Shown here: in pieces, positions 1 through 64,000 of the stretch
Layout: each line of letters begins with the position of its first letter
How positions within the stretch are numbered: position 1 is the stretch's first letter
Assembly (NCBI RefSeq): GCF_033060595.1
Contig: NZ_CP133038.1
Location: forward strand, 310,001-374,000
DNA: 64,000 nucleotides
Origin: Pyramidobacter sp. YE332
Lineage (GTDB): Bacteria > Synergistota > Synergistia > Synergistales > Dethiosulfovibrionaceae
Direction: 5' to 3'
The notes under the pieces: model-generated
The model's database searches: none
Seen by the model: only the letters and a program-made list of their open reading frames with translations
What the model was told of the DNA's origin: nothing
Program-made: the position numbers and the translations under genes

Positions 1-1412
1 TTGCCGGCCTTGATCAGCTCGGCGGCCTTGTCCTGGACCATGGGCGTCAGCACGTAGAGCGGCTGAAGTTTCTCGTCGCGGGCGGCGTGGATGTCCTTGC
101 GGGCGTCCTGATAGTGCAGGCCGGCGATCTCCTGGACGCGGGTGTTGACCCACCAGCCGGACTTGCTGTCGTAGGGGTGGAAGCGGTCGCCGATGTTGTA
201 GAAATCGGGCAGCTTTCTCATGATGGGCCACAGCGGCGTGATGTAGGTGGTGTCGGAAGCGCCGTAGCCGAACCAGCTGATGCCGCGGATCTCTTCGGGC
301 AGGTCGCCGCGGACCTGGGCGATGTGCACGTAGCAGGTGCGCATCATGTTGATGGAGCGCTCCCACGTCGAACCGGGCTTGGTCTTGCTGCTGTTGGCGA
401 AGCGGATCGGATTGCCCCAGGGGCCGGCGGCGGGACCCTTGCTGAGGTCGTAGGGCGTGCCTCCGTACCAGTCGCCGGTGATCGTGAAGATGTCCTGAAC
501 GCTGACCTTCTTGTCGGGAACGATGGACATGGGCAGCTCCATGGCGTTGGGATCGAACGTCTTGCTGGGGGCGATCAGCGACAGCACGCGCCACTCGCGG
601 CGCATGGCGTACAGCTCGGTGCTGGGGCAGTACACGTCGGCAGGGCTGAAGTTCTTGCGGTCGACCTTTTTGGCGTCGACGAAGCCGTTCTTGACGGCGA
701 AGTCGACGATGTCGGGGCAGGCCATGACGTTTTCCTTGTCGTCCAGATTCAGATTGCGCAGACGGGCGCGGTTGGCGGCCACGAAGATGTGGTCGTCGGG
801 CATGCGCCAGGCGGCCCAGATGCCGTTGCCGTAGACTTCGAAGATCCAAACCTCGTTGCCGTCGGTGATCGGCATGGTCTCGCTGAGATCGTAGAAGCCG
901 TGCTTCTCGACCATCTCGCCCATGACCTTGACGGCCTCGCGGGCGGTGGAAGCGCGCTCGAGGGCGATGTCCTGAAGGCTCCAGGCGTCCAGAGAGCCGA
1001 CGGCGTCCTTCTCCATGATCTGCTTGACTTTGAGCGCGCGTTCGTCGGTGTCGTCCACGCCGTTGGTGGCTTCGCTCATGGCGACGCCCTTCTCGTTCAT
1101 GAAGGAATAGCGGGAAGAGAAATAACGGTAGGTGTGCTTGACCTGGGGCGTCTCGTCGAGCTTCTGCTGTTCGCCCGGGTAACCGTGCTGGTCCTTGACG
1201 ATCGCGCGCATGGATCCTTCGGGCCAGTCGGCCTCGGGCACGATGTACAGGCGCGAATTGGCCGTGCGCGAGTCGTCGTTGTGCGTGATCATGGCGCTGC
1301 CGTCGACGCTGGCCTTCTTGCCGACGGCGATGACGGTGCAGGCGAACGACGCCTGGGCGGTCAGCGACAGGGCGAGCAGTGCGCCGACGAGAACTTTGCG
1401 GTTCAGTTTCAT
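1..1412 (-). CDS. Secreted dipeptidase, peptidase family C69 (partial, C-terminus beyond window)
   Basis: Translating the minus strand from the ATG at 1412 gives an open frame of about 470 codons that runs off the left edge. Residues 1-24 form a signal peptide (NRK, hydrophobic core, ASFA). The next residue, Cys25, begins the CTVIAVGKKAS block typical of C69 N-terminal-nucleophile dipeptidases, so cleavage would expose the catalytic cysteine. An AGGAGG sits just upstream. It is the last gene seen of a minus-strand operon with an M14-type hydrolase, a permease and a DUF6305 protein, which suggests extracellular or cell-surface peptide breakdown. Family assignment is firm; the substrate is unknown. 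Confidence 0.85.
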   Translation of the reverse strand, partial: MKLNRKVLVGALLALSLTAQASFACTVIAVGKKASVDGSAMITHNDDSRTANSRLYIVPEADWPEGSMRAIVKDQHGYPGEQQKLDETPQVKHTYRYFSSRYSFMNEKGVAMSEATNGVDDTDERALKVKQIMEKDAVGSLDAWSLQDIALERASTAREAVKVMGEMVEKHGFYDLSETMPITDGNEVWIFEVYGNGIWAAWRMPDDHIFVAANRARLRNLNLDDKENVMACPDIVDFAVKNGFVDAKKVDRKNFSPADVYCPSTELYAMRREWRVLSLIAPSKTFDPNAMELPMSIVPDKKVSVQDIFTITGDWYGGTPYDLSKGPAAGPWGNPIRFANSSKTKPGSTWERSINMMRTCYVHIAQVRGDLPEEIRGISWFGYGASDTTYITPLWPIMRKLPDFYNIGDRFHPYDSKSGWWVNTRVQEIAGLHYQDARKDIHAARDEKLQPLYVLTPMVQDKAAELIKAG

Positions 1413-1503
1413 AAATGAATCCCTCCTGAAAAATCATTTTCTCTCCGGCAGCCGGAGAGGGCGGTGCAAGGGCAGCCGAAAGCCGCCCGAAAAACCAGTC
1501 GCG

Positions 1504-2688
1504 TCAGTCGAGGAACACTTTCTTGGGATCGGCCGTGGCCGGATCGTGCAGGAACGCGCCCAGCCCCTTTTCCTTCAGGTCGGGATGGCGCGGGAACTCC
1601 ACCAGCAGCTCTTTTTCGGGCTCGTCGATCAGGAAGTCGTTCATCTGGTTGATCATCTCGAGCGCGCCCGAAAGGTGACGGCCGACGCGGTCCCACATCG
1701 GGCAGCCGTCCTTGATGTCGTAGTCGCAGTAAAGCAGGCCGTGATCGGCCGCCGTCTGCAAAAATTCGTCCTTGCCGTCCATCATCAGCTTCTCGGTGAT
1801 CTTGCCGGCGACGCGGTCGATGAACGGTTCCGGCGTCTCCATCAGCACCACGTAGGAGTCGCAGAAGTCGCCCGCGTCGCGGTGGCTCAGACCGCGCAGG
1901 CTCTTGGGCGAAGCTTCGCACTTCATCGGGAACTCGGAAGCCGTCAGCACCATCGAAGCCATCATGGCCATGTCCAGCGAACGGTCGTGGGCCACGTAGG
2001 TGGCGACCACGGGGTACATCAGCGACGCTTCGTGGGAATCGACGAACAGCGTGATGTTCTCCTTGCGGTTCACTTCCATGATCGCCCAGGTCAGCTGCTC
2101 GGTCAGGTTGCCGTCGGGGCGGCCGGGATAGGTGCGGTTGAGGTTGCGCGAGTCGGTGTAGTCGAGGTTCTGTCCCGAAGGATAGTGCACGTAGGTGAAC
2201 GGGTCGGGCCACTGATCGACGGGCGCCGTGTTGCGGTCGCCGATGCGGTAGCGGCGCAGGCCGTGATCGGTCTCCACGTGGAAGAACTTGGGATAGGCGT
2301 TGCCCAGCATGCCCACGGTGGAGGCGCTGTAATTGGCATGCGGCGCGATCAGCACGCGGCCTTTTTTGACCTTGATGTTTTCCATCATCACGTAGGCCGA
2401 CATCGACGTGGCCGGCTCGTAAGGGTGCGTGCCGCCGAGGTAGAACATGCTACCGCCGGGCACGCCCGAGTCGAACACGTAGACGGGGGTGTCCACGCCC
2501 GTGCCCTTGATCGGCGGGAACCAGTCGGAGAGCATCTTCTTCTCCGTGAACGAATCGGAAACGACCACCTGTTCCTTGTAGTTGCGAAGCTCCAAAAATT
2601 CTTTGCCGCCCAGCCAGGCCATGACGCCCGCGACGGCGAGGAACGCCAGCTTGCGCGCGACGGCGCCTTTTTCGTAGTTGAAAGCCAT
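1504..2688 (-). CDS. M14-type succinylglutamate desuccinylase/aspartoacylase family protein, membrane anchored
   Basis: This 394-aa protein has a hydrophobic N-terminal segment (about residues 13-29) and then a zinc carboxypeptidase/aspartoacylase-like domain. Visible motifs are GTHPYE (His88, Glu91, the HxxE-type zinc ligands), NLNRTYPG (182-189, the substrate-binding Asn-Arg) and DSHEA (217-221, third zinc-ligand region). The family hydrolyses N-acyl amino acids or C-terminal residues. The anchor would place the catalytic domain outside the membrane. It lies between a small membrane protein and the secreted C69 dipeptidase. The exact substrate cannot be read from the sequence. Confidence 0.75.
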   Translation of the reverse strand: MAFNYEKGAVARKLAFLAVAGVMAWLGGKEFLELRNYKEQVVVSDSFTEKKMLSDWFPPIKGTGVDTPVYVFDSGVPGGSMFYLGGTHPYEPATSMSAYVMMENIKVKKGRVLIAPHANYSASTVGMLGNAYPKFFHVETDHGLRRYRIGDRNTAPVDQWPDPFTYVHYPSGQNLDYTDSRNLNRTYPGRPDGNLTEQLTWAIMEVNRKENITLFVDSHEASLMYPVVATYVAHDRSLDMAMMASMVLTASEFPMKCEASPKSLRGLSHRDAGDFCDSYVVLMETPEPFIDRVAGKITEKLMMDGKDEFLQTAADHGLLYCDYDIKDGCPMWDRVGRHLSGALEMINQMNDFLIDEPEKELLVEFPRHPDLKEKGLGAFLHDPATADPKKVFLD

Positions 2689-2701
2689 TGTGTCCGTCCT
2701 C

Positions 2702-2893
2702 CTACTTGATGCGCAGCGCGCGCAGGATGAAGGGGATCAGCGTGTACGCGTAGACGATGTCGTAAACGATCGAGCGGCGCGTTTTCCTGAAAAACAGCCC
2801 CCTCAGCAGGACGAGGCCGCAGATTCCGGCCATGCCGAAGTAGATGTAGTGGATGATCTCATTGGCGTTGCGCATGAATTCGTCCATGTTCAA
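2702..2893 (-). CDS. Small two-helix membrane protein (63 aa)
   Basis: A 63-residue product with two hydrophobic stretches (about residues 16-32 and 43-57) separated by a basic RKTRR loop. It sits 9 bp after the permease stop and 13 bp before the hydrolase start, so it is cotranscribed with both. I do not recognise the family. Its place directly after a DctM-type permease raises the possibility that it acts as a reduced DctQ-like partner subunit; normal DctQ proteins are much larger, with four helices. Coding is supported by operon position and a Shine-Dalgarno (GGAGG) upstream. Confidence 0.65.
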   Translation of the reverse strand: MNMDEFMRNANEIIHYIYFGMAGICGLVLLRGLFFRKTRRSIVYDIVYAYTLIPFILRALRIK

Positions 2894-2902
2894 CCATCCT
2901 CC

Positions 2903-4198
2903 CTAGTAAACGATGAGCCAGCTCAGCTTGTTGGCGTAGATCAGCATGAGCACGGCGACGACGGCCATGAAGATGCAGGGGACGAGAATGGCCCCAAGGA
3001 ACGACATGTAGCTGCCCTTGTAGCCCGAAACGTCGACCGCGACGCGGCCGGAGATGCGCGAGGGCGGCAGGCAGTCGCCCAGCGGGTAGAGCAGGCTCAG
3101 CGCCGTGGCGATGATCGTCACGTTGACGCCGACCGAGTTGAACAAAAAGATCAACGGCGTGCCGAGGATGATGCCGCTGCTGTAACTGAGCGAGCCCTGC
3201 GCGAGGGGCAGCACGAACGGCGCGAAGACGTAGATCAGCACCACCGGCAGCGTCACGAACGTGATCGCGATCAGGCCGCGCACGCCCGTGGCGGTCATGA
3301 TGTTGACCAGCACGCCGACGCTGATGACCGTCGCCAGCAGCGGGAACACCTGCTCCGACGTGTTGGCGAGCACCTCGTACCAGCGCTTGAAGCCGCTCCT
3401 TTTGGGCGAGACCAGCACGGCCACCAGCGTGCTGATCAGGAAGATCAGCGGGATGCCCAGCGTCGGGATGCTGAAAGCCGCGTACTTGGAAAGCAGCAGC
3501 AGCACGATGAAGACAGCCAGCGGCGCGAGGATGCGGAACCAGTTCATGCCCGCCGGCGCTTCGGGCAGCTCGGCCAAAATCTGTTCCTTGGATTCGGGCT
3601 TGCCGCCGCGCAGCAGATAGAACACTGTGAAAACCGTGATGAGGACGATCGGCGCCAGCAGCGGCACGTCGAAACCGACGTAGGGCATGTTGGCCTGGGC
3701 GCACATCAGCATCACCCACAGGTTGATGGGCGGCGCCACGGCGGCCAGCATCGAAGTGACGTAGATGAAGGCGACGATCTTCCTGTCGCCGATGCCCATG
3801 AAGCGCAGCACCGTCGCGACCATGCCGCCGACCACGAACATGGAGACGCTGCCCGCGCCGGTCAGCGCGCCGGGGATCAGCATGATCACCGCCAGCAGAA
3901 AGAAGAGCACCCATTTGGAGCCGTAGAAGCGCTCCACCATCTTGCGCACGAGCGCGTCCATGGCGCCCGTCTCGGAGTAGAAATTGATGAAGATCGAGGC
4001 GGTCAGGAACGTGAAGGCCACGTCGAAATACGTGAACGTTCCCTCCACGAAAAGGCGGACGGGGAACCCCAGACCGCCGGCCAGCGCTCCGGCGATGGCC
4101 GTGACGACCATGGAAAGCTCGGGCGATTTCAGCTTCCAGCTGGCCAGGGCGAAGACGATCACCATGACCGCCAGAACCATAGAAGTTTCGGCGTACAT
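2903..4198 (-). CDS. TRAP-type transporter large permease (DctM-like)
   Basis: A 431-aa polytopic membrane protein with about 11-12 hydrophobic segments and the glycine/proline-rich re-entrant stretches of the DctM/ion-transporter superfamily, e.g. GALTGAGSVSMFVVGG and APPINLW. DctM subunits carry carboxylates or similar anions using an ion gradient, fed by a periplasmic binding protein. No DctP and no normal DctQ are next to it; the preceding gene is an exported DUF6305 protein and the next a 63-aa membrane protein. I chose the ATG at 4198, which has AGGAGG 7 bp upstream, over a longer upstream reading. Substrate unknown; peptide- or acyl-amino-acid-derived acids are an inference from the neighbours. 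Confidence 0.75.
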   Translation of the reverse strand: MYAETSMVLAVMVIVFALASWKLKSPELSMVVTAIAGALAGGLGFPVRLFVEGTFTYFDVAFTFLTASIFINFYSETGAMDALVRKMVERFYGSKWVLFFLLAVIMLIPGALTGAGSVSMFVVGGMVATVLRFMGIGDRKIVAFIYVTSMLAAVAPPINLWVMLMCAQANMPYVGFDVPLLAPIVLITVFTVFYLLRGGKPESKEQILAELPEAPAGMNWFRILAPLAVFIVLLLLSKYAAFSIPTLGIPLIFLISTLVAVLVSPKRSGFKRWYEVLANTSEQVFPLLATVISVGVLVNIMTATGVRGLIAITFVTLPVVLIYVFAPFVLPLAQGSLSYSSGIILGTPLIFLFNSVGVNVTIIATALSLLYPLGDCLPPSRISGRVAVDVSGYKGSYMSFLGAILVPCIFMAVVAVLMLIYANKLSWLIVY

Positions 4199-4307
4199 TA
4201 CGAACCTCCTGTCACAATAAAGAGCGCTCGATCGGCGACGCGGGGGAAACGAAAACTTCTCTCTCACAGGCCGGGATCCAGCGCTCAGCTTCTGGTGCCG
4301 CGAAATT

Positions 4308-4901
4308 CTACTTGGCGTACATCATCTTGACGAATTCGCCCAGATCCATGGCGCTGTCAAGATAGGTGATGGGGATGTTCTTTTCCTTGGCGAGGTTCGT
4401 GAACTTGCCGTCGGCGTCGCCTTCCTTGTTGACCACGATCTGGTCGGCCAGAGGGATGATGGCGTCGATGGAACGCTCGTCGGCGCTGCCGGGCTTGCCG
4501 CGGCGAGCCTTGCCTTCGATGTGGGCGGCGATGACCTGGATGCCCAGCTCCTTGGCCTTGGCCATCATCGCGTCCAGACGGACGATCTCCTGATCGATGG
4601 TGATGCCGGAAGCGCCCAGCCCCTTGGCGGACGAGCCGATCACCACGACCATGGTCTTGAAGCCGCCGGCGACCAGGTCTTCGGGCTTGGGTTCGGCGTT
4701 GTAGGTCAGGTCTTCCACGGCCTTGGCGCGGCGGATCAGCAGACGGCCCATCTTGCCTCCGGGGCCCTGCCCGGCGTTGGTCACCAGCAGCGGCAGATCG
4801 CCCTTGGGCGCTTCGGCGCCGGTCACGGCGGCGAACGAGCCCGCCGCCAGCGCAAGGCACAGCAGCATGGTCACAAGCAGCGACAACGAAATCTTCTTCA
4901 T
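4308..4901 (-). CDS. Exported DUF6305 family protein
   Basis: A 197-aa protein with an N-terminal signal peptide (about residues 1-25, ending in SFAA) followed by an alpha/beta domain containing LLVTNAGQGPGG, VVVIGSSAKGLGASG and a C-terminal YLDSAMDLGEFVK. This matches my memory of DUF6305, a family frequent in Synergistota and often next to permeases. GAGGAGG stands upstream of the ATG at 4901 and a good promoter lies about 100 bp further out, so it is the first gene of the operon. It may bind the solute handled by the permease, but no function is established. The family call is from recognition, not a search. Confidence 0.7.
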   Translation of the reverse strand: MKKISLSLLVTMLLCLALAAGSFAAVTGAEAPKGDLPLLVTNAGQGPGGKMGRLLIRRAKAVEDLTYNAEPKPEDLVAGGFKTMVVVIGSSAKGLGASGITIDQEIVRLDAMMAKAKELGIQVIAAHIEGKARRGKPGSADERSIDAIIPLADQIVVNKEGDADGKFTNLAKEKNIPITYLDSAMDLGEFVKMMYAK

Positions 4902-4996
4902 GAAAAAAGCCTCCTCACAAAAAATTGCGGTCAAACTTTTTCCCGACGCCGTTTCACCGGGAAATTGCCGCAGCCTACACTACAGCATACTGAACT

Positions 4997-5025
4997 TTTA
5001 TAAAGCGAAAATGCTTTTTCATCAA
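4997..5025 (-). promoter_or_regulatory. Sigma-70-type promoter of the DUF6305-permease-hydrolase operon
   Basis: On the minus strand TTGATG (5020-5025) and TATAAA (4997-5002) are separated by exactly 17 bp, about 95 bp upstream of the DUF6305 start. The surroundings are strongly AT-rich compared with the genome. Confidence 0.65.
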
Positions 5026-5230
5026 GAAGAAAATCAATGTAATATTGTATACTCGCAACGGCGTCGCGCGTCTTTTGAGCGTTGTCGGGAACGCAAATCG
5101 AACAAAAACGTACAAAATTTTGTCGGCGTCGGGCGGAAGCTTTTGTAAATCATGGGAGTGAAATTGACGAGGCTTTGAGTTCATGAAATTTTTCGAGTTT
5201 TGTTCGCGCGCGAAACGAACGGCAAACTAT

Positions 5231-5279
5231 AAAAAATATCCGAGCTTCTTCCGCTGCGGAAGAAGCTCGGATATTTTTT
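5231..5279. terminator. Rho-independent terminator after purC
   Basis: A perfect inverted repeat (AAAAAATATCCGAGCTTC arm, short loop, complementary arm ending in TTTTTT). It lies 9 bp beyond the purC stop and has A and T runs on both sides, so it could work in both directions. Confidence 0.85.
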
Positions 5280-5287
5280 GCCGCCGT

Positions 5288-6157
5288 TTAAAGTTCTTGG
5301 CCGGTAAGAAGCTTATAGGCCTCTTTGTACTTGCCGATCGTCTTTTCGACGACGTCGGGCGGCAGCGTGCCGTCGTTGCCGGGATGAGCCTTATACCAGT
5401 CGCGGGCGAACTGCTTGTCGAACGACGGCTGCCCGTGCCCCGGCTCGTAGCCTTCCAGCGGCCAGAAACGGCTGCTGTCGGGCGTGAGCATTTCGTCGCC
5501 GAGCACGACGCGGCCGTTCTCGTCGACGCCGAACTCGAATTTGGTGTCGGCGATGATGATGCCGCGCGACAGCGCGTAGGCGGCGCACTTCTCGTAAAGG
5601 GCGACCGTGTTGTCGCGGATCGTGCGCGCGTACTCTTCGCCGCGGCCGGGGAAGGTCTTTTCGAGCAGCGCCGCGCTCCGCGCGAAGTCGATGTTCTCGT
5701 CGTGATCGCCGATCTCGGCCTTGGTGCTGGGCGTGAAGACCGGCTCGGGCAGCTTCTGGCACTCTTTCAGCCCCGCGGGCAGCCGGACGCCGCAGACGGC
5801 CCCGTCCTTTTGGTAACTGGCCCAGCCGCTGCCGGTGATGTAACCGCGCACGATGCACTCCACGGGGATCATCTTCAGTTTTTTGCACAGCATGGCGCGG
5901 CCCTGGAAGCGGGGCGCGCGGAAGAACTCCGGCATCGCCGCGTTGTCGGTGCTGATCATGTGGTTGGCGACGATGTCCCGCGTGAAGTCGAACCAGAACC
6001 GGCTCATCTGCGTGAGCACGGCGCCCTTGCCGCGCACCTCGTTCCTGAGGATGATGTCGAAGACGCTGATGCGGTCGGTGGCGACCATGACGAGATTTTC
6101 GCCGAGGTCGTAGATCTCGCGGACTTTCCCTTCTTTTACGGGCACGAACTGCTGCAT
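5288..6157 (-). CDS. purC: Phosphoribosylaminoimidazole-succinocarboxamide synthase
   Basis: SAICAR synthetase joins CAIR and aspartate using ATP in cytosolic de novo purine synthesis. The 289-aa product shows the family hallmarks GKVREIYDLG near the N-terminus, ATDRISVFD, VECIVRGYITGSGW, IADTKFEFG and LGDEMLTPDSSRFW. It is of the longer type (about 290 aa) rather than the 235-aa bacterial form. I prefer the ATG at 6157 to a GTG at 6169, because the GTG overlaps the AGGAG ribosome-binding site. It is a single-gene unit with its own promoter and terminator, and no other purine gene is close. Confidence 0.95.
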   Translation of the reverse strand: MQQFVPVKEGKVREIYDLGENLVMVATDRISVFDIILRNEVRGKGAVLTQMSRFWFDFTRDIVANHMISTDNAAMPEFFRAPRFQGRAMLCKKLKMIPVECIVRGYITGSGWASYQKDGAVCGVRLPAGLKECQKLPEPVFTPSTKAEIGDHDENIDFARSAALLEKTFPGRGEEYARTIRDNTVALYEKCAAYALSRGIIIADTKFEFGVDENGRVVLGDEMLTPDSSRFWPLEGYEPGHGQPSFDKQFARDWYKAHPGNDGTLPPDVVEKTIGKYKEAYKLLTGQEL

Positions 6158-6209
6158 CGTTTGTATCACTCCTGATTTTTAAGGATGAAAAATCTTAATT
6201 TCAGCGTTC

Positions 6210-6237
6210 AGTATAAAGCAATTTCCGCAGGACACAA
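6210..6237 (-). promoter_or_regulatory. Promoter of purC
   Basis: Minus-strand TTGTGT (6232-6237), 16-bp spacer, TATACT (6210-6215), about 50 bp upstream of the purC start. I see no PurR box or purine riboswitch here. Confidence 0.55.
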
Positions 6238-6300
6238 GAGATAAATAAGAAATGCGAATGAAAATTTTATGCATCCGCGCCGCGCGGAACGCCGGGCGCG

Positions 6301-6329
6301 TTGCTCTTTGGCCGCGCAGATTCTATAAT
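6301..6329 (+). promoter_or_regulatory. Promoter of the hydF-ABC transporter operon
   Basis: TTGCTC (6301-6306), 17-bp spacer and a consensus TATAAT (6324-6329), 80 bp before the hydF start codon and divergent from purC. Confidence 0.6.
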
Positions 6330-6408
6330 GGGGCCGATTCCACCGGCGGCGCACGACGGCGCGCCGCCGCGGCTGAAAAGATCCTTTCAGCGGAAGGGAG
6401 CGAGTCCA

Positions 6409-7620
6409 ATGAGTCTGAACGAAACGCCGCGTTCGGAGCGGCTGCACATCGGCATTTTCGGGCGGCGCAACAGCGGCAAGTCGTCGCTGATCAACGCGCT
6501 GACCGGCCAGAAGGCCGCCATCGTCAGCGACGTGCCGGGCACCACCGCCGACCCGGTCTACAAGGCCATGGAGATCCGCGGCGTCGGCCCAGCGGTGCTG
6601 ATCGACACGGCCGGCTTCGACGACGAAGGCGGGCTCGGCGCGCTGCGCGTGGGCAAAACGCGCGAGGCCGCCGACCGCACCGACGTGGCGCTGATGGTCT
6701 TTGCCGGCGCCGCATGTCCCGAAGAGCTGGAATGGGTCGGTCTGCTGAAAGCGAAAGGCGTCCCCGTGATCGCCGTCCTGAACAAGATCGACCGCATGAG
6801 CGACGGCGAGCGGGAGGCGGCGCTGCGAAGCCTCAAAGCCGCGACCGGATCCGACGCCGTGCCCGTCAGCGCCGCGAACGGCGAAGGCGTGGCGGCGCTG
6901 CGCGAGGCGCTGCTGACGGCGCTGCCCGAGCGGGAAGACCTGAGCATCACCGGCTCGCTGTGCCGCGCCGGCGACACGGTGGTGCTGGTGATGCCTCAGG
7001 ACATCCAGGCGCCGAAAGGGCGTCTGATCCTGCCGCAGGTGCAGACGATCCGCGAGCTGCTCGACAAGAAATGCCGCGCTCTCTGCGCGACATCCGACGG
7101 TTTTGCCTCGGCGCTGGCGTCGCTGAAGGAGCCTCCGGCGCTGGTGATCGTCGATTCGCAGACGTTCGCCGAAATTTACCCGCAGGTCCCGCCGGGCGTA
7201 AAGCTGACGTCGTTCTCGATCCTGTTTGCCGGCTACAAGGGCGACATCGCCGCCTTCGCCGCCGGGGCGCGGGCGCTGGAAAAACTGACCGGGCGGTCGC
7301 GCGTGCTGATCGCCGAAGCCTGCACGCACGCGCCTTTGGAAGAGGACATCGGCCGCGTCAAGATCCCGCGCCTGCTGCGCAAACGTTTCGGCGCGGGGCT
7401 GACGATCGACTTCGCGCGCGGCGTCGATTTTCCCGCCGATCTGGGCGGCTACGACCTCGTCGTCCATTGCGGCGCCTGCATGTTCAACCGCCGCTTTGTG
7501 CTGGCCCGCATCGCCGAAGCGCGCCGGCAGGGCGTGCCCATCACCAACTACGGCATCGCGCTGGCGTGGCTGACGGGCATCCTCGACAAGGTCAGTCTCG
7601 ACGCGGAGGTCCGCCCATGA
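6409..7620 (+). CDS. hydF: [FeFe]-hydrogenase H-cluster maturation GTPase HydF
   Basis: HydF is the scaffold GTPase on which the diiron subcluster of [FeFe]-hydrogenase is built before transfer to the enzyme. The 403-aa product has an Era/TrmE-like GTPase domain with a P-loop at residues 18-25 (GRRNSGKS), DTAGFDDEGG near 66 and NKID near 125. Its C-terminal iron-sulfur domain has EACTHAP (Cys305) and HCGAC (Cys354, Cys357), the three conserved cluster ligands. The ATG at 6409 follows GGAAGGGAG; the longer upstream frame has no ribosome-binding site. Its stop overlaps the start of an ABC permease (ATGA). HydE and HydG are not in the window. Confidence 0.93.
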   Translation: MSLNETPRSERLHIGIFGRRNSGKSSLINALTGQKAAIVSDVPGTTADPVYKAMEIRGVGPAVLIDTAGFDDEGGLGALRVGKTREAADRTDVALMVFAGAACPEELEWVGLLKAKGVPVIAVLNKIDRMSDGEREAALRSLKAATGSDAVPVSAANGEGVAALREALLTALPEREDLSITGSLCRAGDTVVLVMPQDIQAPKGRLILPQVQTIRELLDKKCRALCATSDGFASALASLKEPPALVIVDSQTFAEIYPQVPPGVKLTSFSILFAGYKGDIAAFAAGARALEKLTGRSRVLIAEACTHAPLEEDIGRVKIPRLLRKRFGAGLTIDFARGVDFPADLGGYDLVVHCGACMFNRRFVLARIAEARRQGVPITNYGIALAWLTGILDKVSLDAEVRP

Positions 7621-8378
7621 GCCGTCGGATTTTCGCCAAGCGCTGCGTCCTGCCGGCGCTGCTGTACGCGCTCTGGTGGTGGGGGAGCGCCCGTCAGTGG
7701 TGGAGTTCGTACGTGCTGCCGTCGCCCGCGCAGGTGTGGCGCGCCTTCTGGTCGATGACATGCAGCGGCGCGTTGCTCGGCGATCTATGGGCCAGCGTGC
7801 GCCGCGTTGCCGTCGGCTTTTCCATCTCCTTTGCCTTGGCGTTCGCGTTGGGGTTGGCGTCGATCTGGACGCGGCGCACCGAGTACTACGGGCACCTCGT
7901 CGAGTTCTTGCGCCACGTGCCGCCGCTCAGTCTGATCCCGCTGCTGATCCTCTGGTTCGGCATCGGCGAAAAGTCCAAGACCGTGCTGATCGTGCTGGCG
8001 ACGTTTTTCCCCATCTACATGAGCGTCCACAAGGGGTTCGTCACCGCCAACAGGAAGCTGATGGAGGTGGGGCGCACGATGGGATTCTCCAAATGGCGGC
8101 TGTTCTCGCGCATCATGTTTCCCTGCGCCGTGCCCGACATTCTCGTGGGCATGCGCATCGGCATCGGCTACAGCTGGCGCGCCATCATCAGCGCGGAGAT
8201 GATCGCCGCCGCCAGCGGACTCGGCTATATGATCCTCGACGCCCAGCAGATGTCGCGTTCCGACAAAGTCGTGGCCGGCGTCTTCGTGATCGGCCTCGTC
8301 GGTTATCTGACCGACGCGGCGCTGGCGGCGCTGATCGCCCGCGTCGCGCCCGGAGCGGGAGGCGACGGCGTTGGCTAA
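7617..8378 (+). CDS. ABC transporter permease, nitrate/sulfonate/taurine type
   Basis: A 253-aa inner-membrane permease of the SsuC/TauC/ThiX type with about six helices and the EAA-loop region VGRTMGFSKWRLFSRIMFP that contacts the ATPase. It overlaps the hydF stop by four bases (ATGA) and is followed by its ATPase with an 8-bp overlap, so the genes are translationally coupled. Members import sulfonates, taurine, thiamine precursors or similar small organics; nothing in the permease distinguishes them. The link with hydF is unexplained. Confidence 0.85.
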   Translation: MSRRIFAKRCVLPALLYALWWWGSARQWWSSYVLPSPAQVWRAFWSMTCSGALLGDLWASVRRVAVGFSISFALAFALGLASIWTRRTEYYGHLVEFLRHVPPLSLIPLLILWFGIGEKSKTVLIVLATFFPIYMSVHKGFVTANRKLMEVGRTMGFSKWRLFSRIMFPCAVPDILVGMRIGIGYSWRAIISAEMIAAASGLGYMILDAQQMSRSDKVVAGVFVIGLVGYLTDAALAALIARVAPGAGGDGVG

Positions 8379-9102
8379 GTACGAGATCGTCGGTCTGCGC
8401 AAAAGCTTCGCCCTCGGCGGCGAAAAGCTGCCCGTGCTGCGCGGGCTGGACCTGACGCTGGAAGACGGGGACTTCGTGGTCGTGGCCGGCCGCAGCGGCT
8501 GCGGCAAGACCACGCTGCTGCGCATCCTCGCCGGGCTGGAGTCCTACGAGGGCGAGGTGCGCGCCCCGGAGCGCGCCCGCGTCGGCATGGTCTTTCAGGA
8601 GCCGCGCCTGATGCCGTGGCTGAACGTGTACGACAACGTGGCCTTCGGCGTCGAAAAGCCCGAAAGGGCGCGCATCATGGAGCTGATCCGCGCCGTTCGC
8701 CTCGACGGCTTCGAGAACGTCAGGCCGGCGCAGCTTTCCGGCGGCATGCAGCACCGCGCCGCGCTGGCCCGCGCGCTGGCGCTCGACCCCGGCGTGCTGC
8801 TCATGGACGAACCGTTCGCGGCGCTCGACTACTTTACGCGCATGACCATGCAGGAACTGCTCGTCGAACTGTACCAACGCACCGGCGTCACCGTGGTTTT
8901 CGTCACTCACAGCATCGACGAGGCGCTGCTGCTCGGGCGCCGGATCGTCGTCCTCGACCGCGGCGTCATCGACGCTCGCTACGACCTCGGCTCACTGCCC
9001 TATCCGCGCGATCTTTCGCTGCCCGAAGTGGGCAGGCTGCGCCGGGAGATTCTCGCGCGCATCATGAATCAGACTCTTAACAGGAAAGAGGGGAAAAGAT
9101 GA
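8371..9102 (+). CDS. ABC transporter ATP-binding protein, nitrate/sulfonate/taurine type
   Basis: A 243-aa ABC ATPase with Walker A GRSGCGKT (residues 40-47), Q-loop in VFQEPRLMPWLNVYDNVAFG, signature LSGGMQHR, Walker B LLMDEPFAALD and the switch His in VTHSIDEA. The sequence around the Q-loop and signature resembles SsuB/TauB. The start is a TTG at 8371 overlapping the permease end, and the stop overlaps the next start (ATGA at 9099). It energises uptake through the adjacent permease. Confidence 0.87.
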   Translation: MAKYEIVGLRKSFALGGEKLPVLRGLDLTLEDGDFVVVAGRSGCGKTTLLRILAGLESYEGEVRAPERARVGMVFQEPRLMPWLNVYDNVAFGVEKPERARIMELIRAVRLDGFENVRPAQLSGGMQHRAALARALALDPGVLLMDEPFAALDYFTRMTMQELLVELYQRTGVTVVFVTHSIDEALLLGRRIVVLDRGVIDARYDLGSLPYPRDLSLPEVGRLRREILARIMNQTLNRKEGKR

Positions 9103-9782
9103 AAAAATATTTATGGCTGTGTCTGTTCTGGCTTGTGTCCGCCGCGCCCGTCCGGGCGGTCCCCGCGCCGCTGGAGCGGCTGCGCGTCGCCTTCGCGCCG
9201 GGCGCGGAGCGTCTCTCCGTGCTGGCCGCCGCGCCGGAACTGCTGTGGCGCGACCATCTCGACCTGCCGGTGGAGAAAGTTTTCTGCGCCGGCGACGAAG
9301 AGCAGCTGACGGCTCTGGCCGAAGGGCGCGTCCACATCGTCGCTTCGATCCGCGCCTCAAAAGTCTTCGCGGCTGCCGCCCGGGGCCAGGCGTTGCGCAT
9401 CGTCACCGTCGCCTGCCGCCCGCGGCCGGAACGTGCCGGACACACGGCGGAAGACGACGAACTGGTCTCCGTCACGACCGGCCAGTTCATCATGGATCAC
9501 AACGATGCCGTGCGCGCTTTCATGGACGCGCAGGCCGACGCGGCCGAATGGCTGGAACGGGATGGAGAAGCGGCGGCGCTTCTGGCGCGGGCTGCCGGTC
9601 TTGACGCCGCTCGGGGCGAAGAACTGCGCCGCGGGCGTTCCTTCTCGCCGCAGCTGACCGACAAGGATTTCGACGCGCTCACGCGCACGCAGGCGCGCCA
9701 AAGAGCGCTCGGCCTCGCCGGGCCGCAGGCCCTGCGCTCGTTTATTTACTATCGTCAGCTGCGCCTGCTGACGCCCAGCTGA
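9099..9782 (+). CDS. Short, apparently degenerate ABC substrate-binding protein
   Basis: A 227-aa exported protein (signal peptide about 1-20, MKK start) overlapping the ATPase stop. Its N-terminal part (APLERLRVAFAPG, then LTALAEGRVHIVASI) and its C-terminal part (LVSVTTGQFIMDHNDAVRAF) resemble the two ends of the full-length binding protein encoded at 10261. The central stretch that forms most of the second lobe (the equivalent of PRGTILHELL to RVDAALVTG) is missing. It is about 85 residues short, so it may not bind the substrate as a normal two-lobed protein. It could be a decayed duplicate or an accessory protein. Confidence 0.6.
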   Translation: MKKYLWLCLFWLVSAAPVRAVPAPLERLRVAFAPGAERLSVLAAAPELLWRDHLDLPVEKVFCAGDEEQLTALAEGRVHIVASIRASKVFAAAARGQALRIVTVACRPRPERAGHTAEDDELVSVTTGQFIMDHNDAVRAFMDAQADAAEWLERDGEAAALLARAAGLDAARGEELRRGRSFSPQLTDKDFDALTRTQARQRALGLAGPQALRSFIYYRQLRLLTPS

Positions 9783-9865
9783 TGCAGCGAATGATCTCCG
9801 GAGGAGATCGTGCAGCTGCAAAAAATCGCGCCGCAGCGCGGCGCTCGCGCAAAGGAGGTTATCCC

Positions 9866-10249
9866 ATGCGCATCATGGACTTTGATCATCTCGTTCTCAC
9901 CACGGCCGACCTCGAATCCTGCCGCCGCTTCTACTGCGGCGCGCTCGGCATGGAGTATCGCGAGAGGGACGGCCGCGGTGCCTTCCATTTCGGCGCCCGC
10001 AAGATCAACGTTCACACCCGCCCCGCCGAGTTCCTGCCGGCGGCGGAACGTCCCCTCCCCGGCAGCCTCGACTTCTGCCTGATCACGACGGACGACATCG
10101 AAACCGTCAAAGCCGAACTCGTCGCCAAAGGCGTGTCCATCGTCGCGGGCGTTGTCGACAGGAACGGCGCCCGCGGTCCGATGCGGAGCGTTTACGCGCG
10201 CGACCCCGACGGCAATCTCGTAGAGATCGCCCAGTACGCTCATCGATAA
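9866..10249 (+). CDS. VOC family (glyoxalase/dioxygenase fold) protein
   Basis: A 127-aa protein with the paired beta-alpha-beta-beta-beta modules of the vicinal-oxygen-chelate fold: FDHLVLTTADLESCRRFY at the start and RSVYARDPDGNLVEIAQY at the end. His8 and the Glu near residue 120 sit where metal ligands are usual in this family. An AAAGGAGG precedes the ATG at 9866. It lies between two binding-protein genes of the transporter operon, so it may act on the imported compound. Reaction unknown. Confidence 0.75.
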   Translation: MRIMDFDHLVLTTADLESCRRFYCGALGMEYRERDGRGAFHFGARKINVHTRPAEFLPAAERPLPGSLDFCLITTDDIETVKAELVAKGVSIVAGVVDRNGARGPMRSVYARDPDGNLVEIAQYAHR

Positions 10250-10260
10250 GGGGGCCGACG

Positions 10261-11193
10261 ATGAACGGACGTCTGAAAGAATGTGCCGCCGCGCTGCTGC
10301 TGGCGCTTGCCTCCCTGCCCGCGCGCGCTGACGGCAAGATCGCCGTAACCTACATCACGCCGCCGCTCAACGTCCCCTCCATGGTCGAGAAACGCCTCGG
10401 ACTGTTCGCAAAGCATTTCGGCCAGCCCGTGGAATACGTCGTCCTCAGGAACGGGCCCGAGCAGGCCCACGCTCTCGCCGCCGGCGACGTTCAGTTCCTG
10501 CCCGCGGCCGGCTCCACCAACGTCTTCCTGTCGGCGGCCAGCGGCGCGCCGTTCAGGATCCTCGGCATCTTCGCGCGCTCGCCGCGGAGTTTCAAGATCC
10601 TCGCGCCCAAGGATTCGCCGCTGGCGCGTCCCGAAGATTTGCGCGGCAGAACCGTCGCCGGGCCGCGCGGCACCATCCTGCACGAACTGCTCGCCCTCTG
10701 GCTGGCCGAAGCCGGCATGACCGTCAAAGACGTGGAATTCGTCTCCATGAACGTGCCCGCGGCGGCGGCCGCTCTCGCCGCCGGCAGGGTCGACGCCGCG
10801 CTCGTCACCGGCGTGCCGGCCTGGCGGATGGCCCGCGACGGCTACACGGTGCTGCGCGACGGTGACGGGCTGGTCGGCGGCGAAGTGCTTTCCGTCACCA
10901 CGGAAGCGATGCTGCGCGACCATCCCGACCTGGTGGAAAAATTCCTCGCCGCCCGTCGCGAGACGCTGCGATGGATCGCCGATCATCGCGGCGAGGCCGT
11001 GCGCATCGCCGCCGAGGAACTGGACCTGAGCCGCGAAGACGTGGAAGCGCAGCTGCCGCTCTACGATTTCTCCATGGAGATCACTCCCGCCGACGCCGCG
11101 GGACTGCAGCGCACCGTCGACTTCATGGCCGCGCAGGGCATGATGGAGCGTGCCGTCGACGTGCGCAGCCTGTTCGCCGCGCCGCAGCCGTAA
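10261..11193 (+). CDS. ABC transporter substrate-binding protein, nitrate/sulfonate/taurine type
   Basis: A 310-aa exported binding protein (signal peptide about 1-23, ARA-D cleavage). It has the SsuA/TauA/NMT1-like layout: LGLFAKHFGQPVEY, LAAGDVQFLPAAGS, PEDLRGRTVAGPRGT, VPAAAAALAAGRVDAALVTG and LSVTTEAMLRDHPDLV. It is full length and is the likely working receptor for the permease and ATPase upstream. It is separated from the VOC gene by 11 bp and followed by a strong terminator, so it ends the operon. The ligand cannot be named. Confidence 0.82.
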   Translation: MNGRLKECAAALLLALASLPARADGKIAVTYITPPLNVPSMVEKRLGLFAKHFGQPVEYVVLRNGPEQAHALAAGDVQFLPAAGSTNVFLSAASGAPFRILGIFARSPRSFKILAPKDSPLARPEDLRGRTVAGPRGTILHELLALWLAEAGMTVKDVEFVSMNVPAAAAALAAGRVDAALVTGVPAWRMARDGYTVLRDGDGLVGGEVLSVTTEAMLRDHPDLVEKFLAARRETLRWIADHRGEAVRIAAEELDLSREDVEAQLPLYDFSMEITPADAAGLQRTVDFMAAQGMMERAVDVRSLFAAPQP

Positions 11194-11226
11194 AAAAGCG
11201 CGAGGACGCGAATCCCCGCTCGTCGA

Positions 11227-11265
11227 AAAATCCCCTGCAGCCTGGCGACTGCAGGGGATTTTTTT
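11227..11265 (+). terminator. Rho-independent terminator of the hydF-ABC operon
   Basis: Stem AATCCCCTGCAG / CTGCAGGGGATT with an 8-nt loop followed by a T run, starting 34 bp after the last stop codon. Confidence 0.85.
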
Positions 11266-11320
11266 GCGCATGCGATACTGACGTTGATTTTCAGTCGAAA
11301 GCCGTAATTGAAAATCGGTG

Positions 11321-11881
11321 TCAGGATCCGTATGCGGCGATGCCGAGGAAGGCTGACAGAATGATCAGCGCGATCGGCGATATTCTCCGCCGATGCGGCA
11401 GGATGGGGAAGAAAAACGCTGCCGCCAAAAGGGCCGAAAGAGCCATGGCCTTTACGTCGGCTCCGCCCGCCTCCTTGTGCAGGCAGTTATGAACGGTCAT
11501 GCTGACGCCGGCCGCGAGGACGATGCCGATCACGGCCGGTTTCAGGCCGGATAGGACGGCCTGGAAACGTCGGTTGCGGAACGCGGCGCTGAAGAAGCCC
11601 ATGACCAGCAGGATCATGACGAAAGACGGCAGCACGACGGCGGCAGTGGCGACAAGCGCTCCCGGAATGCTGGCCTGTTGGCTGCCGACGCAGGTCGCCA
11701 GATTGACCATAATGGGGCCGGGCGTGCTTTCGCTGACGGCGATCCAGTAGCTCAGTCGCTCCTCGCTGAGCCAGCCGTAAGACAGAACGACGTCGCGGAT
11801 GAGAGGGATGGCTCCGTAGGCGCCGCCGAAAGCGAAAAAGCCCACCTTGAGAAAAGCGCACAGCAGATCGGCAAGGATCAT
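11321..11881 (-). CDS. Chromate transporter family protein, half-size (second of pair)
   Basis: A 186-aa membrane protein of the short ChrA (single CHR domain) type. It has the family hallmarks KVGFFAFGGAYGAIPLI near the N-terminus and ESTPGPIMVNLATCVG around residue 50-65, with about five or six helices. Short ChrA proteins work as pairs, and the previous gene encodes the partner. Its ATG at 11881 overlaps the partner stop (ATGA). Although named for chromate efflux, the natural substrate of such pairs in anaerobes is often unclear. Confidence 0.85.
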   Translation of the reverse strand: MILADLLCAFLKVGFFAFGGAYGAIPLIRDVVLSYGWLSEERLSYWIAVSESTPGPIMVNLATCVGSQQASIPGALVATAAVVLPSFVMILLVMGFFSAAFRNRRFQAVLSGLKPAVIGIVLAAGVSMTVHNCLHKEAGGADVKAMALSALLAAAFFFPILPHRRRISPIALIILSAFLGIAAYGS

Positions 11882-12462
11882 TTTTCTTCTCTCCCGGCGC
11901 GGAGAAGGTTTCCCGCTGAAAACAGCGCGAGGCTCAGCAGAGCGGCGCACGACAGGAGCGCGATCGAAGAAATTTTCAGCGCGAAAATTTCCGACGCTCC
12001 CATGGTTAAGAACGCGCCGGCCATGAACAGGCGGGGGCGCGCCTTTTTCGGCATCTTCCGGACCATGCGGATCCCCGCGTCCAAAACAAGAAGGCCGACA
12101 GACAGCTTGATGCCCCGAAACGCGGACGACACGGCTCGTATCGCGAGAAAGCGGTCGAAGCGGGAGGCGATGAGATAGATCACCGCAAAAGACGGCAGCA
12201 CGATTCCCAGCGTCGCCGCCAGCGTGCCGCTCAGACCGGCCTGGCGGTAACCGACGAAGGTGGCGCAGTTGATGGCGATCGGTCCGGGCGTCGACTCGGC
12301 GATGACGACGACGTTCATCATCTCGTCGTGAGTGATCCAGCCTTCCCGCTCGACGCAGAGATGTTCAATCAGAGAGATCATGGCATAGCCGCCGCCAAAC
12401 GTGAAAAAACCGACTTTCATGAAGACGAGCAGCAGCCTGAGCAGAATGCCGGGCTTTTTCAT
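11878..12462 (-). CDS. Chromate transporter family protein, half-size (first of pair)
   Basis: A 194-aa single-CHR-domain membrane protein with KVGFFTFGGGYAMISLIE near the start and ESTPGPIAINCATFVGY in the middle. It is a homologue of the following 186-aa protein; together they form the two halves of a ChrA-like transporter. The ATG at 12462 overlaps the stop of the ArsR regulator gene upstream (ATGA), and its own stop overlaps the next start, so all three genes are coupled. A longer reading through the regulator in another frame is spurious. Confidence 0.85.
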   Translation of the reverse strand: MKKPGILLRLLLVFMKVGFFTFGGGYAMISLIEHLCVEREGWITHDEMMNVVVIAESTPGPIAINCATFVGYRQAGLSGTLAATLGIVLPSFAVIYLIASRFDRFLAIRAVSSAFRGIKLSVGLLVLDAGIRMVRKMPKKARPRLFMAGAFLTMGASEIFALKISSIALLSCAALLSLALFSAGNLLRAGREEK

Positions 12463-12830
12463 TGTCTCTCCTCCTTCGTCTCGCGCTCGCCGGCAGTTGA
12501 AAAGTCCGATCGACAACGAGCGCCCGCGTTTTGGCGGTTCCGTTCGTCGGGCGGGCACGTCCGTTCGACGGCGGCGGCCTGGTCTCCGATTTCCCGGGCC
12601 AGATCTTGAAGGGTCCGACGATCGACGTCGTAATGCATAAAATATCCCCGCCTCTGTCCGATGACGATGCCGGCCTCCCGCAGCACTTTCAGATGCTGGG
12701 ATACGGCGGCTTCGGAAAGATCCAGCTCGCGGGCCAGCGCGCGTACGCAACGGCGATGTTCGAGCAGCAGCCTGACGATTTTCAGGCGCGTCCCATCCGC
12801 AAGCGCTTTGAAAAGAACCAGATGATCCAT
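12459..12830 (-). CDS. ArsR/SmtB-family winged-helix repressor
   Basis: A 123-aa winged-helix regulator: LFKALADGTRLKIVRLLL, then recognition region ARELDLSEAAVSQHLKVLREAG and wing QRRGYFMHYDVD. In classical ArsR the equivalent segment reads ELCVCDL; here it is ELDLSEA, so the usual metal-binding cysteines are absent and the signal is probably not arsenite via that site. It heads the chrA operon and has AGGAG before its ATG at 12830. A perfect inverted repeat overlaps its promoter, consistent with autorepression. Confidence 0.85.
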   Translation of the reverse strand: MDHLVLFKALADGTRLKIVRLLLEHRRCVRALARELDLSEAAVSQHLKVLREAGIVIGQRRGYFMHYDVDRRTLQDLAREIGDQAAAVERTCPPDERNRQNAGARCRSDFSTAGERETKEERQ

Positions 12831-12842
12831 TTTGCACGCTCC

Positions 12843-12868
12843 TTTAATTAAGTGTCTGCGTAATTAAA
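12843..12868. promoter_or_regulatory. Candidate ArsR operator
   Basis: Perfect inverted repeat TTTAATTA / TAATTAAA with a 10-bp spacer. It lies between the -10 hexamer and the ribosome-binding site of the arsR-type gene, a position suited to autorepression. Confidence 0.6.
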
Positions 12869-12896
12869 TTTTAGCGGGAGCTTCCGATGAAGTCAA
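12868..12896 (-). promoter_or_regulatory. Promoter of the arsR-chrA-chrA operon
   Basis: Minus-strand TTGACT (12891-12896), 17-bp spacer, TAAAAT (12868-12873). The -10 shares a base with the operator repeat. Confidence 0.7.
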
Positions 12897-12920
12897 CGAT
12901 AAAAACGTGGCGGATACAAA

Positions 12921-12961
12921 CCGGGCTGCGGCGAAAGACTTTTCCCTTCGCCGCAGCCCGG
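12921..12961 (-). terminator. Terminator-like hairpin after dpaL
   Basis: A 15-bp perfect stem (CCGGGCTGCGGCGAA / TTCGCCGCAGCCCGG) with an 11-nt loop, 30 bp beyond the dpaL stop. The T tract follows only at some distance, so it may be an imperfect intrinsic terminator. Confidence 0.6.
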
Positions 12962-12991
12962 TCGTACAGGTTTTCGATTTAACCTTATCGA

Positions 12992-14203
12992 TCAAGAAAC
13001 CGAACGGTCCCGCGCAAACGCGCCGTCCCAGACGATGCGGCGGTAGTTGGCGCGGTCGGTAGCGCCTTCGGTGGAAAAGCAGAGCACGCGCGAGTTTTCG
13101 TCGAGGCGCAGCTGCTCCTTGAGCCATTTCAGCCCGGGGCTGCGCAGGACCTCGGTCACCAGGCCGAAGGCGGAAGCGCCGCTTTCGCCGGAGATCACGC
13201 GCGGATCGCCGGGCAGCGGCGCGCCGAGGATGCGCATACCCTGCGCGGCCGGGTAGTCGGGCATGGAGACGAAGTTGTCGGCGCAGCGCCGCAGCAGCTC
13301 CCAGGCCGTCATGCCCGGCACGCCGCAGGCCAGCCCGGCCATGATCGTGCGCATGTCGCCGTTTACGGCATGGATCTTGCCGTCCCGCGCCGCGGCGGTG
13401 CGGTAGATGCAGTCGGCCTGATTCGACTCGACGATGGTGACGATCGGGCGTTCCGCGCCGTACAGATTGGCGAAGAACGCCGCCGCCGCGGCCGGCATGG
13501 AACCGACGCCGGCCTGCAGGAACACGTGCGTGGGCTTTTTGCCGCCCAGCTGCTCCGCCGTCTCCAGCGTCATGGTCAGATAGCCCTGCATGATCCGCAG
13601 AGGGATCTCCTCGTAGCCCGGCCAGGAAGTGTCCTGCACCAGCGTCCAGCCGTTCTTCGCGGCGGTATCGCGGGCCAGCGCCACGGTATCGTTGTAATTG
13701 AATTCCGTAATCGACGCGTCGGCGCCTGTCCTGCGGATGTTCTCGAGGCGCTCGGCGGCGCTGCCCTTGGGCATGTAAACGACGCAACGCTGTTTCAGCT
13801 TGGCGGCCGTCCAGGCCACGCCGCGGCCGTGGTTGCCGTCGGTGGCGGTGACGAAGGTGGAGCCGTCGATCTTCGCCAGCACTTCGGGGCTGGTCAGCTC
13901 CGCGAAGGTCAGCGAATCGGGATCGAGCCCGAGCCGTTCGGCGACGCAGCGGCCGAGGCAGTAGCTGCCGCCGAGCACTTTGAAAGCGTTGAGGCCGAAG
14001 CGGTAGCTTTCATCTTTGACGTGCAGCGAAGCGATCCCCAGTTCGCGCGCCAGATGCGGCAGGTCGGCCAGCGGCGTGGGGGCGTACTCGGGAAAGCTGC
14101 GGTGGAAGGCGCGCACCTTCTCGGCCTGAGCCGGACCGAATTGTTCCGCCGCCGCGGCGCCGGCGCCGCGCTCGTAATGAACCGCCTTGAACAGTGCCTC
14201 CAT
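12992..14203 (-). CDS. dpaL: Diaminopropionate ammonia-lyase
   Basis: A PLP enzyme that splits 2,3-diaminopropionate to pyruvate and ammonia; the E. coli homologue is YgeX. The 403-aa product shows KDESYRFGLNAFKVLGGSY with the PLP lysine at Lys75, TATDGNHGRGVAW, the glycine-rich phosphate loop QAGVGSMPAA, and SGESGASAFG. The ATG at 14203 has AAGGAGG upstream. It directly follows the ygeY-type hydrolase gene (38-bp gap), the arrangement known from the selenium-linked ygeW-X-Y cluster, so the two probably work in one catabolic path. Confidence 0.92.
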   Translation of the reverse strand: MEALFKAVHYERGAGAAAAEQFGPAQAEKVRAFHRSFPEYAPTPLADLPHLARELGIASLHVKDESYRFGLNAFKVLGGSYCLGRCVAERLGLDPDSLTFAELTSPEVLAKIDGSTFVTATDGNHGRGVAWTAAKLKQRCVVYMPKGSAAERLENIRRTGADASITEFNYNDTVALARDTAAKNGWTLVQDTSWPGYEEIPLRIMQGYLTMTLETAEQLGGKKPTHVFLQAGVGSMPAAAAAFFANLYGAERPIVTIVESNQADCIYRTAAARDGKIHAVNGDMRTIMAGLACGVPGMTAWELLRRCADNFVSMPDYPAAQGMRILGAPLPGDPRVISGESGASAFGLVTEVLRSPGLKWLKEQLRLDENSRVLCFSTEGATDRANYRRIVWDGAFARDRSVS

Positions 14204-14241
14204 TTTCGTTCCTCCTTGAATGAACATCCTCGCGCCCTTTT

Positions 14242-15408
14242 TCAGAGCGTCTCGATCAGATGGGTATAGAAGCAGCACGCCTCTTCGACTTTTGCGAGAG
14301 CGCAGCGTTCGTCGGTCATGTGCGCCAGCTTGTATTCGCCGGGACCGAAGCCGATCGTAGGCACGCCCATCGCCACGGGAACGACGGCGTTGGTGCCAAA
14401 ATCCCAGAAGTCGTAGCGGGCGGGCGCTTCGCCGAACGTCTTTTCATACGCGGCGTTACAGGCGAGCGTGAGTGGATGGTTCTCGCCGATCTTCCAGGGA
14501 TCGTGCTCGGGCCGATAGACGAGCCGCGCTCCGTTCCAGCTGGTGTGGATCAGCGTGCCGGGTTCGACGGAAGCTCGTTTGCCGGCGGCCAGCGCCGCCA
14601 GTTCCGTCGCGACCTGCGCGGTGGTCTCGCCGAGGCGCAGGCGCCGGTCGAGATAGATCTCGCAGCGGTTGGGCACGGCGTTCAACGACGCCGTCTGGCA
14701 GGAGATGTGCGACAGCACGATGGTGCCGCCGCCGTTCTCGCGCAGTGCGGCGTTGAGGGCTTCGACGCGCTGGATGATCTCCGCCATCTCGTAGACGGCG
14801 TTGACGCCCTTTTCGGGCGCCGAGCCGTGCGCCGAAACGCCGTGCGTGACGAGGCGCGCCTGCACTTTGCCGGTGTGCCCGAGCGTGATCACGTTGTCGG
14901 ACGGCTCGCAGATCACGCAGAAGTCGGGTCTGACGCCGCTGTCGCGGTAAAAATGTTCGAGGCAGACGCCGTCGCAGTACTCCTCGCAGACGGAGCCTGT
15001 CACCCAGACGGTCTTGCCTTCGAGCAGGCCAAGCTTTTTCGCCGCTCCCGCCGCGCAGATCGACGCGGTCAGGCCGCCTTTCATGTCCACGGCGCCGCGG
15101 CCGTAGAGCATGCCGTCCTCGATCTCGCCGGCAAAGGGCGGATGCTTCCATTCGTCTGCGTTCTCGGCCAGCACGGTGTCCATGTGCGAATCGAAGTGGA
15201 TCACCCTGCCGCCGCAGCCGACGCGGCCGCAAACGTTGCCCGCGGCGTCGACGTAGGCTTCGTCATACCCCAGTTCCTTCATTTTGGCGAGGAGTTTCTG
15301 CGCCAGTTCGCCCTCCTGATCGGAATAGCTGCGCGTTTTCACGGCCGCGACGTAAAAATCCAGCAGGTCGCGGCGGTGCGTTTCGTTCCAGAATTTCTGA
15401 GCGATCAT
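14242..15408 (-). CDS. YgeY-type selenium-metabolism-linked M20 hydrolase
   Basis: A 388-aa cytosolic metallohydrolase of the M20/ArgE/DapE group with zinc-site motifs HFDSHMDTV (about 70-78), YGRGAVDMKGG, VCEEYCDG and a C-terminal WDFGTNAV. The sequence and its position just upstream of dpaL match the YgeY subfamily, which co-occurs with selenium-dependent enzymes. The likely reaction is deacylation or hydrolysis of a peptide-like precursor. The ATG at 15408 follows GGGGGC. The window also encodes a component-B selenoprotein, consistent with selenium use. Confidence 0.85.
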   Translation of the reverse strand: MIAQKFWNETHRRDLLDFYVAAVKTRSYSDQEGELAQKLLAKMKELGYDEAYVDAAGNVCGRVGCGGRVIHFDSHMDTVLAENADEWKHPPFAGEIEDGMLYGRGAVDMKGGLTASICAAGAAKKLGLLEGKTVWVTGSVCEEYCDGVCLEHFYRDSGVRPDFCVICEPSDNVITLGHTGKVQARLVTHGVSAHGSAPEKGVNAVYEMAEIIQRVEALNAALRENGGGTIVLSHISCQTASLNAVPNRCEIYLDRRLRLGETTAQVATELAALAAGKRASVEPGTLIHTSWNGARLVYRPEHDPWKIGENHPLTLACNAAYEKTFGEAPARYDFWDFGTNAVVPVAMGVPTIGFGPGEYKLAHMTDERCALAKVEEACCFYTHLIETL

Positions 15409-15570
15409 AAAAAAGCCCCCTTCGCGGATGATGTTCCCCGAACTGAATCAAGTATATTGATTTCCGCGCCGTAAAGTATCACAATAGAAGCGAAAAATGC
15501 AGCGTCATTGCGCAAAAACTTCCCCAACCGGTATGAGAGCGCATTGTGCAGAAAGATTCGGAGGAAGACC

Positions 15571-16194
15571 ATGAGGCCCGCCAGGGAATACCGCAACATC
15601 GTTTTCGACATGGGACACGTGCTGTCCGAGTACGACTCGCGCCGCGCCATCGCGCGGTTCACGGACGACGAGGCCGTGATCAAGGAGATCCGTTACGTGC
15701 TGTACTGCTCCTGCGAGTGGCAGATGCTCGATGCGGGGCTCATCGACGAGGATACGGCGCTGCGGTACACGCTGCGCCGCCTCAGCTCCGACGCCGTGCG
15801 AGAGATCGCGCGGAAAAGCTTCGAGCACTGGGAGGATTACAACCTGTGGCCCAAGCCCGGCATGGAAGAAGTGGTCAAAGCCGTCAAAGCACGCGGCCAG
15901 AACGTCTACGTGCTTTCCAACGCGGGGATGCGCCTGACGCAGTGCTGGCGGCGCGTGCTGCCCTGCCCGGATCTGTACGACGGCGTCGTCTTCTCCGCGC
16001 CGGAACGGTGCGTCAAGCCGCAGAAATGGATCTATCGGCTTTTTTTCGAGCGCTACGGCCTGGACCCGGCCGACTGCCTCTTCATCGACGACCTGACATG
16101 GAACGTGCAGGGGGCCGTCGACTGCGGCATGGACGCCTGGCAGTTCGCCAGCGGCGACGTGGCCGAGCTGCGCCGCGTGCTGGAGCTGGACTGA
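15571..16194 (+). CDS. HAD family hydrolase (subfamily IA, YihX-like)
   Basis: A 207-aa haloacid-dehalogenase-fold protein. Motif I is FDMGHVL (nucleophile Asp present; the second Asp replaced by Gly, as in YihX-type glucose-1-phosphate phosphatases), motif II is VLSNAG, the motif III lysine lies in RCVKPQKWIY, and motif IV is FIDDLTWN. An alpha-helical cap sits between motifs I and II. I chose the ATG at 15571 (GGAGGAAGACC upstream) over one at 15508. Small phosphate esters are probable substrates. Confidence 0.8.
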   Translation: MRPAREYRNIVFDMGHVLSEYDSRRAIARFTDDEAVIKEIRYVLYCSCEWQMLDAGLIDEDTALRYTLRRLSSDAVREIARKSFEHWEDYNLWPKPGMEEVVKAVKARGQNVYVLSNAGMRLTQCWRRVLPCPDLYDGVVFSAPERCVKPQKWIYRLFFERYGLDPADCLFIDDLTWNVQGAVDCGMDAWQFASGDVAELRRVLELD

Positions 16195-16272
16195 AAAACT
16201 TCCGCGCCGCCGCGCGAATAAAAACGAGCGGCCGCTCGCACGTCATACGGTTGTTGATCGGCGGAACGGGGG

Positions 16273-16893
16273 TTACCTTTCGAAAGACTTCATCAACGCG
16301 GCGAAGTATTCGGGTTCTCCGGTAGAAAAATAGTCGTACCACGCGCTTACGGTCGCTGGCGAATAGAGGCCCAACCGTTCGATGATATATCTTGCCCAGA
16401 GCAGGGAGCCTGCCGAGCCGGCCGTTATCAGATTCCCGTCGCAAACGGCCGGGACGTGCCTGTAATGAGCCAGGCCGCCGTAATTCTTAGCCAGTCCGCT
16501 CAGGAAGGACGGCGAGTTGCTGGTATGCTCCCTGTCGTTCAGGATCCCTCGCTCGGCCAATCCCAATGTCGCGCCGCAGATCGCCGCGACTACGGCGTTT
16601 TTTTCGACCAGAGCGGCCGCTAGATCGAGCGCTTCTTTTTGTTCTTCTTTCAGCCACGCGTCTCCGCCGATCAGCAGCAAGGCGGAGACGCTGTTTCCGT
16701 TGATCTCTTTCAGCGCGGCGTCTGGGACGATCGTCAGTCCGCCTGCGGTATGAACGGGATTTTTTGAATTCGAAACGGTGAGAAGTTCGTATTTTTTCTC
16801 GGGCAGCATCTTCTGCAGCGACAGCCCCTGCAGCGCATAACCGTGCTCCCAGTCCGCCATTGCCTCGCATAAATACATGCATATTTTTTTCAT
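16273..16893 (-). CDS. DJ-1/PfpI family protein
   Basis: A 206-aa class I glutamine-amidotransferase-like protein with the nucleophile elbow VAAICGATLGLAE (Cys near residue 106) and LLLIGGDAWL in the preceding strand region. Such proteins include YoaZ/YajL-type stress proteins and putative thiol-dependent hydrolases. The first residues MKKICMYL lead directly into the fold, so the start is good. It is a single gene between the HAD gene and a divergent dioxygenase-like gene. Function not assigned. Confidence 0.78.
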   Translation of the reverse strand: MKKICMYLCEAMADWEHGYALQGLSLQKMLPEKKYELLTVSNSKNPVHTAGGLTIVPDAALKEINGNSVSALLLIGGDAWLKEEQKEALDLAAALVEKNAVVAAICGATLGLAERGILNDREHTSNSPSFLSGLAKNYGGLAHYRHVPAVCDGNLITAGSAGSLLWARYIIERLGLYSPATVSAWYDYFSTGEPEYFAALMKSFER

Positions 16894-17017
16894 TCGCGTT
16901 CGCTTCTCTCTGGATAAAATGTATGCTTATAATAACATGTCAGGCAATTTTGCCGCAACATGTTCATGGACAGGGAATCTGAACGCCGGCCGGTCCAGAA
17001 GCGTTTGAAAAATTTTC

Positions 17018-17046
17018 TTGTAAGGCTGCCCGCGGCGGGCTATGAT
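17018..17046 (+). promoter_or_regulatory. Promoter of the DODA-type dioxygenase gene
   Basis: TTGTAA (17018-17023), 17-bp spacer, TATGAT (17041-17046), 50 bp upstream of the start codon. Confidence 0.6.
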
Positions 17047-17095
17047 CCGGGCAGGTCCAAAATTCGAATGGAATTCATTTGAAGGAGTCATTCAC

Positions 17096-17878
17096 ATGAA
17101 ACGAATGCCCGCGGTTTTCCTCGGTCACGGCGATCCGATGATCGCGCTGGCCGACAACGAGCTGACGCGCCGCTTCCGCGCGCTGGGGGAGCGGATCGTC
17201 GCCGGATTCGGCAGGCCGAAAGCGATCCTGGCGGTCTCCGCCCATTGGTACAACGCGCGCACGTTCGTGCAGACCGATCCCGAGCCGCGTCAGGTCTACG
17301 ACATGACGGGCTTTCCGAAAGAATTGTACGAGCTGAAGTACCCCGTCCGCGGCGACGCGGGGCTGAGCGCCCGCGTGCTGGCCGCGCCGGGGCTCGACGC
17401 GCGCGTCGACGACAGCTGGGGCGTCGACCACGGCGTGTGGTCGGTGCTGGTGCACGTGTTCCCCGAAGCCGACGTGCCGGTGGTGCAGCTGAGCGTGAAC
17501 CGCTTTCTGGACGCATCGGCGTCCTACGAAGCCGGCAAAAAGCTGGCCTTCCTGCGCGACGAGGGTTATCTGATCCTCGCCAGCGGCAACGTGGTGCACA
17601 ATCTGCGCCGCGTGGACTGGGACAACCCCGCCGGAACGCCCGAGGCGGACGCTTTCGACGAGTGGATCCGCGCGCAGGTGGGAGCGCGACGCGACGACGC
17701 CGTGATCGATTACAGGAGCCACGAGGACGCGGCCTACGCCGTTCCGTCGCCCGATCACTTCCTGCCGCTGCTTTACGCGCTGGGCGCGTCGGCCGGCGAA
17801 AAACCCTGCGTGTTCAACGCCGTGCGCACGCTGGCCGCCATTTCGATGACCAGCTATGCTTTCGGCATGGATGCTTGA
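17096..17878 (+). CDS. LigB/4,5-DOPA-extradiol dioxygenase-like protein (YgiD-like)
   Basis: A 260-aa class III extradiol dioxygenase-like protein. Typical blocks are FLGHGDPM near residue 9 (iron-ligand His), VSAHWY around 49, WGVDHGVWSVL near 107, ASGNVVHNL near 175 and a C-terminal SMTSYAFG. Bacterial YgiD cleaves aromatic diols, and some homologues have other or no known substrates. GAAGGAG precedes the ATG at 17096. Oxygen-dependent chemistry would be odd in a strict anaerobe, so the in vivo role is uncertain. Confidence 0.85.
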   Translation: MKRMPAVFLGHGDPMIALADNELTRRFRALGERIVAGFGRPKAILAVSAHWYNARTFVQTDPEPRQVYDMTGFPKELYELKYPVRGDAGLSARVLAAPGLDARVDDSWGVDHGVWSVLVHVFPEADVPVVQLSVNRFLDASASYEAGKKLAFLRDEGYLILASGNVVHNLRRVDWDNPAGTPEADAFDEWIRAQVGARRDDAVIDYRSHEDAAYAVPSPDHFLPLLYALGASAGEKPCVFNAVRTLAAISMTSYAFGMDA

Positions 17879-17906
17879 GCTGCGCCGCCCGAAAATCTTT
17901 CGATAC

Positions 17907-17945
17907 AAAATATCCAGCCTTCGCGTACGCGCGGGCTGGATATTT
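17907..17945. terminator. Bidirectional terminator between the dioxygenase gene and pyrG
   Basis: Stem AAAATATCCAGCC / GGCTGGATATTTT with a 13-nt loop and A/T runs on both flanks, between convergent genes. Confidence 0.82.
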
Positions 17946-17960
17946 TTTCGCCTGGCGCGC

Positions 17961-19571
17961 TCACTCCGCGGCGGGCTGTTTTTTCATCGCCGCGGCGATG
18001 AAGGACGCGAACAGCGGATGGGGACGGACGGGGCGGGATTTGAACTCGGGGTGGAACTGCACGCCCACGAACCAGCGGCAATCGACGTTCTCCATGATCT
18101 CCACCTGTCCGCCGCTTGGACAGACGCCGGCCACTTTCATGCCGGCGGCTTCGTAACGGGCGCGATAGCGCTCGTTGAACTCGAAGCGGTGACGGTGGCG
18201 TTCGCTGACGGCGGCGACGCGATAGATTTCGTCCCGCGCCTTGGAACCGGCGACGAGATCGCAGGGATACGCGCCGAGGCGCATGGTGCCGCCCCGCACG
18301 ACGACGCCCTTTTGAGTCTCCATAAGGTGGATCACGGGATCGGGAGTGTCGGGGTTGAACTCGCAGCTGTCGGCTTCGGCGAGGCCCAGCACGCCGCGGG
18401 CGAACTCGATGGCGGCGACCTGCATGCCCAGACAGATGCCGAGGTAAGGCACGTCGTGCACGCGGGCGAAGCGGGCGGCGAGGATCTTGCCGGGGATGCC
18501 GCGGGCGCCGAAGCCGCCGGGCACGAGGATGCCGTCGGCGCAGGCCAGCGTCTCGTCCACGTTTTCGGGCGTCAGCGTTTCCGAGTCGACGGGAACGATC
18601 GTGACGGCGGCGCCGTTGGCGATGGCCGCGTGGGACAGCGCTTCGTTGACGCTCAGATAGGCGTCCCTGTTCTCGGTGTACTTGCCGACGAGCGCAATGG
18701 TCACGGTTTGGGCGGCGGCGTCGCGCCTCCTCAGGAACTGGCTCCAGTCGCTCCGGTCGGGCTCCTTCGCGCCGTCGAGCCCGAGACAACGCAGCACGAG
18801 CGCGTCGAAGTTTTGGGCGCGGAGTACCTCCGGCACGCGGTAGATCGTGTCGGCGTCGCGCTCCTCGATAACGTTCTGCGGCGGCACGGAGCAGAACAGG
18901 GCGATCTTCTCGCGCGTCTCCGCCGTGACGGGCAGGGGCGAGCGGCAGACGATGACGTCGGGCTGGATGCCGAGACGGCGCAGCTCGTTGACGCTGTGCT
19001 GGGTGGGCTTGGTCTTCAGCTCGCCGGAGGCGCCGATGTAGGGCAGCAGCGTCACGTGGCAGTACAAAACGTTGCCCTTGCCGACGCGCGCGGGCAGCTG
19101 ACGGATGGCTTCGAGAAAGGGCTGCCCCTCGATGTCGCCGACGGTGCCGCCGATTTCGGAGATGAGCACGTCGCACGCGGCGCCGAGCGCGGTGATGCGG
19201 CGCAGGATCTCGTCGGTGACGTGGGGAATGACCTGTACGGTGCGGCCGTCGTAATCGCCGCGGCGCTCGTTGGTGATGACCGACAGGTAGACCTTGCCGG
19301 AAGTGCAGCTGTTGGCGCCGCTCAGGTTTTCGTCGATGAAGCGTTCGTAGTGGCCGAGGTCGAGGTCGGTCTCGGCGCCGTCGTCGGTGACGAACACCTC
19401 GCCGTGCTGGAACGGGCTCATGGTCCCCGCGTCCACGTTCAGATAGGGATCCATCTTGAGGATGCCGACGTTCAAGCCGCGCTGTTTCAGCAGCATGCCC
19501 AATGAGGCCGCGGTGATGCCCTTGCCGAGCGACGAAACGACGCCGCCGGTGACGAAAACGTATTTTGCCAT
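17961..19571 (-). CDS. pyrG: CTP synthase
   Basis: Converts UTP to CTP with glutamine or ammonia. The 536-aa protein has the amidoligase domain ([19 protein letters not shown] at residues 5-23, [28 protein letters not shown]) followed by a class I glutaminase domain with the nucleophile in YLGICLGMQ and the HPE of FHPEFKSRP near the end. Length is normal. AAGGAG precedes the ATG at 19571; a longer upstream extension is not supported. I see no CTP-sensing attenuator in the leader. Confidence 0.95.
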
Positions 19572-19659
19572 ACAGATCTCTCCTTTGATGGCGGCGCAAC
19601 CCTTATCTCCGCTGCGTGATTCGGTTTTGCGCCGCCGTGGTCGCGTCTCGAAGACGCTT

Positions 19660-19693
19660 AAAAAATAAGAACGCCCCCGCGGAGACGGGGGCG
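19660..19693 (-). terminator. Rho-independent terminator after the HAD-like gene
   Basis: Stem CGCCCCCG / CGGGGGCG with a 6-nt loop. On the minus strand it is followed by a T-rich tract (TTCTTATTTTTT). It lies between the HAD-like gene and pyrG, so the two are separate units. Confidence 0.8.
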
Positions 19694-19701
19694 CGTGACG
19701 C

Positions 19702-20520
19702 CTAGACGACGCCGAGGATCGCCCTGAGGGCATCGGCGGCGCTTGGGAATTTGACGACGTTGTGGTTGAGCTGCGTACCGACGGAGATGAAATCGCCGCA
19801 GCCGAAGCTTTCCATCAGCTCGAGGTCGGCGGGAAGACTGCCGAGATAGAGCGGCCAGCGGCAGCCCAACGATCTGCACAGATTCTCGAGCCCGGCAGTG
19901 TCGGGTTTGCGGGCGATATCCGACGTGACGCAGCGTTCCTTGGGCAGGTCCTGCCAGCCGAGCGTCCGTAAGGCGCAGTCAAGCTCGTCTCGATCGCGCG
20001 AGGTGCAGATGCCCACGGGAAGCGGCAGTTTGTCCCAGCGCGTCGAAAAAAGCGGTCTTTCAAGGACGCAAGCTCCTTCCGGCAGGTCTTCCAGCAACGG
20101 CGCCTTGCCGTCGGTCGGTCCGAAGTAGATGTCGTTGTAAAGGGCGACGATAGTGCGGCAGTCGGCGGCGGAGATCGTGGACGTGAAATCCTCCATGCCG
20201 TGTCCGTCTTCGGCGGCGATCAGGCGGGCCTCCCATTGTTCCGGGGCAGGCAGCGCCTCGGCGAGACGTTGCCGTTCGCTCTTCATGGCCAGGGACAGAA
20301 GCGTCCAGGCTATGTCGCCGCGACTGCCGAAAATGTTGTGACGGCGCGCCGCCTGCAGGTAGGGCGCCGCGTCGACCGCCTCCGACGCTTCCCGCTTCAG
20401 CAGCTCGCTCCAGCTGAGCGAAAGCGCGCGGGAAAGGGCGGCGGAGATGCCGGCGCCGTCGACGAGAACGCCGTCGACGCTGAAGACGATACAGTCCGCG
20501 CGGCTGGGACTCAACAGCAT
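19702..20520 (-). CDS. HAD-superfamily protein with substituted nucleophile
   Basis: A 272-aa HAD-fold protein. Motif I reads [11 protein letters not shown]: the nucleophilic aspartate expected as the first residue of DxD is Ser14 (AGC), while the second Asp is present. Motif II is represented by [10 protein letters not shown], the motif III lysine by IARKPDTAG, and motif IV is weak ([12 protein letters not shown]). It resembles subfamily IA proteins of the TIGR01548 kind. With the nucleophile lost it may be a non-catalytic binding protein. It is a single gene upstream of pyrG, separated by a terminator. Confidence 0.65.
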
Positions 20521-20560
20521 AGATCACACTTCCTTTCGCAAAAGCTTCTCTCAAATGAAA

Positions 20561-20583
20561 GCCCCCTCGCCATCGGCGGGGGC
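20561..20583 (-). terminator. Weak terminator-like hairpin after the acyl-CoA synthetase gene
   Basis: GCCCCCGCC / GGCGAGGGGGC pairing on the minus strand with one bulge and a 3-nt loop, followed by only TTT. Modest support. Confidence 0.4.
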
Positions 20584-20658
20584 AAATTTCTACGGGAAAT
20601 ATCATACCACATTCTTGAGCGGCTGAGAAAAACAGCTCCCAAAATTTGTGGAGACGGC

Positions 20659-22149
20659 CTAGTCGTCACCGCTGTTCTGGGATTCTTCGCGCAGCTTGCG
20701 GCGCAGGATTTTGCCGAGAGCGTTGCGGGGCAGATCGGTGACCAGCTTGATGCTGCGCGGCACTTTGTAGTGAGGCAGGCGCTCGCGGCACCATTCCGTC
20801 AGCTCGGAAGACGAGCAGGTGACGCCCTCCTTGAGGATGACGAAGGCGCGCACGATCTGTCCCGTAACCGAGCGCGACACGCCGACGGCGGCCGATTCTC
20901 TGACTTTGGGATTGGCGTTGAGCACGGCTTCGACTTCCTGCGGGTAGACGTTGAAGCCGCCGACGATGATAAGGTCGCTGACGCGTTCCTGGATGAAGAC
21001 GTTGCGCTTCTCGTCGACGCGCACCATGTCGCCGGTGTTGAACCAGCCGTCTTGAAATTTCTCGGCCGTGATCTGGGGGGCGTTGAAGTATCCCGACGCC
21101 ACGTTGGGGCCTTTGACCCAGAGCACGCCTTCGTCGCCAGTCGCGGGGGAGCCGTCGATGTCGCGCAGCTGGTATTCGATGCCTTCGAGCAGCGGACCCA
21201 CGGAACCTTCGGGAGAACCACCCGTCGCCTGCGCTGCGAGGATCGGCGAGCACTCGGTCAGGCCGTACCCCTCGATGGGCTTGCCGCCGAGAAGCTGAGC
21301 GATGCGGCCGCGCAGCGAGGGCACGAGGCGGTCGCCGCCGGAGACCACGTATTTGACGCGGCGGGGCTTCCAGCCGGTCTTGACGGCGGCGCCGCAAAGG
21401 AAGTGCAGCAGCGTGGGCACCGTCACCAGCAATGTAGCGTCGCCTTCGTCGATGGCGCGCATGGTGCCTTCGACGGGCAGGAAGCTGTTGCGGATCACCT
21501 GAGGAATGCCGACAAACAGGGGCATGAAACCGGAAACGACGCAGCCGAGCGTGTGAAAGTTGGGCAGCACGTTGAGCATGGTCTGTTCGCCGATGTCGGG
21601 AAGCACCTGTTTCAGCGCCTGATCCAGGCAGGTGAGGATGTTCATGTGAGTGAGCGGCACGCCCTTGGGCGTGCCCGTCGTGCCGGAGGTATAGAAGATC
21701 GAGCAGCAGTCTTCGCTGGATTTGAGCGAAGGCACGGCTCTGAACTCGGGCAGCGGGCCCGTGGCTTCGAGAAACACGAGCGGGAACGGCAGCCCTTTGA
21801 GCCCCTCGGCATGTCCCTTCAACGCCGGATCGGCAACGATCACCGCCGGCATGGAATGCTCGATCAGCGCGCCGAGCGCCTGAGGTCCGGCCAGGGCGTT
21901 GAGCGGGGTCACTGAACCGCGCATTTCCCAGGCAGCCATGCACAGCGCCAGAAACGACGGACTGTTGGGCAGCATCGTCACGATGCGGTCTCCGGCGCCG
22001 AAACCGGCGGCCTGCAGCCGCTTTACGTTTTCCCCCACAAGACGGAACACGCGCTCCGCGGTCCACCATTCGCCTTCGTACCATGCCATCTGCCGAGGCG
22101 CCGACCAGTGAGCCGCAATAACGTCTTCCAGTCTCAATTTCTCTGCCAT
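20659..22149 (-). CDS. AMP-dependent acyl-CoA synthetase / acyl-acid ligase
   Basis: A 496-aa ANL-superfamily enzyme that activates a carboxylic acid as the acyl-adenylate and transfers it to CoA. It has the P-loop FYTSGTTGTPKG (about 160), VVSGGDRL, EGYGLTECSP (near 295), WFNTGDMVRVDE, ERVSDLIIVGGFNVYP and the C-terminal catalytic lysine in NALGKILRRKLRE. It is at the short end for long-chain ligases and could prefer medium-chain or aromatic acids, or an acyl carrier protein. It is monocistronic, with about 340 bp of AT-rich DNA separating it from asnS. Confidence 0.85.
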   Translation of the reverse strand: MAEKLRLEDVIAAHWSAPRQMAWYEGEWWTAERVFRLVGENVKRLQAAGFGAGDRIVTMLPNSPSFLALCMAAWEMRGSVTPLNALAGPQALGALIEHSMPAVIVADPALKGHAEGLKGLPFPLVFLEATGPLPEFRAVPSLKSSEDCCSIFYTSGTTGTPKGVPLTHMNILTCLDQALKQVLPDIGEQTMLNVLPNFHTLGCVVSGFMPLFVGIPQVIRNSFLPVEGTMRAIDEGDATLLVTVPTLLHFLCGAAVKTGWKPRRVKYVVSGGDRLVPSLRGRIAQLLGGKPIEGYGLTECSPILAAQATGGSPEGSVGPLLEGIEYQLRDIDGSPATGDEGVLWVKGPNVASGYFNAPQITAEKFQDGWFNTGDMVRVDEKRNVFIQERVSDLIIVGGFNVYPQEVEAVLNANPKVRESAAVGVSRSVTGQIVRAFVILKEGVTCSSSELTEWCRERLPHYKVPRSIKLVTDLPRNALGKILRRKLREESQNSGDD

Positions 22150-22493
22150 GGAAATACCCCTCCTGAAAAATTCCTTTGAACTCTCATGAATCCGCCGTAA
22201 AAAGCATAAGAAAACCTACGGGAAGAACTCCGCTGCATAAAAAACGGCGTTTCGAGCGCAAGCGGCAAACGTCGTAAAATCGTTTTTGGGCCGCAGCGCT
22301 TGTCCCTCGGCGTGCAAAAAAGAAAAAAAGAGACAAATTTTCCCCCTGAAAAAATGTCCCGACCGCGTCTCAAATGCCAGGCAATAGTGTATCATATACA
22401 AGATAAAGTGGAGCGATTTTTTTGAAATCTTTTCGCCCTTTCGTGGGATAATAGACGGCGAATGAAAATATTCAGCGTAGGAGGCTGATGGCA
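22150..22493. other. Intergenic region between acyl-CoA synthetase gene and asnS
   Basis: Gene-free, AT-rich stretch between divergent genes, so it must hold both promoters. On the plus strand TTGAAA (22422-22427) and GATAAT (22447-22452) are possible asnS promoter hexamers, but the 19-bp spacer is long. No T-box or other leader structure was recognised upstream of asnS. Confidence 0.4.
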
Positions 22494-23801
22494 ATGGCAG
22501 CACCATGGGTATACGTCAAAGATCTGAAAGAGCACGTGGGCGAGAGCGTCTGCGTGAAAGGCTGGATGTACAACAAACGCAGTTCGGGAAAGATCCACTT
22601 CCTCCAGCTCCGCGACGGCTCGGGAACCGTTCAGGGCGTGGTGGTCAAAGGCGAAGTCCCCGACGGACAGTTCGACGCCGCCAAGGGGCTCTGGCTCGAG
22701 GCCAGCCTCGAAGTCGCCGGCGTCGTCCGCGCGGACGGCCGCGCCCCTTCCGGCGTGGAGCTGACCGTGACGGATCTGAAAATCCTTCAGAACCCCAGCG
22801 AAGAGTACCCCATCGGCAAGAAGGACCACGGCATCGACTTCCTGCTCGATCAGCGCCATCTCTGGCTGCGCTCCAGCCGTCAGAACGCGCTGATGAAGAT
22901 CCGCAACGAGATCATCTGGAGCTGGCGCTGCTTCTTCCACGACCGCGGCTTCATGCTCATGGACAGCCCCATCCTCACCGGCTCCATCGGCGAAGGATCC
23001 GACGGCCTGTTCGAGCTCGACTACTTCGACCAGAAAGCCTATCTGGCCCAGACCGGCCAGCTCTACGCCGAAGCGGCGGCCATGGCCTTCGGCAAAGTTT
23101 ACTGCTTCGGCCCCACCTTCCGCGCCGAAAAATCGAAGACCCGCCGCCACCTCACCGAGTTCTGGATGCTCGAGCCGGAAATGGCGTTCTACGACAACAA
23201 GATGAACATGCAGCTTCAGGAAGACCTGGTCGCCGACACGGTGAAGAACGTCCTCGCCCGCTGCGGGAAGGAACTGGCCGCGCTCGAACGCGACGTCGAG
23301 CCGCTCGAGAAAGTCGTCGCCGGCCCGTTCTACCACCTCGACTACCGCGACGCCGTCAAGAAACTCAACGAACTGGGCAGCGACATCGAATTCGGCGACG
23401 ACCTCGGCGCCGACGACGAGACCGTCCTCACCCGGCAGTACGACCGCCCCGTCTTCGTCGAGAACTACCCCAGAGACGCCAAGGCGTTTTACATGAAAGC
23501 CAACCCCGAAGACAACGGCGAGACCGTGGTCTGCTCCGACCTGCTCGCGCCCGAAGGCTACGGCGAGATCATCGGCGGTTCGCAGCGCGAAGACGATTAC
23601 GACACACTCGTCGCCCGCATGAAAGAGCTGAAGATGGACCCCGCCGCCTACGACTGGTACCTCGACCTGCGCAAGTTCGGCTCCGTGCCCCACAGCGGCT
23701 TCGGCATCGGCCTCGAACGCACCATCACCTGGATCTGCGGCCTGCCCCACATCCGCGAAGTCATCCCCTTCCCCAGAACCATCTACCGCCTCAAGCCGTA
23801 A
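22494..23801 (+). CDS. asnS: Asparaginyl-tRNA synthetase
   Basis: A 435-aa class IIb tRNA synthetase charging tRNA-Asn. It has an N-terminal OB anticodon-binding domain (VCVKGWMYNKRSSGKIHFLQLRDGSG trimmed here to its core pattern GWxxNKRxSGK) and a catalytic domain with motif 2 FGPTFRAEKSKTRRHLTEFW and motif 3 GFGIGLERTITWICG. AGGAGG at 22479-22484 gives 9-bp spacing to the ATG at 22494 and only 3 bp to an in-frame ATG at 22488, so I favour 22494. A long inverted repeat follows the stop codon. Confidence 0.93.
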   Translation: MAAPWVYVKDLKEHVGESVCVKGWMYNKRSSGKIHFLQLRDGSGTVQGVVVKGEVPDGQFDAAKGLWLEASLEVAGVVRADGRAPSGVELTVTDLKILQNPSEEYPIGKKDHGIDFLLDQRHLWLRSSRQNALMKIRNEIIWSWRCFFHDRGFMLMDSPILTGSIGEGSDGLFELDYFDQKAYLAQTGQLYAEAAAMAFGKVYCFGPTFRAEKSKTRRHLTEFWMLEPEMAFYDNKMNMQLQEDLVADTVKNVLARCGKELAALERDVEPLEKVVAGPFYHLDYRDAVKKLNELGSDIEFGDDLGADDETVLTRQYDRPVFVENYPRDAKAFYMKANPEDNGETVVCSDLLAPEGYGEIIGGSQREDDYDTLVARMKELKMDPAAYDWYLDLRKFGSVPHSGFGIGLERTITWICGLPHIREVIPFPRTIYRLKP

Positions 23802-23822
23802 GCGACGGACGCTTTCGAAACA

Positions 23823-23885
23823 ACACGCTCTCCCCGATCCTCGCGCGAAAAAAGAATCCGCGCTGCGGGATCGGGGAGAGCGTGT
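23823..23885 (+). terminator. Long hairpin after asnS
   Basis: An 18-bp perfect stem (ACACGCTCTCCCCGATCC and complement, 23823-23840 and 23868-23885) with a 27-nt loop. No T tract follows, so it may be a stabilising 3' structure or a factor-assisted terminator. Confidence 0.5.
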
Positions 23886-23898
23886 CCCAAGAGGGCTG

Positions 23899-23927
23899 TT
23901 GACAGAAGTTTGCTCCCAATGTAGACT
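23899..23927 (+). promoter_or_regulatory. Promoter of the ribose-type ABC operon
   Basis: Consensus TTGACA (23899-23904), 17-bp spacer, TAGACT (23922-23927), about 60 bp before the binding-protein gene. Confidence 0.7.
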
Positions 23928-23990
23928 CATAAAGTATATAAATATAAAGAATCATAAGATTCTGCATCAACGAAAGGAGCTTGTTTTTGG

Positions 23991-24974
23991 ATGAAAAAAC
24001 TGTTTCTGGCGGCTGCCGCCGCCGCGGTGCTTGCCGGTGCGGCCGGCGCGGCGGAGATGACGCAGAGCGGCAAGGGCATGACGGTGTGGTTCGACGCGGG
24101 CGGCTCGGTCGGCGAGCCGTACGCGACGACTGTGGTCAACGGCGCCAAGCAGGCGGCCGTCGATCTGGGCGTCGAGCTCAAGATCGTCTATTCGGACTGG
24201 AACCCGGAAAAGATGCTCGAAAACTTCAAGACCGGCCTGGCTGCCAATCCCACCGGATTCGTGGTGATGGGACATCCCGGCGACGATGCCTACGAGCCGC
24301 TGATCGACGAGGCGTTCGCCAAGGGCATGATCGTTACCTGCGTGGACACGGCGCTGCCACGTCTGCAGGGCAAGTATCAGGCGCGTGGCTTCGGCTACAT
24401 CGGCACGGACAACTGGCGTCAGGGCGCCGAGATGGCGCGCGAGATCCTGCGCCGCGGCGGCGCCAAGCAGGGCGATCGCGCCTTCGTGTGGGGGCTGAAG
24501 CGTCTCGAAGGCCGCGGCCGCCGCGCTCGCGCGTTGCTGGAAGAGTTCGAAAAAGCCGGGCTGACCGTGGACTACCTCGAAATCTCCGACGAGATCAACA
24601 AGGACGCGGCCCTCGGCGCGCCGGTACTGGCGGGCTATCTGGCTTCGCATCCCGACTGCAGGGCGATCGTCGTCGATCACGGCGGACTGACGGGACAGCT
24701 GGGCAACTTCCTGCAGGCGGCGGGCGTCAAGCCGGGCGAGATCTACGCCACGGGATTCAGCCTCACTCCGGCAACGGTCAGTGGCATCGAGCGCGGCTAC
24801 GTGAGTCTGACTTCCGAAGCGCAGCCCTATCTGATGGGTTACCTGTCGGTGCTGCAGATCGTCAGCACGGCCAAGTACAAGTTCGGCGGTCTGAACGTGG
24901 ACACGGGCGGCGGCTACGTCTCGCAGGACAACATCGCGACGGTCGCGCCGCTGGCGAACGCCGGCATCCGATAA
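23991..24974 (+). CDS. Sugar-type ABC transporter substrate-binding protein (RbsB-like)
   Basis: A 327-aa exported periplasmic-binding-protein type 1 (signal peptide about 1-21, GAAGA-A). Two-lobed layout: TVVNGAKQAAVDLGVELKIV, NPTGFVVMGHPGDDAYEPL, DEAFAKGMIVTCVDT, FGYIGTDNWRQG, then AIVVDHGGLTGQLGNFL and a C-terminal YLMGYLSVLQI. This fits the RbsB/autoinducer-2 receptor class. It is the first gene of the transporter operon and is followed by an internal terminator, which would give more binding protein than membrane components. Ligand unknown; ribose, nucleosides or polyols are possible. Confidence 0.85.
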   Translation: MKKLFLAAAAAAVLAGAAGAAEMTQSGKGMTVWFDAGGSVGEPYATTVVNGAKQAAVDLGVELKIVYSDWNPEKMLENFKTGLAANPTGFVVMGHPGDDAYEPLIDEAFAKGMIVTCVDTALPRLQGKYQARGFGYIGTDNWRQGAEMAREILRRGGAKQGDRAFVWGLKRLEGRGRRARALLEEFEKAGLTVDYLEISDEINKDAALGAPVLAGYLASHPDCRAIVVDHGGLTGQLGNFLQAAGVKPGEIYATGFSLTPATVSGIERGYVSLTSEAQPYLMGYLSVLQIVSTAKYKFGGLNVDTGGGYVSQDNIATVAPLANAGIR

Positions 24975-24989
24975 AGCGGCTTTTTCGCG

Positions 24990-25017
24990 GCGGGGAGAGT
25001 TTTTCTCCCCGCTTTTT
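24990..25017 (+). terminator. Internal terminator/attenuator between binding protein and ATPase genes
   Basis: Stem GCGGGGAGA / TCTCCCCGC (24990-24998, 25004-25012) followed by TTTTT. Its position after the binding-protein gene suggests partial termination to set subunit ratios. Confidence 0.75.
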
Positions 25018-25059
25018 GTTTATGACGGGGAAAATTTTTTTCGAATCGGAGGCGATGGA

Positions 25060-25827
25060 ATGGCGTCATCATACGCGGTGGAGCTGCGCGGGCTGTGGAA
25101 GTCCTTCGGCGCGGTGTCGGCGCTGCGCGGCGTCGATCTGGAGCTGAAAAAGGGCGAGATTTTGGCGCTGCTGGGCGACAACGGCGCGGGCAAATCGACG
25201 TTGATCAAAATTCTGGCCGGAGTCCATCGTCCGGACCGCGGCGAGATGATCGTGGACGGGCGGCCGGTCGATTTCCGCGCATATTCGGTGTCGCAGGCAC
25301 GGGCGATGGGGATCGAGACAGTCTATCAGGAACGGTCGCTGGGGGAGCGTCAGCCGCTGTGGCGCAACGTCTTCGCGGGACGGCCGCTGAAGAATCGGCT
25401 GGGCTTCATCGACGCGCGGCGCGAGAAGGCGGAGACGATGAAGCTGCTGTCGGACGTTCTTGGCCTGAAGGGCGCGGGGCTGCACGCCGACGCCAGCGTC
25501 CTTACGCTTTCCGGCGGCGAGCGGCAGGGGCTGGCCATCGCGCGGGCCATGTACTTCGACGCTTCGATCATCGTTCTCGACGAGCCGACCACGGCGCTGG
25601 CCGTCTCGGAGGTGGAGAAGGTGCTCCAGTTCGTGGCGCGCATCCGCGCCGCGGGCAAAAGCTGCATCTTCATCAGCCACGAGCTGCCGCACGTTTACCG
25701 TGCCGCCGACCGCTTCGCGGTGCTGGAGCGCGGGCGAATCGCCGTCGTGCTGGATAAATCCGCAGTATCGCTGGACGGGCTGATGCGCCGTCTGATGGCG
25801 GGAGGCGAAGGCGATGAACTGGCGTAA
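25060..25827 (+). CDS. Sugar-type ABC transporter ATP-binding protein, single domain
   Basis: A 255-aa ATPase with Walker A GDNGAGKS (39-46), Q-loop around VYQERSLGE, signature LSGGERQG, Walker B IIVLDEPTTAL and switch region FISHELPHVYRAADR. Sequence type is RbsA/MglA, but those are usually about 500 aa with two ATPase domains. Here only one domain is encoded, so the working transporter would need a homodimer, as seen in some related systems. GGAGGCGATGGA precedes the ATG. It overlaps the permease gene by 14 bp. Confidence 0.87.
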   Translation: MASSYAVELRGLWKSFGAVSALRGVDLELKKGEILALLGDNGAGKSTLIKILAGVHRPDRGEMIVDGRPVDFRAYSVSQARAMGIETVYQERSLGERQPLWRNVFAGRPLKNRLGFIDARREKAETMKLLSDVLGLKGAGLHADASVLTLSGGERQGLAIARAMYFDASIIVLDEPTTALAVSEVEKVLQFVARIRAAGKSCIFISHELPHVYRAADRFAVLERGRIAVVLDKSAVSLDGLMRRLMAGGEGDELA

Positions 25828-26767
25828 TTACCGTCGCCAGATGCTGGTGACGCTGCTTTTGCTGGTGCTGTGGGGCGCGTTCGCTCTCGCCAGCCCGGTT
25901 TCGTTTGGCAGCGCGCGGCTGTATCGTTCCTTTATGTCCACCATTCCCGTGACGACGGTTCTAACGCTGGGCATGACGCTGCTGATCGTGGCGGGCGAGA
26001 TGGACATGAGTTTTCCGTCTGTGTCGGCGGCCGCGGCCTTCGTCTTCGCCTGGGCCTACGCGAAGGCGGGGATCGATCCGTGGGCGGCGTTCGTCGCCGC
26101 GCTGGCGGCGGGCGCTCTGATGGGCTGGCTCAACGGTCTGCTGGTCGTCGTCGTGGGCGTGCCGTCGATCATCGCTACGATCGGTGCGCAGTTTTTGTGG
26201 CGCGGTCTGGCACTGCTGCTTTCCGACGGCGTGGCGATCCCGCTGGCGCAAGTGCGCGGTACGGCGCTGCATCAAGTTTTCGCGGGCCGTCTGGGCGCGT
26301 GGGGAGTTCCCGCTCAGGCGCTCTGGGCGGTGGGGGCGGCCGTCTGTCTGGGGCTGTTGTTGAACCGCCGCCCGTTCGGCGAGGCGCTGTTGTTCATCGG
26401 CGACAACCGCAAGACGGCGGAGATGATGGGTATCCGCGTGCCGCGCGTGCGCGTCGGCGCGTTCGTGCTGATGGGTTTTCTGGCGGCTTTCGCCGGGATG
26501 CTGGCGACGCTGGAACTGAACAACTGGTGGCCGACGCAGGGCGACGGCTATATGCTGTTGGTCTTTGCGGCCGTCTTCGTGGGCGGCACGTCGGCCTACG
26601 GCGGACAGGGAACGGTCTACGGCTCGTTCATTGGCTCCGTCGTCATCGGCATCATTGAAGCCGGCATCGTCAGCGCCGGGCTGACGGGCCTCTGGACGCG
26701 GTTTGTCCACGGGATGGTGATCATCCTTTCCCTGTCGGGCTACGCGCTGTTCGCCCGCCGCCGCTGA
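25814..26767 (+). CDS. Sugar-type ABC transporter permease (RbsC-like)
   Basis: A 317-aa inner-membrane permease of the RbsC/BPD_transp_2 class with about nine helices. Hallmarks are GMTLLIVAGEMDMSFPSV (the usual GGIDLSVG region in altered form), VPSIIATIGAQFLWRG, FIGDNRKTAEMMGI and FVGGTSAYGGQGTVYGSF. It overlaps the ATPase gene and completes the transporter. The pore-region substitution of DLS by DMS is minor. Nothing shows the substrate. Confidence 0.87.
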   Translation: MNWRNYRRQMLVTLLLLVLWGAFALASPVSFGSARLYRSFMSTIPVTTVLTLGMTLLIVAGEMDMSFPSVSAAAAFVFAWAYAKAGIDPWAAFVAALAAGALMGWLNGLLVVVVGVPSIIATIGAQFLWRGLALLLSDGVAIPLAQVRGTALHQVFAGRLGAWGVPAQALWAVGAAVCLGLLLNRRPFGEALLFIGDNRKTAEMMGIRVPRVRVGAFVLMGFLAAFAGMLATLELNNWWPTQGDGYMLLVFAAVFVGGTSAYGGQGTVYGSFIGSVVIGIIEAGIVSAGLTGLWTRFVHGMVIILSLSGYALFARRR

Positions 26768-26798
26768 AAACCGAGGACAATGGAAGGAGCCCAATATC

Positions 26799-27161
26799 AT
26801 GGAAGCGATTCTCGGCAACGTGATGGTCGACTGCGGCGACGAAACGGAACTGCAAAATTTTTACGCCGAGCTGCTGGGCTGGGAAAAGTGTGCGCTGTTT
26901 GGCTGCCCGGCGGTCAGAAGCTCGGGCGGCGTCGTCTTCCTGTTCATCGAGGAAGAAGATTACGCGCCGCCCGTGTGGCCGGAGGAAAAAGGGAAACAGC
27001 AGAAGCAGATGCACTTCGACTTTCAGGTGGAGGATCTGCCGGAGGCGGTGAAAAGAGCCGAAGCGCTGGGCGCGGTCAAAGCCGCGGCGCAGTTCGGCGG
27101 CGAACGGTTCGTGACCATGATCGACCCGGCCGGGCACCCGTTCTGCCTGTGCCGGAAGTGA
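26799..27161 (+). CDS. VOC family protein (glyoxalase-like)
   Basis: A 120-aa VOC-fold protein: ILGNVMVDCGDETELQNFY at the start, HFDFQVEDLPEAVKRAEALG in the middle and the final FVTMIDPAGHPFCLC strand typical of the family. It follows the ribose-type permease by 31 bp with a GGAAGGAG before its ATG, so it may be cotranscribed. Function unknown; possibly an isomerase or resistance-type binding protein. Confidence 0.75.
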   Translation: MEAILGNVMVDCGDETELQNFYAELLGWEKCALFGCPAVRSSGGVVFLFIEEEDYAPPVWPEEKGKQQKQMHFDFQVEDLPEAVKRAEALGAVKAAAQFGGERFVTMIDPAGHPFCLCRK

Positions 27162-27359
27162 CCCGCGCGGCGTTTTTCGGAGTTTTTTCTCAAATATAAA
27201 AAACAACATGTAATGAGAGAGCAGTTCCTGCAATGAACCGCGGAAAATGTTCCACGCCTAGATATACAATCTAAGAGCACCATGAGAAGAAAATAAGCAA
27301 GGGCTCATAGTTTCCGGTAAAATGATGTTTACGCCAACAACCATATTACGAGGAGAACT

Positions 27360-27823
27360 ATGAGATCCTATATTCATCTTACGCCATTCGATCGCGAAAA
27401 GCTCATGTTGCTTCACAATAACGGCGAAGGAATCTCCGAAATCGCACGCCGTCCTGGACGTCATAAATCGACGATCTCCAGAGAGCTGAAGAGGGACTCT
27501 TTTCCCGGATGTTACTCTTCGTTTGCGGCACAGGGAGCATATCGTTCCCGCAGAAAGGTTGCTGTCCCCGGCGAAAGCTCGACGACGGGGAGACTTTGAA
27601 GCGGGTACGGGAACTTTTCTGCTTCGGGCAGTGGTCTCCCGAACAGATCGCTGCCCGCCCGAAAGAAGAGAAAAACCCGATCTCCATCAGCTATGCGACG
27701 CTCTACCGCGGTATCTCCAGCGGCGCTTTTGTCTGTACGTACTTCAAGAGCGTCGCCAGTTCCGTCCAAAACGGCGGACTCGCGGCGTGTTTTGGAACAT
27801 GTGCGGCCGGCTTGTGCGCTTGA
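27360..27823 (+). pseudogene. IS30-family transposase remnant
   Basis: The first frame (27360-27599) encodes the IS30 helix-turn-helix region (HLTPFDREKLMLL, RRPGRHKSTISRELKRD). The homology continues in another frame from about 27555 (RRKLDDGETLKRVRELF, WSPEQIAARPKEE, SYATLYRGI). The DDE catalytic domain that should follow is absent. It is therefore a frameshifted, 3'-truncated insertion-sequence fragment. I could not define terminal inverted repeats. The 200 bp in front of it hold no gene and are more AT-rich than the surroundings. Confidence 0.75.
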
Positions 27824-27879
27824 TATAATGGAACAGCCTTTTTCTGTCTCCGCGATCCTGCCCAAAGGAAGTGTTTCCG

Positions 27880-28737
27880 ATGAACTCGATGAAATGGCTC
27901 ATGGCCGGGGCGATGCTGATCTTCGGCTCGATCGGCCTGTTCGCGCGCCGCGTTCCGCTTTCATCGGCGCAGCTCTCGCTGTGGCGCGCCGCCGTCGGCG
28001 GCCTTTGCCTGCTCGCCGCGGCCGTGACGGTGGGCAATGGACTCTCGTGGAAGAGGATCCGTGCCAACGCCCGATATTTGCTCACGGCCGGAGCTTTTAT
28101 AGGCATGAACTTGATTTTGTTCTTCGAGGCTTTCCGCTGGACGTCGATCGCCACGGGCACGGTCTGTTATTATCTGGCTCCCGTGTTCATGCTCTGTCTT
28201 GCGCCGTGGCTGCTGCGCGAAAAGCTGGAAAAGCGTACGGTCGTCTGCGTCTTCGTCTCGCTGTGCGGCCTGGCCTGCGTCGCGGGCGGCAGCGGCGGCG
28301 CGGGGAGAAACGACCTGCTCGGCGTCGCCTGCGGCGTCGGCGCGGCCGTCTTCTACGCCTGCGCGGTCATGGCCAACAAGTTCCTGCGCGGCGTCACGCC
28401 GTACGAGTCCACCGCCGCCGAGCTGCTGCTCGCGGCGGCTTTTCTCGCCCCCTACGTGCTCGTCGAAGGGGGCCCCCCGCTGGCCAGCCTGGACGGCGCG
28501 GGCTGGTCCTGCCTGGCGGCGCTGTGCCTGATCCACACCGGGCTGGCCTATCTGATGTACTTCACGGCGCTGCGCCGCCTGCCCGCCCAGACCACGGCGG
28601 CGCTGAGCTATATCGACCCGCTCTCGGCGGTCCTCATGAGCTGGCTGCTCCTCGGCGAATCGATAACGCCGCTGCAGCTCGCCGGCGGCGCCCTGATCCT
28701 CGGCGCGACGTTCCTGAACGAAATGAAAAAGGATTGA
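27880..28737 (+). CDS. EamA/DMT-family exporter
   Basis: A 285-aa membrane protein with about ten helices in two EamA repeats. The first repeat runs from AGAMLIFGSIGLFARRVP through AFRWTSIATGTVCYYLAPVFM; the second ends with TGLAYLMYFTALRRLPAQTTAALSY and PLSAVLMSWLLLGE. DMT-superfamily members export amino acids, nucleosides or other metabolites. AAAGGAAG precedes the ATG at 27880. It stands alone between the IS30 remnant and a convergent amidohydrolase gene. Confidence 0.85.
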   Translation: MNSMKWLMAGAMLIFGSIGLFARRVPLSSAQLSLWRAAVGGLCLLAAAVTVGNGLSWKRIRANARYLLTAGAFIGMNLILFFEAFRWTSIATGTVCYYLAPVFMLCLAPWLLREKLEKRTVVCVFVSLCGLACVAGGSGGAGRNDLLGVACGVGAAVFYACAVMANKFLRGVTPYESTAAELLLAAAFLAPYVLVEGGPPLASLDGAGWSCLAALCLIHTGLAYLMYFTALRRLPAQTTAALSYIDPLSAVLMSWLLLGESITPLQLAGGALILGATFLNEMKKD

Positions 28738-28738
28738 C

Positions 28739-28780
28739 GCACAAAGTCCCCGCTTCCAGACGGAAGCGGGGACTTTGTGC
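28739..28780. terminator. Hairpin between convergent eamA-type and amidohydrolase genes
   Basis: A 19-bp perfect stem (GCACAAAGTCCCCGCTTCC and complement on the plus strand) with a 4-nt loop, placed between convergent stop codons. No long T run is present. Confidence 0.6.
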
Positions 28781-28790
28781 GCGATGCGCG

Positions 28791-29987
28791 CTATTGATTG
28801 AGGAACGCCCAGGCGCAGGCGGCTTCGAAGGCCGCGCCTTTGCAGAGTTGAGATTCGTCGATGGTGAACTTGCAGTGATGGTGCGGCCAGTCGGAGCCTT
28901 TGGCGGCGTCGCCGCAGCCGATGAAGAAGAACGCGCCGGGGATTTTTTCGAGGTAGAAACTGAAATCCTCGCCGCCCATGGTCGGCGGCACTTCGCGCAC
29001 CATGTCGGCGCCGAAGATCCCGCGGCCGGTCTCCGCTCCCAGCCGCGCCATTTCCGCGTCGTTGACGGTGGGCGGCAGGTTGCGGCGGTAATCCAGCTCG
29101 GCCGTGCAGCGGAAGGCCGCGCCGATGTTCTCGGCCATGCGGCGGATGAACGCCTCGCAGTCGCGGCTGATCTGCGGCTCGAAGGATCGGGCCGTGCCGA
29201 TCAGCTCCGCTTCCGAAGGGATGACGTTGAACGCGCCGCCGGCTTTCATGACGCCGGTGGAGAGCACGGCGCTCTTTTGCGGGTCGAGCTCGCGGCTGAC
29301 GAACGTTTGCAGCGCGCAGATCAGCTGCGCCGCCGCCACGGTCGGGTCGTGCGTCTGATGGGGCGAGGCGCCGTGCCCGCCTTGTCCGCGCAGCTTCACC
29401 GTCCACGAGTCGGAACAGGCCATCATCGGCCCGGCGCGCCAGCCCAGCACGCCCGACGGCAGCGGGCTCCACAGGTGCGCGCCGAAGATCGCGTCCACTC
29501 CGTCGAGCGCGCGCCCGTCTTCCACTACGGCCCGCGCACCCTGCACGAAATTGGCCGATTCTTCCGAGGGCTGGAAGATCAGCCGCACCGAGCCGCGCAG
29601 CTGGGTCCTCGCTTCGCAGAGCATCCGCGCCGCCCCCAGCAGCATGGCCATGTGGCCGTCGTGCCCGCAGGCGTGCATGACGCCGGGGCGCTGCGAGGAA
29701 AACGGCAGTCCCGTCTCCTCCGCGACCGGCAGCGCGTCGATGTCGGCGCGCAGGGCAACCCGCCGCCCGGGAAGCGCGCCCGCAATGTCGGCGATCACGC
29801 CGGTGGGCCGTCCGCGCGTGCCGACGGCGACGTTCTCGCAGCCCATCTCCGACAGCGCCGCGGCGATGTAATCGCTGGTCTTCACTTCGTCGAAGGAGAG
29901 CTCGGGAAAAGCATGAAGATGCCGCCGCCAGGCGACGACGGCACTTTCAAGTTCTTCGGCGCGGGTTTTGAAGTCAGGCGTTTTCAT
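28791..29987 (-). CDS. M20D family amidohydrolase
   Basis: A 398-aa metal-dependent aminoacylase/carboxypeptidase-type hydrolase. Signatures include RHLHAFPELSF, LRADIDALPVAEETGLPF, HACGHDGHMAMLLGAA (metal-binding Cys and His), FQPSEES, and a C-terminal TMGGEDFSFYLEKIPG. Homologues cleave N-acyl amino acids, hippurate or p-aminobenzoyl-glutamate. It lies 3 bp downstream of the YfcC-type carrier stop, so both are cotranscribed; the carrier may import its substrate or export a product. Confidence 0.88.
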   Translation of the reverse strand: MKTPDFKTRAEELESAVVAWRRHLHAFPELSFDEVKTSDYIAAALSEMGCENVAVGTRGRPTGVIADIAGALPGRRVALRADIDALPVAEETGLPFSSQRPGVMHACGHDGHMAMLLGAARMLCEARTQLRGSVRLIFQPSEESANFVQGARAVVEDGRALDGVDAIFGAHLWSPLPSGVLGWRAGPMMACSDSWTVKLRGQGGHGASPHQTHDPTVAAAQLICALQTFVSRELDPQKSAVLSTGVMKAGGAFNVIPSEAELIGTARSFEPQISRDCEAFIRRMAENIGAAFRCTAELDYRRNLPPTVNDAEMARLGAETGRGIFGADMVREVPPTMGGEDFSFYLEKIPGAFFFIGCGDAAKGSDWPHHHCKFTIDESQLCKGAAFEAACAWAFLNQ

Positions 29988-29990
29988 GGT

Positions 29991-31388
29991 TCAATTCCAG
30001 CCGATGGCGATTCCCACGCACATGAAGACCCAGCCGAGCAGCACCACCTTGACGACCAGCGGGAACACGAAACGGAACCAGCGGTCGAAGGGCACGCGGG
30101 TCAGAGCCAGCATGGCCAGCATGCCGCCGCCGGTGGGATAGCACAGGTTGGTGACGCCGTCGCCGATCTGGAACGCCATCACGGAGACCTGGCGCGTCAT
30201 GCCGACGAGGTCGGAGAGCGGGATCATCACCGGCATCGTCGCCAATGCCTGGCCGGAGCCGGAGGGGATCAGGAAGTTGATCAGGCAGTGGGCGACCGAC
30301 ATCAGCACGGCGGAGGCGTAAATGCCGAGCCCCTGCAGCGGCGCGACCAGCCCGTGGATGACGGCGTCGGTGATGTTGCCGTCCTTCATGACGACCTGAA
30401 TGGCCAGAGCCACGCCGATGGCCAGCGCGCCGCCGGCGACCGACTTGGCCCCCTCGATCATCAGCTCCACCATCCGGTTGGGACGGATACCGCCCACAAA
30501 AGCGCCGACGATGCCGATGAGCAGGAACAGCCCCGCCATCTCGTTCAGGTACCATTTCCATCTGAGCACGCCGAAGATCGTGAAGGCCATGCCGGCCACG
30601 AACACCGAGAGCACGGCCTTGTCGCGGGCGGTCAGCTCGTATTCCTCGATCGGCTTGGTCAGCGTCAGCCCCGAAGTGTCCGCGTCGGGAACAAGGCTCT
30701 TGGAAGGATCGCGTCGGATCCTGTCCATGTAACTGGTGACGTGGAAGCCCGTGAGGATGATGGCGCACAGGCAGTAGAGCGAGCGGAAGGCGATGCCCGA
30801 ATAGATGGGCAGCTGGGCGATGGCGTGAGCCGTGCCGACCGTGTAGGGATTGATCGGCGACGTGGCGAAGCCGATGCCGATGCCGGCGATGGCCATGCCC
30901 GCGCCGACCATCACGTCGCCGCCGAGCGCCAGCGCCACGAACACGGCGATGGGCGTGACGGCGATGTTGTTCTCGAAGCCGACGGTCGCGCCGAGGAAGC
31001 CGAAGATCAACATGACGATCCAGATCAGCTTCCTGTAGTTGCCGACGCCGATCCGCTTCACCGCGTAGCCGACGCCGTGCTCGATGGCGCCCGTGCTCTG
31101 CAGCACTTTGAACATCGCTCCGGAGATGAACGTGATGACCACGACGATGCCGGCGTTGACGATGCCGCGAGGAATGGCCGTGAGGAACTGCATCAGCGTC
31201 ACCGGCGTGGGATCGACCGCGTGATACGTGGTGGGATCGACGACTTTGCGTCCGTTCACGACGACGCGGTCGTACACTCCCGGCGGCAGGAAATACGTCA
31301 GGATCGCTACCGCGACGACGATCAGGAACAGCAGGATATAAGGATGGGGCAGTTTTTCATACCAGCGCTTCTGTGCAGTTTCCATCAT
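29991..31388 (-). CDS. YfcC-family membrane carrier
   Basis: A 465-aa polytopic protein with about 12 helices of the YfcC/arginine-uncoupler-type ion-transporter family. Signatures include PHPYILLFLIVVAVAILTYF at the N-terminus, FGFLGATVGFENNIAVTPI, and SGSGQALATMPVMIPLSDL near the C-terminus. Relatives are putative basic amino acid or dicarboxylate carriers. It is cotranscribed with an amidohydrolase. The start region lies inside a 41-bp tandem duplication that places a copy of its first codons upstream. Confidence 0.85.
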   Translation of the reverse strand: MMETAQKRWYEKLPHPYILLFLIVVAVAILTYFLPPGVYDRVVVNGRKVVDPTTYHAVDPTPVTLMQFLTAIPRGIVNAGIVVVITFISGAMFKVLQSTGAIEHGVGYAVKRIGVGNYRKLIWIVMLIFGFLGATVGFENNIAVTPIAVFVALALGGDVMVGAGMAIAGIGIGFATSPINPYTVGTAHAIAQLPIYSGIAFRSLYCLCAIILTGFHVTSYMDRIRRDPSKSLVPDADTSGLTLTKPIEEYELTARDKAVLSVFVAGMAFTIFGVLRWKWYLNEMAGLFLLIGIVGAFVGGIRPNRMVELMIEGAKSVAGGALAIGVALAIQVVMKDGNITDAVIHGLVAPLQGLGIYASAVLMSVAHCLINFLIPSGSGQALATMPVMIPLSDLVGMTRQVSVMAFQIGDGVTNLCYPTGGGMLAMLALTRVPFDRWFRFVFPLVVKVVLLGWVFMCVGIAIGWN

Positions 31389-31439
31389 AGAAAATCCCCA
31401 TACCAGCGCTTCTGTGCAGTTTCCATCATAGAAAATCCC
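31358..31439. repeat. 41-bp perfect tandem duplication over the start of the yfcC-type gene
   Basis: The segments 31358-31398 and 31399-31439 are identical. The unit contains the ribosome-binding region, the ATGATG start and the first ten codons of the carrier gene. Because 41 is not a multiple of three, the upstream copy is out of frame. Confidence 0.95.
31385..31429 (-). CDS. 14-codon leader ORF created by the tandem duplication
   Basis: The upstream repeat copy begins with ATGATG behind AAAGGGG and encodes MMETAQKRWYGDFL. Its TGA (31385-31387) overlaps the ATG of the carrier gene at 31388, an arrangement suited to translational coupling. Whether it is translated is an inference. Confidence 0.5.
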   Translation of the reverse strand: MMETAQKRWYGDFL

Positions 31440-31592
31440 CTTTCTGAAAATAATGACGAACTATGAAACTAAACAATAGAATAGCATCACAAGAAGCCAA
31501 AATCAAGAATAAAACTGCACAATGCCCGAAAAGAATCGAGCAAAAACATTTTCAGTCAGCAAAATGCCTGAAGCGAAAAACAATAAACCGCG

Positions 31593-31648
31593 AAAAAATG
31601 CGGGAGCGGATAGCCGGCAGAGGCCGGGCATTCGCTCCCGCATTTTTT
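31593..31648 (-). terminator. Rho-independent terminator of the GNAT/DJ-1 gene
   Basis: A 16-bp stem (AAAAAATGCGGGAGCG and complement, 31593-31608 and 31633-31648) with a T run on the minus strand, 35 bp beyond the stop codon. The region 31440-31590 upstream of the yfcC-type gene holds no other gene. Confidence 0.82.
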
Positions 31649-31683
31649 CGCGGCGTCCGGCGCGGGATCCCGCGCCGGCAAAA

Positions 31684-32781
31684 CTAACGCCGTGAATTTT
31701 CCGAGAAGGGATCGTCGTCCGGGTCGTCGTTCCAGCGGTACTCGATCTGGCGCGCGATCTCCGCCGCCCGTTCGCGGCCGAAGCGGTCGGCGACGAAGCC
31801 CAGCGCCATGTCCATGCCCGCGGAAACGCCCGAGGACGTGTAGAATTTGCCGTCTTTCGTCCAGCGCGCGCGGTCGCGCCACAGGACTTTTTCGCCGCAC
31901 GACGTGGCCCAGGCCAGCGCGCGCTTGTTCGACGTGGCTTCGCGCCCGTCCAGCGCGCCGCACCCGGCCAGCAGCGCCGAGCCGGTGCAGACGGACAGGC
32001 AGTAGGTGGAAGCGTCGGCCAGTTCCCGCAGCATGGCGAGAAACTCTCCGTTGCCGGCCAGCGGCCGCGTGCCCCGGCCGCCCGGCAGCAGCAGCGCGCC
32101 GCGCGGGTCGGCCGCCGAGAGCGGTTCGGTGAGGACGCGCAGCCCTTGGGCGTTGATCACCTCGCCGCCGCCGCGCGAGAACCAGCGCAGCCGGTAGTCG
32201 CCGATGTGAGCGAGGATCTCCGCGGGGCCGAAGACGTCGAGCGTCTCGTAACCTTCGAAAAGGAACGCGTTCACGTCGAGCGAACGTCCGGGCAGGTCGG
32301 TCTTCTCGCGGCGCAGACCGCGGTATAGTCCGTCCTCCACGGTCCCGGCGGCGCGGAAGCCGAGATTCTCGTAAAAACGGTTCAGTTTCGCGTTGTCCGC
32401 GGCGCAGTCGAGGCGCAGCGCGCGTTTTCCCAGCGCCGCCGCCCGCTCGCCGGCCAGCCGCAGGAACTCGCGTCCCGCACCGCGGCCGCGCAGCGACGAG
32501 ACCAGGTTGTGCACGGACAGCGCCGGCAGCGGCGCGTCGCGCCAGCGCGGATCCTCTTCGAGCAGGACCGCCGCCGCGACCGCTTCGCCGCCGTCGTCGA
32601 GCACGAACAGTTTGCCCTCGCGCAGCATCCGCTCGTAGTAGCCGCGCGGGTAGACTTCCCGGTAGTTCGTGACGTTCCACTGCCGGATGCCCGTTTCGTC
32701 CATCCAGCGGATGCGCGCGTCGATCAGCGCTTCGATCTGTTCCAGGTCGCCGCCGCGGGCGGCGCGAAATCGAGAGGTCAT
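31684..32781 (-). CDS. GNAT N-acetyltransferase / DJ-1-PfpI fusion protein
   Basis: A 365-aa two-domain protein. Residues 1-160 form a GNAT fold (LFVLDDGGEAVAAAVLL, acetyl-CoA loop LRGRGAGREFLRLA, NRFYENLGFR). Residues about 168-350 form a DJ-1/PfpI domain (NAFLFEGYETLDVFGPAEI, ALLLPGGRGTRPL, nucleophile elbow YCLSVCTGSALLAGCG, FYTSSGVSAGMDM). The second part resembles AraC-associated DJ-1 domains and isonitrile-hydratase-like proteins, here without a DNA-binding domain. The combination suggests linked modification of one small metabolite, but no substrate is evident. Confidence 0.82.
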   Translation of the reverse strand: MTSRFRAARGGDLEQIEALIDARIRWMDETGIRQWNVTNYREVYPRGYYERMLREGKLFVLDDGGEAVAAAVLLEEDPRWRDAPLPALSVHNLVSSLRGRGAGREFLRLAGERAAALGKRALRLDCAADNAKLNRFYENLGFRAAGTVEDGLYRGLRREKTDLPGRSLDVNAFLFEGYETLDVFGPAEILAHIGDYRLRWFSRGGGEVINAQGLRVLTEPLSAADPRGALLLPGGRGTRPLAGNGEFLAMLRELADASTYCLSVCTGSALLAGCGALDGREATSNKRALAWATSCGEKVLWRDRARWTKDGKFYTSSGVSAGMDMALGFVADRFGRERAAEIARQIEYRWNDDPDDDPFSENSRR

Positions 32782-32809
32782 GAGAAAATCCCCTGTCTGA
32801 GAACGTCCG

Positions 32810-33265
32810 TTATTCCGTTTTCAGCCACTCTGCGACGCCCTCGTCCGTCAGCTTGTTGGCGTCAAGGCAGTCCTTGACGTCGCCGGCGCAGTGGGCGCGG
32901 ATCTTCCCCGCGCTGCCGCGCGGGCCGCTGCCGCCGTGCGTGCAGAACGGCCAGACCGTCTTGCCGGAAAAGTCGTACTGCGACAGGAAGCTGACGACGG
33001 CCTGCGGGCAGGTGAACCACCACACGGGGAACCCCAGCGCGACGCGGTCGTAAGCGGCGAAGTCCTCCACGCGGCCCGTCAGCTTGGGCAGCTCGCCGGT
33101 GAGCTGTTCTTTTTTGCCGACGATCACCGTGCCGGCGTAGCTTTGCGGATACGCCTTCTCCGTCTTGATCTCGAACAGGTCGCCGCCCGTAACGCGCGCG
33201 ATCTGCTCGGCTTTGGCCCGGGTCGTGCCCGATTTGGAGAAGTACGCGATCAAAAGTTTAGCCAT
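32810..33265 (-). CDS. Flavodoxin-family protein
   Basis: A 151-aa flavodoxin-fold protein with the FMN phosphate loop YFSKSGTTRAKAEQIA (about 8-23) and GFPVWWFTCPQAV in the second flavin loop. This WW-containing type is common among anaerobe NADPH-quinone-reductase-like flavodoxins. The ATG at 33265 follows GAAAGGATGG. It is cytosolic and probably an electron carrier or small flavin reductase. Its upstream side faces the putative replication origin. Confidence 0.82.
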   Translation of the reverse strand: MAKLLIAYFSKSGTTRAKAEQIARVTGGDLFEIKTEKAYPQSYAGTVIVGKKEQLTGELPKLTGRVEDFAAYDRVALGFPVWWFTCPQAVVSFLSQYDFSGKTVWPFCTHGGSGPRGSAGKIRAHCAGDVKDCLDANKLTDEGVAEWLKTE

Positions 33266-33733
33266 GAAAACCATCCTTTCCGCAAAAAATTTTCGCAGCG
33301 CGGCGGACGGGCGTTTGGCGCGAAGAACGCGCGCCCGGCTTGGCCGCGTCTTTATTGTATCATGCGGACCGTTTCTCCTGCGCGGCGGCGGGAAGAGACT
33401 TTTCCACAGCGCTCGGCCCGTTCCGTCTTTTTCGACCGACGACAAAAGCCGCCGCCGTCCAGCCCGCCGCGATAGGTTGATTGTCGGCGGAACTATGCAC
33501 GCCGGGACGCCCGGGGCATGTGGAAAACGCGGTCTGATCTTTGGCTCCACGAGGACTTTTGAAACCACGATGCGAAGACTATCCACAGAAGAGGCACATT
33601 ATCCACAAAATAATGTGTATAAGTCGGCTTGATTGTCGATAGTCTTTCCGCAATAACGCGGAGGTTTTCTGGCGATAAAAGTTTTGATACGTCCGTTCCT
33701 GGCCTCAAAATGAGCGGAGCCGCCGCGTCCGGC
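33266..33733. other. oriC: Putative chromosomal replication origin (DnaA-box cluster)
   Basis: This gene-free stretch contains five DnaA-box-like 9-mers within 223 bp: TTTTCCACA (33400-33408, plus), TTTTCCACA on the minus strand (33519-33527), CTATCCACA (33579-33587, plus), the perfect consensus TTATCCACA (33599-33607, plus) and TTATACACA on the minus strand (33614-33622). The last two lie in or next to an AT-rich inverted repeat (CACATTAT / ATAATGTG, 33595-33617) that could be part of an unwinding element. A parS site lies 2 kb away. I infer oriC; no dnaA gene is in the window. Confidence 0.65.
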
Positions 33734-33762
33734 TTGACAACGCTCCGTTGCTTCGATATCTT
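33734..33762 (+). promoter_or_regulatory. Promoter upstream of the ATC hydrolase-like gene
   Basis: TTGACA (33734-33739), 17-bp spacer, TATCTT (33757-33762), about 120 bp upstream of the gene. The leader contains GAAGGAGG followed by a short TTG-initiated frame whose TGA overlaps the gene start. Confidence 0.6.
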
Positions 33763-33879
33763 CATGGGCAGGAAATTCTTGAAGAAGGAGGCGTTTCCCT
33801 TGCGTGACTCAAAAAAAATCTCTGCTGCGCCGCCGACCTGCGGACGCGGCCCCGCAGGCGCTTCGGCGGGAGCGGCGCG

Positions 33880-34545
33880 ATGAGACGCGAAGCCGCCGCC
33901 CCCTTTTTCTCCATGCTGCGCGGCATGGCGGCTGCGGTCGCCGCGCAGCTTGCGGGCGGGTTCGAAGAAGCCGCGGTCCGCGACATGCTGACGCGGGCGG
34001 ACGAAGCCTTTCAAGCCAATGTCCCGTCCATTCCCGAAGTCGGCGCCGACAACCCCTGGCTCAAGAGCCTCGTCGGCGTCGCCTGGCTGTCGGGCGTGTG
34101 GCTCCAACTGGAAAAGCGCGGCTGGAGCCTGCCGCGCATCTCCCTGGCGACGCAGAAAGCGCTGGCCGCTTTCGCCCAATCCAGCCTTCCCGCGGAAAAG
34201 CGTTCCGCCATGGGCGCGGCCATGTGCTCGCCGGAGCTGGCCGAAAAGATCGCCGCGCGCTCGCGCGAACGCCGCTTCCCTGACGACTGGCTCGTCGAAG
34301 CTGTGTTGCCGCGCGAAGGCGAATCCTTCGACGTCGGCTACGACGTCTTCAAGTGCCCCGTCGTCCAGTACCTTGAGGAGCGCGGCCTGCGGCGCTTCGC
34401 CGCCTGGTTCTGCCGCGACGACTATCCGCTCCATGCCGCCATGGGCGTCCGCCTCGAACGGACGCGGACGCTCGCCGACGGGGCGGACCGCTGCGATTTC
34501 AGGCTGAAACTTTGTGAAGAACCGTTCACACAGATCATGGAGTAG
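33880..34545 (+). CDS. L-2-amino-thiazoline-4-carboxylate hydrolase-like protein
   Basis: A 221-aa protein with the C-terminal signature of the ATC-hydrolase family: GYDVFKCPVVQYLEERGL (about 145-162), FCRDDYPLHAAMGVRLERTRTLADGA trimmed to its pattern FCxxDY...RTRTLADG, and CDFR. Family members hydrolyse aminothiazoline carboxylate on the way to cysteine, but most homologues in anaerobes are uncharacterised. Length is near the family norm. The ribosome-binding site before the ATG is poor, and the start may be reached by coupling to a short leader frame ending in an ATGA overlap. Confidence 0.72.
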   Translation: MRREAAAPFFSMLRGMAAAVAAQLAGGFEEAAVRDMLTRADEAFQANVPSIPEVGADNPWLKSLVGVAWLSGVWLQLEKRGWSLPRISLATQKALAAFAQSSLPAEKRSAMGAAMCSPELAEKIAARSRERRFPDDWLVEAVLPREGESFDVGYDVFKCPVVQYLEERGLRRFAAWFCRDDYPLHAAMGVRLERTRTLADGADRCDFRLKLCEEPFTQIME

Positions 34546-34559
34546 CCGCCGCGTTTTGC

Positions 34560-34588
34560 TTGACAAGGTCCCGCCGTTTGATTATCTT
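34560..34588 (+). promoter_or_regulatory. Promoter of the exported phosphoglycerate mutase gene
   Basis: TTGACA (34560-34565), 17-bp spacer, TATCTT (34583-34588), 45 bp before the TTG start. The hexamers match those at 33734. Confidence 0.65.
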
Positions 34589-34633
34589 AAAGCGGCAAAA
34601 ACATCTTTTGACTTTTTACAGGAGGCGATTTGT

Positions 34634-35500
34634 TTGAAGAACCTGAAACGGCTTTTGGGAGCGCTGGCCCTGCTGACGGTCCTGGCGGCTTCCGCCTGGG
34701 CGGCGCCCAAGAACGTGACGCTGGTGCTGCTCCGTCACGGCGAGAGCGAATGGAACCTCGAGGACCGCTTCACCGGCTGGTCCGACGTGCGCCTGACCCG
34801 CAAAGGCGTGAAAGGCGCTTTCAACGCCGGCATCGCCATGAAGAACGCCGATCTGACGTTCGACGTCGTGCACACCTCGCTGTTGAGCCGCGCCATCGCC
34901 ACCGCCTGGCTGGCCATGAGCGCCCTGGACTGCCGCTGGCTGCCCGTGGAGAAGTTTTGGCGCCTCAACGAGCGCTGCTACGGCGACCTCGAGGGCAAGA
35001 CCCGCACGGAAGTGGCCGAAGCCGTCGGCAAGGAGCAGGTCGACATCTGGCGCCGCAGCTACGACGTGCCGCCTCCGGCCCTGGCCTACGAGGACCCTCG
35101 TTCGCCCGTGCACGATCCCCGCTATGCCAGCCTTGACCGCCGCTTTATCCCTCAGGCCGAGAGTCTCAAGGACGTGATCGCCCGCGAAGCGCCCTATTGG
35201 AGCGACACGCTCGCCCCCACGCTCCGCGCCGGCATGAACGTGCTCGTGGTCGGTCACAGCACCGCCCTGCGCGCCCTCTCCTCGTGGGTCGAGCCTCACC
35301 TGACCCCGGAAGAGTTGCAGAAGCTCGAGATCCCCAACTCCACGCCCGTGGTCTACAATCTCGAGATCAGCGACGACGGTTTCAACGTCGTCTCCCGCGA
35401 AGTCATGAAGGTCGAAGACGTGCCTCTGCCGCCGCCTCCCGAGGCCGACAAACCCGCGGAAAAGCCGGCCGAAGCTCCCGCTCCGGCCGCCGGCAAATAA
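34634..35500 (+). CDS. Exported 2,3-bisphosphoglycerate-dependent phosphoglycerate mutase-like protein
   Basis: A 288-aa histidine phosphatase-superfamily protein of the GpmA type: LLRHGESEWNLEDRFTGW (phospho-His35), RAIATAWLAM, WRLNERCYGDLEGKT, and VVGHSTALRAL with the second catalytic His. Unlike cytosolic GpmA it starts with a signal peptide (MKNLKRLLGALALL to SAWA, about 1-23). It ends in a proline/alanine-rich tail after residue 260 (VPLPPPPEADKPAEKP). The start is a TTG with GGAGG upstream. Export suggests a phosphatase role outside the cytosol rather than glycolysis. Confidence 0.83.
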   Translation: MKNLKRLLGALALLTVLAASAWAAPKNVTLVLLRHGESEWNLEDRFTGWSDVRLTRKGVKGAFNAGIAMKNADLTFDVVHTSLLSRAIATAWLAMSALDCRWLPVEKFWRLNERCYGDLEGKTRTEVAEAVGKEQVDIWRRSYDVPPPALAYEDPRSPVHDPRYASLDRRFIPQAESLKDVIAREAPYWSDTLAPTLRAGMNVLVVGHSTALRALSSWVEPHLTPEELQKLEIPNSTPVVYNLEISDDGFNVVSREVMKVEDVPLPPPPEADKPAEKPAEAPAPAAGK

Positions 35501-35648
35501 CCGCGGACACAACTGAAAACATCGAAAACGAAAAAGCGGCCGAGGGGCGATGAATTGGACTTCACCGCCTTGCGGACGCTTTTATCGTTTCGTCATATTT
35601 TTTGAGTACGTTACCCGAACGCCGTCGACGACTGGCTCCAAGACAAAA

Positions 35649-35664
35649 TGTTCCACGTGGAACA
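35649..35664. other. parS: parS centromere-like site
   Basis: Perfect 16-bp palindrome TGTTCCACGTGGAACA, identical to the parS site known from pseudomonads and close to the Bacillus consensus bound by ParB. It lies in a 246-bp gene-free stretch about 2 kb from the DnaA-box cluster. Otherwise the intergenic region 35501-35746 shows no convincing gene. Confidence 0.85.
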
Positions 35665-35746
35665 TTCCGTACGATTTCGTTGAGGACTTTGCCGCGATGG
35701 CGGTATTTTCTGTCTACGGAAAAAAGCTCGCCTCACATCGATAACA

Positions 35747-36403
35747 TCAAGAGGTCCCCATCGCCGCGATTCCCGCGATCCATTTCCGGAAATACGGGCA
35801 TTGCCCCATTATGACATCCAGCCCCATATCGATTGAAAGCAGCGAACCGTTGATGATCTTGGCGTAACGTGGGATAAGAGCTTCAAGTCGCTTCGACGGC
35901 GCGGTTTCGGGAGAATCGTCGATATGTTCTGGAGTGGGGTAGGAATCCCGTATTTTCCGAACGCGGCTCACGACGTCATCATCGGCAATGAGGCGGAACG
36001 ACTCCGGACGTGAAAATAGTATTCCCTCGAATTCGTGCACCATAAAGTGGAAGTGGCAGTTCGCTTCGCCGATATCGGCATCGATGGCGGACTCTATCGC
36101 CTCCATGCGCTCATAGAGATCCCGAATATCGGAGGCAATGCCCGGTGTATTTTCCGGCATGGCGAAATAATCGAACATGGTCGTCACGTATTCGCTACGA
36201 TGCTGCCTGCAGAGCATGGTGAGTTCCTTCCTGATCTTCGCGTAGTCTCTCACCCCGCCCCTGTACTTCTTGACCGCCGTGCGCTTCGTCTGGCAGACGA
36301 TCGGGACGACGATAATGCCGATATCGAGTAAATAAGGGTACAGCACTTTGTCGACAAAGGATTCTTCCGTCTGGCCTTCGCAATAAATATAGACCCGCGT
36401 CAT
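35747..36403 (-). CDS. DUF4276 family (TOPRIM-like) protein
   Basis: A 218-aa protein with VYIYCEGQTEESFVDKVLYPYL at its start (the acidic Glu and following helix resemble a TOPRIM/OLD nuclease core) and HFMVHEFEGILFSRPE in the middle, both typical of DUF4276. It lies 2 bp after the restored stop of an AAA ATPase gene. Pairs of AAA ATPase with a TOPRIM-type partner occur in phage defence modules and resemble PARIS or OLD systems in logic. The ATG at 36403 is preferred. A nuclease or effector role is an inference. Confidence 0.75.
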   Translation of the reverse strand: MTRVYIYCEGQTEESFVDKVLYPYLLDIGIIVVPIVCQTKRTAVKKYRGGVRDYAKIRKELTMLCRQHRSEYVTTMFDYFAMPENTPGIASDIRDLYERMEAIESAIDADIGEANCHFHFMVHEFEGILFSRPESFRLIADDDVVSRVRKIRDSYPTPEHIDDSPETAPSKRLEALIPRYAKIINGSLLSIDMGLDVIMGQCPYFRKWIAGIAAMGTS

Positions 36404-37499
36404 TGTTAAGGCCGACCTCCCAGCAGATTCTTTTTCCACAGCTCCCCAGAGAGTAATCCTCCTCGAGCCACGCCTTCAAAGCGTCCGCGTCCAGCCGTTT
36501 GAATTCCGATCCGTTTTCGCCCCTGTCAACGACGATCACGTCTTCGGCGTCGAATTCGTTGAGCAGCTCGACGGACTGGGTCGATACGATGATTTGCTTT
36601 TCGTCCGCAAGCTGCCGTACCATTTCGGAAAAGATGGCGATCGCATAGGGATGGAGTCCCAGTTCCGGCTCGTCGACAACAATCGTGGCCGGCTGCAGTT
36701 CATGAGGCTGAAGAAGCAGCGTCGCCAGACAAATGAAGCGAAGCGTGCCGTCCGAAAGCTGGGAAGCGTTGAAGATGTCGTCGCAGCCGACCTGGCGCCA
36801 TTTCAGCACGATCTGCTCCTCGTTGCCCTCCTGCGGTTCGAGAACGAAATCGGAAAAATACGGAGCGATCAGACGGATCGTCCGAACTATTTCATCGTAG
36901 TCCCGTTTATAGCTGTTTTTCAAGCGATACAGGAACGCGGCCAGATTCGCCGCGTCGTACATGAGGACTTTGCTGTTGGAAATATTGTGCTCCTGCTTGA
37001 CCCTCGCACTCCGCCCCGTGTCATGAAAATGGTAGACCCGCCAGTTCTGTTTTTGCAGAATGGGAATGACGTACTGATCGATATTGTTGCCTGCGCCATT
37101 CTCCCACATCGATTCGCCGTGCCCTCGGCCGACGTTGCTCTCGTTCTCCCATTGTCCGTGATAACAAAAGTATTCCTTGCGGAAAATTAGCCTGTTGTCG
37201 TCGGTCGGGACCAGGATAAAGCCATAGGAATTATGACCGAAGAACACCTCGAAAGCGAGCTCGTCCGTCTCTTTACGGCCTTTGTAGAGAAGCGCATTTA
37301 CGCCGCTCTGAGCGACAAAAACCTGGAGATTTTTCGACAGGATGTTCTGCAGCAGAGAAAAGGCGGAGATAAAGTTGGATTTTCCCGCGCCGTTGCTGCC
37401 GATAAGGACATTGATCCTGCCGAAATCAAGGTCGCAATCCTTAATGGACTTATAGCCGCTGATTTTCATCCGGCTCAGCTGATCGCCTTGCAAAAGCAT
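36195..37499 (-). CDS. AAA family ATPase (SMC/RecF-like, AAA_21 type), frameshifted near the C-terminus
   Basis: An ABC/SMC-like ATPase with Walker A LIGSNGAGKSNF, MKISGYKSIKDCDLDFG at the start, signature ASQLSDGTLRFICLATLL, Walker B TIVVDEPELGLHP and VSTQSVELLNEF. At the run of four G (minus strand; CCCC at 36444-36447) the frame changes. Adding one G restores a normal end, GELWKKNLLGGRP then TAA at 36406-36408, giving 364 aa and a 2-bp gap to the DUF4276 ATG. As it stands the frame runs into the neighbour for 434 aa. I chose the ATG at 37499 (GGGGAGTG upstream). The defence role is inferred. Confidence 0.78.
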   Translation of the reverse strand: MLLQGDQLSRMKISGYKSIKDCDLDFGRINVLIGSNGAGKSNFISAFSLLQNILSKNLQVFVAQSGVNALLYKGRKETDELAFEVFFGHNSYGFILVPTDDNRLIFRKEYFCYHGQWENESNVGRGHGESMWENGAGNNIDQYVIPILQKQNWRVYHFHDTGRSARVKQEHNISNSKVLMYDAANLAAFLYRLKNSYKRDYDEIVRTIRLIAPYFSDFVLEPQEGNEEQIVLKWRQVGCDDIFNASQLSDGTLRFICLATLLLQPHELQPATIVVDEPELGLHPYAIAIFSEMVRQLADEKQIIVSTQSVELLNEFDAEDVIVVDRGENGSEFKRLDADALKAWLEEDYSLGSCGKRICWEVGLNNDAGLYLLRRPDGRILCRQSAVPLFTRYRHYRRPDRLPDEAHGGQEVQGRGERLREDQEGTHHALQAAS

Positions 37500-37587
37500 G
37501 GATGTTTCACTCCCCTTCATGAGATCTTAAGGTAACGGACAGAGTCTTTTTCGCGGATCGCTTCGCGATTTCCCCGCCGCTCCCCCG

Positions 37588-38652
37588 CTACGATAAAATC
37601 TGCGTCTGGTCTTTGCCGTCGTCCTCGAAGACGAGATACTCGTCGAAGTCGAGCCACAGCTCTTCGCCCTCGGGGATCTGGCCGTAAGTGTGGCCGGCGG
37701 CGATCACGCGCACGTCGGCGGCGCCGATGCGCACGCGGCAGTCGTTGGTGTCGCCGAGATAATAGGCTTTGGCCAGCGTGCCCTTGAGCACGCCGCGGTC
37801 GCGGCGCATGACCATGTTCTCGGGGCGCACGGCCACCACCACGGGACCGCGCCGCCCGCCGCCGTACGCCATCCACTGGCCGCCGGGAAAGTCGACGCGC
37901 CCTTCCGAGGCGTCGCCGCGGATGAAGTTGATCTTGCCGACGAAATCGGCCACGAATTGATTGGCCGGGTGACGGTAAACGTTCGTCGGCGTGTCCATCT
38001 GCTGCACCGCGCCTTTGTTGAATACAATGACGCGGTCGCTCATGGCCATGGCCTCGGTCTGGTCGTGGGTGACGTAGACCACGGTGATGCCGAAGCGGCG
38101 CTGCATGTCTTTGATCTCGAAGCGCATCGATTCGCGCAGCTTGGCGTCGAGGTTGGAAAGCGGCTCGTCGAGCAGCAGCACGCGTGGATTGCACACCAGC
38201 GCGCGCCCCAGCGCGACGCGTTGCTGCTGACCGCCGGAAAGCTCGTTGGGCAGGCGCTTGACGTACTGCGTCAGGTGAACGGCCTCCAAAATGTCGAAGA
38301 CGCGCTTCTTGATTTCGTCGCGGGGCAGGCCCTGGATCTTGAGCGGATAGGCGACGTTGTCGAACACGTTCATGTGCGGCCACACGGCGTAGGTCTGAAA
38401 GACCATGCCGATGTTGCGGCGGTTGGGCGGCACGAATTGCCCGCGGCCGCTGACCACCGCGTCGTCGATGAGGATCTCGCCCGAAGTGGGCTTCTCGAAG
38501 CCGGCGATCATGCGCAGCATCGTGGTCTTGCCGCAGCCGGAAGGTCCCAGCAGCGTCACGAACTCGCGATCGCGGAAGACGCTGCTGAACTTTTGGATCA
38601 CCTGCGCGCTGCCGTAGGATTTGGTCACTTCGTTCAACGTAATCGAGGACAT
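37588..38652 (-). CDS. ABC transporter ATP-binding protein (FbpC/PotA type)
   Basis: A 354-aa ATPase with Walker A GPSGCGKT (36-43), Q-loop VFQTYAVWPHMNVFDNVAYP, signature LSGGQQQR, Walker B LLLDEPLSNLD and the switch His in VTHDQTEA. A TOBE-like C-terminal regulatory domain follows from about residue 240. The sequence is closest to iron(III)/putrescine/2-aminoethylphosphonate importers. It is the last gene of a permease-ATPase pair (18-bp gap). The binding protein is upstream beyond a terminator. Confidence 0.85.
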   Translation of the reverse strand: MSSITLNEVTKSYGSAQVIQKFSSVFRDREFVTLLGPSGCGKTTMLRMIAGFEKPTSGEILIDDAVVSGRGQFVPPNRRNIGMVFQTYAVWPHMNVFDNVAYPLKIQGLPRDEIKKRVFDILEAVHLTQYVKRLPNELSGGQQQRVALGRALVCNPRVLLLDEPLSNLDAKLRESMRFEIKDMQRRFGITVVYVTHDQTEAMAMSDRVIVFNKGAVQQMDTPTNVYRHPANQFVADFVGKINFIRGDASEGRVDFPGGQWMAYGGGRRGPVVVAVRPENMVMRRDRGVLKGTLAKAYYLGDTNDCRVRIGAADVRVIAAGHTYGQIPEGEELWLDFDEYLVFEDDGKDQTQILS

Positions 38653-38670
38653 GCGAAAAGCGCTCCTTGT

Positions 38671-40380
38671 CTAAATCGAGAACTCGCCCTTGGTGAGCTT
38701 GTTGAGGATCCAGTTGACGACGGCCACCAGCCCGAGGATCCCCGTGGCGATGGCCGCGGCGGTCTGCTGGCTGTGGTAGGTCTGATAGGTGAACAGCTCG
38801 TAGCCGATCGTCTTGGTGTCGGTGGAGTAGAGCAGCGTCGACATGGTCAGCTCGTAGAAGCTGGGCATGAAGATCAGAAACCACCCCGCCACGATCGACG
38901 GCGCGATCAGCGGCAGCGTCACGTCCCTGAAACTGCGCAGCCAGCCCGCGCCGGAAATCAGCGACGCCTCTTCCAGCGACGGGTGGATCTGGCTCATGGC
39001 CGACACCACCGTGCGCATTCCCATCAGCAGATATTTGATCATGTAGGCGACGATCATGATCGTCAGCGTGTTGTAAATGTTGATGCCGAAGCGCCCCGAC
39101 ATCGTCATGATCAGCGCCAGGGCGATGACCACGCTGGGCGTTCCGCTGCCGACCGTGATCAGAAAGTCGGGGATGCGCCGTCCCTTGGCCTGCGTGCGCG
39201 TCAGCAGCCAGGCCATCGCGCAGGAGATCGCCATGCCCGCCGTGGCCGCCGCCGAGGCGGCGACGAGGCTGTTCTTGGCCGTGTCGAGGATGCCCTTGCG
39301 CGTGAAGAGGATGTGCCAGTAGCGCGTCGTGAAGTTGGAGGCCGTCAACGCCTTGCCGAGATTCTTCGTGAACGACGTCATCGCCACCGTGGCGAACGGC
39401 AGCACCACCACGACCAGCGCGAACAGCGCCACCAGGACCGTGACCGGCAGACGCCAGCGCCCCAGCTCGACGATGTTGGGGCGCGTCGACTTGCCCGACA
39501 CGGTGATATACTGCTTTCTGCCGCACAGGAACGTCGACGCGTAAAGCACCAGATTGGCGATCAGCATCAGCGACACCGCCAGCGTGGTGGCGTCCGTCAG
39601 GCCTTCCGCCGAGCCCACGTAAACGTAGTCGATGATGCGCGTCGTCACCGTGTCGATCTGCCCCGGCGCGCCGATGATGGAGGGGATGCCATAACACGAC
39701 GCCGCCGAGACGAAGACCAGCAGCCCCGCGGCGACGATCGACGGCAGCATGATCGGGAACGTCACCGTCAGCACCGTTTTCAGCGGCGAGGCGCCCGAGA
39801 TCTTCGAAGCCTCTTCCAGCGAGGGATCCATCTTCTCCATGGCGCGCGAGATGGTGATGAAGGCGTAGGGATAGTAGAACGTCGTCAGCACCCAGACCAG
39901 CCCGCCGATGCTGTAGATGTTGAACGGGTTTTCCGCCAGTCCGAAAAGACGCGCCAGCCACACGTTCAGCGTGCCCACGCGTGGGTTGAGCAGTCGCAGC
40001 CAGGCCATCGCCCCCACGTAGGGCGGCACCATGTACGTCGTCACGAACAGCGTGCGGAAGAACCGCCGTCCGTACATGTCGGTGCGCCCCACCAGCCACG
40101 CCAGCGGAAAGGCGATCAGCACGCCGAAGACCATCGACAGCCCCGCCGTCGCCAGCGTGTTGCGCAGCGCCTCCCAGTTCAGCTGGTACGTGTAGATGCG
40201 CTCGAACGCGGCCAGCGAGAAGGCGCCGTCGGCGAAGAACGAACGGACGACCAGATAGCACATCGGAAACACGTTGAACAGAACCAGAAAGCCGACGATC
40301 GCGAGGATCAGCAGCGCCTTCGCGTCGAACCGGAAACGACGTGGATTTTGTATTGTTGGTGGATTCCCGCTCGCAAGCAC
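38671..40380 (-). CDS. ABC transporter permease, fused double-unit (FbpB type)
   Basis: A 569-aa inner-membrane protein with about 12 helices and two binding-protein-dependent permease units. The EAA-type loops are LEEASKISGASPLKTVLTVTFPI (first half) and LEEASLISGAGWLRSFRDVTLPL (second half), shortened here to their shared LEEAS.ISGA pattern. This tandem layout is typical of ferric-iron FbpB and relatives. The best available start is a GTG at 40380 with a weak ribosome-binding site, so the exact N-terminus is uncertain. Confidence 0.85.
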   Translation of the reverse strand: MLASGNPPTIQNPRRFRFDAKALLILAIVGFLVLFNVFPMCYLVVRSFFADGAFSLAAFERIYTYQLNWEALRNTLATAGLSMVFGVLIAFPLAWLVGRTDMYGRRFFRTLFVTTYMVPPYVGAMAWLRLLNPRVGTLNVWLARLFGLAENPFNIYSIGGLVWVLTTFYYPYAFITISRAMEKMDPSLEEASKISGASPLKTVLTVTFPIMLPSIVAAGLLVFVSAASCYGIPSIIGAPGQIDTVTTRIIDYVYVGSAEGLTDATTLAVSLMLIANLVLYASTFLCGRKQYITVSGKSTRPNIVELGRWRLPVTVLVALFALVVVVLPFATVAMTSFTKNLGKALTASNFTTRYWHILFTRKGILDTAKNSLVAASAAATAGMAISCAMAWLLTRTQAKGRRIPDFLITVGSGTPSVVIALALIMTMSGRFGINIYNTLTIMIVAYMIKYLLMGMRTVVSAMSQIHPSLEEASLISGAGWLRSFRDVTLPLIAPSIVAGWFLIFMPSFYELTMSTLLYSTDTKTIGYELFTYQTYHSQQTAAAIATGILGLVAVVNWILNKLTKGEFSI

Positions 40381-40660
40381 CCAAACAGCCCCGCCTTCGG
40401 AAGATTTTGTCCGCGCGCCCCGCGGACGCCGGGCGCCGGAACGTCATTATTATACAGGAAATCGGAGCGCGAAAGCCTCCCGCGCTCCCCGACCGATCCA
40501 TCATACGTTCATCGCCGGGTTCCGTCAAACGGAATCATTGCCACCAACGCAGAAAAGCCTGACGACCGAAACGGCCGTCAGGCTTTTCGCATAACTCTCT
40601 TGCGGAGGCGGGACTTCTGTTTTTTTCGATTCTCCGCCCTGCCGTGGTATTTGTTTGACC
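40381..40660. other. Gene-free stretch between binding-protein and permease genes
   Basis: Apart from the terminator at 40553-40587 I see no gene or recognisable RNA here. It must hold the permease promoter if the permease and ATPase are transcribed independently. Confidence 0.5.
40553..40587 (-). terminator. Rho-independent terminator after the iron-type binding protein gene
   Basis: Stem AAAAGCCTGACG / CGTCAGGCTTTT with an 11-nt loop and T/A runs. It separates the binding-protein gene from the permease and ATPase genes downstream, implying readthrough or separate transcription. Confidence 0.8.
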
Positions 40661-41668
40661 TTACTTGGCGGCGTTCTTGACGCGCTCTTCGAAGTTGGTC
40701 CTCAGTTCGGCGCGCTCGTCGAGGCAGCGCTGCCAGTTCACGGGCATGGAGTCGGCGACGATGTCCGCCGTGGCGATCGCGTCGTAGGGCGCTTCGGGAT
40801 AATCCTTGCGCACGGAGTGCATCCATGCCTTGACGATGTACTTCTGCCCCTCCGCGGAGAGGAACCAGTCGGTCAGCTCTTCGCAGACTTTTTCGTGCCC
40901 GTGGGCGCTCCACTCGTTCTTCACGGTCATGATCGGCGAGGGCACGCAGATCGTGCCGTCTTCGGGATAGATCACTTCGATGGCGCTGTCTTCCTCTTCG
41001 CGCTTTTTCAGCACCGACTCTTCGAGGATCATGATCTCCTTGCATTCGCCCGTCTCCAGCTTGGTCAGCGCCACCGAACCGGACTCGACCATGACGCGGT
41101 TGGCGCCCAGTTTGTCGTAGTATCCGTAGCCGTATTTGTCCTTCAGCGCCGAGATGGCGACGAGCGCCGTGCCCGACGTGAGCGGGTTCGACATGGAACC
41201 GACGCCTTTCATGGATTCACCGGCGAAATCGCCGAACGTGCGGGGCACGTCTTCTTTCTTGTACTTCTCGGGATTGTACGCCAGGATCATGTTGCTGACG
41301 CGCACGGGATACCAGCAGCCTTCGGGGTCGTATTCGAAGGCCAGATGCGCCGCTTCCTTGGAGAGGTAGGGATGGAGGACGCCCTTCGCCTTGAGCTCCA
41401 GCGCGTAGGACGGGTCGGCCACCATGAGGATGTCGCAGCCCAGCTTTTGAGTGTCCATCTCCGCCGCGATCTTGGCCTGCAGCGTGCCGGTGCCGCCGTA
41501 GAAGAACTCGACGTCGTAGTCGGGGAACTTCTCCGCGAGCACGTCGGTCATCGCCTCGATGATGTCCTCGTACATCGAGGTGTAGATCGTCACCTTGGGC
41601 CTTTCAGCCGCCCAGGCCGCGCCTGCCGCCATCCACGCCGTCAGAATCAGAACCGCAAACTTTTTCAT
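40661..41668 (-). CDS. Extracellular substrate-binding protein (ferric-iron/phosphonate type)
   Basis: A 335-aa exported type-2 periplasmic binding protein (signal peptide about 1-21, AWAA). Recognisable blocks are VTIYTSMYEDIIEAMTDVL, VEFFYGGTGTLQAKIAAE, GCDILMVADPSYALELK and ADWFLS-like TDWFLSAEGQKYIVKA. The class includes FbpA and AEP-binding proteins. The conserved iron-binding tyrosine pair near the C-terminus is not obvious, so iron is not certain. The start is the second ATG (MKK), 6 bp after GGGAGG; an in-frame ATG two codons earlier touches the Shine-Dalgarno. Confidence 0.82.
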   Translation of the reverse strand: MKKFAVLILTAWMAAGAAWAAERPKVTIYTSMYEDIIEAMTDVLAEKFPDYDVEFFYGGTGTLQAKIAAEMDTQKLGCDILMVADPSYALELKAKGVLHPYLSKEAAHLAFEYDPEGCWYPVRVSNMILAYNPEKYKKEDVPRTFGDFAGESMKGVGSMSNPLTSGTALVAISALKDKYGYGYYDKLGANRVMVESGSVALTKLETGECKEIMILEESVLKKREEEDSAIEVIYPEDGTICVPSPIMTVKNEWSAHGHEKVCEELTDWFLSAEGQKYIVKAWMHSVRKDYPEAPYDAIATADIVADSMPVNWQRCLDERAELRTNFEERVKNAAK

Positions 41669-41877
41669 GTGCATCCTCCCGAACCGTTGATTTTTATGGT
41701 ACGGCCCCAGTCTAACACAAAGAAAGGAAAAATGCAGACGCGCCTTTCGGCTTGCTGAAGCGTAAGGCCCGCTCCGGGCGCCTGCCATTGGAGCGGGCTT
41801 CAGTGTTATACTGACGCCGGACGGCGGGATCCCGTCCCCGGTCAAAAAAGTTTTCACACAAAAAGGAGTGGTTCCAC

Positions 41878-42462
41878 ATGAAAAAGTGCATTCTCGCGCT
41901 GAGCGTCCTGGCCCTGGCCGCCGGCTGCGCCCTGGCCGCGCCGCGGGGCAAAGCGCTCGTCGCCGTGTTCTCCAAGACCGGCGAGCAGTACAATGTCGGC
42001 GTCATTCAAGAAGGCAACACCATGATCGTCGCCAAGATGATCGCCGCTGCTGCCGGCGCCGACCTGTTCGAGATCAGGACCGTCAACGCTTACCCCGAAG
42101 GCTATGACGAAACCACCGACGTCGCCAAAAAGGAACTGCGCGCGGGCGTGCGCCCCGAACTGGCGGAGGACAAAGATATCGGCGCCTACGACACCGTCTT
42201 TCTCGGTTATCCGATCTGGTGGGGCGAAATGCCCATGGCCGTGTTCACCTTCCTCGAATCCCACGACTGGAAGGGCAAAACCGTGATCCCGTTCGCCACC
42301 CACGAAGGCAGCGGCATGGGGCGCACGCAGGAGTCGCTGCAAAAAGCCCTGCCCGACGCCACAGTCCTCGGCGGCCTTGCCGTGCGCGGCGCCGTCGCCC
42401 AGAACGAACGCACTCAGGCCCAACAGGCCGTGACCGAGTGGCTCGCGAAACTGGGGTTTTAA
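41878..42462 (+). CDS. Exported flavodoxin (probable lipoprotein)
   Basis: A 194-aa protein with a flavodoxin domain: VAVFSKTGEQYNVGVIQEGNT (FMN-loop region), LFEIRTVNAYPEGYDET, FLGYPIWWGEMPMAVFTFLE and ATHEGSGMG. The N-terminus is a signal sequence, MKKCILALSVLALAAGC, in which Cys17 follows AAG in the manner of a lipobox; a signal peptidase I site after ALA is an alternative. AAAGGAG precedes the ATG. An extracytoplasmic flavodoxin would need flavin outside the membrane, which points to surface electron transfer. Confidence 0.83.
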   Translation: MKKCILALSVLALAAGCALAAPRGKALVAVFSKTGEQYNVGVIQEGNTMIVAKMIAAAAGADLFEIRTVNAYPEGYDETTDVAKKELRAGVRPELAEDKDIGAYDTVFLGYPIWWGEMPMAVFTFLESHDWKGKTVIPFATHEGSGMGRTQESLQKALPDATVLGGLAVRGAVAQNERTQAQQAVTEWLAKLGF

Positions 42463-42895
42463 AAAGGCATTCCTTGTTGACTCAAAGGCTGATGCTTATC
42501 CTTAATCGGAATCGAATGACTTAACAGCGAACTGCTAGCGCCTCGAAGAAGCCCAGTCGCTTGCAGCCTCCAACGAACTATGTTAATGCTTTTTGTCAAA
42601 AATCAGTGTGACATATATCGCGTTTCCGGAGGCGTCAGGAACTTCCTGATGCAGAAGTGTGACGTGCGGTAAACGCCGCGGGATGTCACGGCGAGGAGGC
42701 GGAAGCCGCCTCAAAAGTTTTTTCCCTTTTTGCCATACCATGATGGCTCGAAAGGGCCGAAACCCTTTGGGACAAAAATATAAATTATAATTTGCATTAT
42801 GTATTTATAAAAACCTCATCGACAGCGTCACGCAGAATTATAATTCGTTCGAAAAGCTCTGCGCTTTTTCAACCTGTCCGAAGAGGTTTTTATAA
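42463..42895. other. Gene-free stretch before the FliB-like gene
   Basis: About 430 bp without a gene. It begins with sequence holding small hairpins and a terminator for the flavodoxin gene, and ends in a markedly AT-rich, structured leader for the FliB-like gene, described separately. Confidence 0.7.
42696..42723 (+). terminator. Terminator of the exported flavodoxin gene
   Basis: Hairpin GAGGCGG / CCGCCTC with a 3-nt loop (42696-42712), followed after AAAAG by TTTTTT. Confidence 0.6.
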
Positions 42896-42897
42896 AT
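42803..42897 (+). promoter_or_regulatory. Structured leader occluding the FliB-like ribosome-binding site
   Basis: Perfect 15-bp inverted repeat, ATTTATAAAAACCTC (42803-42817) and its complement (42883-42897), 65 bp apart. The downstream arm contains the GAGG ribosome-binding site and the ATG at 42896, so pairing would block translation. Smaller self-complementary elements lie between the arms (GAATTATAATTC, GAAAAGC/GCTTTTTC). Confidence 0.6.
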
Positions 42898-44022
42898 GGC
42901 TGAAATTCAGCAAATTCTCGTGCCGGAGTATTTTCCCAAATTCCAGTGCAAGTGCGGCGCCTGCCGCTCGTGCTGCTGCAGTGGCTGGGGCGTTTGCGTG
43001 TCCCGGGACGACTACTTCCGCCTGGTGGGAATGAACTGCACGGCCTCGCTGCGCAAGCGTCTGGACCGGGCTTTTTCCGTGCTCCCCGACGCGACGCCCG
43101 AGCGTTACGCGGGGCTGAACCACGACTGGCGGGGGCGCTGCTACCTGCAGAGGGAAGACGGGTACTGCGCGCTGCAGCGGGAGCGCGGCGAAGCGGCGAT
43201 CCCCGGCGTGTGCCGGCTCTATCCGCGCGGTCTGCGCGCCGCCTTCGAAGGGGAATGCGCCTGCGCCAACAGCTGCGAGCGCACTCTGGAGCTGCTTCTG
43301 GAGCAGCGGGAGCCGCTGCGCTTTTTGCTCATCGAAAAGCCCGCTTCGCTGCCCGACTTCCGGATCGGAGAGAATCCCGAAGCGGCCCGCCGCGACCGGG
43401 AACGGCGCGACCGTTGTCTGGCGATCTTACAAGATCGCCGCCGCTCCGTGCCGCAGCGTCTGATGGATTTGGGCGCGTTGGCCGGGCTTGCGGAGACGAG
43501 CCCGGAGCCCGACCGCGCGGAAGCGTTCCGTCTCTGCGCGCTGCTGTTGAGCGAGCTGGCCGGCGGCAGCCTGAGCCTGAGCGGCTATGCCAGCGAAGTT
43601 TTCGCCTTGTACGGCGTTCCTTTCGCGGCGGGCTCGTTCAAAGCGGTCTCGGCCGCGGAGCTCGCGCCCGCCGTGGAGAGATACGTCCGCTTCTCGGACG
43701 AATTCGCGGCGGATTTTCCCGTCTGGCCGACCTTTGCCGAACATCTGTTGGTGAATCACGTCTTCTTTGCCGGCTTTCCCGGCTCCGCCGCGGCGGAATC
43801 GATGAAAAAGAGCTCGCCGCTTTCTGCGCCGTCTACGCGCTGACGCGCTTCATGACCGTGGGCTGGACGCGGGAACATCGGAGCGCAGAGGCGTTGGTCG
43901 ACGTCTGCGCCGCCGCGTTCCGCTTCATCGAGCACGGCAGCTTCGCCCGGAACGCGCCCATCGTCCTGCGCGAAGTCCGCGCCCTCTCGCCCGACGGCGT
44001 GGCGAAGCTGGCGCTGGGGTAA
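42896..44022 (+). pseudogene. FliB-like lysine-N-methylase family gene with a frameshift
   Basis: The N-terminal part carries the cysteine-rich YkgJ/FliB cluster (FQCKCGACRSCCCSGWGVC, Cys18 to Cys34) and downstream CRLYPRGLR and CANSCERTL, typical of FliB and related flagellin methylases. The frame 42896-43843 ends abnormally. The C-terminal part of the family (GIDEKELAAFCAVYALTRF to VREVRALSPDG-like) continues in the next frame to a TAA at 44020-44022. One lost base in the GC-rich palindromic stretch near 43785-43800 explains this; restored length is 375 aa. No flagellar genes are near. Confidence 0.7.
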
Positions 44023-44030
44023 AAAAATGA

Positions 44031-44082
44031 AAACGCAAAGGCAGGAAAGGGAGAACGTTCTCCCTTTCCTGCCTTTGCGTTT
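44031..44082. terminator. 52-bp perfect palindrome acting as bidirectional terminator
   Basis: A 25-bp perfect stem (AAACGCAAAGGCAGGAAAGG... and complement) around a central CG, between the convergent FliB-like and cupin genes, with A and T runs on its outer sides. Confidence 0.8.
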
Positions 44083-44096
44083 CGTGAATCGTCCGG

Positions 44097-44972
44097 TTAT
44101 TTGGCGATCTTCAGCGCGTGGTTCTTGGCGATCAGGTCGATGAAGACCAGATCCTGATCGTTGTCGTTGCGCAGCGCGTGGCTTTCGCCGGGGCCGGCGA
44201 TGGTGACGGATTTTGGCCCGACTTCGATCTCCTTGCCGTCGCTGCCGGTGAAAACGCCCGTGCCGGCGATGATGATGTAGGTGTCGTCGTTATCGACGTG
44301 CGGATGCATGCCGATGGAAGCCCCCTTCTTCAGGGTCATCCGGCCGATCTCCTTGATGGCCTGATCGTCGGTGGCCTGCTCGCGGCGGAAGGCGAACTTG
44401 CCGTAGAGCACGCCCGTGCCCTTGCCTGCGCCGGCCTTCTCGACGTTCTTGTCGAAAAGGTCTTTCAGCTGGAAACATTGACCGGTGGGGTTCTGCGCGA
44501 TCGCCTCGAGATTGGCGGCGTTGTTCTTGGCGATGATGTCGAGGAAGACGAGGTCTTCCTTGTAAAGGTTGGCGAGGCCGTGAGCCTGTCCCGGGCGGGC
44601 CAGCGTCATGTCGCCGGGGCCGACGACCCAGGCGTTGCCGTTGCCGTCGGTGAAAACGCCCTTGCCGGAGATGATCAGGTAGGCGTCCTCGTTGTCCTTG
44701 TGGGCGTGCAGGCCGATGTAGGCGCCGGGTTTCAGCGTCATCCAGCCGATCTCCTTGATCGCGTCGTCTTCGAGCGCCTGTTCGCGGCGGAAGGCGAACT
44801 CGCCGTGCAGCGTGCCCATGCCGCCGCCGGCTCCTTCCTTGTCGAGGACGAAGAGCTGTTCGGCCGTGTAGCACTGGCCGTGCTTCTGCGGCTTCAGCTC
44901 CACGGCGGCGAAGGCCGCGCCGGCGCCCAGCAGCGCGGCAGCGAGACAGATCCCAGTGAGATACTTCTTCAT
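44097..44972 (-). CDS. Exported double-cupin protein
   Basis: A 291-aa protein with a signal peptide (about 1-22, AFA-A) and two homologous cupin units. They share GQC, FAFRREQA, AIKEIG.MTLK.GA.IG.H.H, a GxGVFT strand and DLVF.D.IAKN. Each unit has a HxH(x)nE-like metal site (HAHKDNEDAY; HPHVDNDDTY) and a distal His (GQAHGL; GESHAL). The start at 44972 has AAAGGAGGAG. It belongs to the gene cluster around the selenoprotein reductase. Likely a metal-binding enzyme or binding protein outside the cytosol; reaction unknown. Confidence 0.8.
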   Translation of the reverse strand: MKKYLTGICLAAALLGAGAAFAAVELKPQKHGQCYTAEQLFVLDKEGAGGGMGTLHGEFAFRREQALEDDAIKEIGWMTLKPGAYIGLHAHKDNEDAYLIISGKGVFTDGNGNAWVVGPGDMTLARPGQAHGLANLYKEDLVFLDIIAKNNAANLEAIAQNPTGQCFQLKDLFDKNVEKAGAGKGTGVLYGKFAFRREQATDDQAIKEIGRMTLKKGASIGMHPHVDNDDTYIIIAGTGVFTGSDGKEIEVGPKSVTIAGPGESHALRNDNDQDLVFIDLIAKNHALKIAK

Positions 44973-45109
44973 CAAAAACTCCTCCTTTGGAAATAAAGAT
45001 AGCGTTAAGCATAAAAAGTATATATTTATTTCCCGAAAAACGCAAGATTTATGACGGCGCGGCGTGGAAAACGGCGTTGCCGATCGGATATTTTGATCGA
45101 CGAAAAGCG

Positions 45110-45730
45110 TCAATCTCCCCTCCGTTCGATCCTCTGCAGGATCTCTTCCCATGTCTTTGCGGACTGAGCGCCTGAGAGCGTGTATTTTCCGTCGATGACA
45201 AATCCGGGCACGTTGCCGTCCATTCCGCAGCGATCGTTCAGCACGGCATTTTCCCGAAGGCGCTCGCCCCACTCCGGAGCTCCCCACGCGACCTCGAGCG
45301 CCTGGGGGCCGAGCCCCGCCGTCATGGCCGCTTCTTCGATCACGGCCTCTTCGGAAATGTTTTTTCCCTCTTCCATATAGGCTCTCCAGATCGCGCGCAG
45401 AAAATTTTCTCCCTTGCCGATGGATTTCGCGTACTCGGCGGCGAGCAGGGCCTTGTGCGTGTTGGAAAAAACGTCCCTGTCGCGGAAACGGACGCCGTAA
45501 GGCGCTCCCATCGCGTTCAGCATGCCGAAGAACTTTTCCGGTTCGGGGACGTGCCAGCTCATGGGCATCCCGCCTTCCGGCGCGTCGGGATGTATTTCCA
45601 TAAAGAGCAGGGTCACGTCAAGATCGTAACGGCCGCGCAGACTGTCCAAAATCCCTTTGGCCAGGTAACACCATTCGCAAATAACGTCAAGGAACATCGT
45701 AACGCGGTGCTTTTTTCCGCTTTCGTTCAT
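45110..45730 (-). CDS. DsbA-family thioredoxin-fold oxidoreductase (FrnE-like)
   Basis: A 206-aa protein with no signal peptide. The active site CEWC (Cys18-Cys21) sits in VTMFLDVICEWCYLAKG. The helical insertion and a C-terminal VPGFVIDGKYTLSGAQSAKTW with the cis-proline match the cytosolic DsbA/FrnE group. Such proteins act as disulfide oxidoreductases or 2-hydroxychromene isomerase-like enzymes. It lies in the minus-strand cluster below the alpha/beta hydrolase and may handle thiol or selenol chemistry for the reductase, which is an inference. Confidence 0.82.
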   Translation of the reverse strand: MNESGKKHRVTMFLDVICEWCYLAKGILDSLRGRYDLDVTLLFMEIHPDAPEGGMPMSWHVPEPEKFFGMLNAMGAPYGVRFRDRDVFSNTHKALLAAEYAKSIGKGENFLRAIWRAYMEEGKNISEEAVIEEAAMTAGLGPQALEVAWGAPEWGERLRENAVLNDRCGMDGNVPGFVIDGKYTLSGAQSAKTWEEILQRIERRGD

Positions 45731-45874
45731 GTTTCCCTCCTCGTTGTCGTTTTTTTCGATGCGCAGGAAAGGACTCGCCCTTGTCGAGCCGAAACTGTAA
45801 AAATATGGGCGCCGCGCGGCAAATGCCGACCGGCGCCCTTGTTCCTTCCGTCCTCCGTATCCCCTGCCCCTGCA

Positions 45875-46756
45875 TCACTCCTCTTCAAAGAACGCCAGAG
45901 TCCGCTCGCGGAAGGGTCTGTAATAATCCCTTTCCACCCAGAGCGCGTGCCCCGCGCCTTTCATGAAATTGCAGGCGGAACCGTTCGGTAGCTTGTCAAG
46001 GGCTATTTTGACCCGTCCTTCGTCGACGTACGCGTCTTTGTCCCCGAAATGAAGAAGGACGGGGCACGTGACCGTCTCCGGTTCGATCAGCCATTTGTCC
46101 CCTGCAGCCGAGATGTCGCGGTTGCCTCCATTGGGACGTCCGTGACCCGCGTCGTTTTTGAACACCTGTTCGACCCACAGACTCACCAAACCGTGCTCCA
46201 CCGTCGCATAGTCGACTTCCGTATCCGAGCCGTTCACCCTTTGAAACACGCGCACGCAATACGGATAGGAAAGCGTGGTAAAAGGTTCTTTGACCACGGT
46301 CGACGGAAGCGTGCCGCCAAAACAGGGGCCGACCCACGCCATTCTTCGGAACAGTTCGGGACGCATCGCGGAAGCCCGGGCGGAGGTCATGCTTCCCCAA
46401 GACCAGCCAAGGACGTTCAGCTTGTCGGCATGCTGGCGCGCGCAGATTTCCCCGGCGACGGCGACAACGTCCTTCGCCGCGTTCTCCGTGTCCACATCGA
46501 AACCGTTCTCGTATTTGTCCGACAGCCCATAGCCGCCGTAATCCATGCACCAGACGTTATAACCGTTTCGCGCGAAATAGCGCGCCACGCTGTAATCCTT
46601 GTAATCGAGGTCAAATACGTGGTCCGACGACGTCAGCCCATGTACGCAAAGCAGGTTCTTCGCGTCGTAGCTGGCCGGACAGAAGCACCTGTTTACGAAG
46701 ATCTTCTTGCCGTTGTCTTTTCTCCGTACAAAAACGCTTTCAAACGAGAACTCCAT
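45875..46756 (-). CDS. Alpha/beta hydrolase (paralogue 1)
   Basis: A 293-aa alpha/beta-hydrolase with oxyanion region LLCVHGLTSSDHVFD, nucleophile elbow GWSWGS (Ser119), a late acid in LLHFGDKDAYVDEG and the catalytic His in KGAGHALWVERD. It is the same length as the protein encoded at 48995-49876, with the same layout and many shared blocks (KDNGKK, YKDYSV, YENGFDV, HGRPNGGNR). AAGGAGG precedes the ATG at 46756. Its neighbourhood suggests hydrolysis of an ester or amide linked to the reductase pathway. It has no signal peptide. Confidence 0.83.
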   Translation of the reverse strand: MEFSFESVFVRRKDNGKKIFVNRCFCPASYDAKNLLCVHGLTSSDHVFDLDYKDYSVARYFARNGYNVWCMDYGGYGLSDKYENGFDVDTENAAKDVVAVAGEICARQHADKLNVLGWSWGSMTSARASAMRPELFRRMAWVGPCFGGTLPSTVVKEPFTTLSYPYCVRVFQRVNGSDTEVDYATVEHGLVSLWVEQVFKNDAGHGRPNGGNRDISAAGDKWLIEPETVTCPVLLHFGDKDAYVDEGRVKIALDKLPNGSACNFMKGAGHALWVERDYYRPFRERTLAFFEEE

Positions 46757-46896
46757 GAATGCCTCCTTTTTCACAATCCGAATTCGTTCGCCGCGACTCC
46801 CCGAAGTGCCCGCGCATCGTGAGCCGCGCGCCGTATCCGATGTCTGCGCGGCCCCTCCGGCAATCTGTGCGGACGTCCGCTTTTTCCCATAGAATC

Positions 46897-47211
46897 TTAG
46901 CCACCGCGTTCCACAAACGTACAGACCATTTTCGCGCCCTTTTCGCCCGCCTGCGTGACGGTCCTCATTTCTGCGAGGCGGTACGTTGCGCCTTCGTAGA
47001 CGTACTCTTTCCCCACGGAATAGACCGCGCGGAAAACGTCGACCACCGGCGGCGGCAAACGGCCAAAATCGTCGAATTCAAGAACCAGGCCGCTGTCGTT
47101 TTTCCGCACGGTCCTCGCGGCCAACGAGGGCGCTCGCAGTTTGACGCGCGCGCCGCCCAACATCAGCGCAACGACGGCGACGATGAAAACGATGCAGTTC
47201 AGCGCTGTCAT
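46897..47211 (-). CDS. Hypothetical protein with N-terminal membrane anchor (104 aa)
   Basis: A 104-residue product with one hydrophobic helix (about 3-20, NCIVFIVAVVALMLGGA) followed by a soluble domain containing LVLEFDDFGRLPPPVV and YSVGKEYVYEGATYRLAEM. I do not recognise it. A TGGTTCTACCA operator 33 bp upstream of its start suggests GntR control together with hydrolase 1 downstream. Confidence 0.6.
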   Translation of the reverse strand: MTALNCIVFIVAVVALMLGGARVKLRAPSLAARTVRKNDSGLVLEFDDFGRLPPPVVDVFRAVYSVGKEYVYEGATYRLAEMRTVTQAGEKGAKMVCTFVERGG

Positions 47212-47243
47212 AACAGATTCCTCCCCGTTTGTGCCGGCTTAAT

Positions 47244-47254
47244 TGGTTCTACCA
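47244..47254. promoter_or_regulatory. GntR/FadR-type operator 1
   Basis: TGGTTCTACCA within AATTGGTTCTACCACTTT, a TGGT-N3-ACCA palindrome like the sites of FadR/PdhR-type regulators, upstream of the 104-aa gene and hydrolase 1. Confidence 0.6.
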
Positions 47255-47271
47255 CTTTATTTGAGAAATAA

Positions 47272-47976
47272 TCACACGCCGTTTCCTGCGTCTTTTTTGC
47301 CGATCCGGCCGGCCATCAGGCTGATCGTAAAATAATGCTCGTCGATCGCTGCGATGCCTGCCGCTTTGTCGTTATGGATGAAGCTTTCGAAGAGTTTCGT
47401 ATGAGCTTCGTGCAGCTGCCGCATGCCCTTTTCGGGCATCGACTCCAGCACCTGCCGCACCCACCGCGAGTACACCTCGGAAATGCTGCTCATGACGATC
47501 GAAAGGATCTGGTTATCCGCCATTTTTACCAGAGCGTAATGGAACTCGTTGTCCCTCCGGATCCGCTCTTCCAGCGGCTGTTTCATAAAGTCGTCCAGTA
47601 TTTCGGAGATCTTGCGCAGCTGGTTGTTTTTGTCGGGGTTGCCGAAAGCCAGATCGAAAACGGCCAATTCCGTGCTCTTGCGGTAGTCCGAAATCTCTTT
47701 CATGTCGATCTTCCGCAGCAGGAGCATCACGTCGAGAGCACGCTTGACGCTGCCGGAAATGCTGCCAGAAATGTAATTTCCCGAACCATGGCGGCTTTCG
47801 ACGACGCCCATGTTCTCGAGAGCGCGTACGCCTTCGCGCACGGAGTTCCGACTGATGCAGAGCTCCGTCGAGATCTGCCGCTCCGAGGGGATCTCGCTCC
47901 CGACGACTGCCCTGCCTTCGCGGATCTCGCCGATGATGTAGTCTATGACTTTTTCGAACTCTCGAAGACAGGTCAT
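47272..47976 (-). CDS. GntR-family regulator with FCD domain (paralogue 1)
   Basis: A 234-aa FadR-subfamily regulator. The N-terminal winged helix contains IPSERQISTELCISRNSVREGVRALENMGVVE (core pattern SERQISxELxxSRxSVREGxRxLExMGxVE) and the wing SRHGSGNYI. The C-terminal all-helical FCD ligand domain has metal/ligand-site residues in RRDNEFHYAL, LHEAHTKLFES and IDEHYF. Acidic-metabolite ligands are usual. Operators of TGGT-N3-ACCA type lie upstream of this gene and of the next transcribed gene, consistent with autoregulation and control of hydrolase 1. Confidence 0.87.
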   Translation of the reverse strand: MTCLREFEKVIDYIIGEIREGRAVVGSEIPSERQISTELCISRNSVREGVRALENMGVVESRHGSGNYISGSISGSVKRALDVMLLLRKIDMKEISDYRKSTELAVFDLAFGNPDKNNQLRKISEILDDFMKQPLEERIRRDNEFHYALVKMADNQILSIVMSSISEVYSRWVRQVLESMPEKGMRQLHEAHTKLFESFIHNDKAAGIAAIDEHYFTISLMAGRIGKKDAGNGV

Positions 47977-47998
47977 CTGTTCCTCCCCTGACCAATTT

Positions 47999-48009
47999 TG
48001 GTCCTACCA
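47999..48009. promoter_or_regulatory. GntR/FadR-type operator 2
   Basis: TGGTCCTACCA within TTTTGGTCCTACCACTTTT, 23 bp upstream of the GntR paralogue 1 start. It shares the TGGT-N3-ACCACTTT core with operator 1. Confidence 0.65.
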
Positions 48010-48095
48010 CTTTTCACCCGCACAATACTCCTAAAATACATCACTGTCAAGACGGCTATAAGACGCGGCAAAATTTTTCCGGCGTTAAAACGCAA

Positions 48096-48131
48096 AAATG
48101 ACCGCCCGCGCGCTCCCGGGGCCGGTCATTT
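48096..48131 (-). terminator. Terminator-like hairpin after GntR paralogue 2
   Basis: Stem AAATGACCG / CGGTCATTT with an 18-nt GC-rich loop, about 35 bp beyond the stop codon. T-rich sequence lies somewhat further on. Confidence 0.5.
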
Positions 48132-48167
48132 CCATCACATCACGTTAAAAACAGCGGCGCGCTCCCG

Positions 48168-48908
48168 TCAGACCAACGGCTGCCGCGGACTGCGGACGTT
48201 CAGCATTTCTTCTCCCGCCAATTCTATGAGGTAATAATGTTCGTCGATCGCTTCAAGCCCCGCCGCCTTGTCGTTGTGGAGAAGGCTTTCGTATATTTTC
48301 GTATGGGCGTTGTGCAGGCGGCGCATGCCCCGCTCTGGCATCGCGCCGAGCCCCCGCGTCACCCAGCGTCCGTAGATTTCGAAGATCGCGGACATCAGCA
48401 TCGTCATAACTCCGTTGTCCGTCATTTCGGTCAGCAGATAATGGAACCTCTGATCCAGCCTGATCTGCGTCTCGATATTCTCTTGCGGGAAAGCGCCGAG
48501 GACTTCTTTCATCTCCGCCAGCTCGAGCCTTTTGTTCCGATTGCGGAACGCGAGGTCGTAAACTGCCAGCTCCATGCTCTTTCGAAAAGCGCCGACGTCG
48601 CGCGGCCCGACGATCCCCAGCATCCGCATGACGTCGAACGTGTGGGTGAAGCCGTTCGATACACTTCCGAATATATAGGGTCCCGACCCGGAACGTTTTT
48701 CGACGAGGCAGAGAGTCTCCATCTCGCGAAGGGCCGCGGCGGACTCGTTTTCGGAAACGCCGAGCGCCGCGGCGATCCTGCCGGCGGACGGAAGTTCCTC
48801 TCCGACCTTTATCCGCCCGGCGCGCGCCTGCTCGAAAACGTAATCCAGGATCCGCGCAAAGCGCTCTGGAACGTTTCTTTTCATCTCGGCCGCCGTCAGT
48901 ATCTTCAT
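48168..48908 (-). CDS. GntR-family regulator with FCD domain (paralogue 2)
   Basis: A 246-aa homologue of the regulator at 47272. The FCD half is well conserved (FRKSMELAVYDLAFRN, IRLDQRFHYLLTEM, LHNAHTKIYESLLHNDKAAG, IDEHYYLIEL). The helix-turn-helix is more divergent (LPSAGRIAAALGVSENESAA), so it may bind a different operator. AAAGGAGGATG precedes the ATG at 48908; a longer frame upstream belongs to no gene. It lies directly after hydrolase paralogue 2, separated by a terminator. Confidence 0.85.
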   Translation of the reverse strand: MKILTAAEMKRNVPERFARILDYVFEQARAGRIKVGEELPSAGRIAAALGVSENESAAALREMETLCLVEKRSGSGPYIFGSVSNGFTHTFDVMRMLGIVGPRDVGAFRKSMELAVYDLAFRNRNKRLELAEMKEVLGAFPQENIETQIRLDQRFHYLLTEMTDNGVMTMLMSAIFEIYGRWVTRGLGAMPERGMRRLHNAHTKIYESLLHNDKAAGLEAIDEHYYLIELAGEEMLNVRSPRQPLV

Positions 48909-48946
48909 GTCCCATCCTCCTTTCCGCCTCTTCCGGCGCGGCGCGC

Positions 48947-48980
48947 AAAAAAGCCGCACGCCGGTCAACGCGCGTGCGGC
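48947..48980 (-). terminator. Rho-independent terminator after hydrolase paralogue 2
   Basis: Stem GCCGCACGC / GCGTGCGGC with a 10-nt loop, followed on the minus strand by TTTTTT. It separates the reductase-hydrolase operon from GntR paralogue 2. Confidence 0.8.
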
Positions 48981-48994
48981 CCCATAGATTGCGG

Positions 48995-49876
48995 CTACTT
49001 GTTCAGGAAGTCGAGGATCGTCTCCCTGGCCTTCTTGTAGTAATCCTTCTCGAGGTACATGCAGTGGCCGGCGCCGTGCAGGTGAAGAAGCTGAGAACCT
49101 TCTGGCAGTTCCTTGGCCGCTTGGTAGACGCGGTCGATATTCACATAGAAATCGCAGTCTCCGGTAACGATCAGAACGGGGCACGGGACTTTCTTGGTTT
49201 CGACCGACCATTTGTCGCCGCAGCCGAGAATTTCCCTGTTTCCGCCGTTCGGGCGGCCGTGCTTGCCGTCGATCTTGTAGACATGGTCGCACCAAAGTCC
49301 TACGATTTCGGGCTCGACAGTGTCCATGTCGACGTCTTCATCGCTGCCGGGAAGATGCTGGAATACCCGGACGACGTACGGGTACTGCAGGAAAGTAAAC
49401 GGATCCTTGCACTCGGCGGGAGGGAAAGCGCCGCCCAGGAACGGTCCCATCCAGACGATCTTGCTGATATGGGTACTCTTGTCGAGTTCGGCGGCCTTCG
49501 CCGTCGTCATGGTTCCCCAGGACCAGCCGACGACGGGGACCTTCTCGACCTTCTGGAGTTCGCAGATTTTCTCCACAGCGCAGAGGATATCTTTCGCAGC
49601 GTTCTCGGTCGTGACGTCGAAACCATTTTCGTATTCTTCCGAACGTCCGTATCCGCCGAGATCAACGCGCCACACCGTGTAGCCGTTTTTCGCAAAATAT
49701 TCGCAGACGCTGTAATCCTTGTACTTGATGTCAAAAACGTGCTGGGTGTAGGTTAAACCGTGTACGAGCAGTACATTCTTGTCGCCCCAGCTGGCGGGAC
49801 AGTCAAATTTCGTAAAGTACAGTTTCTTGCCATTGTCTTTCCTTGCCAGATCGATCACTTCGCAATTGTACTTCAT
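48995..49876 (-). CDS. Alpha/beta hydrolase (paralogue 2)
   Basis: A 293-aa alpha/beta-hydrolase with VLLVHGLTYTQHVFD, nucleophile elbow GWSWGT (Ser119), acid region VTGDCDFYVNID and GAGHCMYLEKD with the catalytic His. It is a paralogue of the product of 45875-46756. It lies about 155 bp downstream of the selenoprotein gene and is followed by a terminator, so it is probably the last gene of the reductase operon. It has no signal peptide. It may release the substrate reduced by the selenoenzyme. Confidence 0.85.
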   Translation of the reverse strand: MKYNCEVIDLARKDNGKKLYFTKFDCPASWGDKNVLLVHGLTYTQHVFDIKYKDYSVCEYFAKNGYTVWRVDLGGYGRSEEYENGFDVTTENAAKDILCAVEKICELQKVEKVPVVGWSWGTMTTAKAAELDKSTHISKIVWMGPFLGGAFPPAECKDPFTFLQYPYVVRVFQHLPGSDEDVDMDTVEPEIVGLWCDHVYKIDGKHGRPNGGNREILGCGDKWSVETKKVPCPVLIVTGDCDFYVNIDRVYQAAKELPEGSQLLHLHGAGHCMYLEKDYYKKARETILDFLNK

Positions 49877-50030
49877 AAAACCGTCTCCTTTCAGGTCTTT
49901 CGATGAACGCCGGATTCCCGGCGCTCTCTCGTTAAAACCATCATACTATGCGCGCTTTCTGTCCGCATTCTTCACATAACGAAACTGTCTCCATTTTGCG
50001 CAGTTGTGAAAAATGCTCATCTTTGGCCGT

Positions 50031-51350
50031 TTACTCCTCGATAAGCGTGTGCTGTCCGGCTTCCGGTTTTTCTTCCAGCATGTCGAGAGCTTTTTCCAGG
50101 CGTTCCTCGCGATATTTGAATTCCTGCTCCTTCGGCAGTTTCGGGTTCCCAAAGACGTGCAGGACGCTGTTGCCCCTGAGGATCCTGTGACTGCCGATCC
50201 CCTTGGAAATTTCCGTCAGGTTTGTCACGTGGATGACCGGGATGCCGGCGCGTTCGATCTCTTTCGTCATCACTGCACCGCAGCGCGAGGACGTGCCTCA
50301 CGTGCTGGTGAGGATGACCGCGTCGACGTTCTGCTTGCGCAGGTCCGCGGCGATCTCGCTGCCGAATTTTTTGCCCATTTCCATCGGCGTCATCACGCCG
50401 GCCGTCGTGTAGTACGAATCCAGCAATTCGCCGATCACGCCTTTTTTCTTGAGATCGAGCGCCGCGTCCACGGGGACGAGGCGGTTTGGGTCGTCCAGCA
50501 CGAAAGCGTTGTTGTAACCCTGGTGGCTGACTTCGTAGTCTTTCGCGTCAAGGCGCGTCACATCACCGATGCTGTATTTGTTGAAGGTCTTGGAGTTGGT
50601 CGGCACCATGCTGTCCGGATTGCCCTTGGGCACGAGGCCCCCGTCCGTGACCAGCGCGAGTTTTATCTCTTTCAGCGGTTTATGCAGCACCGGAAGCGGG
50701 ATCTCCTCGTGATTCGGCATGCGAACTTCCGTCGCGAAGGGGCGGCCGTAATACTTGGCAAGCAGCATATCCACTCCCCTGCTGCTTGCGGGAACGGAAT
50801 AATCGATCTCCACGGCGGGACCGGAGCCATGATAGCCTTCCTTCTTCCCGTCGCCGATTGGGCTCCTCTCCGCAAGCCGTTTGGCGAACGCGGCCAGCTT
50901 GGGAAGCGTTTTCCGCATGTCCGCCGCGCTGTTGTCGGTCTGCAGGATGTAGCAGCGGTCCTTGTAAAGGTCCGTGCCGGGATTTTCGGAGTACAGCGCC
51001 GTCACCGCGGGGAGCTTCATCTTCTCCGTCGCGTAGGCGGCCGAAGCGCCGCAGCCGATCCCGTAACGTCCCGCGTTAAAGCCTGGGCCGGCGATGAACA
51101 GCTGGGCGCCGTACTTTCGGAGCAGCTTGTCGAATTCGGCGAGGACCTCGTCCGTTTTTTCCGCGATCGTGTTGTCGCCGCAAATAATCGTTGCAACGAT
51201 CTTATAATCGTCCCCCAGCTCTTTCTGGAGCCCGAGGCCGGGGCCTGCCGGCCCCTCTTTGACGGAGATGCCGACGCTCGCGGTATCTTCCGCCCCCATG
51301 CCGGCGAAGAACTGATTGATGTAATGTACTACTCTGATCGGTTCAGACAT
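50031..51350 (-). CDS. Component B-type selenoprotein of the glycine/sarcosine/betaine reductase family (Sec351)
   Basis: The frame from ATG 51350 is interrupted by a TGA at 50298-50300 (codon 351) and continues open to TAA at 50031-50033, 439 aa in total. The context TST-U-GTSSRCGAVMTKEIE matches the redox-active selenocysteine site of GrdB/GrdF/GrdH, with Cys357 as the partner; the usual middle cysteine of UxxCxxC is Ser354. Other family blocks are VHYINQFFAGMGAED, FIAGPGFNAGRYGIGCG, VTDGGLVPKGNPD and YEVSHQGYNN. AAAGGAGG precedes the start. It follows the GrdE/G/I-like gene by 20 bp. The substrate is unknown; a simple glycine, sarcosine or betaine role is not shown. Confidence 0.88.
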
Positions 51351-51370
51351 GTTGATTCCTCCTTTCCCGG

Positions 51371-52639
51371 TCATTTGGAGTAGGGAAGGTCCGCGTCCGT
51401 CGTCACGTAACAGTCGCCGAGCTGCGACCAGATCCCCTGATACGCGAAGTTCGTCGTATGCGTGAACGGGCCTCGCGCGTCCACGCCCAGCAGCGAAGGC
51501 ACGTTCGTCCCCTCGCCGATCAGGCGCTCCACGCGCGGGTGATGCAGATCGTAGTTCCGGCCGCTGTTGATGACCGCGTCGATCCTTGGGTCGGCGATGA
51601 CCAGCATGTCGCCCGGCCTGTCGTTGGAAACGGCGCTCAGATTCATCACGCACCGCATGCCCATCTTTTCCTCCCAGTTGAAGGCGAGCGCCTGATCCAG
51701 CTGGCAGTGCCCCATACCGGACTTGTTGACGATGACGCAGTCCGCCTTCAGCGTTTCCTTGCAGAGCGTTGCCGTCATCATGCCCATGGTGTCCTTGCCG
51801 TCGATTTTCATGACGTTGTTGGAGAAGACCACGCCGGCAAAATCAATATCTTTGCCGTGGCGTTCCATCAGTTCCTTGATGTAGATCTCTTCCTGCAGGA
51901 AGTAGTTCGGCTCCCAGTAGCGCCAGATCATCGCTCCGTCCAATATCTCGGTCGGCTGCACGACGATCGGCAGGAAGTTCAGCGCGCTCTGCCCGTACAT
52001 CAGGAAGTTCCAGGTATCGTGCGAAGCCATGTGGACGACGTGGTACGCGACCCGGGGAAGCGGCTTGCCGTCGGGGCCCGGGCCTACCGGACCGAGCTGG
52101 TACGTTTTCGTCTCGTCCGGGGTTTTGCCGATGCCGAGTTTTGCCAGACGGACGTTGAGCGTCAGGGACGCGTATTTCAGCGCTTCCGCATAGCTCAGGT
52201 CGCTGACCCCTTCCGCCGGTTCGGCGTCCAGGATCACGTGGAAGTGGCGCGAAAAGTTCGTGTACCTGGCGCACTCTCCGCCCATGTCAAGATAGTATTT
52301 GACGTTGCACTTGGCGTAGTAAATGTCGGAAACGACCACGCCCTTGAGCGCCACCGTGCGTCCCTCGCCCACGGGGGCGAGTTTCCCCCAAATGCCGGGA
52401 TACGACGTCTCGGGCGCGTCCGCTTTGCACCGGGGCTGCATGACGTCGTGGATGCCGAGGATGCGGCAGTTTTCGCCGGGACGGGCAAGTTTGATGTCCA
52501 GCTTTCCGAACAGCTCGCTGCCCGCCATATCCAGCAGTTCCTGTTTGTCGATGGTCAGAACGCCGTGATCGAGCGCCGTTCGGTCCCCGAACTTCACGTC
52601 TTTAATGTGGATGTAATCAATCTGCAATCTCTTGCTCAT
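51371..52639 (-). CDS. GrdE/GrdG/GrdI-family component B subunit homologue, atypical
   Basis: A 422-aa homologue of the proprotein subunit of glycine/sarcosine/betaine reductase component B. Family-like regions include GENCRILGIHDVMQPRCKAD, LKGVVVSDIYYAKC, TEILDGAMIWRYWEPNY, IKELMERHGKDIDFAGVVFSNN, KADCVIVNKSGMGHCQ and DAVINSGRNYDLHHPRVERL. Known members self-cleave at a cysteine near residue 240 to form a pyruvoyl group. Here no cysteine occurs between residues 124 and 292, and the expected place reads RYWEPNYF. Pyruvoyl formation is therefore doubtful. It is cotranscribed with the selenoprotein gene; the start at 52639 has AAAGGAGAG. Confidence 0.8.
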   Translation of the reverse strand: MSKRLQIDYIHIKDVKFGDRTALDHGVLTIDKQELLDMAGSELFGKLDIKLARPGENCRILGIHDVMQPRCKADAPETSYPGIWGKLAPVGEGRTVALKGVVVSDIYYAKCNVKYYLDMGGECARYTNFSRHFHVILDAEPAEGVSDLSYAEALKYASLTLNVRLAKLGIGKTPDETKTYQLGPVGPGPDGKPLPRVAYHVVHMASHDTWNFLMYGQSALNFLPIVVQPTEILDGAMIWRYWEPNYFLQEEIYIKELMERHGKDIDFAGVVFSNNVMKIDGKDTMGMMTATLCKETLKADCVIVNKSGMGHCQLDQALAFNWEEKMGMRCVMNLSAVSNDRPGDMLVIADPRIDAVINSGRNYDLHHPRVERLIGEGTNVPSLLGVDARGPFTHTTNFAYQGIWSQLGDCYVTTDADLPYSK

Positions 52640-52807
52640 TGATTTCCCTCTCCTTTCCGTTTGCATCGTCGCACAATGTTTCGCCGGAACGCTTTCATAC
52701 GTACATTCTCTATCCGCGCAAAAAAACAGACAATAGGCAAATGACGCCCATGTCTGTTTTCTTTACATATTATTAATCTGTTCAAAAAGCCCCCGACCAC
52801 GCGCCGT
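52640..52807. other. Intergenic region before the reductase genes
   Basis: 168 bp, AT-rich in the middle, between the cysteine-type component-B homologue and the GrdE/G/I-like gene. It could carry a separate promoter for the reductase operon. I see no clear hairpin terminator or SECIS-like element here. Confidence 0.45.
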
Positions 52808-53629
52808 TTAGACGGCGTCCTCGCACAGCCTGCGCAGCGCCGAGCAGACGATCCGCCGGCGGCGGCGGTACTCTTCCGGACGCGAAAGCCCCGCGAAACC
52901 GATCGGGCTTCCCACGCTGGCTCCCTTTTCGACGTGCCGAACGCCTGCGTTCCACGCGATCTCCGTAAGGTTCGCGATCTGCGCGGCCGGGATCCCGCGA
53001 TCTTCCAGCGCCAGTACGATGCAGGCTCCGCACCGCGTGCTGGTCCCGCAGGTCGAAACGACAAGCACGGCGTCGATTGGACAAGCCGACGCGCAGTCGG
53101 CGATTTCCCTCCCTATCCGGCGCGCCGTTTCGGACGGCATCATAACGCCTGTCGTCGATAGAAAACGCGGGTATACGCCGCCGATCGTTCCCTCCCGGCT
53201 CATCTCCCGCAAAATATCCAGCGGAAGCAGGCGGTTCGGGTCTTCGTCGACGTCGCCGTGGTCGTACCCCTGATGGGACACTTCGTATTTGTCCGCTTCG
53301 AACCGCTCCGCCCAGCCGAAGCCATAGGCATGGAACTCTCGCGCGTTGGACGGCGGCAGGCAGTCGGGATTCCCTTTCGGCACCAGCCCCCCGTCCGTGA
53401 CCACCATGATCCGCGCCGCCGCGAGCGGAACGGAAAGAACCGGCGTCACGTGCTCTTCCGGTACGGGCATTTTCACTTCCGAGCAAAACTTTTCCCCGTA
53501 ATACTTGGCGAGCAGCATGTCGAGACAGCGTTTGGGCGCCGGCGTATGGTACGCGATGAACGGGATGACGCTATCCCGCGCCTCGCCCGATTCCTCCGTC
53601 ACAGAATAAATGATTTCCGCCTTGTTCAT
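52808..53629 (-). CDS. Half-length component B homologue with Cys in place of Sec
   Basis: A 273-aa protein matching the C-terminal two thirds of component B from about residue 165 of the selenoprotein. Shared blocks are DMLLAKYYG, VVTDGGLVPKGNPD, YEVSHQGYDHG, DPNRLLPLDIL and the redox site VVSTCGTSTRCGAC, where Cys194 (TGC) replaces selenocysteine and Cys200 is kept. The N-terminal domain is missing, and the upstream DNA encodes a TetR protein whose stop overlaps this start (ATGA), so the short form is genuine. GGGGGAG lies before the ATG. It could be a redox or ligand sensor partner of the regulator, or a cut-down enzyme. Confidence 0.8.
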   Translation of the reverse strand: MNKAEIIYSVTEESGEARDSVIPFIAYHTPAPKRCLDMLLAKYYGEKFCSEVKMPVPEEHVTPVLSVPLAAARIMVVTDGGLVPKGNPDCLPPSNAREFHAYGFGWAERFEADKYEVSHQGYDHGDVDEDPNRLLPLDILREMSREGTIGGVYPRFLSTTGVMMPSETARRIGREIADCASACPIDAVLVVSTCGTSTRCGACIVLALEDRGIPAAQIANLTEIAWNAGVRHVEKGASVGSPIGFAGLSRPEEYRRRRRIVCSALRRLCEDAV

Positions 53630-54249
53630 GACGCCTGTACTCCCCCAATGTTTTTCGTCGCGCCGCTGCGTTTCGATATCTGTTTATTTTCGGACATGAT
53701 GGCGTACATCTCGCTCTGTACGCGGAATATCTCGCTGACTTGCTCGAAATAACTCCTGTAATTGTCGCGCATCCCTGCATGAACCCAGTCCCGCATCAGC
53801 CCCACCAGAGCGTGAGCGTTCATTTTCGCGTAAACGGTGATCTCGTACTCGCTCAGCTTGAACCCGGACGCCGCATACACCATGTCGATGTTGAGTTTCC
53901 ACAGTTCGAAGAAAAAATCCGTCAGATGCTGGTACAACGAATCCTGACCGTCGTATTGCATGCAGGGGTAGTAAAACTTCTTTCTCCGGTACATAAAACC
54001 GCACATGGACACAAACGTTTCGGGGATGCGCATGGGATCGTCGTAATTTTCCACGTTCTTCGCCATGTCGTCGTCCAGGATCCAGTTCATCAGCTCGTAC
54101 TTGTCCTTGAAGTGATAATAGAATGTATTCCGGCTGATGCCGCAGGCTTCGGTGACGTCCTTTACGGGGATCTTCGAAAACTGCCTCTCCAGGAGAAGAC
54201 TCTCCAGCGTCGAAGCGATCGCTTCCTTCGTAATAAGATTTACAGACAT
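53626..54249 (-). CDS. TetR-family transcriptional regulator
   Basis: A 207-aa regulator with an N-terminal TetR helix-turn-helix (TKEAIASTLESLLLERQFSKIPVKDVTEACGISRNTFYYHFKDKYEL, core VTEACGISRNTFYYHFKDK, about 25-45) and a helical C-terminal ligand domain with CMQYDGQDSLYQHLTDFFFE, resembling the DhaS/TetR_C-like group. AAGGAG precedes the ATG at 54249. It is translationally coupled to the half-length component-B homologue and divergent from the LctP-type permease, so it probably controls both directions. Confidence 0.87.
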   Translation of the reverse strand: MSVNLITKEAIASTLESLLLERQFSKIPVKDVTEACGISRNTFYYHFKDKYELMNWILDDDMAKNVENYDDPMRIPETFVSMCGFMYRRKKFYYPCMQYDGQDSLYQHLTDFFFELWKLNIDMVYAASGFKLSEYEITVYAKMNAHALVGLMRDWVHAGMRDNYRSYFEQVSEIFRVQSEMYAIMSENKQISKRSGATKNIGGVQAS

Positions 54250-54639
54250 TTTCCGTCTTCTCCTTCCTGGCCGGTTCGGATCGACGCTGCATATCGTTTC
54301 GGCGCGTTTGGATATCGATATTCCCATGGAAATCACATACTTTTAACAATCTATTACATATATTTTATAGCACACTTTTGGTTTAAAAAAAAAGGGATTC
54401 TCCATTCTCCCACGTTATAATTTGCGCATATCGTGATACTGTACGATTTTTGTGCATTTTTTCGCATGTACGTCGTGGCTGTGTTAAAAATTCATACATT
54501 TCCAGAGTCTGTACGGTTCATATTTTTCCGCAAAAACGTACCATAAGGGGCGACGTCGGAACATCCTTTCATCAAATCTCATCGCGGCCTTTATTCCCTG
54601 CGCTTCCGGGGGGCACAAGGCGAAAGGAGACTTACCCGC
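54250..54639. promoter_or_regulatory. Divergent regulatory region between tetR and the lctP-type gene
   Basis: 390 bp, AT-rich, without a gene. TGTACG occurs three times on the plus strand (54440-54445, 54467-54472, 54510-54515), with a related ACGTACC near 54536; these are candidate TetR-binding elements. AT-rich stretches near 54360-54390 suit promoters. Assignments are tentative. Confidence 0.4.
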
Positions 54640-56361
54640 ATGTATGCATTGATTGCCGCCGTACCGATCTTGCTCACTATCGTCTTCATGGTCTTTCTGA
54701 ACTGGTCCGCCAAACGGTCGCTGGTTATTTCATGGCTCGCGGCTTTTGCCGTCGCGTGCTCCGTCTGGGGCATGGGGATCGGAGAAGCCGCCGCCCGAAC
54801 GGTCGCTGGCTTCCTGGCTTCTTTCGAAACAAGCGCCATCATTTTCGGGGCAATCCTGCTGATGAACGTGCTCAAGCAGTCGGGCGCCATGGCTTCCATC
54901 AACGGAATGTTCTCCGGCATCACCGAAGACGCGCGTCTTCAGGCTATCATCGTTGGCTACTGCTTCGCCGGATTTATCGAGGGAGCGGCGGGGTTCGGCA
55001 CGCCGGCCGCCTTGGGCGCGCCAATTCTGATCAGCCTGGGGTTTCCTCCTCTCGCCGCGGCGGCGATCTGCCTCGTCTGCAACTCGACGCCTGTCAACCC
55101 CGGCCCCGTCGGCGTGCCGCTGCTCACGGCTTCCAAAGTCGTTGCGGACGCGGTAAAACATCTCGGCGGCGATCCCGAAAAATTCACGACGGTGCTGACG
55201 CGCTGGGTCTGCATCCCGAACATGATCGGCGGTCTGTTTATCATCATGGCCATCGTCTTCATGATGTGTAAGGTGTTCGGGAAGAACCGTTCGTTCAGGG
55301 ACGCCGTCCCTGCCGTTCCGTTTTGCCTACTCACCGGCGTCGTCGTCGGCTCGATCTACATCGTCATGTCGTTCTTCGCCGCTCCCGAATTGATTTCCAT
55401 GACGGCTTTCCTCGGCGGCATGATCGTGATGATGTTCTGCGCGAAAAAAGGCGTCTGCGTTCCCAAAAAGGTCTGGACCTTTGACGGCTACAAAGAATGG
55501 GGTGAGTTCTCCTGGCAGTCCACCACAGTCGTCACATCCGTTAAGGACAAGGGCATGAAACCGCTTCTGGCCTGGGGGCCCTATATCGTCATCGGCGTTA
55601 TCCTGGTGCTGACGAGACTGAACGCTTTCGGCCTCAAAACCCTTTTTAACAATGATCCGTTCATCCTGCGCGTCGGGAATATCCTCGGCTTCGAGGAAAT
55701 CGGCTGGAACTTCAAGTTCCTGTACAACCCCGGCATCATGCCCTTCGTCCTCGTCGCAATCCTGACGGTCCCGCTGCACCGCATGTCGCGGGAAGAGGCC
55801 AAAATCGCCGTCGCAGATTCCGTGAAAAACTGGTCCGGCGCGGCCACAGCCTTGCTGTTCGGCGTCGCCATGGTCAACCTGTACCGCTACACGTCGAGCG
55901 CGCCAATCGGAGCAGCCATTGCCGGAGTCGCGGCGGACGCGGAGTTTACGTTCAAGAACAGCTCGATGCTCTACGTCATGGCCGACGCACTGGCGAAGCT
56001 CTTCCAGGGGACTTACTTCATTATCGCCCCGCTCATCGGCGTTCTCGGAGCGTTCATGTCGGGTTCCTGCACGGTGTCAAACACGCTGTTCGCTTCGTTG
56101 CAGTTCGAGACCGCGACCCTCGTCGGCTTGTCCCAGGTCCTCATCGTGGCGCTCCAGACCATGGGCGGCGGCATCGGCAACATGATCTGCGTCAACAACA
56201 TCGTCGCAGTCTGCGCCACCACTGGCACGAACGGCAACGAAGGCAAGCTGATCCGCACGAACATCTTTCCCTGCCTGATCTATGCCGCCGTCGTCGCAAC
56301 GGTCGTCGGGCTGCTACTGGCCGCCGGCGTCGATCCGATGCCGGAACTGCTGGCAAAATAA
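54640..56361 (+). CDS. L-lactate permease (LctP) family transporter
   Basis: A 573-aa membrane protein with about 13 helices. The family signature FIEGAAGFGTPAALGAP (about 108-124) and GFPPLAAAAICLVCNSTPV follow the usual LctP order; TGTNGNEGKLIRTNI near the C-terminus is also typical. Members take up lactate or glycolate with protons. AAAGGAG precedes the ATG. Its divergent position opposite the TetR/component-B genes suggests it moves a 2-hydroxy- or other small acid that feeds or leaves the reductase pathway. Confidence 0.87.
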   Translation: MYALIAAVPILLTIVFMVFLNWSAKRSLVISWLAAFAVACSVWGMGIGEAAARTVAGFLASFETSAIIFGAILLMNVLKQSGAMASINGMFSGITEDARLQAIIVGYCFAGFIEGAAGFGTPAALGAPILISLGFPPLAAAAICLVCNSTPVNPGPVGVPLLTASKVVADAVKHLGGDPEKFTTVLTRWVCIPNMIGGLFIIMAIVFMMCKVFGKNRSFRDAVPAVPFCLLTGVVVGSIYIVMSFFAAPELISMTAFLGGMIVMMFCAKKGVCVPKKVWTFDGYKEWGEFSWQSTTVVTSVKDKGMKPLLAWGPYIVIGVILVLTRLNAFGLKTLFNNDPFILRVGNILGFEEIGWNFKFLYNPGIMPFVLVAILTVPLHRMSREEAKIAVADSVKNWSGAATALLFGVAMVNLYRYTSSAPIGAAIAGVAADAEFTFKNSSMLYVMADALAKLFQGTYFIIAPLIGVLGAFMSGSCTVSNTLFASLQFETATLVGLSQVLIVALQTMGGGIGNMICVNNIVAVCATTGTNGNEGKLIRTNIFPCLIYAAVVATVVGLLLAAGVDPMPELLAK

Positions 56362-56431
56362 CAAGCGCACGGAGCAGGGTTCAAACGGCGCTTTATACTA
56401 TTTCTCAATTAAAACGCCGAACACAGAATCA

Positions 56432-56511
56432 CTGCGGGGGAGATTCCCAAAGCGAGTTGCGCAGACCGCACAGCGGTCGAGATAGTCCTGAGCGACTGAA
56501 CTTCCCTGCAG
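56432..56511 (+). ncRNA. Candidate structured RNA with cloverleaf-like fold
   Basis: The ends pair over 10 positions (CTGCGGGGGA with TTCCCTGCAG, including G-U pairs). Inside are three hairpins in order: GCG-AGTTG-CGC (56452-56462), GACCGC-ACA-GCGGTC (56464-56478) and AGTC-CTGAGC-GACT (56484-56497). It is not a tRNA (no TTC loop, no 7-bp acceptor stem). It sits after the lctP-type stop and before a terminator. Family not recognised; strand uncertain. Confidence 0.4.
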
Positions 56512-56570
56512 CACCTTGTAAACTATGTAGGCGTTTTTTATCGAGGGACAATATTAACGAAAAAACATGG

Positions 56571-56622
56571 AAAACGCGCCAAGCCGCGGGCAAAACGTTT
56601 TGCCCGCGGCTTGGCGCGTTTT
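56571..56622. terminator. 52-bp perfect palindrome, bidirectional terminator
   Basis: Two perfect 26-bp arms (AAAACGCGCCAAGCCGCGGG... and complement) between the convergent lctP-type and nrdG genes, followed by T runs. Confidence 0.85.
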
Positions 56623-56723
56623 TATCGAAAAAAGCGGACCGGGGGCGCTCCGAGGGGGTGAACGTCTCCCGGTCCTGATGAGGAGGTGGAACCTGTTCCT
56701 CTGGACGGCTGATTTTATATGCG

Positions 56724-57251
56724 TCACATGGCTTGCCGCATGTACTCTTCGATGACGCAGGGGGCCTGCAGGGTCAGGCTTTTTTTCACGTCGAGGATGC
56801 GCTGATTGGACGAGCCGCGAAAACGCAGCGAGAGGTCGCGCTTGTCGCGCTCGAAGCGTCCGTCGACGAGCACGTCGATCTGCTCGAGCAGGGCCATGCG
56901 GTCCGCCCAGGCCGGATTCTTGCGGTCGGTCAGCTGCTCGAAGGTGAAGCCGGTGAAGGCCCACACGTTCAGTCCGCGCCGGCGCGCCGCGCGGGCCACT
57001 TCGGCCAGGGCGCGCGCCTGCAGGAACGGTTCGCCGCCGGAGAGCGTCAGCCCCTGCTGCAAATGCAGCGAATCGAGCTGGGCGATCAGATCGGCCGAAT
57101 CCATCTCGAAGCCGCCGAAGGGGTTGTGCGTGCAGGGATTGTGGCAGCCCGGGCAGTTGTGAAAGCATCCCTGCGCCCAGATCACCGCCCGCAGCCCCGG
57201 CCCGTCGACGATGCTGTCGCGGGTCATCGGACTGGCGAGGCGGATCTTCAT
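56724..57251 (-). CDS. nrdG: Anaerobic ribonucleoside-triphosphate reductase activating protein
   Basis: A 175-aa radical SAM activase that makes the glycyl radical in NrdD. The 4Fe-4S cluster motif is C29FHNCPGC36 (CxxxCxxC, in AQGCFHNCPGCHNP), followed by the SAM-binding LTLSGGEPF and WAFTGFTFEQL. Size and motifs are normal. The ATG at 57251 overlaps the nrdD stop (ATGA), giving the usual nrdD-nrdG order. Confidence 0.94.
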   Translation of the reverse strand: MKIRLASPMTRDSIVDGPGLRAVIWAQGCFHNCPGCHNPCTHNPFGGFEMDSADLIAQLDSLHLQQGLTLSGGEPFLQARALAEVARAARRRGLNVWAFTGFTFEQLTDRKNPAWADRMALLEQIDVLVDGRFERDKRDLSLRFRGSSNQRILDVKKSLTLQAPCVIEEYMRQAM

Positions 57252-59632
57252 TTTCCGCCCGCCTCTTCCTCCGTTTGACACTGATTGTGCTTGACGCGGT
57301 CGCGGACCTCGGCGCGTTTGGCGTTGTTGAAGCGGTCCAGCGTTCCCACGAGGTAGCCCGTGATGCGGCGGATGCGCTCGAAGCCGACGGGGCCGTCGCT
57401 CTCATGCCGTCCGCAGTGAGGGCACACGTCGCCGGGGATGATGCCCGTGTAGCCGCAGACGGGATCGCGGTCGACGGGGTGATTGACGCTGCCGTAGCCG
57501 ACTCCTGCCTCTTTCATGGCGCGCACGATGGCTTCGAAGGCTTCGGGATTGTTGGCTCCCAGACCGTCCAGTTCCACGTAGCTGATGTGGCCGCCGTTGG
57601 TCAGCGCGTGGTAGGGCGCTTCGCGGGCGATCTTGTCGAAGACGCCGATCTTGTAATAGACGGGCACGTGGAAGGAATTGGTGTAGTACTCGCGGTCGGT
57701 GATGCCGGGGATCGCGCCGAACTTTTTGGCGTCGAGGCGGGTGAAACGTCCCGACAATCCCTCCGCCGGCGTGGCGATGAGCGAGAAGTTCAGGTCGTAC
57801 TGTTCCGAAGCCTGATCCATGCGCTCTCTCATGTGGCGGACGATCTTCAGCCCCAGCTCCTGAGACTCGGCGCTCTCGCCGTGATGCTTGCCCGTCAGGG
57901 CCACCAGGCACTCGGCCAGGCCGATAAAACCGACCGTCAGCGTGCCCTGGTGGATCACGTCGCGCAGTTCGTCCTCGTCGTTCATGCCGTCGGAACCTTT
58001 CCACACGCCCTGTCCCATCAGGAAGGGAAAGTTCTTGACGCGGCGGCGTCCCTGGATTTCCATGCGTTCCAGCAGCTGGTCGACGACCAGGTCGATCTTG
58101 CCGTCGAGATCTTTGAAGAAGGCGTCGAGATCGGTCGCGCCGCCCAGCGCCTGCCCGTGGACGATGCCCAGGCGGGGCAGATTGATGGTGGTGAACGACA
58201 GATTGCCGCGGCCGCTCACCGTCGATTCGCCGCAGCGGTTGCCGACCACCCGCGTGCGGCAGCCCATGTAGGTGGCTTCCGTGTCGGGGTCGCCGGGCTT
58301 GTAGTATTGGGCGTTGAAGGGCGCGTCGAGGAAGCTGAAATTTGGGAAAAGCCGCTTGGAAGTGACGCGGCACGAAAGCTGAAGCAGGTCGTAGTTGGGG
58401 TCGCCGGGATTGTAGTTGACGCCCTCCTTGACCTTGAAGATGAGGATCGGGAAGATCGGCGTCTCGCCGTTGCCCAGTCCCTTTTCGGTCGCCAGCAGCA
58501 GGTTGCGCGTGACCATGCGCCCTTCCTCGCTGACGTCGGTGCCGAAGTTGATGCTCGAGAAGGGGACCTGCGCGCCGGCGCGCGAATGCATCGTGTTGAG
58601 GTTGTGGATGAAGGCTTCCATGGCCTGATAGGTGCGGTGGTCCGTTTCGGCGAGGGCTTCCTTGCGGGCGAAAGCCTGAAGTTTGCCCAGCTCCGCCTCG
58701 CCGGTTTTCAGCGACGCGGCCAAGATGTTCCGCTCGGCCTCGTCCCGTTCGGCGTCGTCCGTCAGGCTGATGGCACGCCCCGTTTCGGTTTCGGCGCGGG
58801 CTTCCGCCTCTTTGACGGCGGCCTTCGCGTCGAGGTCGCAAAGCAGTTCCAACGCCTTGGCGAGATTGCTCACGTACAGCTTGCGGAACGTCTTGCGCAC
58901 GCCGTCGGCGATGCCGTAGTCGAAATACGGGATGCTCTGGCCGCCGTGCTGATCGTTCTGATTGCTCTGGATGGCGATGGCCGCCAGCGCCGCGTAGCTC
59001 ATCACGTCCTGCGGCTCGCGCAGGAAACCGTGCCCCGTCGAGAAGCCGCCCTTGAACAGCTTGCGGATGTCGATCTGGCAGCAGGTCAGCGTGCCCATGT
59101 TGAGGAAGTCCATGTCGTGGATGTGGATGTCGCCCTCGTCGTGCGCCCTGGCGTGGGCGGGATGGATCACGTGCGTCTTGCAGAACTCGCGCGAGACGGC
59201 GCTGCCGTATTCCAGCATCGTGCCCATGGCCGTGTTGCCGTTGATGTTGGCGTTTTCGCGCTTCACGTCGGCGGTCTTGGCGTCGGCGAAGGTGATCTCC
59301 TCGATGGCCTTCATCAGGCGGGTGTGGGAGTCGCGCACGCGCGTGCGTTCGTTGCGGTAGGTGATGTAGGCCTCGCTGGTGCGGGCGTGCCCGTTTTCGA
59401 TCAGCACCTTGACCACCATGTCCTGCACGTCCTCGACGCTGGGCGAGCCGGAGGCGTACTTTTCGTTGAGGCGGCGCACGACCTGCGACGTCAGCCCCTC
59501 GGCGATGCGGAAATCGGCGGCGGTTCCCTCTTTCTCCGCCACGGCGGAGGCGGCGAGAAAAATAGCGCGGGTGATGCGGTCTTCGTTGAAGGGCGCCAGA
59601 CGGCCGTCCCTCTTCTTGATGGTCTCGATCAC
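57248..59632 (-). CDS. nrdD: Anaerobic ribonucleoside-triphosphate reductase
   Basis: Reduces ribonucleotides to deoxyribonucleotides in the absence of oxygen. The 794-aa protein has an N-terminal ATP-cone (IETIKKRDGRLAPFNEDRI to AYITYRNER), the glycyl-radical barrel (NFGTDVSEEGR, ECLVALTGKHHG), a zinc site formed by VCGYTG and VCPHCG, and the radical glycine in RRITGYLVG (Gly759). I place the start at a GTG (59632) with GAGAGG 8 bp upstream; a longer upstream frame lacks family sequence. Operon with nrdG. Confidence 0.95.
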   Translation of the reverse strand: MIETIKKRDGRLAPFNEDRITRAIFLAASAVAEKEGTAADFRIAEGLTSQVVRRLNEKYASGSPSVEDVQDMVVKVLIENGHARTSEAYITYRNERTRVRDSHTRLMKAIEEITFADAKTADVKRENANINGNTAMGTMLEYGSAVSREFCKTHVIHPAHARAHDEGDIHIHDMDFLNMGTLTCCQIDIRKLFKGGFSTGHGFLREPQDVMSYAALAAIAIQSNQNDQHGGQSIPYFDYGIADGVRKTFRKLYVSNLAKALELLCDLDAKAAVKEAEARAETETGRAISLTDDAERDEAERNILAASLKTGEAELGKLQAFARKEALAETDHRTYQAMEAFIHNLNTMHSRAGAQVPFSSINFGTDVSEEGRMVTRNLLLATEKGLGNGETPIFPILIFKVKEGVNYNPGDPNYDLLQLSCRVTSKRLFPNFSFLDAPFNAQYYKPGDPDTEATYMGCRTRVVGNRCGESTVSGRGNLSFTTINLPRLGIVHGQALGGATDLDAFFKDLDGKIDLVVDQLLERMEIQGRRRVKNFPFLMGQGVWKGSDGMNDEDELRDVIHQGTLTVGFIGLAECLVALTGKHHGESAESQELGLKIVRHMRERMDQASEQYDLNFSLIATPAEGLSGRFTRLDAKKFGAIPGITDREYYTNSFHVPVYYKIGVFDKIAREAPYHALTNGGHISYVELDGLGANNPEAFEAIVRAMKEAGVGYGSVNHPVDRDPVCGYTGIIPGDVCPHCGRHESDGPVGFERIRRITGYLVGTLDRFNNAKRAEVRDRVKHNQCQTEEEAGGK

Positions 59633-59848
59633 TTGAAAGGCCTCTCTTTCCAAGAGCGAAATGCGGCGCCCGCAGCGGGCGCGCGAAAAACGGGACGAAG
59701 CGGACAGGCTTGCCCGGGATTTTTCGCTGCCATCATACACCATAAAAACGATCTCGTAAAGACAAAAACGCTATATATATTGTAGATTTTAACATTAAGA
59801 CCCTAGATATGGACATGAACGGCGGGACGCAACGTGCGAAACAGGCGG
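59633..59848. promoter_or_regulatory. nrdD promoter region with possible NrdR-like box
   Basis: Gene-free region. Minus-strand TACAATATATATAGCG (59769-59784) resembles an NrdR box (ACAC-AT-rich-GTGT) but is one dinucleotide longer in the centre, and I cannot place a clear second box. AT-rich -10 candidates overlap it. Confidence 0.35.
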
Positions 59849-60151
59849 CTAACGGATCTCCGCCGTCTTTTTCTCAAGCGCTTCGTTGCGAAAGTAGAGC
59901 AACGTGTCGATCGAAACCATCGTCACGTTCACGACGTAAAGCGCGACCACGCTCCAGTGCGTGGCGCCGTCCAGCAGGCATTTGCCGATTCCGGCCAGAT
60001 AGCCGACGATGATGACGACGAGAAAAAGCAGACTTTTGCCCCTGCTGCTGCGCGAGGTCCACGACTTGTAGATGGAGATGGGCCAGGCGGCGCCGAAGCA
60101 GATCAGCATGGTGATCTCGAGAAGCGATTTCAAAAACATGATTTCAGTCAT
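59849..60151 (-). CDS. Small conserved membrane protein (100 aa)
   Basis: A 100-residue protein with three hydrophobic helices (LLEITMLICFGAAWPISIY, LLFLVVIIVGYLAGIG, WSVVALYVVNVTMVSIDTLLYF; each listed below the length limit). The blocks FGAAWPISIYKSW and ATHWSVVALYVVN are familiar from small uncharacterised membrane proteins of anaerobes. The ATG at 60151 overlaps the CoA-transferase end by 8 bp; an in-frame ATG at 60139 has better ribosome-binding-site spacing (AAAGGGA). Probably cotranscribed with the CoA-transferase. Function unknown. Confidence 0.7.
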   Translation of the reverse strand: MTEIMFLKSLLEITMLICFGAAWPISIYKSWTSRSSRGKSLLFLVVIIVGYLAGIGKCLLDGATHWSVVALYVVNVTMVSIDTLLYFRNEALEKKTAEIR

Positions 60152-61649
60152 TCCCTTTCTCTGATTCGTTTTCTTCGGGGCGATAATCCTGCGTCCAGCG
60201 CTGCGGATCTTCCGGCGCGAAGCCGTGACGGAAGCCGGGGCGCGCGAAGCTGCGCTCGACGAACGCTTGCAGCGCCGGGCGGAATTTGGGATGCGCGCAG
60301 TTTTCGATCAGCGCGCGGGCGCGCTCGTAGGCCGTGAGCCCGCGCAGATCGGCGCAGCCCTGTTCGGTGATGATCACGTGAGGGTCGTGTTCCGTGTGGT
60401 CCACGTGCGCCACATGCGGGACGATGCAGGAGATCGTTCCGTTCTTCGCCGTCGACGGCGTGGTGAACACCGAGAGCGCGGCGTTGCGCGCGAAGTCTCC
60501 CGAGCCGCCGAGGCCGTTGACGATCTGGCAGCCGCCGATGTGCGTGGAGTTGACGTTGCCCTCGAGGTCGACTTCCAGCGCCGTGTTCACGGCGATGACG
60601 CCGAGGCGGCGGATCACTTCCGGCGAGTTGCTGATCTCCACGGGGCGCAGGATGATCTTGTACTTGTACATTTCCAGACTTTTGTAAAAGGCGTCGATGC
60701 GCTCGGGCGAGATGGTCAGCGCCGTCCCCGAGGCGAACGAGACGCGTTCCGTCTCGATCAGGTCGAGCACGGAGTCCTGCAGTACTTCCGAATAGATGGA
60801 AAGGTTGCGGAATTTGGACTTCTGTAGCCCGCCCAGCACGGCGTTGGCCATGTTGCCGACGCCGGACTGGATCGGCGGCAGCTTGCGCGGCAGCCGGCCG
60901 CAGGCCACTTCGTTCTCGAGGAAAGCGACCAGGTAATCGGCCATGATCTGCGATCTCGCATCGGTCTGCGCCAGATGGCGCGTCGAGTCGGGGATGTCGG
61001 TGACGACCACGGCGGCGATCTTGTCGGGGCGGCAGCGGATGTAGGGCATGCCGACGCGGTTGTTGGGGCGCACGATCGGGATCGGTTCGGTCTCCTTCAT
61101 GCGGCGCGGGCTGTACACGTCGTGCATGCCTTCCAGCTTGACGGGCTGGGCCGTGTTGACCTCGACGATCACCTTCTCGGCGTATTCCGCCAGCACGTTG
61201 GAACAGCCTACCGACGTGCTGGGGATGATGTTGCCCTCGTCGTCGATGCCGATCGCTTCGATGATGGCCACGTCGATTGTGCCGAAGTAGCCGTTTTTGA
61301 TCCAGAAGGGCACCTGGCTGAGGTGCATGTCCACGTAGGCGAGGCGGTCGTCGTTGGCCAGCTCGCGCACGCTCTGGTTGGTCTGGTAGGGATAGCGCCG
61401 TTCGAGCACGCCGGCGCGCGCCAGCCGCCCGTCGAGCTCGTCGCCGACGGAAGCGCCGGTGATCAGCTTGATGCGGATCTTCTCGCCGCGTTCGGCCCGG
61501 CGGGCCAGCGCCATGGGAACGGCCTTGGGATACCCGGCCATGGTGAAGCCGCTCGTGCCGACGGTCATGCCGTCCTTGATCAGCTCGGCGGCCTGCGCCG
61601 CCGACATGGTCTTGCTCTCTGCCTCGCGATTGCTGATGCGGTTGTACAC
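60144..61649 (-). CDS. Acetyl-CoA hydrolase/transferase family CoA-transferase (succinyl-CoA:acetate type)
   Basis: A 501-aa cytosolic CoA-transferase of the Cat1/ScpC/AarC class with YNRISNREAESKTMSA at the start, GMTVGTSGFTMAGYPKAVP, ELANDDRLAYVDMHLSQVP, PIQSGVGNMANAVLGGL and C-terminal IVNGLGGSGDFARNA and IITEQGCADLRGL. The start is a GTG (61649) with GGAAGG 7 bp upstream. It lies behind a cobalamin riboswitch and next to meaB and methylmalonyl-CoA mutase. This points to succinyl-CoA or propionyl-CoA:acid transfer in a succinate-to-propionate route. Confidence 0.9.
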   Translation of the reverse strand: MYNRISNREAESKTMSAAQAAELIKDGMTVGTSGFTMAGYPKAVPMALARRAERGEKIRIKLITGASVGDELDGRLARAGVLERRYPYQTNQSVRELANDDRLAYVDMHLSQVPFWIKNGYFGTIDVAIIEAIGIDDEGNIIPSTSVGCSNVLAEYAEKVIVEVNTAQPVKLEGMHDVYSPRRMKETEPIPIVRPNNRVGMPYIRCRPDKIAAVVVTDIPDSTRHLAQTDARSQIMADYLVAFLENEVACGRLPRKLPPIQSGVGNMANAVLGGLQKSKFRNLSIYSEVLQDSVLDLIETERVSFASGTALTISPERIDAFYKSLEMYKYKIILRPVEISNSPEVIRRLGVIAVNTALEVDLEGNVNSTHIGGCQIVNGLGGSGDFARNAALSVFTTPSTAKNGTISCIVPHVAHVDHTEHDPHVIITEQGCADLRGLTAYERARALIENCAHPKFRPALQAFVERSFARPGFRHGFAPEDPQRWTQDYRPEENESEKGND

Positions 61650-61687
61650 GTTTTTTCCTTCCTTTCGGCGCGGCGCCGTCCCATGCG

Positions 61688-61722
61688 AAAAAAAATTCTT
61701 CCGGCATCTCATGCCGAAAGAA
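61688..61722 (-). terminator. Riboswitch-controlled terminator in the CoA-transferase leader
   Basis: Stem TTCTTTCGGCAT / ATGCCGGAAGAA with a GAG loop and eight U after it, located between the cobalamin aptamer and the CoA-transferase start. This is the layout of a transcriptional off-switch. Confidence 0.8.
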
Positions 61723-61794
61723 CGTCCGCTGCCGGGGCCTCGATCAGAAAGAAAGGTCTGAAGCAGCACACACGTTCCGTCGCTCGCGAAAACT

Positions 61795-61975
61795 TTTTTG
61801 TGCTCAGCGCGGCAAGTCTTCTGGCTCAAGCCCATGGAGCCTTCTCCGCCTTCCCATGAGCGCGAAGCTCACAGTGGCGCGTGGAGAAGCGGGGGCTTTT
61901 ACAGCGGCGGGACCGCTCGGGATTCTCACCCGATTCCTTTTTGATCGAGGCGCAACGCCTCGAACCGTGCTGATT
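61795..61975 (-). ncRNA. Cobalamin (B12) riboswitch
   Basis: Reading the minus strand, the class hallmarks occur in order: CACGGTT at the 5' end, GGGTGAGAATCCCGAGCGG, CCCGCCGCTGTAA, GCCACTG, CATGGGAAGG and the 3' AGCCAGAAGACTTGCC. A TATAAT lies at 61999-62004, just upstream. The downstream gene is the CoA-transferase, so B12 would lower its expression through the terminator at 61688. Confidence 0.93.
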
Positions 61976-62008
61976 ATTCGATTGGGTTTCTGAGACAGAT
62001 TATAGCAG

Positions 62009-62056
62009 AAAAAATGGAAGCGGGAAAAAAGAACGTTTTCCCCGCTTCCATTTTTT
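62009..62056 (-). terminator. Rho-independent terminator after meaB
   Basis: A 16-bp stem (AAAAAATGGAAGCGGG and complement) with a 16-nt loop and T run, between the meaB stop and the riboswitch promoter. Confidence 0.85.
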
Positions 62057-62098
62057 TGTTCGGGAAAGAACGGTGTCTGATGAACGGCGGAGCGAGGA

Positions 62099-63229
62099 TT
62101 ACCGTCCGCCCTGGAACAGCTCGCGCTCCATCACGTCGATGATCTCTTGGGCGGCTTGCGTGGGCGGCAATTTGCCCGCGGTGACCTCCTCCTCGATGCG
62201 CGCCTTGGCGGCGGCGATGGCCTGGTTGGCGCCGATGAGGTTTTCCAGATGTTCTTGCGCCATGTCGTTGACCCATTTGAGCACTTGTTCTTTGCGCCGT
62301 TTTTCGAAGACGCCGTTGCCGCGCACGGTCCTGAAGAACTCCTCGACCACGCCCCACATCTCGGGGATTCCCTCGCCCGTCAGCGACGAACAGGTGTAGG
62401 CTCGGCTGACCCAGCCTTCCGTGGCGGGACGCAGGTAGTGGAGCATCATGTCGAAGTCGGCGCGCGCCGACAGCGCTTTGACTTTGTTGTCGCCGTCGGC
62501 CTTGTTGACGAGGATCGAGTCGGCGATCTCCATGATGCCCTTCTTGATGCCCTGCAGGTCGTCGCCCGCGCCGGTGAGCGCCACCATGAGGAAGTAATCC
62601 ACCATGTTGCGCACGGTCGTTTCGCTCTGGCCGACGCCGACGGTCTCGACGAGGACCACGTCGTAGCCCGCGGCCTCGACGAGCAGCAGCGTCTCGCGGC
62701 TCTTGCGCGTGACGCCGCCGAGCGTGCCGCCCGAAGGGGAGGGACGCACGAAAGCGTTGGAGTGGCGCGACAGCTTTTCCATGCGCGTCTTGTCGCCGAG
62801 GACGCTGCCCTTGGTGACGGTGCTGCTGGGGTCGACGGCGAGCACGGCGACGCGGTGCCCGTGATCGCACAGCCACGAGCCGAGCGCTTCGATGAAGGTG
62901 CTTTTGCCGGCGCCGGGCACGCCGGTGATGCCGACGCGCATGGATCTGCCCGTGTGGGGCAGCAGCTTTTGGATCAGTTCCTGCGCCGTGGCGAAGTGTT
63001 TCGGAGCGTTGCTTTCGATCAGCGTGATGGCCCGCGACAGGATCGCGCGGTCGCCGTTCAGGATGCCCCGCGCGTATTCGTCGACGGAGAGATTGCGCCT
63101 CACGGGCTGGACGTTGGCGGCCGTGGGACCGCCGGTGTCGTCCACGCCCTTCGTCACGAAACAGGCGAATTCGCTGCCGGCGTTTTGCGGCTGCCAGTCG
63201 GGCTGGTACGTGTTGTTTTCGATGCTCAT
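62099..63229 (-). CDS. meaB: Methylmalonyl-CoA mutase-associated GTPase MeaB
   Basis: A G3E-family P-loop GTPase that chaperones cofactor loading and protects methylmalonyl-CoA mutase. The 376-aa protein has Walker A GVPGAGKS (103-110), LAVDPSSTVTKGSVLGDKTRM (switch region), RPSPSGGTLGG, VLVETVGVGQSE and the base-specificity motif NKAD. The N-terminal 40 residues are a poorly conserved extension. The ATG at 63229 follows AAGGAG. It lies 32 bp downstream of the mutase gene. Confidence 0.92.
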   Translation of the reverse strand: MSIENNTYQPDWQPQNAGSEFACFVTKGVDDTGGPTAANVQPVRRNLSVDEYARGILNGDRAILSRAITLIESNAPKHFATAQELIQKLLPHTGRSMRVGITGVPGAGKSTFIEALGSWLCDHGHRVAVLAVDPSSTVTKGSVLGDKTRMEKLSRHSNAFVRPSPSGGTLGGVTRKSRETLLLVEAAGYDVVLVETVGVGQSETTVRNMVDYFLMVALTGAGDDLQGIKKGIMEIADSILVNKADGDNKVKALSARADFDMMLHYLRPATEGWVSRAYTCSSLTGEGIPEMWGVVEEFFRTVRGNGVFEKRRKEQVLKWVNDMAQEHLENLIGANQAIAAAKARIEEEVTAGKLPPTQAAQEIIDVMERELFQGGR

Positions 63230-63261
63230 CGGTTTTTTCTCCTTTTCGGGGGAGGAGGCTT

Positions 63262-64000
63262 CTACTTCGCGGCTCCCTCCTGGGCGGCAAGACGCTTGTT
63301 CAGCACCTGCAGCATCTCGCGGGCGGCGGCGGGGATGACCGTACCGGGGCCGAAGATGCAGGCGGCGCCGTGGTCGTACAGGAATTGGTAATCCTGCGCC
63401 GGGATGACGCCGCCGGCGACGACCATGATGTCGCCGCGGCCGCGCTTTTCCAGCTCTTCGACGAGCTGCGGCAGCAGCGTCTTGTGGCCGGCGGCCAGCG
63501 AGCTCATGCCGACGATGTGGACGTCGTTGTCCACGGCGTCCTGAGCGGTCTCGGCTGGCGTCTGGAACAGCGGCCCGACGTCGACGTCGAAACCCATGTC
63601 CGCGTAGGCGGTGGCGACCACCTTGGCGCCGCGGTCGTGACCGTCCTGCCCCATCTTGGCGACCATGATGCGCGGGCGGCGCCCTTCGCGCTTCTCGAAG
63701 TCGTCGGTCATCTGGCGGACTTCCTTGATCACTTCGTCGTCGGCGAATTCGCTGCTGTACACTCCGGAAATCGAACGGATCACGGCTTTGTGCCTCCCGC
63801 ACACTTTTTCGATGGCAAAGGAAATCTCGCCCAGCGACGCGCGCGCGCGGGCCGCTTCAACTGACAGCTCGAGCAGGTTGCCCTCGCCGCTTTCCATGGC
63901 GTGGGTGATGGTGTCGAGGCACTGCCGCACTTTTTCGGGATCGCGGCCGGCGCGCAGCTTTTCGAGGCGCGCGATCTGCGCCTGGCGCACGGCGGTGTTG
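63262..64000 (-). CDS. mutB: Methylmalonyl-CoA mutase large subunit, C-terminal part (runs off window)
   Basis: Open to the window edge; about 245 C-terminal residues are seen. It covers the end of the catalytic domain (TITHAMESGEGNLLELSVEAARARA-type helix, shortened: ESGEGNLLELSVEAARARA) and the complete B12-binding domain with GQDGHDRG (the cobalt-ligating His), VDVGPLFQTPAETA, VGMSSLAAGHKTL and VVAGGVIPAQD. It converts succinyl-CoA and methylmalonyl-CoA. The TAG stop is at 63262-63264, followed by meaB. Confidence 0.93.
   Translation of the reverse strand, partial: NTAVRQAQIARLEKLRAGRDPEKVRQCLDTITHAMESGEGNLLELSVEAARARASLGEISFAIEKVCGRHKAVIRSISGVYSSEFADDEVIKEVRQMTDDFEKREGRRPRIMVAKMGQDGHDRGAKVVATAYADMGFDVDVGPLFQTPAETAQDAVDNDVHIVGMSSLAAGHKTLLPQLVEELEKRGRGDIMVVAGGVIPAQDYQFLYDHGAACIFGPGTVIPAAAREMLQVLNKRLAAQEGAAK

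What the first reader, a model, noticed from the sequence alone, without database searches (positions are those of the whole stretch)
50031..52639. Divergent selenoprotein reductase operon of unknown substrate
A component-B-like selenoprotein (Sec351, UGTSSRC) and a GrdE/G/I-like partner are encoded together with an alpha/beta hydrolase, without GrdA, GrdC or GrdD in the window. The redox site lacks the middle cysteine (Ser354) of the UxxCxxC motif I associate with GrdB. Double cupin, DsbA-like, hydrolase and LctP-type genes around it suggest a dedicated catabolic route for a compound other than glycine.
Basis: partly seen in the sequence, partly recalled or inferred. Interest (0 to 1): 0.85.

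Follow-up and report, generated by a model that had tools for sequence, protein, structure and literature searches.

The report
Fluoroacetate reductase with a candidate sensor
This rumen bacterium carries the already described selenium enzyme thought to strip fluorine from the plant poison fluoroacetate, and beside it sits a half-copy of that enzyme paired with a gene switch, which may let the cell sense the poison.

Summary
In detail: an in-frame UGA selenoprotein (U351-G-T-S354-S-R-C) and a GrdE-like partner lie on the minus strand at 50034-52639. The substrate is not unknown. The partner scores 935.5 bits (cut-off 675) against NCBIfam FarE, fluoroacetate reductase, and Leong 2023 described farACEB, with a figure legend naming alpha/beta hydrolase, fadR and acrR in the Cloacibacillus/Pyramidobacter clusters. 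GrdA, GrdC and GrdD lie elsewhere in the genome. Ser354 is in 27 of 27 FarB read, though also in 1 of 14 other GrdB rows. What I did not find in print: a Cys-containing C-terminal half of FarB ("halfB") in 20 of 29 far loci, each of them with a DhaS-like TetR gene, fused to it in one, and in the cut list for 185 Synergistota genomes seen only at far loci. I propose that halfB is a pseudoenzyme co-sensor (about 0.45). Far loci also occur in Lachnospiraceae, Clostridium, Olsenella and others, so fluoroacetate may not be the usual substrate.

The parts
50034..51350 (-). farB: GrdB-like selenoprotein, 439 aa, Sec351, motif UGTSSRC (stop 50031-50033)
50298..50300 (-). UGA (Sec) codon of farB
50271..50285 (-). 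SECIS-like hairpin CGCTGC-GGT-GCAGTG, consensus of 25 stacked FarB genes; no shuffle control
51374..52639 (-). farE: fluoroacetate reductase subunit FarE, 422 aa
   Evidence: NF053623 935.5 bits, cut-off 675
52811..53629 (-). halfB: C-terminal half of a FarB-type protein with Cys in place of Sec (CGTSTRCG), 273 aa; proposed co-sensor
53629..54249 (-). TetR-family regulator of the DhaS type; its stop codon overlaps the start codon of halfB (ATGA)
52723..52760 (-). inverted repeat with T run between halfB and farE, terminator-like
54450..54473 (+). degenerate candidate operator (3 mismatches) in the tetR-lctP gap
   Evidence: suggestive only
54640..56358 (+). LctP-family permease (Pfam L-lactate permease 320.6 bits; under the NCBIfam lctP cut-off, 318 against 341), divergent from tetR; candidate uptake of fluoroacetate or another small carboxylate
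48998..49876 (-). alpha/beta hydrolase A, GWSWG motif; fits 'bioH' of Leong Fig. 3d legend
48171..48908 (-). GntR/FCD-type regulator a
47275..47976 (-). GntR/FCD-type regulator b
45878..46756 (-). alpha/beta hydrolase B, 51% identical to A
45113..45730 (-). DsbA-like protein; a relative lies in the genome's second far locus (41% identity)
44100..45287 (-). double cupin protein (true start probably further in)

Best explanation
FarE and FarB form the substrate-specific component B of a glycine-reductase-type system that takes fluoroacetate. FarE/FarB bind the substrate and Sec351 displaces fluoride, giving a carboxymethyl-selenoether that passes to GrdA (one found in the genome) and then to GrdC/GrdD, which make acetyl phosphate (chemistry inferred from Leong 2023 and the known glycine reductase; the presence of the parts is shown here). 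LctP, in place of the FarA antiporter, probably imports the acid (inferred). The neighbouring tetR-halfB pair is, on present evidence, the switch: halfB is a disarmed FarB half (Cys for Sec, no N-terminal domain) that binds or is alkylated by the substrate and tells the DhaS-like TetR to turn on the far genes (inferred, about 0.45). The confidence given is for the enzyme identity.
For: Enzyme: FarE model 935.5 against 675 bits; in 185 Synergistota genomes there are 9 FarE-type loci at 669-937 bits, and the next match listed is at 221 bits. Pyramidobacter C12-8 carries an identical FarE (100%) and a 99.8% identical FarB, and no second FarE-type locus in the listing; the paper on it, seen by title only in the reference list, calls it a Pyramidobacter that degrades fluoroacetate. 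Leong 2023: far genes up about 5,000-fold with fluoroacetate in Cloacibacillus porcorum, degradation by three species, FarB lacking CxxC, bioH, fadR and acrR in the Cloacibacillus/Pyramidobacter clusters. GrdA with in-frame UGA, GrdC and GrdD over cut-offs, SelB and tRNA-Sec. Sensor: TetR is present in 20 of 20 halfB loci (one cut by a contig end), directly upstream on the same strand in 18 of 20, of which 13 can overlap and one is a single fused 525-aa gene. halfB is under purifying selection between two Pyramidobacter loci (dN/dS 0.14), falls with FarB and not with GrdB (100/99), and keeps 11 of 25 FarB-specific invariant residues in at least 90% of copies. TetR's best solved relatives are DhaS-type regulators.
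Against: No biochemistry on this strain. FarB here keeps the last Cys (UGTSSRC), whereas the two Cloacibacillus-like loci (L057, L058) and this genome's second copy read UGTSSRG, so it belongs to another sub-clade than the FarB of the organism where induction was measured. FarA and the radical-SAM FarC are absent from the window locus. Sensor: 3 loci have TetR without halfB (L066, L079, and L086 where it lies over 7 kb away) and 6 have neither, some of them cut by contig ends; in 2 of 20 the genes are apart. 14 of 25 FarB-specific residues are not kept at 90%. The tree tool warned that long branches, some of them halfB, meet. No binding data.
Confidence: 0.8

Rival explanations
1. FarEB acts on fluoroacetate, but its usual substrate is another small acid X-CH2-COO- (another halo-acid, or one released by the neighbouring hydrolases or amidohydrolases).
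For: Far loci occur in genomes such as Faecalimonas, Dorea, Catonella, Hespellia and Olsenella, gut or mouth bacteria (habitats recalled) where fluoroacetate is not an obvious diet component. Some loci carry an M20-type amidohydrolase (6 loci, one scanned) or alpha/beta hydrolases nearby. Leong themselves suggest that the preferred substrate may be another, amine-containing compound.
Against: The 5,000-fold induction by fluoroacetate, with no high up-regulation by glycine, in Cloacibacillus. Transporters at far loci include carboxylate families (LctP in 12, a FarA-like MFS in 6, of 29, no locus with both). The hydrolases are not conserved across loci.
Confidence: 0.4
2. halfB is not a sensor but a redox partner that supplies the cysteines FarB lacks.
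For: halfB has a Cys at the Sec position and a second one six positions on in 20 of 20 copies, while FarB has lost the middle Cys. In L077 halfB follows farB directly on the same strand.
Against: FarBs in genomes where no halfB was listed have the same motifs (L059, L066, L078, L079, L082 UGTSSRC; L080, L086 UGTSSRG), so halfB is not needed to complement them. The tetR-halfB pair lies upstream, downstream, divergent or convergent to farEB and is fused in L050.
Confidence: 0.15
3. A canonical sarcosine, betaine, glycine or proline reductase paralogue.
For: Overall similarity; GrdF is the best model for FarB (444.8 bits).
Against: Below the curated cut-offs of those models; motif UGTS not UGTC (but 1 of 14 other GrdB rows, L100, also has Ser there); separate from the 14 Synergistota GrdB rows used with 100/99 support. 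No characterised GrdF or GrdH sequence was in the tree.
Confidence: 0.03

Closest known systems
farACEB fluoroacetate reductase of Cloacibacillus porcorum MFA1 (Leong 2023, PMC10838667)
   Same: FarE and FarB relatives (FarE 76-77% identical to L057 and L058, which fit the published Cloacibacillus operons), Sec at the same site, missing middle Cys; bioH, fadR and acrR named in its Fig. 3d legend
   Different: LctP instead of FarA, no FarC, UGTSSRC instead of UGTSSRG; the text I read (parts 1, 2 and 4 of 4) does not discuss a half-length Cys paralogue or a role for the acrR gene (figures and supplements not held)
Glycine/sarcosine/betaine reductase component B (GrdB/E, GrdF/G, GrdH/I)
   Same: two-subunit selenoprotein component B; GrdA, GrdC and GrdD in the genome
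   Different: below the curated cut-offs, Ser in place of the middle Cys of UxxCxxC
DhaS/DhaQ regulation of the dha operon in Lactococcus (DhaQ recalled; DhaS named)
   Same: a TetR of the same sub-family next to a paralogue of the enzyme it would control
   Different: the enzyme family is another one; TetR scores 106.8 bits against the DhaS cut-off of 129; interaction untested
D-proline reductase PrdB
   Same: small GrdB-like protein of similar length to halfB (model length 238)
   Different: halfB scores 73.9 against 300 bits, has Cys, and groups with FarB (no PrdB in that tree)

Membership tests
FarE (NF053623) | score above curated cut-off over the full model | tested here: met
   935.5 against 675 bits, 1-419/419
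far (fluoroacetate reductase) cluster | farE and farB adjacent, farB with in-frame UGA | tested here: met
far (fluoroacetate reductase) cluster | farB lacks CxxC after Sec | tested here: inconclusive
   first Cys replaced by Ser, second kept: UGTSSRC
far (fluoroacetate reductase) cluster | farA antiporter and farC radical SAM protein in the operon | tested here: not met
   absent at the window locus; also reported missing in P. piscolens. A FarA-like MFS gene is at the genome's second far locus
far (fluoroacetate reductase) cluster | reduces fluoroacetate to acetate and fluoride | not testable with these tools
   needs enzyme or strain assays
GrdB / GrdF / GrdH | curated cut-offs 602.2 / 800 / 775 bits | tested here: not met
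   381.1 / 444.8 / 381.2
GrdB / GrdF / GrdH | UxxCxxC motif | tested here: not met
   UGTSSRC
PrdB | cut-off 300 bits | tested here: not met
   FarB 82.5, halfB 73.9
DhaS regulator (TIGR02366) | score above cut-off 129 | tested here: not met
   106.8, although DhaS-type chains are the best solved relatives
DhaQ-like pseudoenzyme co-regulator | paralogue of the regulated enzyme encoded with the TetR (definition recalled) | tested here: met
DhaQ-like pseudoenzyme co-regulator | physical complex with the TetR and ligand-dependent activation | not testable with these tools
   not measured

The most novel reading that the evidence does not exclude
The far system is switched on by a two-protein chemical sensor: a disarmed FarB half, with Cys in place of Sec, that is covalently alkylated by or binds fluoroacetate, and a DhaS-type TetR that reads this and activates farEB. 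An enzyme half-copy has thus been turned into a substrate sensor, in one locus fused to the regulator, and the cassette has spread with farEB among Synergistota, Bacillota and a MAG labelled Deltaproteobacteria.
Probability: 0.45. Interest if true: 0.75.

Novelty: new member of a known kind. Interest (0 to 1): 0.5.

Why it matters
It places a gene cluster flagged as a mystery into a published biological route for anaerobic cleavage of the C-F bond of fluoroacetate, a livestock poison. It shows that the route is encoded well outside Synergistota. It also offers a concrete, testable control mechanism for a published 5,000-fold induction. If halfB is the sensor, it could serve as a biosensor part for haloacetates and as a clean case of an enzyme turned regulator.

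Tried and rejected
Two family scans failed for a wrong frame of the cupin gene, repeated. A joint alignment of TetR, halfB and the fused protein misplaced the TetR rows and was not used. A first translation for GrdA was in the wrong frame, repeated. Structure: halfB model pLDDT 85, FarB 84. halfB found no solved match at E 0.001 or better; no sequence relative of FarB with a solved structure at 0.001; for FarB the fold rows cover mainly residues 1-176 with LacI/periplasmic-binding-like folds, Z up to 10.8. Neither settled function, and the C-terminal half is untested rather than new. Hydrolases as fluoroacetate dehalogenases: rejected, because both show a GWSWG serine motif whereas those enzymes use Asp (recalled). 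Operator search: three exact TTGTGCAT-N10-ATGCACAA copies in L077 between tetR and farE (none in 200 shuffles), weaker ones in L076, L065, L056 and the window, nothing at 4 mismatches or fewer in 9 of 19 gaps scanned, so it stays suggestive. Half-copy as decaying remnant: rejected by dN/dS 0.14 and by conservation across phyla. Literature: eight searches; I saw no paper that describes a half GrdB with TetR, but only listings and the papers named in the report were looked at; figures and supplements were not held, and papers outside the library were not searched. Read: PMC10838667 parts 1, 2 and 4 of 4; PMC11008178 whole; PMC12366334 abstract and passages; PMC13188914 passages. One gntRa comparison was out of frame and is disregarded; the gntRb and abhB values there rest on very low dS and are not used.

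Rows dropped or partial: L055 and L064 (same-species copies of the window locus) from the locus set; L081 is the same record as L061. L061 and L070 (FarB cut by contig ends) left out of the FarB counts, so 27 of 29. One halfB (L065) has CATSTRCG and one (L058) CGTSSRCG instead of CGTSTRCG; all 20 have Cys at the Sec position and Ser in the middle. L078 left out because its FarB matches in two pieces. GrdB rows: 12 of 23 fetched loci (my script read one strand only) plus 2 of this genome; the genome's third GrdB was missed for the same reason and read. 25 of 27 FarB (near copies left out). One search lists matches at 1e-70 or better and cuts the list.

Full report
What is there. On the minus strand at 50034-52639 the window encodes a GrdE-like protein (51374-52639, 422 aa) followed by a GrdB-like selenoprotein (50034-51350, 439 aa) with one in-frame UGA at residue 351 and the motif TSTUGTSSRCGA. 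A hairpin 15 nt after the first base of UGA is the consensus structure of 25 stacked FarB genes; it is not the lowest-energy fold of every row, no shuffle control was run, and the same bases code for a conserved peptide.

Which genome. The window lies in a 2,795,328-base genome of two contigs, the exact size and contig number published for Pyramidobacter sp. YE332 from a cattle rumen fermentation (PMC11008178, whole text read). C12-8 is described by the title of its paper as a Pyramidobacter that degrades fluoroacetate (title seen in the reference list; paper not read).

What it is. The GrdE-like protein scores 935.5 bits against NCBIfam NF053623, fluoroacetate reductase subunit FarE, cut-off 675, over the full model. 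In 185 Synergistota genomes there are 9 loci in 8 genomes at 669-937 bits, 7 genomes over the cut-off, and the next match is at 221 bits. The selenoprotein is under the cut-offs for GrdB, GrdF, GrdH and PrdB. Leong 2023 (PMC10838667; parts 1, 2 and 4 of 4 read, passages) described farACEB in Cloacibacillus porcorum MFA1: induced about 5,000-fold by fluoroacetate, a FarB lacking CxxC, and similar operons in C. evryensis and P. piscolens, the latter without farA and farC. The legend of its Fig. 3d names alpha-beta hydrolase (bioH), fadR, acrR and hutI among other genes in Cloacibacillus and Pyramidobacter clusters; the first three fit the hydrolase, GntR/FCD and TetR genes of this window. The figure itself is not held.

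Parts elsewhere in the genome. GrdA with an in-frame UGA lies near 413 kb; GrdC and GrdD, both over their equivalog cut-offs (709.9 and 561.8 bits), lie near 1.16 Mb. SelB and tRNA-Sec are present. Three canonical GrdBs read UGTCTRC, UGSCTRC and UGTCTRC. So component B of the window can feed the shared A and C components. A second far locus lies at 2.65 Mb (FarE 869.5 bits) with an MFS transporter of the FarA kind and a FarB of the UGTSSRG type. The listing for C12-8 shows only the window type.

Spread. A named scan of one genome per species found 23 loci, among them Lachnospiraceae, Dorea, Faecalimonas umbilicata, Hespellia stercorisuis, Catonella morbi, Clostridium, Olsenella and a MAG labelled Deltaproteobacteria. 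All 27 FarB sequences that could be read have Sec and have Ser where canonical GrdB has the middle Cys; 20 keep the last Cys and 7 have Gly there. Ser is not exclusive to FarB: 1 of 14 other GrdB rows (L100) has it too. FarB is one group (100/99), separate from the Synergistota GrdB rows used. Of 29 loci, LctP lies in 12 and a FarA-like MFS in 6, with no locus holding both.

The extra part. At 52811-53629 lies a 273-residue protein that is only the C-terminal half of this family, with Cys in the Sec position: CGTSTRCG. I call it halfB. Of 29 far loci compared, 20 have it, and all 20 also have a TetR gene (one cut by a contig end); 3 have TetR without it (one of them over 7 kb away) and 6 have neither, some cut by contig ends (Fisher p about 0.0002, ignoring kinship). 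In 18 of 20 TetR lies directly upstream on the same strand: taking the upstream-most start, 13 overlap, 4 are 85-108 nt apart, and in the genome's second far locus the two are one 525-residue gene. In the other two (L072, L077) they are apart. The pair is found upstream, downstream, divergent or convergent to farEB, as a regulator cassette would be. In the list for 185 Synergistota genomes, cut at 1e-70 and by length, the stop-free half copies number 7, all at far loci. In 19 far-bearing genomes outside, 13 have exactly one, at the far locus, and 6 have none. Selection is purifying (dN/dS 0.14 between two Pyramidobacter loci). In the tree halfB and FarB together separate from GrdB (100/99); with GrdB as outgroup halfB is not one clade, its branches are long, and the tool warns of long branches that meet. 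Of 25 FarB-invariant residues that GrdB lacks, halfB keeps 11 in at least 90% of copies; of 45 shared with GrdB it keeps 36. Shared ancestry alone could give this.

Mechanism proposed for the pair. The TetR's best solved relatives are a probable dihydroxyacetone kinase regulator (4mk6) and DhaS (2iu5), and its best NCBIfam family is DhaS, under the cut-off. In Lactococcus, DhaS works with DhaQ, a paralogue of the kinase it regulates (recalled; the library searches gave nothing usable). The arrangement here is the same in outline: a TetR of that sub-family beside a disarmed paralogue of the enzyme. I infer that halfB binds the haloacid, perhaps through alkylation of its Cys, and that this complex switches far expression. 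A terminator-like repeat between halfB and farE in the window fits two transcription units. TTGTGCAT-N8-10-ATGCACAA-like sites fit an operator in some loci only. Against: far loci without halfB exist, and nothing shows binding. A redox-partner role for halfB is the main rival; it is weakened because FarBs in genomes without a listed halfB carry the same motifs.

Flanking hydrolases. The two alpha/beta hydrolases of the window are 51% identical and carry GWSWG; each is 98-100% identical to its counterpart in the closest Pyramidobacter loci; other loci have other hydrolases or amidohydrolases. They may release a substrate from a precursor; this is a guess.

Verdict. The enzyme finding is ordinary in the sense that it is published: a far cluster in Pyramidobacter. 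What would be new is the halfB-TetR cassette as a sensor and the wide spread outside Synergistota. I found neither in print in the searches, which cover only an open-licence library, without figures or supplements.

Noticed in passing
L050:8412-9986 (genome C1 about 2,651,400-2,653,000): Single 525-aa gene fusing the TetR and halfB, at the genome's second far locus.
   Followed up: yes
L050:10803-14698: Second farE and farB of this genome with an MFS transporter; FarB motif UGTSSRG as in the Cloacibacillus-like loci; no such second locus listed for C12-8.
   Followed up: partly
L077:8671-8800: Three exact copies of TTGTGCAT-N10-ATGCACAA between tetR and farE in a MAG labelled Deltaproteobacteria (none in 200 shuffles).
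   Followed up: partly
window 61794-61984 (-): Cobalamin riboswitch, 110.9 bits.
   Followed up: no
L052, genome C1 about 2,112,845-2,114,139: The grdE beside the third canonical grdB reads in two different frames; may be a broken gene or a sequencing slip.
   Followed up: no
L100 (G182): A GrdB row that is not FarB and has one in-frame TGA also has Ser at the middle Cys of the motif.
   Followed up: no
L059, L079: Far loci of a Synergistota genome and a Clostridiales MAG share a TRAP-type transporter (DctM, scanned in L059) and several other neighbours and have neither LctP nor the FarA-like MFS.
   Followed up: partly
L067, L068, L069, L074, L086: A lipase/esterase-like gene (scanned in L068) beside an unknown 138-aa gene recurs near far loci, twice in tandem in L067, L068 and L069.
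   Followed up: partly
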